DNA from: a virus
DNA: 25,771 bases
IMG/VR virus record: IMGVR_UViG_3300010354_000567
Coordinates: 1-25,771 of that record
Strand: one strand, 5' to 3'
Shown here: positions 1 to 25,771 of the stretch, piece after piece
Position numbering within the stretch: position 1 is the stretch's first letter
How the letters are laid out: each line of letters opens with the position of its first letter
Notes under the pieces: generated by a model
The model's input: only the letters and a program-made list of their open reading frames with translations
Told to the model about the DNA's origin: nothing
Database searches by the model: none
Position numbers and translations under genes: made by a program

Positions 1-3000
1 CCTACATTTGCTGTTTCAACAGGAAATGCATTTTTATTAATTGACACAATAGGGCAGAAAAACGGATTAAGTTACAATCCATCTCAAGGTCTACTGGCAA
101 CAGATAGAGCAGGAATATTTTCAACTGATAATTCTGTTTCGACTACAACAGGAGCCTTCACAGTAACCGGCGGAGTTGGTATAGGTAGAGATATTGTTAT
201 AGGTGGTAATGTATTACCCGGAACTGCTAATTCAAGTACAGTCGGTACTATAGATAAAACATGGGCAAGTGCTTTCCTTGATAATGTTTATTCTCAATTA
301 ATTACCAACACTGCAAGTAATATTACCATTGACCCTGGTTTAGGATTAACAGATATTATAGGTAACATTAGAGTTAGAGGAAATAATCCTATTGGAACTG
401 CACCAGTAGTGACAAATACTTTATATGTTACTATGGATGGCAGCGATACTAACGACGGTCGTGCAATTGATCCAAGCCGTGCTTGCAGAACAATAGGGGG
501 AGCAATCAATAGCCCTTATTATCAACCAGGTACACAAATTTTAGTAAGTGCTGGAACTTACTTAGAAGATAATCCTTTAATAATGAAACCCTATACCAGT
601 GTAAGGGGTTCAGATATTAGAACTACATTTATTGAACCGATTAATAAAACTCAAGACTTATTCCACATGCAAAGTGGATGTTATTTGAACTATATGACCT
701 TCTTAAATGGTAGAAGCGGATTATTAGAAGGTCAATATTTGCCTGAACTTAATAGAGGAGCATACGCTACAGCATTTCCACCCTTAGAAGGTGATGAAAA
801 GATTGATTTATTCCATTCTCCTTATATTCAAAACTGTACAAATCAAAGTGGTCCATGGTTAAAAGATGGAACTATGTTTATTCCTAATCAAACTGTTCAA
901 GTTCCTGCTGCGATCGGAACAGGCACATGGAAGGCTAATACAACTACAATCATTGTTGCTGTAGGAACTGGTACTATTGAACAGGGAATGTATGTCAATG
1001 CTGGACAACAAAATCAAGGATTTTTTAATGCTAGAACTTTATTGCTAGCCAATAAACCATTTATTCAAGAACAAGTTATTGCCTACGTTGACCAAACGTT
1101 TAATAGTGGAAGTTTTGTATACGACATAGACAAATGCCGCCGAGATACCTCATTAATTATTGATAGTATAGCTCTGGACATGCAACAGGATAGTAATAGC
1201 GAGAGTATTTTTGCTGGTTTACAATATTGGAGACAAAGCGGATATGTTGATGCCATAGGCAATCAAATAACAACTACAACTAACGCTATTACATACCTAA
1301 GAAATATTGCTACTGCAACATTGGCAACTTCTAGTACAAAATCAATTGTCTACAATAGATTTAACGACATTTTAGAAATTTTAAATACTTCTAGTGCATC
1401 CTTATCAACAGGTGCTTTTGCTGAATGGATTACTAATAAAATTGTATCAAATGGTACGGCATCAACAACTGCATCAATTGTAACAGCCTACAATACTTTA
1501 CTGGCATCAAAAACAACCTTAACAAATCAAACAATAAGTTATATCAATAGCACACTAAGTCCATTTGTTTACGATTCTACAAAATGTAGTAGAGATACAG
1601 GGTTGATTGTTGACAGTATTGTATTAGACATTTTATTTGAAGGTGAAAGTCAGTCCAATTTTGCAGGTATTCAGTATTGGAATCAAAGTGGTTTAATTGG
1701 TGATATTACAAATGAATTAACTACAACAACTAACACATTCAATTATCTAAAAAGTCTAGCACAAAAAGTAATCGTCAACGATACTTCAGGTATTAGATAC
1801 CAGAGCACAATTAGCCAAGTGGTATTAACTAGTGGCGGTACTGCCAGCGAACAAACAAAAATTAATACAGAGTATAATTTAATTGTTACTATTTTAAACA
1901 GTGGAACAACAGGTGTATCAGATCTGATTGTTCCGAATGGTATTAGTGCAAGTAGTTCTACTAGCATTGTCAATGCATATAATCTTTTGGCTCAAAATAG
2001 AGGTTATATGATTGCAGAGGCTATTGCATTTGTTGAATCTACAAAGAGTCCGGGATTTGTCTATAGTCAAACAAAGTGCGCAAGAGACGTTGGTTATATT
2101 TTAGACAGTGTGGCTTTTGATTTGTTATACGGTGGAAATAAACAAGCAATTCAAAGTGGTGTTTACTATTATAGTTACAATGCTAGTTCAACTGCTATCC
2201 CTGGAGAAATTGCTCAGACTGTTGCTGCCTACAACTACATGAAAGAATTGTTTTCTAATGTAGTTAGAGGAATTCCTATTACTACTTCTACATTATATCA
2301 AAGTACAATTACACAAGTAGTTTCATTCCCTGCGGGTAGTTATGTAGAATCTAGTAAAGCAGAAGAACTAATTGATAATATCATTAATATTATCAAGAAC
2401 GGCCCAAATAATGTAGTAAAAGAGCCTATTAGTTTAGTAAGATCTGAAAATGAAGCAACTATAGCCGGTGCTGCCCTTCTAAATAGTAATAGAAACTTTA
2501 TTAGAGCAGAAGTAGTCGCTTATGTTAACACGTTGAAAGCTTTTATCTACGATGAAGAAACATGCCGTAGAGATATTGGATATATTTTAGATAGTGTGGC
2601 ATTTGACTTATTAACTGGCGGTAATAAACAGAGTATTAAGAGCGGTGTTTATTATTTTGGATATACCACAACTGCAACAGAAGTTCCAAATGAAATCCCT
2701 CAAGTAGTTGCTGCATACAAATATATCAAATCAATCGTAAGTGATGTTGTCAGAGCCAAACCAATTTTAACCAAGTATCAAACAACGATTACTCAGGTAA
2801 CAAATTTAACTTCTGCAACAAACTACGAAGCAGACACATTAAAAGAAAAAATAGATTTAATAACAGAAATTATTCGTGTTGGTCCTACTGATTATCAAGA
2901 ACCTGGTAGAAGAATTCCTATTAATCTAACAAAAAATACCAGCACTAATGTTGCCAATGCTCATGCCTTATTATTGGCAAACAAAGAGTTTATTAAGGCT

Positions 3001-6000
3001 GAGGTAATATCTTACATCAATTCTACAACAAACAGATTCTCGTATAATAGAGAAAAATGTAGAAGAGATGTTGGAATTATTTTAGAAAATATAAGTTATG
3101 ATGCAGCATTCGGTGGAAATGAAAAATCTGTTCAAGCAGGGTTAGCCTATTATGACGGTGTAGTAAGTTTAATTGCAGGGCAAGAAGTTCAAACTATTGC
3201 TGCTATTGATTATATTAATTCACTAGCACAAAAAGTTATTATTAACACATCCTGTACTAATATTATAGGTTCAACTTCTACTTATAAACAAATTGTTAAT
3301 ACAGCATTGACAGGTGGTAGTATTGCCAGTGATAGTATTAATAATCTTGTAGATATTATTACAACAATTATAGATAATGGTCCAAGTGCGGCGCCAGACA
3401 TTTATACCAGTCCTGGACCAGATGCTGCATTTATTGCTGCTGAAACATTAATTCAAGCAAATCGTAAATTTATACAAGAAGATACAATTAATTGGATTAA
3501 TAATACTGTACAACAATTTCCTTACAGCGAAATTAAATGCCGCAGAGATACAGGATTAATTTTAGATGCCATCGCTCAAGACTTAAAATATCCTACTGTA
3601 GGACGCAGCCAATCAACGTTTGCAGGCTTACAATATTGGAATCAAGGTGCTTATGTAGGTCAAATACAAATTCAATTAGGACCTACATTAGATGCTATTA
3701 CTTATTTGAGAGACTTGTCTGTTAAAATTGTTCAAAACATAACACCGGCTGATGATTTAATAAGCCGATATCAAAATGTTATTGCTCAAAATACCACAAC
3801 ATATGAATCAGCAACAACAAATGAGACTGATATTATCACAGCAAGATTTAACGAAATTATAGATATTGTTAATGGAAACAATTTAGGCTGGACTGACAAG
3901 TTTATTTCAAATGGTTATCCAAGCGGTATTACAAGTATTCAAAACGCTTATGCTAACCTAATAGCAAATAAAGCATACTTGGCAGCAGAAGTCAATGCCT
4001 ACGTTACAGCAACTAATTTTGGTTTTGTTTATGATGCAGTAAAATGTGCTAGAGATGTAGGTTACATGGTAGATGCAGTTGCATTTGACATGCTTCACGG
4101 CGGAAATAGACAAAGTATTCAGAATGGACTTTATTATTACGGATTCAGTACAACTGCTACTAATATTCCTAACGAAATTAGTCAAACAGTTGCAGCATTC
4201 AATACACTGTCAAATCTTGTAAGTCAAGTAATTAGGGGAATTCCTGTAACACCAAGACAGACCCTAGTCAGTCAAGTCTTTACTAATACAACAGCAACAG
4301 TATGGGAAGCAACTGCTATATCTGTAAATGTTTCTACAATTACAAATATTATAACTAACGGACCATCTGTAGCAGCAGCACCGAGTGGAATAGCATTAAC
4401 TGCTACCTCAACTGCTACAGTTTTAAATGCCTACGATTTAATAGTTCTTAACAAAGAATTTATTGTAGAAGAAGTTATAGCATTTATTGATCAAACTTAC
4501 AATCCTACTAGTTTTAACTATAATGAGGCAAAATGTTATAGAGATATTGGTTTAATTCTAGATGCAGTTAGCCAAGATATTATATTGGGCGGAAACAATA
4601 AGAGTATTGAAGCAGGTAAGGCATATTGGGGTGCAAATTACAATTACATTGCCGGGCAAGAAACCACAACAACCTATGCAATTAATTACGCTAGAGATTT
4701 AGCACTGCAAGTGATTGCTAATAGAGAGATAACTCCGCAGTATCAAACCGATACCCGACAAGTAATCAACACCTTCTTCCAGTACGGTGGTGATTACATG
4801 CCTCAAGAAGCAGTAAAACGTAACTTTAGAATTATCACAGATATTATTGTCAATGGAGTAGATGCTGCTCCCCCAGTATTTGCAGGCGGAGGATTGTTTA
4901 GTCTAACAGGACTGAACGGTGCAGATGTTTTACCTGCTGCGGAAGTGGTTTCAGTTCAGTCATTAGGTAGTGGAACATTTAAAGTTGGCTTAGATCAACC
5001 TACTATTGGATTCGGTACAAATGCAACATTATATTTTGGTTTAACAGATCCTAGACCATTTACTGATTCAGATGTAGACACATTAAGCATTCAATACACA
5101 GGAACTGCCACAACATGGAATCAAAGAAAACTTGATCCAATTGGTGCAATGGGAGGAAGCCTTGTAGATGGCGGTGTAATCAGCGATAGAAGTCCAATTC
5201 AATCTTTTGTTTACGATGCCTTTACTCAGTTGAACCAAGGTGGCATCGGTATGAGAATAACTAGAAATGGTTATGCACAGTTAGTATCTGTGTTTACAAT
5301 TTTCTGTTCTGTTGGTGTACAAGTTGATAACGGTGGTATTGCTAGTATTACGAACTCTAACTGTAACTTTGGTGATGTTTCATTGTTAGCAAAGGGATAT
5401 GGTAGAAGAGATTTCAGCGGAACAGTCTTTAATCCAACATTTAGAGCATATCCATTCAGCCCAACAGGTGTAACAGGTAGCAACGAATTAGATCAATACT
5501 ATCCAAACGGCTATTGGCCAAATGCAGGTAAGGTGGAAATATTTTGTCCTGATATTTTAAATCGACCACATATTTCTCTTGTTATGGAAGTCGAACCCCC
5601 GGACGGTCACTTAAATGAACAAAATTTCCCAGGATTTTTAAATTCTCAACCTAGTACGTCTACATTGGTTACTGCTACAATAACATTAGTGAATATTGAT
5701 ACCACAGATATTGCTATTGGTAATACTTTATACATTAGAGATCAATTCGGTCGTCAATACGACGACAACGGTATATATTATGCTGATACAGGAACTGTTG
5801 TAACAGATTTAGGCTATAACAGTATTATATTGAATAAAGCGTTAACAAGCGGCGGTGGAGATCCTACAAATTCAAACTACTTTACACTTTATTTCTGTGG
5901 TAATGCTTATTATACTGTATTATCTAGTACAGTAGCAAATACACCGTACTATCCAAATCAAAATATTTTAGATCCGGTTCCTATCGGTGTAGAACCATTG

Positions 6001-6897
6001 CTTTATGAAAATCCAACAGTATCACAAGTTGTATATCATGCAAAAGCTATTGAATATCTGCAAAGCATAACCAGTAAAGTTGTTTCAAATACAGCATTTA
6101 CCGCTACAAATACAGTTACAGATCAAATAATACTTCCCTTGGTAACAGGCGGAGTACAATCTCAGGCATTTATTGATTTGAGATTTGGTATTATTAGAAG
6201 TATTTTAACTGCGACAAATATTACCGCAGCACAATCAGTTGTTCCTTCCGGTGTAATTAGTAAAACTGGAACAGTTGTACCAGGAGCAGGTAGTGCTGTA
6301 ACACTAATTGAAGCAAATTATGATTTCTTCGCTGATGAAGTTTCTAACTATGTCTTTACTGATTCTTTCTTCTCTCCGTTAATTTCAGGTTTAACAATAG
6401 ATGAAAAAGACTATATTGAAACAAAGTGCAAGAGAGATATCAAACTTATCATGCGTCAAATTGTGTACGATTTACAATCAGGTGGAACATATAATAGCGT
6501 TCAATCTGGTTTAAGTTATTGGGGTAGGTCAGGAACACATCATATTGTTGAACTTGGAGAAGCGGTTACTAGAACTGATCTATTCCCAGACGGTTCTATC
6601 GTGAACTTCTATCAAAGAAGCTATATAAGTGCAAGTGGTTACTTATTTGAATATGTTGGTGCTGGAACTAATTACGGTGCATTACCGCAGGTAGGTCGTG
6701 CTGATCCTGTTCAAGGAAAAGAAACTGTTCAATTAGATGGTGGCAAGGTGTTCTTTACAAGCACTGACCAAAACGGAGATTTTAGAATAGGAAAAGGATT
6801 AGTCATAAGTCAAGCGACTGGTGTATTAAGTGGAAGAACATTTGTTCAATCATTATATGCAAATATGACACCATTCATACTAGCGATTGAAGGCTAA
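1..6897 (+). CDS. Giant repetitive tail/fibre structural protein, 5' partial
   Basis: The reading frame is open from base 1 to the stop at 6897, so the gene begins outside the window; an in-frame GTG at 409 is only an internal codon. At least 2298 residues are present. Seen in order: a shaft-like segment with a TGAFTVTGGVGIG repeat (about 142-210); a segment with YVTMDGSDTNDG and VRGSDIRTTFIEP (about 421-700) that resembles the first rungs of a right-handed beta-helix; eight tandem repeats of about 163 residues (1027-4872); a second beta-helix-like part (about 5100-5500, with NGGIASITNSNCNFG); a diverged ninth repeat (6295-6540); and a Gly-rich C-terminus ending MTPFILAIEG. Proteins of this composition are known as very large virion proteins of marine T4-like phages. 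A role in the tail fibre or distal tail is inferred from the beta-rich repeats and the fibre-like genes that follow. No enzyme motif was found. Confidence 0.8.
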   Translation, partial: PTFAVSTGNAFLLIDTIGQKNGLSYNPSQGLLATDRAGIFSTDNSVSTTTGAFTVTGGVGIGRDIVIGGNVLPGTANSSTVGTIDKTWASAFLDNVYSQLITNTASNITIDPGLGLTDIIGNIRVRGNNPIGTAPVVTNTLYVTMDGSDTNDGRAIDPSRACRTIGGAINSPYYQPGTQILVSAGTYLEDNPLIMKPYTSVRGSDIRTTFIEPINKTQDLFHMQSGCYLNYMTFLNGRSGLLEGQYLPELNRGAYATAFPPLEGDEKIDLFHSPYIQNCTNQSGPWLKDGTMFIPNQTVQVPAAIGTGTWKANTTTIIVAVGTGTIEQGMYVNAGQQNQGFFNARTLLLANKPFIQEQVIAYVDQTFNSGSFVYDIDKCRRDTSLIIDSIALDMQQDSNSESIFAGLQYWRQSGYVDAIGNQITTTTNAITYLRNIATATLATSSTKSIVYNRFNDILEILNTSSASLSTGAFAEWITNKIVSNGTASTTASIVTAYNTLLASKTTLTNQTISYINSTLSPFVYDSTKCSRDTGLIVDSIVLDILFEGESQSNFAGIQYWNQSGLIGDITNELTTTTNTFNYLKSLAQKVIVNDTSGIRYQSTISQVVLTSGGTASEQTKINTEYNLIVTILNSGTTGVSDLIVPNGISASSSTSIVNAYNLLAQNRGYMIAEAIAFVESTKSPGFVYSQTKCARDVGYILDSVAFDLLYGGNKQAIQSGVYYYSYNASSTAIPGEIAQTVAAYNYMKELFSNVVRGIPITTSTLYQSTITQVVSFPAGSYVESSKAEELIDNIINIIKNGPNNVVKEPISLVRSENEATIAGAALLNSNRNFIRAEVVAYVNTLKAFIYDEETCRRDIGYILDSVAFDLLTGGNKQSIKSGVYYFGYTTTATEVPNEIPQVVAAYKYIKSIVSDVVRAKPILTKYQTTITQVTNLTSATNYEADTLKEKIDLITEIIRVGPTDYQEPGRRIPINLTKNTSTNVANAHALLLANKEFIKAEVISYINSTTNRFSYNREKCRRDVGIILENISYDAAFGGNEKSVQAGLAYYDGVVSLIAGQEVQTIAAIDYINSLAQKVIINTSCTNIIGSTSTYKQIVNTALTGGSIASDSINNLVDIITTIIDNGPSAAPDIYTSPGPDAAFIAAETLIQANRKFIQEDTINWINNTVQQFPYSEIKCRRDTGLILDAIAQDLKYPTVGRSQSTFAGLQYWNQGAYVGQIQIQLGPTLDAITYLRDLSVKIVQNITPADDLISRYQNVIAQNTTTYESATTNETDIITARFNEIIDIVNGNNLGWTDKFISNGYPSGITSIQNAYANLIANKAYLAAEVNAYVTATNFGFVYDAVKCARDVGYMVDAVAFDMLHGGNRQSIQNGLYYYGFSTTATNIPNEISQTVAAFNTLSNLVSQVIRGIPVTPRQTLVSQVFTNTTATVWEATAISVNVSTITNIITNGPSVAAAPSGIALTATSTATVLNAYDLIVLNKEFIVEEVIAFIDQTYNPTSFNYNEAKCYRDIGLILDAVSQDIILGGNNKSIEAGKAYWGANYNYIAGQETTTTYAINYARDLALQVIANREITPQYQTDTRQVINTFFQYGGDYMPQEAVKRNFRIITDIIVNGVDAAPPVFAGGGLFSLTGLNGADVLPAAEVVSVQSLGSGTFKVGLDQPTIGFGTNATLYFGLTDPRPFTDSDVDTLSIQYTGTATTWNQRKLDPIGAMGGSLVDGGVISDRSPIQSFVYDAFTQLNQGGIGMRITRNGYAQLVSVFTIFCSVGVQVDNGGIASITNSNCNFGDVSLLAKGYGRRDFSGTVFNPTFRAYPFSPTGVTGSNELDQYYPNGYWPNAGKVEIFCPDILNRPHISLVMEVEPPDGHLNEQNFPGFLNSQPSTSTLVTATITLVNIDTTDIAIGNTLYIRDQFGRQYDDNGIYYADTGTVVTDLGYNSIILNKALTSGGGDPTNSNYFTLYFCGNAYYTVLSSTVANTPYYPNQNILDPVPIGVEPLLYENPTVSQVVYHAKAIEYLQSITSKVVSNTAFTATNTVTDQIILPLVTGGVQSQAFIDLRFGIIRSILTATNITAAQSVVPSGVISKTGTVVPGAGSAVTLIEANYDFFADEVSNYVFTDSFFSPLISGLTIDEKDYIETKCKRDIKLIMRQIVYDLQSGGTYNSVQSGLSYWGRSGTHHIVELGEAVTRTDLFPDGSIVNFYQRSYISASGYLFEYVGAGTNYGALPQVGRADPVQGKETVQLDGGKVFFTSTDQNGDFRIGKGLVISQATGVLSGRTFVQSLYANMTPFILAIEG
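1027..4872 (+). repeat. Eight tandem ~163-residue protein repeats in the giant gene
   Basis: Each unit starts with an NAxxLLxANKxFI-like helix, then has a core KCxRDxGxIxDxxxxD followed by GGNxxSIxxGxxYY, then a helix like QTVAAYNYLKSL, and ends near IxxIIxNGP. The invariant cysteine codons lie at about 1135, 1585, 2077, 2563, 3058, 3538, 4045 and 4534, giving spacings of 450, 492, 486, 495, 480, 507 and 489 bases. The units differ clearly in DNA and protein, so the amplification is old. Copies 1, 2 and 6 share a QSxFAGxQYW variant instead of GGNxxSI, which suggests at least two subfamilies. Confidence 0.85.
6295..6540 (+). repeat. Diverged ninth copy of the KCxRD repeat
   Basis: About 1.9 kb after the eighth copy the same core returns: TLIEANYDFFADEVSNYV, then ETKCKRDIKLIMRQIVYD and GGTYNSVQSGLSYW. 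The preceding 6009-6230 segment looks like the tail end of a repeat (AIEYLQSITSKVV, FGIIRSIL). It is separated from the tandem block by the beta-helix-like part and sits just before the C-terminal domain. Confidence 0.7.
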
Positions 6898-6908
6898 AAG
6901 GAATAAAA

Positions 6909-7322
6909 ATGGCACAATTACCATTAAATAAATTTTTAACAAAAACATTTGTTTTAACAACATCGAGTAATTATTATAGTTACAGTGGTGGTACAACAAC
7001 TACAGTTTATACAGCACCGATTGGCGTTACTGCAATTATATTGATGGCACAGTTATCAAACTTAACATCGTCTTCAACAGAATTGGTAAGTTTCATTCAC
7101 CATAGAAATAGACCAGTTTTGGCAGATGCTCAAGGAAACGGCGCTCAGGCAGCAAACATTGATAGTTTTCTTGTAAAAGATTTTTCTATACCTCCAAGCG
7201 ATGCTGCACAAGTCTTATCAGGAAAATTAATTATAGAAAGTTTAGACAGTATTCGTGCTTTTGCTAACCATACTGGAACAGTGCAATTGGTGCTTAGTGT
7301 ATTAGAAACTGCAAATTCATAA
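6909..7322 (+). CDS. Small virion structural protein, 137 aa
   Basis: The gene starts 11 bases after the giant gene, with an AAGGA ribosome site (about 6898-6902) spaced well for the ATG. The protein is rich in Thr, Ser and hydrophobic beta-branched residues. It has a central hydrophobic strand (GVTAIILMAQL), a segment VKDFSIPPSDAAQVLSGKL and ends in VLSVLETANS. No enzyme motif, signal peptide or membrane helix is visible. Its place between two fibre-like genes and its composition suggest a small tail or fibre accessory subunit; similar small proteins accompany giant fibre genes in marine T4-like phages. The exact role is unknown. Confidence 0.6.
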   Translation: MAQLPLNKFLTKTFVLTTSSNYYSYSGGTTTTVYTAPIGVTAIILMAQLSNLTSSSTELVSFIHHRNRPVLADAQGNGAQAANIDSFLVKDFSIPPSDAAQVLSGKLIIESLDSIRAFANHTGTVQLVLSVLETANS

Positions 7323-7334
7323 TAGAGAAATAGA

Positions 7335-9020
7335 ATGGCAAGACTACTTAGCGGATCAACACTTAGACGAGGTACTAGCGGGGAGTTTATTGACCTTCCT
7401 GGAGCACAGCCACAACTGCCGCCAACAGAAACAACGGCTACTGGTTTTACTGTAGCTACAGATAGTCAATTAAGAACTACATATAGATCAAGTCTCGGAT
7501 TCGTACAGATTTATACTTCAACGTTATATAGTCTTCTTCCTGAAGGAACTATTCGTATTCTTGCCACAGGTACTTCTTACCTATCAACATCAACTGCATC
7601 CGGTAGCGTGGTCATAACAGGCGGTATCGGTGTTGGCGGTAACATGTATATTGCTAAGGATATAGTTGTAAATGGATTAACGATCGGTAAAGGTTTTGAA
7701 GGTACAAATAATTTAGTGTTTAGGGGAACAGCATCAACAAGCACTGGATTTGAAACAGGTCAAAACAGCATAGCCATTGGATATGATACATTAACTGGTT
7801 TAATTTACACAAATAAAGTTATTGCGATTGGCAAAAATGCTCTAAAAACTGGTACTAACATTAGTAATACCATTGCCATAGGAGATAGCGCACTGGCAGA
7901 AATGGGTACAAAAAACAATCCCATTCTTGCAACTATAACAAATGTTACTAGAGTAAGTAGCAGTACAATTTCAGCGGCAACAAATGCAAGTCCTATAGTA
8001 ATCACAGCAAATAATCACCAATTAACTACCGGCAGTCAAATTTTAATTACCGGTGTTACTGGACTTAGCACAGCCACAACATCTACAAGTGTTTTAAACA
8101 ATACCAAATATTGGGTTAATGTATTAACTACAAATACGCTTGCCCTATATCTAAATAAAAGCCTTACAAGTCCGTCTAACGGTATAACTGCTACAGTAGG
8201 AACAGTGGTATATTCATTAAATTCTTACACAAGCGGCGGAGTTATTACAAGTCCTGCATTGGTAACATCCCCTTCGCATAATTTAGGAACCGGTACGGCA
8301 ATTTACATTGACGGAGTTGTAGGTACTACCCAATTAAATCAAAATGTTTTTTACATTGATAGAATTGACGGTAATACTATTTCACTGTTTAATAATTCTA
8401 CATTATTAATTCCAACAAATGCTTCAAATTATGGAAGTTATGTTTCAAGTGGAACAATCTTTAGATATGTTACAAATGATGACAACATTGCTATAGGAAA
8501 TAATTCTGCATCGAAGTTAATTAATGGATCGGATAATTTCTTTTTTGGTAATAACATCGCTGTAAATTTAACCACTGGTTCAAATAATACAATTATTGGA
8601 CACAATCAATTTAATAATTTAACCAGCGCAAGTGGCATCATTGCAATAGGGGCTGATAATTTAGTAGATTTACGAGATAATCAAATTAACATAGGTAGCC
8701 TATTATACTACGATGGTGCCGGCAATACAGATATCAATGGCGATGTAAGACTGGGATTAGGAACAGATTCTACCGGGACAAATTCTGGTGCTCTTGTTGT
8801 AGTAGGGGGCATGAGTGTATTAGGAAAAATTTATAATTACAACGGCGGACAGCCTGAAGAAGATTACGAACTTTATACTCCGACCACTACAGTAAATACT
8901 GGTACAGCCCCATTGAACCCAAGAATAGGAGATATTTGGATAAACAGCCAAACAAATGCATACTTGCAATATATTAAAGACGGAACTAGTTCTTTTTGGT
9001 TACAGACTATTCAATTGTAA
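7335..9020 (+). CDS. Fibre protein with YadA-like turns, 561 aa
   Basis: The start ATG lies 12 bases after the previous stop with only a weak GAGA site. The N-terminus (RLLSGSTLRRGTSGEFIDL) looks like a conserved attachment end. A shaft repeat (SGSVVITGGIGVGG) lies at about residues 90-105. From about residue 143 come turns of the kind xIAIGxxAL (SIAIGYDTL, VIAIGKNAL, TIAIGDSAL), resumed at about 383-455 (NIAIGNNSA, TIIGHNQF, IIAIGADNL). This is the left-handed beta-roll signature of YadA-type trimeric adhesin heads. Two related modules of 80-90 residues (IVITANNHQLTTGSQILITG and ALVTSPSHNLGTGTAIYIDG) interrupt the roll at about 200-375. The C-terminus has RIGDIWINSQTNAYLQYI, a common end of phage fibres. 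A trimeric receptor-binding or fibre role is inferred. Confidence 0.7.
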   Translation: MARLLSGSTLRRGTSGEFIDLPGAQPQLPPTETTATGFTVATDSQLRTTYRSSLGFVQIYTSTLYSLLPEGTIRILATGTSYLSTSTASGSVVITGGIGVGGNMYIAKDIVVNGLTIGKGFEGTNNLVFRGTASTSTGFETGQNSIAIGYDTLTGLIYTNKVIAIGKNALKTGTNISNTIAIGDSALAEMGTKNNPILATITNVTRVSSSTISAATNASPIVITANNHQLTTGSQILITGVTGLSTATTSTSVLNNTKYWVNVLTTNTLALYLNKSLTSPSNGITATVGTVVYSLNSYTSGGVITSPALVTSPSHNLGTGTAIYIDGVVGTTQLNQNVFYIDRIDGNTISLFNNSTLLIPTNASNYGSYVSSGTIFRYVTNDDNIAIGNNSASKLINGSDNFFFGNNIAVNLTTGSNNTIIGHNQFNNLTSASGIIAIGADNLVDLRDNQINIGSLLYYDGAGNTDINGDVRLGLGTDSTGTNSGALVVVGGMSVLGKIYNYNGGQPEEDYELYTPTTTVNTGTAPLNPRIGDIWINSQTNAYLQYIKDGTSSFWLQTIQL

Positions 9021-9032
9021 ATGAGATAAAAT

Positions 9033-10049
9033 ATGGCAATTTTTAATTTTCCAACAAGTCCTACAATTGGACAAACACATGTAATAGGAACAACAACTTA
9101 TGTATGGAACGGTTCTGCCTGGGTAATACAATCTAAAGTTTCTTCATTTAATAGTACCACTGTACAATCATTAACAATTTCTACAACTACTAATGCTATA
9201 AGTGTAACAACAGGTGGCGCTTTAACTGTTGCAGGCGGCGCTGCTATTGCTGGAAATTTATATGTAGGGGGAACTATTGTTAATACAGGGGGGCAAATTA
9301 ACCTTTCTACAGGAACTTTCTCAAGAATATCTATCACAGGAACTACTCAATCGAACAGTACTACAACTGGGGCCTTGACCGTTGTAGGAGGACTAGGAAT
9401 AGGAGGCAATTTATATATTGGAGGTACACTTTTTTCTCAAGGAGCACCAGTTTTAACCACAGCCAGTTTTAATAATACACCAGCAGACGGAACTGATATT
9501 GATATTGTAGACGTGGGTGGCGGAGTTTTAGAATTTAATAATATTTCAACTCTACAATCTGTCACAACAAGAGGATCTACAACGAACAGGCAGTTATCAA
9601 TAACAAATAACACAGTTTCTACATCAACTAATTCCGGTGCTTTGATTGTATCTGGTGGAATAGGATCTAATGATAATGTAAGCGCATTAGGATTTAACTT
9701 AAAATATGGAAAAGTGTCTTCTTCTGTAGTTACTGTTAGTACAACAAGTGCTACAATTATAGATTCTTATTATTTTAGTCAACACAGATCCGCAAAATAT
9801 ATTATTCAAATCTCTGAAGGTAATTCTAGCACTCACAGATGTCAAACCAGTGAGTTACTAACAGTAGCCTATAATACAGGAACTGCCACTGTTGTAGAGT
9901 ATGCAACAGCATTTTCGACTATAGATCTAGGAAGTTTTGATGCCATAATGACAAATATTGGCACTGATACTACAGTTAATTTATATTATATTCCAATAGA
10001 TAGTATTTCAAAAACAATCAATATAATTAAAACATTGGTTAATAAGTAA
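9033..10049 (+). CDS. Tail fibre-like protein with shaft repeats, 338 aa
   Basis: The N-terminus (FPTSPTIGQTHVIGTTTYVWNG) is the usual start of many phage fibre proteins, with a WNGSAW element. Three copies of a shaft repeat follow: GALTVAGGAAIAGNLYVGG near residue 60, GALTVVGGLGIGGNLYIGG near residue 110 and GALIVSGGIGSNDNV near residue 198. The last 110 residues are a separate domain (RSAKYIIQISEGNSSTHRCQ, then SELLTVAYNTG) with alternating hydrophobic strands, likely the tip. The ATG is 12 bases after the previous stop with a weak GAGA site, so it is probably read from the upstream transcript. The role as a minor fibre is inferred; no catalytic motif was found. Confidence 0.65.
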   Translation: MAIFNFPTSPTIGQTHVIGTTTYVWNGSAWVIQSKVSSFNSTTVQSLTISTTTNAISVTTGGALTVAGGAAIAGNLYVGGTIVNTGGQINLSTGTFSRISITGTTQSNSTTTGALTVVGGLGIGGNLYIGGTLFSQGAPVLTTASFNNTPADGTDIDIVDVGGGVLEFNNISTLQSVTTRGSTTNRQLSITNNTVSTSTNSGALIVSGGIGSNDNVSALGFNLKYGKVSSSVVTVSTTSATIIDSYYFSQHRSAKYIIQISEGNSSTHRCQTSELLTVAYNTGTATVVEYATAFSTIDLGSFDAIMTNIGTDTTVNLYYIPIDSISKTINIIKTLVNK

Positions 10050-10086
10050 TTATAGATTTTCTCATTTGCGTGTGAGTTAAAATCCA

Positions 10087-10094
10087 CATAAATA
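10087..10094 (+). promoter_or_regulatory. Late-promoter-like box CATAAATA (upstream copy)
   Basis: The box matches the T4 late octamer TATAAATA at seven of eight positions. It lies 104 bases before the ATG at 10191 and 26 bases before the tiny ORF at 10121. A weaker copy, CATAAATC, is at 10104-10111. It may be a second start site for the 10191 gene cluster, or chance in AT-rich DNA. Confidence 0.35.
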
Positions 10095-10120
10095 GTTTGT
10101 ATTCATAAATCTAACTATCT

Positions 10121-10189
10121 ATGGCAAAAAAATCATTTTTTAACTTCATATTAAATACCTACATAAATAAAGGTGCCATAAAGGACTAA
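10121..10189 (+). CDS. Possible 22-aa leader or micro-ORF
   Basis: An ATG at 10121 opens a 22-codon frame (MAKKSFFNFILNTYINKGAI, then KD) whose TAA stop ends one base before the ATG of the next gene. It is basic at both ends with a hydrophobic middle. There is no SD. A CATAAATC box ends 9 bases before its ATG. Its stop overlaps the region just after the SD of the 10191 gene, so if translated it could couple to that gene. It may equally be a chance frame. Confidence 0.2.
   Translation: MAKKSFFNFILNTYINKGAIKD
10162..10169 (+). promoter_or_regulatory. Late promoter box CATAAATA for the 10191 gene
   Basis: The octamer ends 21 bases before the ATG at 10191. Transcription starting about 6 bases after the box would give a leader of about 16 bases that holds the AAGGA site at 10181-10185. 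This is a classic late promoter plus SD arrangement. Confidence 0.55.
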
Positions 10190-10190
10190 T

Positions 10191-10421
10191 ATGGCAATTT
10201 TACCCGCAACAGGTGCAGAACTATCTTTTGGTAAAGTACACCAAGCCTTCACTAATGTGGTAAGGGGTTCTGCAGGAGATGCACCTGCTGGGGGGCAAAA
10301 CATAAAATTGAGTGCGGTCCTTGGTGCAAATGCTGCTTACGGAATTAATCAGTCTGCTGGTACACAAATTAAATTCTCGGCAACATTTGGTGGCAAAGTT
10401 ACACCTTTCCCTTATCCATAA
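10191..10421 (+). CDS. Small glycine-rich probable virion protein, 76 aa
   Basis: The ATG has an AAGGA site at 10181-10185 with a 5-base gap and its own late-type box. The protein has an N-terminus PATGAELSFGKVHQAF, two short similar halves (IKLSAVLGANAAYG and IKFSATFGGKVTPFPYP) and no charged core, enzyme motif or membrane helix. Small proteins of this style sit near fibre genes in marine T4-like phages and are thought to be structural. The role is inferred only from this composition and position. Confidence 0.55.
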   Translation: MAILPATGAELSFGKVHQAFTNVVRGSAGDAPAGGQNIKLSAVLGANAAYGINQSAGTQIKFSATFGGKVTPFPYP

Positions 10422-10422
10422 T

Positions 10423-10893
10423 ATGAAATTAGAAGATATAGACAAAATACTTACAAAAACAGATACAAGTCCTAGCAAATGGGAATTTGATAATATCATA
10501 TACTGGGATAGAACATCTAATCCTAAAACTCTAGTATCTTTTTTAACAAGAATTCAAACTCTACACGATAAAAAAGGCAAAACTGTTTCTGAAGAAAAAG
10601 AGTTGTCAAAATTACTAGAATTGTTAGATGAAACTGATTATGATGATTGTATGAGTATTTCTTTTACCACAGATGATGAACAAAAAGATAGTTATCTTGA
10701 AAATCTTGCAAGAACAAACGCCATACAAATTTTAACTTTGGGTAGAATCGATTTTAATAATATGGAAACTGCTTGCAAATTAAGTCCTAATGATTTTATA
10801 TTATGTGCTAAACGTACTCAAGACCTAATTAATTCTATTCAAGGATTGGTTATTAAGGGAGAAACTTTAAGTAGTGATGTGGCAGGCGCATGA
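10423..10893 (+). CDS. Unknown acidic protein, 156 aa
   Basis: The start at 10423 is chosen because it follows the previous stop (10419-10421) by one base; an earlier in-frame ATG at 10312 would lie inside the upstream gene. No SD is visible, so translation is probably coupled to the upstream gene. The protein is mostly charged and helical (KLEDIDKILTK, EEKELSKLLELLDETDYDD), with a second half like TLGRIDFNNMETACKLSPND. No known motif was recognised. It ends in an ATGA overlap with the glycosyltransferase gene, so the two are probably translated together. Confidence 0.65.
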   Translation: MKLEDIDKILTKTDTSPSKWEFDNIIYWDRTSNPKTLVSFLTRIQTLHDKKGKTVSEEKELSKLLELLDETDYDDCMSISFTTDDEQKDSYLENLARTNAIQILTLGRIDFNNMETACKLSPNDFILCAKRTQDLINSIQGLVIKGETLSSDVAGA

Positions 10894-11546
10894 AAAAGAA
10901 AACATCTGTATTTTCATCAAATTCTTGGTCAGTTAAAAAAGGTAAACTAGCAGTTTGTATTCCAACAAGAGACACGCTACACTCTGCTCATGCTTTGTGT
11001 TTGGCTGAAATGGTAAAACTAAACACACAAAACGAGATAGATACTCAGGTGTTTATGGATGCAAGCACTATTTTGCTAACTCAAAGAGAACGATTAGCGA
11101 CTGAAGCCGTTAATTTAGGATCTGAATATATTCTATGGTTAGATAGCGACATTACCTTTCCTGCAAGCACAGCAATGAGATTGATGTCTCATAATGAACC
11201 TGTAGTTGCATGTAATTATATCAGAAGACAATTGCCTGCTAAAGGAGTTGCCTATGAAATAATTGGCGATTGGCAAAATCCCTTACCATTCGATGTCTAT
11301 GATGATCTTGTTGAAGTGCAGGGTGTAGGTATGGGATGTATGCTGATAAAAACAGAAATCTTTACAGAAATACCTAAACCATGGTTCGAATTTGGGTGGA
11401 GTGCTCAAAGCAATGACCATTTAGGTGAAGATATGTTGTTATGTCAAAAAATAGCAGCAGCAGGATATAATGTTAAAATTGACACACTGCTGAGTCAAGA
11501 GCTGAGACATTTAGGAACCTGGGCTTTCGGTCCAGATTTATTATAA
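10890..11546 (+). CDS. GT-A-fold glycosyltransferase-like protein
   Basis: The 218-residue product has the start of a GT-A fold (LAVCIPTRD, residues 20-28), a middle strand ending in the metal-binding DxD motif (YILWLDSDITF, DSD at 85-87) and a later VQGVGMGCMLIK strand and GEDMLLCQKI acidic motif. These match family-2-like enzymes that move a sugar from a nucleotide-sugar donor. Possible targets are phage DNA, virion proteins or host surface glycan; the sequence does not say which. The ATG overlaps the previous stop (ATGA). The 3' end overlaps the convergent Nudix gene by 6 bases with no terminator between them. Confidence 0.7.
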   Translation: MKKKTSVFSSNSWSVKKGKLAVCIPTRDTLHSAHALCLAEMVKLNTQNEIDTQVFMDASTILLTQRERLATEAVNLGSEYILWLDSDITFPASTAMRLMSHNEPVVACNYIRRQLPAKGVAYEIIGDWQNPLPFDVYDDLVEVQGVGMGCMLIKTEIFTEIPKPWFEFGWSAQSNDHLGEDMLLCQKIAAAGYNVKIDTLLSQELRHLGTWAFGPDLL

Positions 11547-11981
11547 TAATTCTAATAAGATTTCTAATTTAGCTTTTATAATTTTATTGTTAAAACTTTG
11601 ACTAATGCGCTGATGTAACGGCTTAGGCCATGCCTTATAATTACACCATGCGTATGCCGTGTGTTCTGAATTAAGGATAGGAATAAATTCATTTTCAACT
11701 ATTATTACATAGGTATTATATTGAAATTTTTGGTCGCTACTAACAAAAAATTCTAAAGGAATTATTTTTTGAATGTTAGGAATATTTCCTAATTCTTCTT
11801 CTATTTCTCTCTTTAATATATCTAACGAAGTGTGATCATCGGGTTCTTTTTTACCACCTACAAAACCCCATGTTCCTGCTGTTCTTCCGTTATTTCTTAA
11901 TAATAATAAAAATTTTTTTGTTTTAGCAGATAAAATTAATCCGCCACTGCAAGTAATATTGTTTATAGAATTAACCGCCAT
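11541..11981 (-). CDS. Nudix hydrolase
   Basis: The 146-residue product has a Nudix box at residues 42-65: GGKKEPDD, then REIEEELG with the metal-binding glutamates intact. There is one extra residue between the first acidic position (here Asp49) and the Arg-Glu pair, and the usual first Glu is Asp. Members cleave nucleoside diphosphates linked to another group, such as dNTP analogues, nucleotide sugars, NAD-like molecules or RNA caps; the substrate cannot be told here. The start overlaps the end of gp15 by 19 bases, so it is the last gene of the leftward gp14-gp15 unit and would be made late. A house-cleaning or RNA-end role is possible. Confidence 0.8.
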   Translation of the reverse strand: MAVNSINNITCSGGLILSAKTKKFLLLLRNNGRTAGTWGFVGGKKEPDDHTSLDILKREIEEELGNIPNIQKIIPLEFFVSSDQKFQYNTYVIIVENEFIPILNSEHTAYAWCNYKAWPKPLHQRISQSFNNKIIKAKLEILLELL

Positions 11982-13366
11982 AACTGCCTATCATATATAC
12001 CATCATAACTTTTTACCCAGTCGCCTTGGCTGAATTGATACTGAATTCCTGTGTATGCATTTGTTGTATACACAACTGTATTTCCTGCATTTTCGGAATC
12101 AAACACCACACTCCAACTAGAACCATTCCAACTTATAATATCGTTAGGGTTGGCTTGAAAATCACTACCATCTGAATTTTTCCATCCCGATGGACCTTGA
12201 TACCCTATTCCTCCAAATTGATCGTTATTATTGATACCTTCTAATATTAAAAATCTTGTTCCTACTGATAAAGAACTCGGATTATATGTTAGCGGATTTA
12301 CAATAGCATCTACTGTACCTCTACCAGATATAATAGTGTTCGACGGAATTGTGTCAGGGTCAATGTTTAATATCATTTCATTATCATTGTTTGGATTTAA
12401 ACTAATTGTAGCAACTATTTCAGATCCGGTTTCTTGCGTAAATCTTAGTTGACTAAGCCCTGCCCTAAATTTTCCTGGGTATAAATCTAAAAGTTTTAAC
12501 CATGACGTTGAGTTTCTTGGATCTTCAAGATCAATATCGTCACCTAGAGCAGTAAGATTTATAATTCTTGCTAGTCCGTTCATTACCAGTAGACTGAAAT
12601 CCCCAGAAGTTATTACAACTTCTTCATCGGGACTTATTTGATCAAATATACCACTGGCACCATCAATGTTATATGATGTTTTAATTGCTCCTTCTGCATT
12701 AGTTGCAAATACATTGCTTATAATCTTTGTTATAATTCCTAATTTTCTTACCTTAGCAGGCGGAGTTATCCAGACTGGTGCTGAAAAATTTAGAGTTAAA
12801 ACATCTATATCTTCGTTTACACCTTGAGGAACGCTTCTACTAGTCCATGTTTGTGTTTCTAAAGTAACAGAGCTCAAACTTGTCCAATCAATATAGTTAT
12901 CAGTTGTTTGTATTTCGAAACTAGGATTAAAAAATACTATGATCTGTTCCCATATTTGAAGTTTTTGATCCATACTCGTAGTCCATATGTCTGTGGATAA
13001 CGTAATTGTCCACGGACTTGGCATGATCCTTTCAACAGTATAATTTAATCCTTGATTATTAAGATAAGAATTAGTTGCTGTGTTAAATTCTCTTTCACGA
13101 ATTTGTATTTTACTTACAAATGTAGGATCTTGCAACCTGGCTCTATCATACTGTAGATCTTTTATGTAACAGGCAATAAAGGGTGCAGAAGGAACACTGT
13201 TTTCACTATTTTTTCTTAGTATTTGAGCAACTTGTCTACTCATATCCCCATATCTAACAGGAATAGTAACTAAATTACCTTTTGCATCCTTATATGCAAA
13301 ATTGCTAAAAATATTAATAAATTGAGCCAAATACTTTCTTACCTGACCATCATAAAAATAATCCAT
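11963..13366 (-). CDS. gp15: Tail sheath terminator / neck protein gp15
   Basis: The N-terminus (MDYFYDGQVRKYLAQFINIF, then IPVRYGDMSRQ) and the strand pattern to about residue 230 (with PSPWTITLSTDIWT and APVWITPPAKVRKLG) match T4 gp15, the ring protein that caps the sheath and tube and joins the tail to the neck. T4 gp15 has 272 residues. This one has 467, the extra part being mostly C-terminal (about 290-467), with ISWNGSSW and a WVKSYDG ending like modules of fibre proteins. Its ATG shares one base with the stop of gp14 (TAATG), so translation is coupled. It belongs to the leftward unit with gp14 and the Nudix gene. Confidence 0.8.
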   Translation of the reverse strand: MDYFYDGQVRKYLAQFINIFSNFAYKDAKGNLVTIPVRYGDMSRQVAQILRKNSENSVPSAPFIACYIKDLQYDRARLQDPTFVSKIQIREREFNTATNSYLNNQGLNYTVERIMPSPWTITLSTDIWTTSMDQKLQIWEQIIVFFNPSFEIQTTDNYIDWTSLSSVTLETQTWTSRSVPQGVNEDIDVLTLNFSAPVWITPPAKVRKLGIITKIISNVFATNAEGAIKTSYNIDGASGIFDQISPDEEVVITSGDFSLLVMNGLARIINLTALGDDIDLEDPRNSTSWLKLLDLYPGKFRAGLSQLRFTQETGSEIVATISLNPNNDNEMILNIDPDTIPSNTIISGRGTVDAIVNPLTYNPSSLSVGTRFLILEGINNNDQFGGIGYQGPSGWKNSDGSDFQANPNDIISWNGSSWSVVFDSENAGNTVVYTTNAYTGIQYQFSQGDWVKSYDGIYDRQLWRLIL

Positions 13367-14553
13367 TATACGTCTGCCCTAGGTTTTAGTGCTTTACTTA
13401 AAGCCTGCTTTTCTTTAACAACTTCGCCAGCGATAGTTGATGTGTTTTCATTGTTAACAAAACTGGCCTTGAGTTTTTGTCTAATTAATGCTGGATTGTT
13501 TGTTTGAGTTTCACCTAACATACTTGTGGTCATTCTAACATTATCTTCAAATTTTATCCAGTGTGTACCATTGTACCTGTACATTCTATTAGGTAGATAA
13601 TCAGTTCTTAAGAAAAATTCTCCTTCAACAGGATTGGAAGGAAAGGTTATTCCAAAATTATATGGTGAACCGTTAGGAGGAATTCCATCACCGGTTAAAT
13701 AACCTACATAATAATTTTTTGAAGGTGTACTTAGAACAGCAGAAGCGTCAAATGAGTCTTCTGTAATATTAACAGTTTCACTAGCATCTTTCACATCAAC
13801 TAGTCCTGTTACGGCATCAGTAGGAATTACATAAAGATGTTTAGTTTCATATCCACTCTTAGGCACATCTTCTTCTGCTTGTAAAATAACTTGATTATTA
13901 ATATCTATAGATTTTTGATATTCTGATAATAAATCTCTTAGAGTTGACCCATCTTCTGCTCCAGAATCTTTATCAAAAATCTCTTTAAATTCTTGTCTAT
14001 CAACAAGAGGCTGACATTTTGCCCTTATTAAATGTGGGTACCATGTTTGACTATATCCTGTAGCAGGACGAGTAACTTCTGAAACTACATAAAATCTTTT
14101 AAGAGCAACAAGGCTATCATCTAATGCATATTCATCTTTTTGATGAGGTAATTCTAAAACATCCCCTGGCATTATTTTTCTACCTAAGGCATCAAAACTT
14201 GACCTTAAATGAAATGTAACCATTATGTTATCATTTTGAAGAAATAGACCAAATTGGCTTAAATTAAAATCAATATCCTGTAAGGTATAAATTCCTCTAA
14301 TTACATAAACATCTTCGCTATAATGCCTATCTCTATTTTCTAAAAATAATAAATCTTGAATGCCTAATTCTGGAATTTCGTTAGTCTGATTAGGTTGAGT
14401 AGGTGAACTTTCGCCTTCAACGGGATTTACCGGTCCGAGGTATTTGTGTATGTAGACATCGGTTCCTCCAATTTGAAATTGCTCGTTAATTGCACGATCT
14501 AAAAATCTAAAATCATTACCTTTTTCTGGACGATAGAGTGATAAGCGTGGCAT
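13366..14553 (-). CDS. gp14: Neck protein gp14
   Basis: Residues from about 75 to 200 hold the gp14 neck signature: IQDLLFLENRDR, FGLFLQNDNIMVTFHL, GRKIMPGDVLELPH and RFYVVSEVTRPATGYSQTW. T4 gp14 forms part of the collar that closes the filled head and receives the tail. At 395 residues it is longer than T4 gp14 (256); the extra C-terminal part includes YRYNGTHWIK, a small beta module also seen in other virion proteins here. The ATG has no SD, and a perfect TATAAATA box on this strand ends 7 bases before it. Its partner gp13 is read from the other strand, 29 bases away. Confidence 0.8.
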   Translation of the reverse strand: MPRLSLYRPEKGNDFRFLDRAINEQFQIGGTDVYIHKYLGPVNPVEGESSPTQPNQTNEIPELGIQDLLFLENRDRHYSEDVYVIRGIYTLQDIDFNLSQFGLFLQNDNIMVTFHLRSSFDALGRKIMPGDVLELPHQKDEYALDDSLVALKRFYVVSEVTRPATGYSQTWYPHLIRAKCQPLVDRQEFKEIFDKDSGAEDGSTLRDLLSEYQKSIDINNQVILQAEEDVPKSGYETKHLYVIPTDAVTGLVDVKDASETVNITEDSFDASAVLSTPSKNYYVGYLTGDGIPPNGSPYNFGITFPSNPVEGEFFLRTDYLPNRMYRYNGTHWIKFEDNVRMTTSMLGETQTNNPALIRQKLKASFVNNENTSTIAGEVVKEKQALSKALKPRADV

Positions 14554-14560
14554 AGTCTTA

Positions 14561-14568
14561 TATTTATA
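14561..14568 (-). promoter_or_regulatory. Late promoter TATAAATA for gp14-gp15-Nudix
   Basis: On the minus strand this is an exact T4 late octamer. Only 7 bases separate it from the gp14 ATG, with no SD between, so a transcript starting at the T4 distance would begin at or within a base or two of the start codon. Confidence 0.65.
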
Positions 14569-14569
14569 G

Positions 14570-14577
14570 CATAAATA
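14570..14577 (+). promoter_or_regulatory. Late promoter CATAAATA for gp13
   Basis: The box ends 5 bases before the gp13 ATG and is one base from the opposite-strand box. No SD is present. It forms a compact back-to-back late promoter pair in a 29-base gap. Confidence 0.6.
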
Positions 14578-14582
14578 TCCAT

Positions 14583-15341
14583 ATGAATGAGAACGATCTA
14601 GAACGACAAAAGGTAGTAGAATATTGCAAAATCATGCTCGGCGACGGCATGATTGATGTTGAATTGAATACAGAGAATTATAATATTGCTATTGATCGTG
14701 CGTTAGGTAAATTTAGACAGCGCAGTAGTAACGCTGTAGAAGAAAGTTATGCCTTTTTAATGGTAGAAGTTGATAGGAATGAATATTTTCTTCCTAATGA
14801 AGTTATGGATGTTCGTCAAATATTTAGAAGAAGTATAGGAAGTAGATCAGGCGGCGGACAGGGCGGAACATTGTTTGAACCATTTAATCTCGCTTATTCT
14901 AATACATACTTGTTAACAGCAACTAACATGGGTGGATTAGCAACCTATTATGCTTTCGCAAGTTATCAAAAACAAGTTGGAAAAATGTTCGGTAGTGAAA
15001 TTAATTTCCTCTATAACAGAACAAATAAAAAACTCACGCTGATGCAACGTCCGAGAAGCGAAGAAGAAGTGTTAATTTGGATTTATAATAAGCGCCCCGA
15101 TTTCAATCTGTTACAAGATAATTTTGCCAGTCAATGGTTAAGAGATTACACCTTGGCAACTTGTAAAATCATGCTGGGAGAAGCAAGAGAAAAATTTGCT
15201 CAGATAGCCAGTCCTCAGGGAGGAACTAGTCTAAATGGAACAGCATTAAAGTCAGAAGGAAAAGCAGAAATTGAAGTCCTTGAACAAGATCTTATCAATT
15301 ATAAGGATGGTGGGACACCTCTTACATTTGTAATTGGCTAA
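14583..15341 (+). CDS. gp13: Neck protein gp13
   Basis: The 252-residue product has the gp13 pattern: a helical N-terminus (VVEYCKIMLGDGMIDVELN), a fold with YFLPNEVMDVRQIFRR, the strand NKKLTLMQRPR and a conserved helix with WLRDYTLATCKIMLGEAREKF. T4 gp13 (309 residues) forms the neck with gp14 and seals the packaged head. There is no SD. The CATAAATA box ends 5 bases upstream, so the mRNA may be leaderless. The gene pairs head to head with gp14. Confidence 0.8.
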   Translation: MNENDLERQKVVEYCKIMLGDGMIDVELNTENYNIAIDRALGKFRQRSSNAVEESYAFLMVEVDRNEYFLPNEVMDVRQIFRRSIGSRSGGGQGGTLFEPFNLAYSNTYLLTATNMGGLATYYAFASYQKQVGKMFGSEINFLYNRTNKKLTLMQRPRSEEEVLIWIYNKRPDFNLLQDNFASQWLRDYTLATCKIMLGEAREKFAQIASPQGGTSLNGTALKSEGKAEIEVLEQDLINYKDGGTPLTFVIG

Positions 15342-15348
15342 AAAACCT

Positions 15349-15377
15349 TTGACTTAACGATAAAAATCATATAAATT
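15349..15377 (+). promoter_or_regulatory. Possible promoter for the dNMP kinase
   Basis: TATAAATT at 15370-15377 differs from the T4 late octamer only in its last base. TTGACT at 15349-15354 with TATAAA 15 bases later (or TAAATT 17 bases later) also looks like a host sigma70-type promoter. Either would leave a short leader with the CGAGGAG site, and early expression of the kinase is possible. Confidence 0.4.
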
Positions 15378-15398
15378 TACAGATCCCGAGGAGTTTCT

Positions 15399-16058
15399 AT
15401 GATTATAGGATTTGTTGGTTTTATAGGTTCAGGCAAAGATACAGCCGCAGATTATCTGGTAAATTTTCATGGTTTTAGACGTGACAGTTTTGCCAATTCC
15501 TTAAAAGACGCTATCAGTAATGTTTTTGGATGGGATAGAACATTAATGGAAGGTCGCACTAAAGAAAGCAGGGAGTGGAGGGAAAAGGTAGACCCATGGT
15601 GGGCAGATAGATTGAATATTCCTCATTTAACTCCTCGGTGGGTTATGCAATATTGGGGTACAGAAGTTTGTCGTCAAGGTTTTCATGACGATATTTGGAT
15701 TGCCAGTGTTGAAAATCGTATGCGTAAAACTAAAGATAACATTGTCATTAGTGATGTAAGATTTCCGAATGAAATTACTGCTATTCATAGGGCGGGAGGA
15801 AAAGTCATAAGAGTTAAAAGAGGAGTCGATCCTGAATGGTATCAGGACGCTGTAAATGTGAACGCCGGACCAACAAATATGAGTTGGGCTATTAGTAAGA
15901 GTAAAATAGAAGAATTAAAAATTCATGCTAGTGAAACAAGTTGGGTAGGATTTAACATTGATTCTACAATAGAAAACAATGGATCAATTGACGATTTATT
16001 TAGGCAACTAGAACAGCTAGTTAAAAATCAGGAACAAGATCTCCTCGTCTCCATTTAA
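15399..16058 (+). CDS. gp1: Deoxynucleoside monophosphate kinase (T4 gp1-like)
   Basis: The 219-residue product has a P-loop GFIGSGKDT (residues 7-15, Lys13) followed by AADYLVNFHGF and FANSLKDAI. Later conserved parts are RWVMQYWGTEVCRQGF, DNIVISDVRFPNEITAI and VIRVKRG. These match T4 gp1, which phosphorylates dNMPs to dNDPs for phage DNA synthesis in the cytoplasm. T4 gp1 has 241 residues, so the size is normal. A strong SD (GAGGAG, 15388-15393) fits the ATG. The gene sits among virion genes and may have its own promoter. Its last 38 bases overlap the convergent zinc/HNH gene. Confidence 0.85.
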   Translation: MIIGFVGFIGSGKDTAADYLVNFHGFRRDSFANSLKDAISNVFGWDRTLMEGRTKESREWREKVDPWWADRLNIPHLTPRWVMQYWGTEVCRQGFHDDIWIASVENRMRKTKDNIVISDVRFPNEITAIHRAGGKVIRVKRGVDPEWYQDAVNVNAGPTNMSWAISKSKIEELKIHASETSWVGFNIDSTIENNGSIDDLFRQLEQLVKNQEQDLLVSI

Positions 16059-16356
16059 TTTCTTCCTTGCCAATTATCCTTTGACAATTAGCACATAAAG
16101 TTTTTAAATTACCATGCCTACAATTGAGTAAATCACCATCGGCATGGAATACATTGAACTGCTCTTGATGTTTTGATGTAAATCCGCATCTATCACAGGT
16201 AGTTCTCTTTTTATATCCGCTCTTTTCCCAAGGAAAAAAACTTTTTATTCTTTTTTTTGAACAATGGTCGCAGGTTGATCTATAGTAAGTAATATTGTTT
16301 TTATAATAATTAATTGCCACTTGTCTTTGGCCACATTTTTTACAAACTTTCCTCAT
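16021..16356 (-). CDS. Small zinc-binding, degenerate HNH-like protein
   Basis: The 111-residue product has four CxxC pairs: C5/C8, C29/C32, C54/C57 and C88/C91. The first two look like a zinc ribbon. The second half (CDRCGF, then NVFHADGD, GNLKTLCANCQ) follows the HNH nuclease layout with the central His71 and Asn83. The usual Asp before the first His is Phe70 and the last His is Gln92, so cleavage activity is doubtful. Such genes are often homing nucleases or DNA-binding proteins. A GTTAAATA box and an AAGGG site precede the ATG on this strand. It is the only gene on this strand in its neighbourhood, which fits a later insertion. Confidence 0.65.
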   Translation of the reverse strand: MRKVCKKCGQRQVAINYYKNNITYYRSTCDHCSKKRIKSFFPWEKSGYKKRTTCDRCGFTSKHQEQFNVFHADGDLLNCRHGNLKTLCANCQRIIGKEEIKWRRGDLVPDF

Positions 16357-16385
16357 TTGGCGCCCTTTTTACTTCCCTTTTCTAA

Positions 16386-16393
16386 TATTTAAC
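16386..16393 (-). promoter_or_regulatory. Late-promoter-like box GTTAAATA for the HNH-like gene
   Basis: On the minus strand the box lies 29 bases before the ATG at 16356, leaving a leader with an AAGGG site. It is back to back with the sheath promoter 22 bases away. Confidence 0.4.
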
Positions 16394-16415
16394 CCCAAAA
16401 AAATTAAGACAAACC

Positions 16416-16423
16416 GCTAAATA
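16416..16423 (+). promoter_or_regulatory. Late promoter box GCTAAATA for the sheath gene
   Basis: The box ends 31 bases before the sheath ATG. The resulting leader of roughly 25 bases holds the GAGGAG site at 16441-16446. Upstream 16357-16415 otherwise holds only the opposite-strand promoter. Confidence 0.55.
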
Positions 16424-16454
16424 CATCAAAGTATTCCATTGAGGAGATTTGATA

Positions 16455-19421
16455 ATGGCGACATTAACTTCACCAGGTGTAGCAGTTACAGTTGTAGACG
16501 AAAGTTTCTACACACCTGCGGCTTCGGGCACTACCCCGTTAATTATTATTGCTTCGGCAGAAGATAAAGACAATCCTAGCGGCACAACTGCGGCTGGTAC
16601 TATGGCTGCAAATGCAGGAAAGGTATATCTTGTAACAAGCCAACGTGATCTTACTGATACCTTTGGGACACCATTATTTTATACTGATTCAAGCGGAAAT
16701 CCTCAACATGGAAACGAATTAAATGAATATGGATTGCAAGCGGCCTACAGTAGCCTAGGTGTTAGTTCTAGAGCGTATGTTGTTAGGGCTGATATTGATT
16801 TAAATCAATTGTTACCTCAGTCTACTGCTCCTACAGGAGATCCTGTTGCAGGAACTTATTGGGTAGATACAGCAGCATCATCTTTTGGTATCAAAGAATG
16901 GAGTAGTGTTACAAGAAAGTTTACATCAGTTACACCTATTGTTTTAGATGACAATACTGCTACGAATATTTTAGTGAACGGAGCACCGGCACCTTCTTTT
17001 GGTAAACCCGGCGATTATGCAATGGTGGTTTCATCTTCTAATGCAAATCAACTTTTTTATAGAACTTCAAATAACAGTTGGATACAGGTAGTAAATGACC
17101 CATTAAAACGTCTACAGATTAGCCCACACTATAATTATCCTATCTATGATGCTAGTACAGCGACCGGAAGTGTTTGGGTTACTACTACACCTATTACTAA
17201 CGGATCAAATTGGGTTATCAAATATTATAATGGAACTACAAAAACCTGGGATATTGTTGATGCTCCTTTATATTCTTCTCGTGAAAGCGCAACTTACAAC
17301 GAAGATTCAACAGACGGTGGATTGAATATTCCTGCAGGATCTTTATATGTTGATTATAGCGTGCCAAATTCTAGTGATCCGATCAATGCAAATTTTGAAA
17401 TAAGAAGAAGAACTGCTAAAGGTGTTACCGTGCTAACCGCTGATGCTGCAACGGCCTATGCAACAAATGGCACAACTTACACATTTAACATGGCAGAAAC
17501 GGATGCAGGAACAGAATCATTTGGTAATTTATATCCAATAATAATGACTGCCACAAATACAACTACGTATTTGGGACAGTTACTTGTTGGTGCAGTATTA
17601 GCACAGCCAAGTTTAACTAATGTAGAAGCACTATGGAATTTTGATACCAATGTATTAACCCTGTCTCATAGACAAGGTGGTGAAATTAAAATTACAAGTT
17701 TAAATACCGCTACAAGAACTTTGCTCAAATGGACACCGTGGTCGATTTCTAATCAAACTGGAAATTCTAATTTCTTTGTAGAAGATACTTCTACATATGT
17801 GGTTAGTAATTGGAAGCCATTGGTATATGAAGCAAAAACTACTGCACCTTATACTGATGCAGCCGACGGTGCATTATGGTATAATAACGTCATTGATGAA
17901 GTTGATATCCTAGTAAATTCCGGAACTGTATGGGTTGGTTATCTTAACTTTTATCCATCAGCAGATCCAGCAGGTCCGATTATTCAGGCAACTGAACCTG
18001 TAAACGGTGATAGAAGCGATGGCGGTAATTTAGTTACAGGCGATATTTGGATTGATACAAGCGATTTAGAATTATATGGTACAAATATATACGTTTACGA
18101 TTCTACAATCACAACTGGTAGCAAATGGGTATTACAGGATACTACCGACCAAACAAGTCCAACTGGATGGGTATTTGCAGATGCTCGTTGGGGAGCAAGC
18201 GGTGCTGCAACTGATGCAGCAAGTATTTCTACATTAAGATCTTCTAACTATGTAGACCCTGATGCACCTGATCCTTCTCTGTATCCTAGAGGTATAAGAT
18301 TGTGGAATACAAGAAGGTCTGGTTATAATGTTAAGAAATTTGTTACAGATTACATAAATTTATCTGCAACAAATGATGTCTATAACGGCGAATCTATGTC
18401 AGGGTATAATGCAGACCGTTGGGTTAGTCAATATCCAACTGACGAAAATGGTGCAGGTGTTTTTGGAAGAAAATCTCAAAGACAAATTGTTGTGAAAGAA
18501 ATGAAATCTCTTGTAGATACTAGTTTAACATTAAGAGATACAGATTCATTAAATTTCAATCTTATTGTTGCACCAGGCTACACAGAATTAATTTCTAACA
18601 TGGTAGCACTTAATGTTGATAGAGGTTTAACAGCATTTGTTATAGGTGATACTCCATTTAGATTATTACCAACTGCATCAAGTTTGTCTAACTACGGATT
18701 AAATGCTAATGGAGCACTTGATAACGGCGATAATGGCGCAGTGACTTATAATGAATATATGGCCATGTATTACCCAAGTGGTTATACTACAGATAATTCT
18801 GGTAACAGAATAGTTGTTCCTCCTAGCCATATGATGTTGAGAACTTATCTCAACAGCGATGCTAAAAGTTATCTCTGGTTTGCCCCTGCAGGTACAAGAA
18901 GAGGTGTAATTGATAATGCTACAAGCATTGGATACATCGATTCAGAGGGTGAGTTTAAATCTCAAACTATTCCACAAAGTTTAAGAGATGTAATGTTAGA
19001 TCCAAATACTAAAGTTTCGATCAACCCAATTACAAATCTAACCGGTGTTGGAATTACAGCATTTGGTCAAAAAACAAGAGCATCAAATGCTAGCGCATTA
19101 GATAGAGTTAACGTATCAAGATTGATTGCTTATCTAAGACGCCAACTTGATATTTTATCAAGACCTTTCTTATTTGAACCTAACGATGCACAAACTCGCA
19201 GAGAAATTAAAGCATCGGTTGAGAGTTTAATGTTAGAACTGGTAGGTCAACGTGCGTTATACGATTTTATTGTAGTTTGTGACGAAACTAATAACACACC
19301 TGCTAGAATCGATCGTAATGAGTTATACGTAGATATAGCAGTCGAACCAGTTAAGGCTGTTGAATTTATCTATATTCCTTTGAGAATTAAAAACAGAGGT
19401 GATATTGAGGCTGGACTATAA
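16455..19421 (+). CDS. gp18: Tail sheath protein gp18 with large insertion
   Basis: The N-terminus (TLTSPGVAVTVVDES) and C-terminal third (NVSRLIAYLRRQLDILSRPF, FEPNDAQTRREIKASVESL, VKAVEFIYIPLRI) are those of T4-type sheath subunits, which contract to drive the tube into the host. ATG 16455 is chosen because GAGGAG (16441-16446) is spaced for it; an in-frame TTG at 16449 is too close. The product has 988 residues against 659 in T4. The extra part (about residues 110-575) holds several small beta modules such as AGTYWVDTAASSFGIKEW, DGALWYNNVIDE and TGDIWIDTSD, likely exposed on the outside of the sheath. Expected to be one of the most strongly made late proteins. It is followed by the tube gene after 23 bases. 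Confidence 0.9.
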   Translation: MATLTSPGVAVTVVDESFYTPAASGTTPLIIIASAEDKDNPSGTTAAGTMAANAGKVYLVTSQRDLTDTFGTPLFYTDSSGNPQHGNELNEYGLQAAYSSLGVSSRAYVVRADIDLNQLLPQSTAPTGDPVAGTYWVDTAASSFGIKEWSSVTRKFTSVTPIVLDDNTATNILVNGAPAPSFGKPGDYAMVVSSSNANQLFYRTSNNSWIQVVNDPLKRLQISPHYNYPIYDASTATGSVWVTTTPITNGSNWVIKYYNGTTKTWDIVDAPLYSSRESATYNEDSTDGGLNIPAGSLYVDYSVPNSSDPINANFEIRRRTAKGVTVLTADAATAYATNGTTYTFNMAETDAGTESFGNLYPIIMTATNTTTYLGQLLVGAVLAQPSLTNVEALWNFDTNVLTLSHRQGGEIKITSLNTATRTLLKWTPWSISNQTGNSNFFVEDTSTYVVSNWKPLVYEAKTTAPYTDAADGALWYNNVIDEVDILVNSGTVWVGYLNFYPSADPAGPIIQATEPVNGDRSDGGNLVTGDIWIDTSDLELYGTNIYVYDSTITTGSKWVLQDTTDQTSPTGWVFADARWGASGAATDAASISTLRSSNYVDPDAPDPSLYPRGIRLWNTRRSGYNVKKFVTDYINLSATNDVYNGESMSGYNADRWVSQYPTDENGAGVFGRKSQRQIVVKEMKSLVDTSLTLRDTDSLNFNLIVAPGYTELISNMVALNVDRGLTAFVIGDTPFRLLPTASSLSNYGLNANGALDNGDNGAVTYNEYMAMYYPSGYTTDNSGNRIVVPPSHMMLRTYLNSDAKSYLWFAPAGTRRGVIDNATSIGYIDSEGEFKSQTIPQSLRDVMLDPNTKVSINPITNLTGVGITAFGQKTRASNASALDRVNVSRLIAYLRRQLDILSRPFLFEPNDAQTRREIKASVESLMLELVGQRALYDFIVVCDETNNTPARIDRNELYVDIAVEPVKAVEFIYIPLRIKNRGDIEAGL

Positions 19422-19444
19422 GAGTTAATAAAAGGAGCATTTAA

Positions 19445-20095
19445 ATGCCTATTGCAAGTTTAAGAAATTTCACAGTTCCTATTGCGGGAGCGCAGGCAAG
19501 CACAACTCAAGGTTTGCTAATGCCAAAATTGAAGTACCGCTTCCGTGTTACCATGGACGGTTTTGGGGTAGCAGGTGCTCCTACCACTGAATTAACTAAA
19601 CAAGTTATGAACGTTACAAGACCTGATGTTTCTTTTGAAACTATTAATCTACCGATTTATAACAGCACTGTTAAAATTTTAGGAAAACATACCTGGGCAG
19701 ATGCAAAGGTAACTCTTCGTGATGATGCAAGCGGAATTGTAAGTAGAAAAGTTGGAGAACAATTGCAGAAGCAATTTGACTTTTTTGAGCAATCAAGTGC
19801 CCAAAGCGCCATTGATTATAAATTTAGAATGCGTGTTGAGGTTCTAGACGGTGGTAACGGAGGATTTGAACCTGTGACTTTAGAAAGTTTTGAATTTCTA
19901 GGGTGCTATGTTAAACAGGCAACCTATGCTCAAGGTGACTACTCGAGCAATGAAATTATGGATATTGCATTAACTATAACTTACGATAATGCAATTCAAC
20001 TAGAAGCACCAGGGGGAGCAGCAAGCGGCGTTGGTGTAAATGTCGGAAGAGTTGTACGTCCGGGCAATGCCCAAGGTTTAGCATCAGGAGGTTAA
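19445..20095 (+). CDS. gp19: Tail tube protein gp19
   Basis: The 216-residue product matches T4-type tube subunits: KLKYRFRVTMDGFG, VTRPDVSFETINLPIYNSTV, the HTWADAKVTLRDD motif and FEFLGCYVKQATYAQGDYSSN near the end. It stacks in rings inside the sheath and forms the DNA channel. It is longer than T4 gp19 (163), with a Gly-rich tail after residue 190. AAAGGAG (19431-19437) is a strong SD. The gene shares the sheath promoter and ends at a strong terminator, so sheath and tube form one two-gene unit. Confidence 0.9.
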   Translation: MPIASLRNFTVPIAGAQASTTQGLLMPKLKYRFRVTMDGFGVAGAPTTELTKQVMNVTRPDVSFETINLPIYNSTVKILGKHTWADAKVTLRDDASGIVSRKVGEQLQKQFDFFEQSSAQSAIDYKFRMRVEVLDGGNGGFEPVTLESFEFLGCYVKQATYAQGDYSSNEIMDIALTITYDNAIQLEAPGGAASGVGVNVGRVVRPGNAQGLASGG

Positions 20096-20111
20096 GTAAT
20101 ATTAACTTTCT

Positions 20112-20138
20112 AAAAAAGCCCGAAATTCGGGCTTTTTT
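20112..20138 (+). terminator. Rho-independent terminator after gp19
   Basis: A GC stem (GCCCG pairing with CGGGC) with a short AT loop is flanked by six As and six Ts, so it can act in both directions. It lies 16 bases after the gp19 stop. Confidence 0.85.
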
Positions 20139-20143
20139 ATTGT

Positions 20144-20151
20144 CATAAATA
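20144..20151 (+). promoter_or_regulatory. Late promoter CATAAATA for the 20157 unit
   Basis: The box begins 5 bases after the terminator's T run and ends 5 bases before the ATG at 20157. No SD lies between them, so a leaderless start is predicted. Confidence 0.6.
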
Positions 20152-20156
20152 TTGAT

Positions 20157-21431
20157 ATGAGTTTAACAAATAATTATATTTCATCAAACGGACAAGCAAC
20201 TGACCTAATAGACGGTAGCAATCAGTCAGGTGTAGTCAGTCTACGTGATTATAAACATGCATCTAATTTGTATGTTAACGATAACCAAATTAGATCTCCT
20301 AAACTTGGTTTTTTATATTACGTTAAATTTATAATAAATCGAGATGCACAAGTATCAGAAGTTGATTCTAATGTAGGAGTTTTTGTAAAGAAAATCGATC
20401 TTCCTAAATTTCAATTAAAAACTGAAACATTAAATCAATATAACAGAAAAACACAAGTGCATACAGGACTCTCTTACAATCCTGTAACTATCGATTTCCA
20501 TGATGACACGATTGGTATTACTAATAGTCTATGGGTAAATTATTATAAAAATCTAATTGCAGACGGCAATTATGACACAGAAACTACTAACTCACCTAGA
20601 CAATTTGGAGATACAAAGTTTGGTATAAAAGATTATGAATACGGAATTTACAATAGAGGTGTTGGACAAAACTTTTTTGATAGAATTGACATCTATGTAC
20701 TAAACCCGTCTAAAGATCATACACTCATTTCGTTAATTAATCCAAAAATTACAGATTGGAAACACGATTCTTTAAATCAATCTGAAGGTGGAAAAATTCT
20801 ACAGAATAGTATGACAGTTGTTTATGAGAATGTTTTATATTATAAAGGATCTTCTAACAGAAAGATTGAAGGATTTGTTAATCAATTCTACGATACATCT
20901 CCTAGTCCATTTGCGTTATCAAATCCAGAAAGTACACCTGTAACCGAAACAAACACAGATCCTAGACCAGAAAATGCTGTAATTTATGAAAGAGCACAGG
21001 CACCGTTGAAAACAGGAAATCCTTTATTTGATAAACAAGGTGCTGCACGAAATTATAGTATTCCTGGAAAACAAATAACTAATCTGTTTGATAGACCCGG
21101 TAAACCGAGACAATATGGTATTGTAAATCCGCCAAATACATTAAACAATCCACTATTAGACATTGCTGCTATTCTTGCTAAAGACTATCTCAATCAAAAC
21201 GGATTCGGTAGAGTTGGACCTAAACAATATAACATAGCATCGAGTGCTCTTAACGCTTCTATAAGAAACCCTGCAGGAAAATATTATGATCCTCCTAGCA
21301 CTCAAAATGTGCCAGGACTGTTTACCCTTCCTGGGGGATTAGGCATCAATGTTTTTAAAGCATATAATAGAGGCGTTGATGGCAAATTAAGGGTAAACCC
21401 AGCAGCAATTGTTTTTCCACCTAGAAGGTAA
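20157..21431 (+). CDS. Tail tube-like structural protein, 424 aa
   Basis: Residues 50-250 resemble the tube-protein fold: FLYYVKFIINRD, FVKKIDLPKFQLKTETLNQY, then VTIDFHDDTIGITNSLW. Such proteins in T4-like phages include the tube and the baseplate cap proteins gp48 and gp54, so this may start or end the tube; which one cannot be decided. The part after residue 255 is rich in Pro, Asn and Gly (with RPGKPRQYGIVNPPN) and probably extended. There is no SD, and a CATAAATA box ends 5 bases before the ATG. It opens a unit that runs to gp16 with very short gaps. Confidence 0.6.
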   Translation: MSLTNNYISSNGQATDLIDGSNQSGVVSLRDYKHASNLYVNDNQIRSPKLGFLYYVKFIINRDAQVSEVDSNVGVFVKKIDLPKFQLKTETLNQYNRKTQVHTGLSYNPVTIDFHDDTIGITNSLWVNYYKNLIADGNYDTETTNSPRQFGDTKFGIKDYEYGIYNRGVGQNFFDRIDIYVLNPSKDHTLISLINPKITDWKHDSLNQSEGGKILQNSMTVVYENVLYYKGSSNRKIEGFVNQFYDTSPSPFALSNPESTPVTETNTDPRPENAVIYERAQAPLKTGNPLFDKQGAARNYSIPGKQITNLFDRPGKPRQYGIVNPPNTLNNPLLDIAAILAKDYLNQNGFGRVGPKQYNIASSALNASIRNPAGKYYDPPSTQNVPGLFTLPGGLGINVFKAYNRGVDGKLRVNPAAIVFPPRR

Positions 21432-21434
21432 TTT

Positions 21435-21803
21435 ATGAGATATAACTATACAAATCTTCCTACGGAAAATAATAAATCAAAAACAATTAAAGAATTCGAA
21501 GGATACCAAAACGTAAAATCTAGTACTAATTCCTCTGTATATCAAGCAATGACAGGGTTTTTTACTTCAAACGGGTTTGACGTTGTTTCGTCTGAACTAA
21601 TATCAGAAGTTATTATTTCACAGGCTAAAAATGACGGTTATAATCCAATGCAGATTTTAGATAGTATGCGATCTCTTAATGAAATAGAACTCTCTGGAAT
21701 AGTTGCAGAAATTCTAAACTATAATCGTTATAAAAGTAGTAGTCTAGGATTTTTACCGAGATTTAATCCAAATCCTGAGATTACAAGAAACTTAATAGCA
21801 TGA
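21435..21803 (+). CDS. Unknown virion-cluster protein, 122 aa
   Basis: The ATG lies 3 bases after the previous stop, with AGGTAA as a weak ribosome site. The protein has a polar N-terminus and a helical middle (SSELISEVIISQAKNDGYNP, EIELSGIVAEILNYN), ending in NRYKSSSLGFLPRFNP. No known motif was recognised. It overlaps the gp4 start by 4 bases (ATGA). A small assembly or neck/baseplate protein is possible given the company, but this is a guess from position. Confidence 0.6.
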   Translation: MRYNYTNLPTENNKSKTIKEFEGYQNVKSSTNSSVYQAMTGFFTSNGFDVVSSELISEVIISQAKNDGYNPMQILDSMRSLNEIELSGIVAEILNYNRYKSSSLGFLPRFNPNPEITRNLIA

Positions 21804-22243
21804 GTTTAAAATTTAGCAAAGACGTTTACAGAATTAAAAATCCAGAAAAATATGTAGGCAAAAAAGATCCCCTTTACAGAAGCAGTTGGGAAATGACCTT
21901 TATGATTTTTTGTGACAATAACCCATCTATTCAAGAGTGGGCCAGTGAACCAGTTAAAATTCCTTATAGAGATCCGCTAACCGGCAGGCAAACTGTATAT
22001 GTCCCAGATTTCTTAATTGTATATGTTGATAAAAATTTAAAAAAACATGCAGAACTAATTGAAATTAAACCTGCTAATCAAGCCCTGAAAGAACGTGTAG
22101 GGAAAAATCCCTACAACCAAGCACAATATGTAAAAAATATGGCAAAATGGGGCGCTGCAAATCAATGGGCTAGCAATCATGGTTTAAAATTTAGGGTAAT
22201 TACAGAAAACGATATCTTTCATAATCCTAACAAAAAACGATAA
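21800..22243 (+). CDS. gp4: Head completion protein gp4 (TnsA-like nuclease fold)
   Basis: The 147-residue product has the gp4 pattern: RIKNPEKYVGKKDPLYRSSW, then EMTFMIFCDNNPSIQEWASE, VPDFLIVYVDK and ELIEIKPANQ. T4 gp4 (also called gp50/gp4) is needed to finish filled heads so that tails can attach. The layout of Glu31, Asp70, Glu88 and Lys90 is that of PD-(D/E)XK nucleases such as TnsA, so it may trim or hold the DNA end. The C-terminal NMAKWGAANQWASNHGLKF is also typical. Its start overlaps the previous stop (ATGA). Confidence 0.85.
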   Translation: MSLKFSKDVYRIKNPEKYVGKKDPLYRSSWEMTFMIFCDNNPSIQEWASEPVKIPYRDPLTGRQTVYVPDFLIVYVDKNLKKHAELIEIKPANQALKERVGKNPYNQAQYVKNMAKWGAANQWASNHGLKFRVITENDIFHNPNKKR

Positions 22244-22251
22244 GTAAAATT

Positions 22252-22731
22252 ATGACGAAAAAACTAGAACAAATATTAGACCTAGCTCCTTCTGATCAAC
22301 CTTTTGAAACTTCAAAAGAAATAAATCATGTGCCGGAAGCCATTAATCTACAAGAAAAATTAGAACAGTTTGACAAAATATCTGCTGCTTTACCTAGAGT
22401 TAAGGGATTAGGAGATATTAGCGATGCAGAATTAGATGCATTAGCAAGCAAAGCTGAACAAGCCTATGATGACCTAATGGATTTAGGTATGAATGTAGAA
22501 GTCAGATATGGAGCAAGAATGTTTGAAGTAGCAGCGAATATGATGAATGCTGCTATTCAAGCAAAAAGTGCTAAGATTGATAAAAAATTAAAAATGGTCG
22601 AACTTCAGTTGAAAAAATTAGCCATAGATAAGAAACATAACAGTGATGAAGATAAGCCTATAGAAGCACAGGGATTTATCATCAGTGACAGAAATACCCT
22701 GTTAGAAAAACTTAAGAATATGAATAAATAA
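22252..22731 (+). CDS. gp16: Terminase small subunit gp16
   Basis: The 159-residue product is close to the size of T4 gp16 (164). It begins with LEQILDLAPSDQPF like the gp16 start. A long helical centre (DAELDALASKAEQAYDDLMD, ARMFEVAANMMNAAIQAKSA) fits the gp16 ring-forming coiled-coil region, and the polar end IEAQGFIISDRNTLLEKL matches the gp16 tail. Gp16 regulates the motor and picks the DNA to be packaged. No strong SD is visible, and it is probably read on from gp4, which ends 8 bases before. It lies 1.4 kb from the large subunit, with two genes between them. Confidence 0.75.
   Translation: MTKKLEQILDLAPSDQPFETSKEINHVPEAINLQEKLEQFDKISAALPRVKGLGDISDAELDALASKAEQAYDDLMDLGMNVEVRYGARMFEVAANMMNAAIQAKSAKIDKKLKMVELQLKKLAIDKKHNSDEDKPIEAQGFIISDRNTLLEKLKNMNK
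22723..22730 (+). promoter_or_regulatory. Late-promoter-like box AATAAATA in the gp16 end
   Basis: The box lies in the last codons of gp16, including two bases of its stop, and ends 5 bases before the ATG at 22736. No SD is seen. It has the same spacing as the boxes at 14570, 20144 and 24139. Confidence 0.5.
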
Positions 22732-22735
22732 TACT

Positions 22736-23329
22736 ATGAAAACCTTTACAGAATATCTAACCGAAAGTCAAAAGCGTTATGATTTTAAAATCAAGATCGC
22801 TGGAGAAATGACTAATGAACAAGAGACCGCTTTAAAGTCAACCCTTGAAAGATTTGTTACAAATAGTTTTAAAAAATCAGGTAAAACTCCTATACAAGAA
22901 CTACCTTTAGATTTTCCTAATGTAAAAAACTTAGAAGTAAATATTTACGAAGTTAGTTTGCATTATCCTGCTACTCAACATGAACTAACAGAATTTGTTG
23001 CCCAAGCAGTTAAAAAGCAAACCAGTCATGTAGTTGTAAGACGCCCGGGAGAACCTAGCGAAGAATATCAAACTCCTGTAGCAGAACGCAAAGGTGCTCT
23101 TTTAGATGATCCAGATTATAAAGAAGCCCCTAATGCTAAGTTTGAAGATTACTACGGTGACAAATATAACACAGGTTTTGTAAAAGAATTAAACGACATT
23201 TTAAGATTACAACGCAAAGAGCGTGGTGAGCAAAGACCTACCGAGGGTGATGCTAAATTTAATACAGATTCCCCTGCTGGTACACAAAGTCCAATACAGC
23301 CAACGGACTATAACCCGTTAAGGAAATAA
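22736..23329 (+). CDS. Candidate internal head protein, 197 aa
   Basis: The N-terminus MKTFTEYLTESQ closely resembles the 10-residue capsid-targeting sequence of T4 internal proteins (MKTYQEFIAE), which the prohead protease gp21 removes after an (L/I)xE site; here cleavage would fall after Glu10 (LTE). The rest has a mixed domain (YDFKIKIAGEMTNEQETALK, then LPLDFPNVKNLEVNIYEVSL) and a charged, Pro-rich C-terminus. No enzyme motif was recognised. If processed, the mature 187-residue protein would be packed in the head and perhaps injected. The ATG has no SD, and AATAAATA ends 5 bases before it. Confidence 0.55.
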   Translation: MKTFTEYLTESQKRYDFKIKIAGEMTNEQETALKSTLERFVTNSFKKSGKTPIQELPLDFPNVKNLEVNIYEVSLHYPATQHELTEFVAQAVKKQTSHVVVRRPGEPSEEYQTPVAERKGALLDDPDYKEAPNAKFEDYYGDKYNTGFVKELNDILRLQRKERGEQRPTEGDAKFNTDSPAGTQSPIQPTDYNPLRK

Positions 23330-23331
23330 TT

Positions 23332-24093
23332 ATGCAGATGTTAGATGTATTAAAAAGATTAGCAGAACTTGATGCTGATAATCCTCGAATATATAACGAT
23401 ACTCCTATTCTTAACAACGAAAGTAAAGAAGTAGGTGAGGAAAAAGCAGATGAAGGTCCGGAGATTCTAAAAATTAAATCTGACCAGGCAAAGGCAAAAG
23501 GCGAAAAATCTTTTACAGTTGGAAAGAAAACCTTTCCTGTAAAAGAAGGTGATGATGAACAAGTAGAAGAATGTGGCATGATGCCTGCAATGGGAGGCAT
23601 CGGTGATCATCATACTCCAGCTAGCATAAACATTACAGCAGATAGCGGTGATGAACTCAGTTCTATGCTAAGAGATATAATGACACTAGCAGGACAAGGA
23701 CAACATGATCATTCTGATGATATGGGTATGACAGAACCGGCAGGAGACATGCCGCCACCTGCAGAAGTGGATACGGACGGTGGCGATGACATGGGCATGG
23801 ACGAACCCACAATGATGCGCAGTATGATAGATAAATTAAACCCAGGCGACGATGAAGGAGGTGACCAGGACGGCGACCAGGGAGACAGTGGTGACGATGT
23901 AAAAGAGTATGACAATACTCCAAATCCAGAAACATCTGGATATGATAATATGACTCCAACTGGCAACGATATGAACAGCAAAGGCGACAGCGAAGCCAGC
24001 AAGGTAAATGGTGGCGGCAACCCCTATACCAGAACAATGGAGCAGGTTGAACATGGTTTATTTGCAGAATATCGCAAATTTATCGGTGAATAA
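23332..24093 (+). CDS. Acidic Asp/Gly/Met-rich protein, 253 aa
   Basis: The ATG is 2 bases after the previous stop, with AAGGA (23320-23324) as ribosome site. The N-terminus is helical (MLDVLKRLAELDADNP), the middle has FTVGKKTFPVKEGDDEQVEE, and residues 120-230 are low-complexity Asp, Gly, Met and Pro, with DDMGMxEP twice (about 23716 and 23785). The C-terminus returns to a helix (MEQVEHGLFAEYRKFIGE). The strong negative charge would suit a scaffold-like or DNA-mimic protein packed with the head, but the function is unknown. It is followed by a terminator. Confidence 0.6.
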   Translation: MQMLDVLKRLAELDADNPRIYNDTPILNNESKEVGEEKADEGPEILKIKSDQAKAKGEKSFTVGKKTFPVKEGDDEQVEECGMMPAMGGIGDHHTPASINITADSGDELSSMLRDIMTLAGQGQHDHSDDMGMTEPAGDMPPPAEVDTDGGDDMGMDEPTMMRSMIDKLNPGDDEGGDQDGDQGDSGDDVKEYDNTPNPETSGYDNMTPTGNDMNSKGDSEASKVNGGGNPYTRTMEQVEHGLFAEYRKFIGE

Positions 24094-24109
24094 ATTTCAA
24101 ATATTCACC

Positions 24110-24137
24110 AAATAGCCCCTTAAGGGGCTATTTTTTT
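24110..24137 (+). terminator. Rho-independent terminator after the acidic-protein gene
   Basis: A perfect palindrome (AATAGCCCC, TTAA loop, GGGGCTATT) is followed by a run of Ts. It lies 17 bases after the stop at 24093. Confidence 0.85.
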
Positions 24138-24138
24138 C

Positions 24139-24146
24139 AGTAAATA
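24139..24146 (+). promoter_or_regulatory. Late-promoter-like box AGTAAATA for gp17
   Basis: It lies directly after the terminator's T run and ends 5 bases before the ATG at 24152, with no SD. Only the TAAATA core matches the T4 octamer. Confidence 0.5.
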
Positions 24147-24151
24147 ATCAT

Positions 24152-25732
24152 ATGGCAATTACAAAAGATTATAAACTTGTTAAAAATGCAAATGTCCAAC
24201 AAAAATGGACACAAGAGCATATTGATGATCTAATTGCTTGTCAAAATCAAGAAACTGGGCCTCATTATTTTCTTAATAACTTTTTCTTTATTCAACATCC
24301 TGTAAGAGGAAAATTAAAATACGAAGCATTCGATTATCAAAAACGCTTGGTAGATAGTTATCATGATCACAGGTTTAATATAAATCTCCTGCCTCGCCAA
24401 ACAGGTAAAACTACTACAGCGGCAGGTTATTTGTTGTGGTATGCAATGTTTATACCAGACAGCACTATACTTGTGGCAGCACACAAATATACAGGTGCCC
24501 AGGAAATCATGCAGCGTATTAGATATGCCTATGAATTATGTCCTGATCATATTCGTTGTGGTGTGGTCAGTTATAACAAACAGAGCATAGAGTTTGACAA
24601 CGGTAGTCGTATTGTAGCACAGACCACAACAGAAACAACAGGTCGTGGTATGAGTATTTCTCTACTCTATGCTGACGAGTTTGCCTTCGTTGAACCGAAC
24701 ATTGCTACAGAATTTTGGACTTCGATTCGTCCTACATTAGCCACAGGTGGTAAGGCCATACTAACATCTACACCTAATTCAGATGAAGATCAATTTGCTC
24801 TAATTTGGAAGGATGCTAGTTATAGGTTTGATGAACATGGTAATACAACAGAGTTAGGAAGAAACGGGTTTTTTCCTTTTAGAGCACATTGGAGTGAGCA
24901 CCCTGAGCGTGATGAAAAGTGGGCAGAAGTAGAAAGAGCAAGTATAGGCGAAGAACGATTCCGCCGTGAGCACGAATGCGAATTTTTGGTCTTCGATGAA
25001 ACGTTAATCAGCAGTCTAAAATTGGCTACCTTAGAGGGCAAAGAGCCATTCATGAAGATGGGGCAGTGTCGTTGGTATAGGAAGATCAAACCTAACTCCT
25101 CATATATTGTTGCTCTTGATCCCAGTCTGGGCACAGGTGGAGATCCAGCAGCCATACAAATCTTAGAAATTCCCAGTTTCGAACAGGCAGGCGAATGGCA
25201 GCACAACCTTACGACTATACAAGGACAAGTACGCATTCTTAGAGATATTTGTAACTATATCAATGACGAATGTTCCAAACAAGGACAAACTGCAAATTTA
25301 TATTTTAGTGTAGAAAATAATGCGGTAGGTGAAGCGGCACTGGTGGCCATATCAGAATTAGGTGAAGAAAGTATACCAGGCCTGTTCCTCAGTGAGCCCA
25401 TAAAGAAAGGGCATGTTCGCAGATTCCGCAAGGGATTTAATACCACACACTCAGCAAAAATATCAATCTGTGCTAAGTTAAAACATCTAATTGAAAGCGA
25501 TAGATTGAAAATCTATAGCAAGCCTTTAGTCAGTGAACTAAAGACCTATGTGGCTAAAGGAATAAGTTTTGCAGGCAAAGTCGGCTCAACTGATGATTTG
25601 GTCAGCAGTATGCTGTTGGCACTACGCATGGTAATGATGCTACAAGAGTGGGATCCTGCTATATACGATAAAATGCGTGAAGAACGAGAAGATGAGTGGA
25701 TTATGCCCATGCCCATTTACATAACGCACTAA
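24152..25732 (+). CDS. gp17: Terminase large subunit gp17
   Basis: The 526-residue product (T4: 610) is a two-domain packaging motor. The ATPase has Walker A PRQTGKTT (Lys86), Walker B LLYADEFAF (Asp175, Glu176) and the coupling motif LTSTPN (204-209). The nuclease domain has the RNase-H-like acidic residues Asp323 (IVALDPSLGTGG), Glu388 (YFSVENNAVG) and Asp481/Asp482 (TDDLVSSMLLALRM). It cuts concatemeric DNA and pumps it into the prohead at the portal. There is no SD, and a TAAATA box ends 5 bases before the ATG, just after a terminator, so this gene should have its own transcript. All catalytic residues appear intact. Confidence 0.95.
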   Translation: MAITKDYKLVKNANVQQKWTQEHIDDLIACQNQETGPHYFLNNFFFIQHPVRGKLKYEAFDYQKRLVDSYHDHRFNINLLPRQTGKTTTAAGYLLWYAMFIPDSTILVAAHKYTGAQEIMQRIRYAYELCPDHIRCGVVSYNKQSIEFDNGSRIVAQTTTETTGRGMSISLLYADEFAFVEPNIATEFWTSIRPTLATGGKAILTSTPNSDEDQFALIWKDASYRFDEHGNTTELGRNGFFPFRAHWSEHPERDEKWAEVERASIGEERFRREHECEFLVFDETLISSLKLATLEGKEPFMKMGQCRWYRKIKPNSSYIVALDPSLGTGGDPAAIQILEIPSFEQAGEWQHNLTTIQGQVRILRDICNYINDECSKQGQTANLYFSVENNAVGEAALVAISELGEESIPGLFLSEPIKKGHVRRFRKGFNTTHSAKISICAKLKHLIESDRLKIYSKPLVSELKTYVAKGISFAGKVGSTDDLVSSMLLALRMVMMLQEWDPAIYDKMREEREDEWIMPMPIYITH

Positions 25733-25738
25733 TAAATA
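25731..25738 (+). promoter_or_regulatory. Late-promoter-like box AATAAATA after gp17
   Basis: The box overlaps the gp17 stop and ends 6 bases before the ATG at 25745. It continues the close-spacing pattern seen before five genes upstream. Confidence 0.4.
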
Positions 25739-25744
25739 TACATT

Positions 25745-25771
25745 ATGAAACCTATACAGATTATCAGCCAA
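25745..25771 (+). CDS. Start of a further gene, 3' partial
   Basis: An ATG at 25745 opens a frame to the window edge (MKPIQIISQ). It is supported by the promoter-like box just upstream and by the gap after gp17. Nothing can be said about the product from nine residues. Confidence 0.45.

Follow-up and report, generated by a model that had tools for sequence, protein, structure and literature searches.

Several late genes in a large, uncultured lineage of T4-like phages very probably have a late promoter fused to the start codon, such that their mRNAs would be leaderless and translated independently of a Shine–Dalgarno (SD) sequence, with both the 5′ ends and the translation route inferred from sequence. 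The lineage is represented here by IMG/VR record IMGVR_UViG_3300010354_000567, of which we analyzed a 25.8-kb stretch (hereafter 'the window', 25,771 nt at full length). It is part of a T4-like late region, encoding gp15, gp14, gp13, sheath, tube, head-closure and terminase proteins, and a Megablast search against known phages returned no match. In the mechanism that we propose, the host RNA polymerase with a gp55-like phage late sigma factor would use a T4-type late promoter box to initiate at the A of the AUG or within ~3 nt of it, yielding leaderless mRNAs for gp13, gp14, a second tube-like protein, a 159-aa protein, a 197-aa protein, gp17 and the gene after gp17. These mRNAs would then be translated by an AUG-first, SD-independent route, while sheath, tube and gp23 would keep an SD leader. 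The boxes, genes and terminators concerned are listed below, with spacing (d) defined as the number of nucleotides between the end of the hexamer box and the ATG.

13366–14553, minus strand: gene in the gp14 position, head and packaging virion structural protein (phrog_11591, E 2e-84), predicted leader of 0–3 nt
14561–14566, minus strand: TAAATA box of gp14, 7 nt before its ATG (14553)
14572–14577, plus strand: TAAATA late-promoter box of gp13, 5 nt before ATG 14583
14583–15341, plus strand: gp13-like head-tail adaptor (Ad2; phrog_211, E 4e-35), predicted leaderless
20112–20138, plus strand: intrinsic terminator, AGCCCGAAATTCGGGCT hairpin and T-run, directly 5′ of the box of the tube-like gene
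20146–20151, plus strand: TAAATA box of the tube-like gene, 5 nt before ATG 20157
20157–21431, plus strand: second tail-tube-like protein, 424 aa (phrog_4542, E 9e-11), predicted leaderless
22241–22246, plus strand: variant box TAAGTA of the 159-aa gene, 5 nt before ATG 22252
22252–22731, plus strand: 159-aa gene (phrog_16202, unknown), predicted leaderless
22725–22730, plus strand: TAAATA box of the 197-aa gene, 5 nt before ATG 22736
22736–23329, plus strand: 197-aa gene, weakly similar to head/packaging virion proteins (phrog_14802, E 2e-4), predicted leaderless
24111–24137, plus strand: intrinsic terminator, ATAGCCCCTTAAGGGGCTAT hairpin and T-run, directly 5′ of the gp17 box
24141–24146, plus strand: TAAATA box of gp17, 5 nt before ATG 24152
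24152–25732, plus strand: gp17, terminase large subunit (phrog_36964, E 2e-112), predicted leaderless
25733–25738, plus strand: TAAATA box of the gene at 25745 (which runs off the window), 6 nt before its ATG

A first-pass annotation of this DNA had named six of these boxes with their spacings (5 nt at 14583, 20157, 22736 and 24152, 7 nt at 14553 on the minus strand and 6 nt at 25745), all of which we confirmed, although it had overlooked a seventh start, that at 22252. The gene at 25745 begins with the same peptide as a family found 3′ of gp17 in relatives. TAAATA-N5-ATG occurs four times in the window, each time at a gene start, and never in the reversed control; for the window alone this is a modest excess (4 versus 1.1 expected, with 2 of 100 shuffles reaching 4).

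The window also contains TAAATA boxes that lie further from their genes:

10164–10169, plus strand: TAAATA box of the gene at 10191, 21 nt before the start, SD AAGGA
16386–16391, minus strand: TAAATA box of a 111-aa HNH-like gene (16356), 29 nt before the start
16418–16423, plus strand: TAAATA box of the sheath gene, 31 nt before ATG 16455, SD GAGGAG

The longer spacing and good SD that had been ascribed to the genes at 10191, 15399 and 16455 hold for the first and last of these, but the gene at 15399, a dNMP kinase, has the good SD without an exact TAAATA box (TATAAATT only), and 96 of 99 members of its family likewise lack an exact box. The sheath and tube genes do keep an SD, as had been proposed, and they do so family-wide, but the tube gene (19445) has no exact TAAATA box in the window. 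Upstream of the dNMP kinase gene (15340–15398), TTGACT and TATAAA stand ~15–17 bp apart, an arrangement that by eye looks like a sigma-70 promoter, not a late box, and would fit an earlier gene.

We then asked how box spacing is distributed in 160 related uncultured loci obtained from two IMG/VR scans that used gp13 and gp17, to which the window was added, using simple gene calling, shuffles and backgrounds, and handling relatedness solely by removing identical sequences. TAAATA-to-ATG spacing was bimodal, at either 4–9 or 17–38 nt, with 333 ATG starts at d5, 56 at d6 and 101 at d7 but only ~8 in all at d10–16. At these intermediate distances a leader would have no room for an SD, yet the mRNA would not be leaderless. 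In the relatives, TAAATA at d5 was found 347 times against a background of 5.3 (65-fold); among its 18 single substitutions at the same spacing only TAAGTA (67 versus 2.9) and, more weakly, TAATTA (42 versus 8.8) were clearly raised. When both TAAGTA and TAAATA were accepted at spacings of 4–8 nt, 24 starts of gp17 in a clade further away were reclassified.

Spacing was conserved within each gene family. All 96 gp17 members were short-spaced (88 at d5), as were all 89 tube-like members (83 at d5), 88 of 97 gp13 members (spacing of 5 in 79 of the 82 with a box), 68 of 87 gp14 members (47 at d7 and 10 at d8 among 69 with a box), 79 of 87 members of the 197-aa family (49 at d7 and 26 at d5, with 8 others at d17–18) and 77 of 78 members of the family 3′ of gp17 (40 at d6, 27 at d5, 8 at d7 and 2 at d4, the remaining one being at d18). 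In the 159-aa family, 48 of 83 members carried TAAGTA at a spacing of 5 nt. By comparison, the sheath family had its box at 26–35 nt in 82 of 88 members and an SD in 84 of 88, the tube family had a box at 18–25 nt in 56 of 87 and an SD in 87 of 87, and an SD was present in those relatives whose gp23 start was read; the remaining gene families were mostly without a TAAATA box. Spacer length was fixed while spacer sequence drifted, with 45–55 distinct spacers in the gp13, gp17 and tube-like families. The conserved 5-base spacing whose absence from relatives the first-pass annotation had set beforehand as grounds for giving up its reading is thus present, and its division of late starts into a leadered SD class and a predicted leaderless class was borne out both by the bimodal spacing and by SD frequency, which after dereplication was 21 of 431 (5%) in the short-spaced class versus 211 of 233 (91%) in the long-spaced class.

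The two classes differed in other features of their starts. At d5 the start codon was ATG in 333 cases, TTG in one and GTG in none. Initiation at the A of the ATG predicts a pyrimidine at −1, which was present in 422 of 431 short-spaced starts (98%) but only 105 of 233 long-spaced ones (45%; Fisher p ~1e-59, kinship ignored); this −1 pyrimidine/+1 A pattern is consistent with the predicted start ~6 nt after the box. In the d7 group the A at offset 4 was invariant, which would allow these genes a leader of 3 nt (ACU-AUG). Natural switches in spacing occur too: within the short-spaced families an SD accompanied 9 of the 12 starts whose box lies at least 16 nt away, versus 10 of 489 short-spaced members. 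Codons 2–6 of short-class genes were richer in A+C and their 5′ fold was weaker; leaderless translation is helped by CA repeats (PMC9031893). One family may depart from the rule, in that 10 of 15 short-spaced members of the HNH family retained GG-rich sequence 5′ of the box, and these members may therefore not be leaderless.

The same genes could instead have a genuine late promoter but be translated mainly from longer mRNAs that start further upstream, in an SD-independent way relying on A/U-rich sequence, on S1 or on coupling to the preceding gene. The short-class 5′ flank is indeed T-rich, several operon-internal genes in the window also lack an SD, and only 35% of genes without a box have one. 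However, an intrinsic terminator stood directly before the box in 94 of 96 gp17 and 86 of 88 tube-like family members (0 in shuffles), its stem ending 16–23 nt before the ATG, and because it adjoins the box, read-through leaders are unlikely at these two genes. At gp13 (plus strand) and gp14 (minus strand), the ATGs of the divergent genes are 29 bp apart with back-to-back boxes separated by 5 bp, leaving no co-directional upstream gene, and a start-to-start gap of 22–33 bp is frequent in relatives; use of one of these promoters probably precludes use of the other. The abutting terminators and this divergence make an ordinary leader from further upstream hard to build, and longer mRNAs would explain neither the constant spacing of 5 nt nor the pyrimidine at −1, so we regard them as an unlikely main source of these proteins.

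We give even less credence to two other explanations. An ATG forms easily after an AT-rich box, and the first ATG could thus be a by-product of the promoter region, with the true starts downstream and leaders of the ordinary kind; this is very improbable, given that N-terminal residues in the short-spaced families were conserved from the first Met, that codon position 3 was the most variable from codon 2 on, and that alternative in-frame starts with an SD within codons 2–20 numbered 0 in five families and 4 of 79 in the tube-like family. Equally hard to credit is a short-spaced TAAATA that is a translation-related or chance motif rather than a promoter, to which the four window sites, at just 3.6 times expectation, would by themselves lend some weight: the same hexamer lies upstream of the SD-bearing leadered late genes and agrees with the late box of T4, and a gene for a gp55-like sigma factor is present in phages of the clade. 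Leaderless late mRNAs, on the other hand, would fit the lack of an SD, the ATG-only starts, the −1 pyrimidine, the abutting terminators and the gain of an SD once the box moves away. Counted against them is the closest isolate, Pseudomonas phage PA5oct (gp17 53%), which has the same sheath-to-gp17 gene order and TAAATA boxes but, unlike the window, mostly has 23–46-nt leaders or an SD at the homologous genes.

The late genes carry the TAAATA core of a TATAAATA-like box, and they share with the T4 late promoters (TATAAATA, gp55/gp33/gp45) this core, a gp55-like sigma factor (in relatives) and the driving of virion and packaging genes. A gp55-like protein was encoded in 6 of 7 large relatives but not in the 25.8-kb window; the one that we examined (305 aa) matched the late sigma family phrog_12791 (E 5e-85) and the T4 gp55 chain 7d7c (E 4e-5). 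This protein (L406:1033–1950), at ~305 aa versus 185 aa for T4 gp55, has ~130–160 N-terminal residues that are unmatched. In T4 the late box occupies −13 to −6 (PMC1524935), about one helical turn before the transcription start (PMC2988020), so a 5-nt spacer would put +1 on the A of the ATG if the spacing carries over from T4 to the longer sigma of this clade. The arrangement in T4 itself is different: in its 49-kb late region nearly all gene-start boxes are at least 12 nt from the ATG, most at 17–46 nt with an SD, as opposed to the many at 5–7 nt without an SD in the window and its relatives. TAAATA-N5-ATG occurs 10 times in the whole T4 genome versus 5 in the reversed control, and the sole ATG d5 site of the late region is inside uvsW.

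The short-spaced class was absent from the regions read in T4, Phosso, Atu_ph07, GAP32 and Munch, and nearly so in PA5oct. In a midpoint-rooted gp17 tree the predicted leaderless state was found across most of the 69 rows that form a group of uncultured phages, to which PA5oct also belongs without having that state; Phosso, Atu_ph07, GAP32, Munch, a Vibrio phage and T4 were outside the group. The tree needed 7 changes, implying that losses or regains occur. The only isolate that we found with the class was Pelagibacter phage HTVC008M, which has 12 TAAATA-N5-ATG genes, including a divergent pair at 18916 (minus) and 18943 (plus). It lies on a distant branch of the tree, where its own gp17 lacks such a box and the class appears at other genes, and we found no paper describing this feature. 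TAAATA-N5-ATG was not clearly above the reversed control in the cyanophages S-PM2, Syn9 and P-SSM2 or in KVP40, Aeh1 and RB49, and Melnitz and two marine single-virus genomes had no clear excess. Phage-encoded bS21, considered as a helper of SD-independent initiation, was set aside after none was found in 12 large relatives; HTVC008M has one annotated.

In the literature that we searched, leaderless late promoters were nowhere described for T4-like phages, although one paper on AR9 notes that transcripts of phages often lack a leader. Our results support the idea that the short-spaced class would be a new combination of two known things, the T4-type late promoter and the leaderless mRNA. With known leaderless mRNAs (lambda cI and mycobacterial and Deinococcus genes) it shares an AUG at or near the predicted 5′ end, the lack of an SD and the almost exclusive use of ATG; it differs in comprising a set of phage late genes that exist beside a leadered class, with a phage sigma promoter fixed against the start codon and with 5′ ends that are predicted. 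The leaderless mode is rare in enterobacteria and inefficient in E. coli, where leaderless reporters gave only ~10% of leadered output (PMC4633059), but E. coli may not represent the host of this phage. That the SD-versus-leaderless split sets expression level, as had been suggested, stands as a correlation only. More speculatively, and on balance doubtfully, the lineage could possess a dedicated translational regulon in which neck, terminase and other late genes, made leaderless by promoter fusion, have an output that tracks 70S/AUG-first initiation and, as the ribosomes of the infected cell change, moves relative to that of the SD-led capsid, sheath and tube. Should the predicted 5′ ends be confirmed, leaderless mRNAs would be the source of some virion and packaging proteins in a widespread group of viruses, and the coexistence of two kinds of start behind a single type of promoter box would offer a clean natural system for asking what leaderless initiation is for. 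The finding would also guide start-codon annotation in these genomes.

Two minor observations concern the boxes and terminators themselves. The tube-like gene of PA5oct (L165:14850–14914) has kept, a short way 5′ of its ATG, a hairpin that resembles a terminator and ends in a T-rich tail, but it has neither a TAAATA box nor an SD. The TAAATA hexamer is scarce in the window as a whole (22 sites versus 53 expected), perhaps reflecting selection against stray late boxes.
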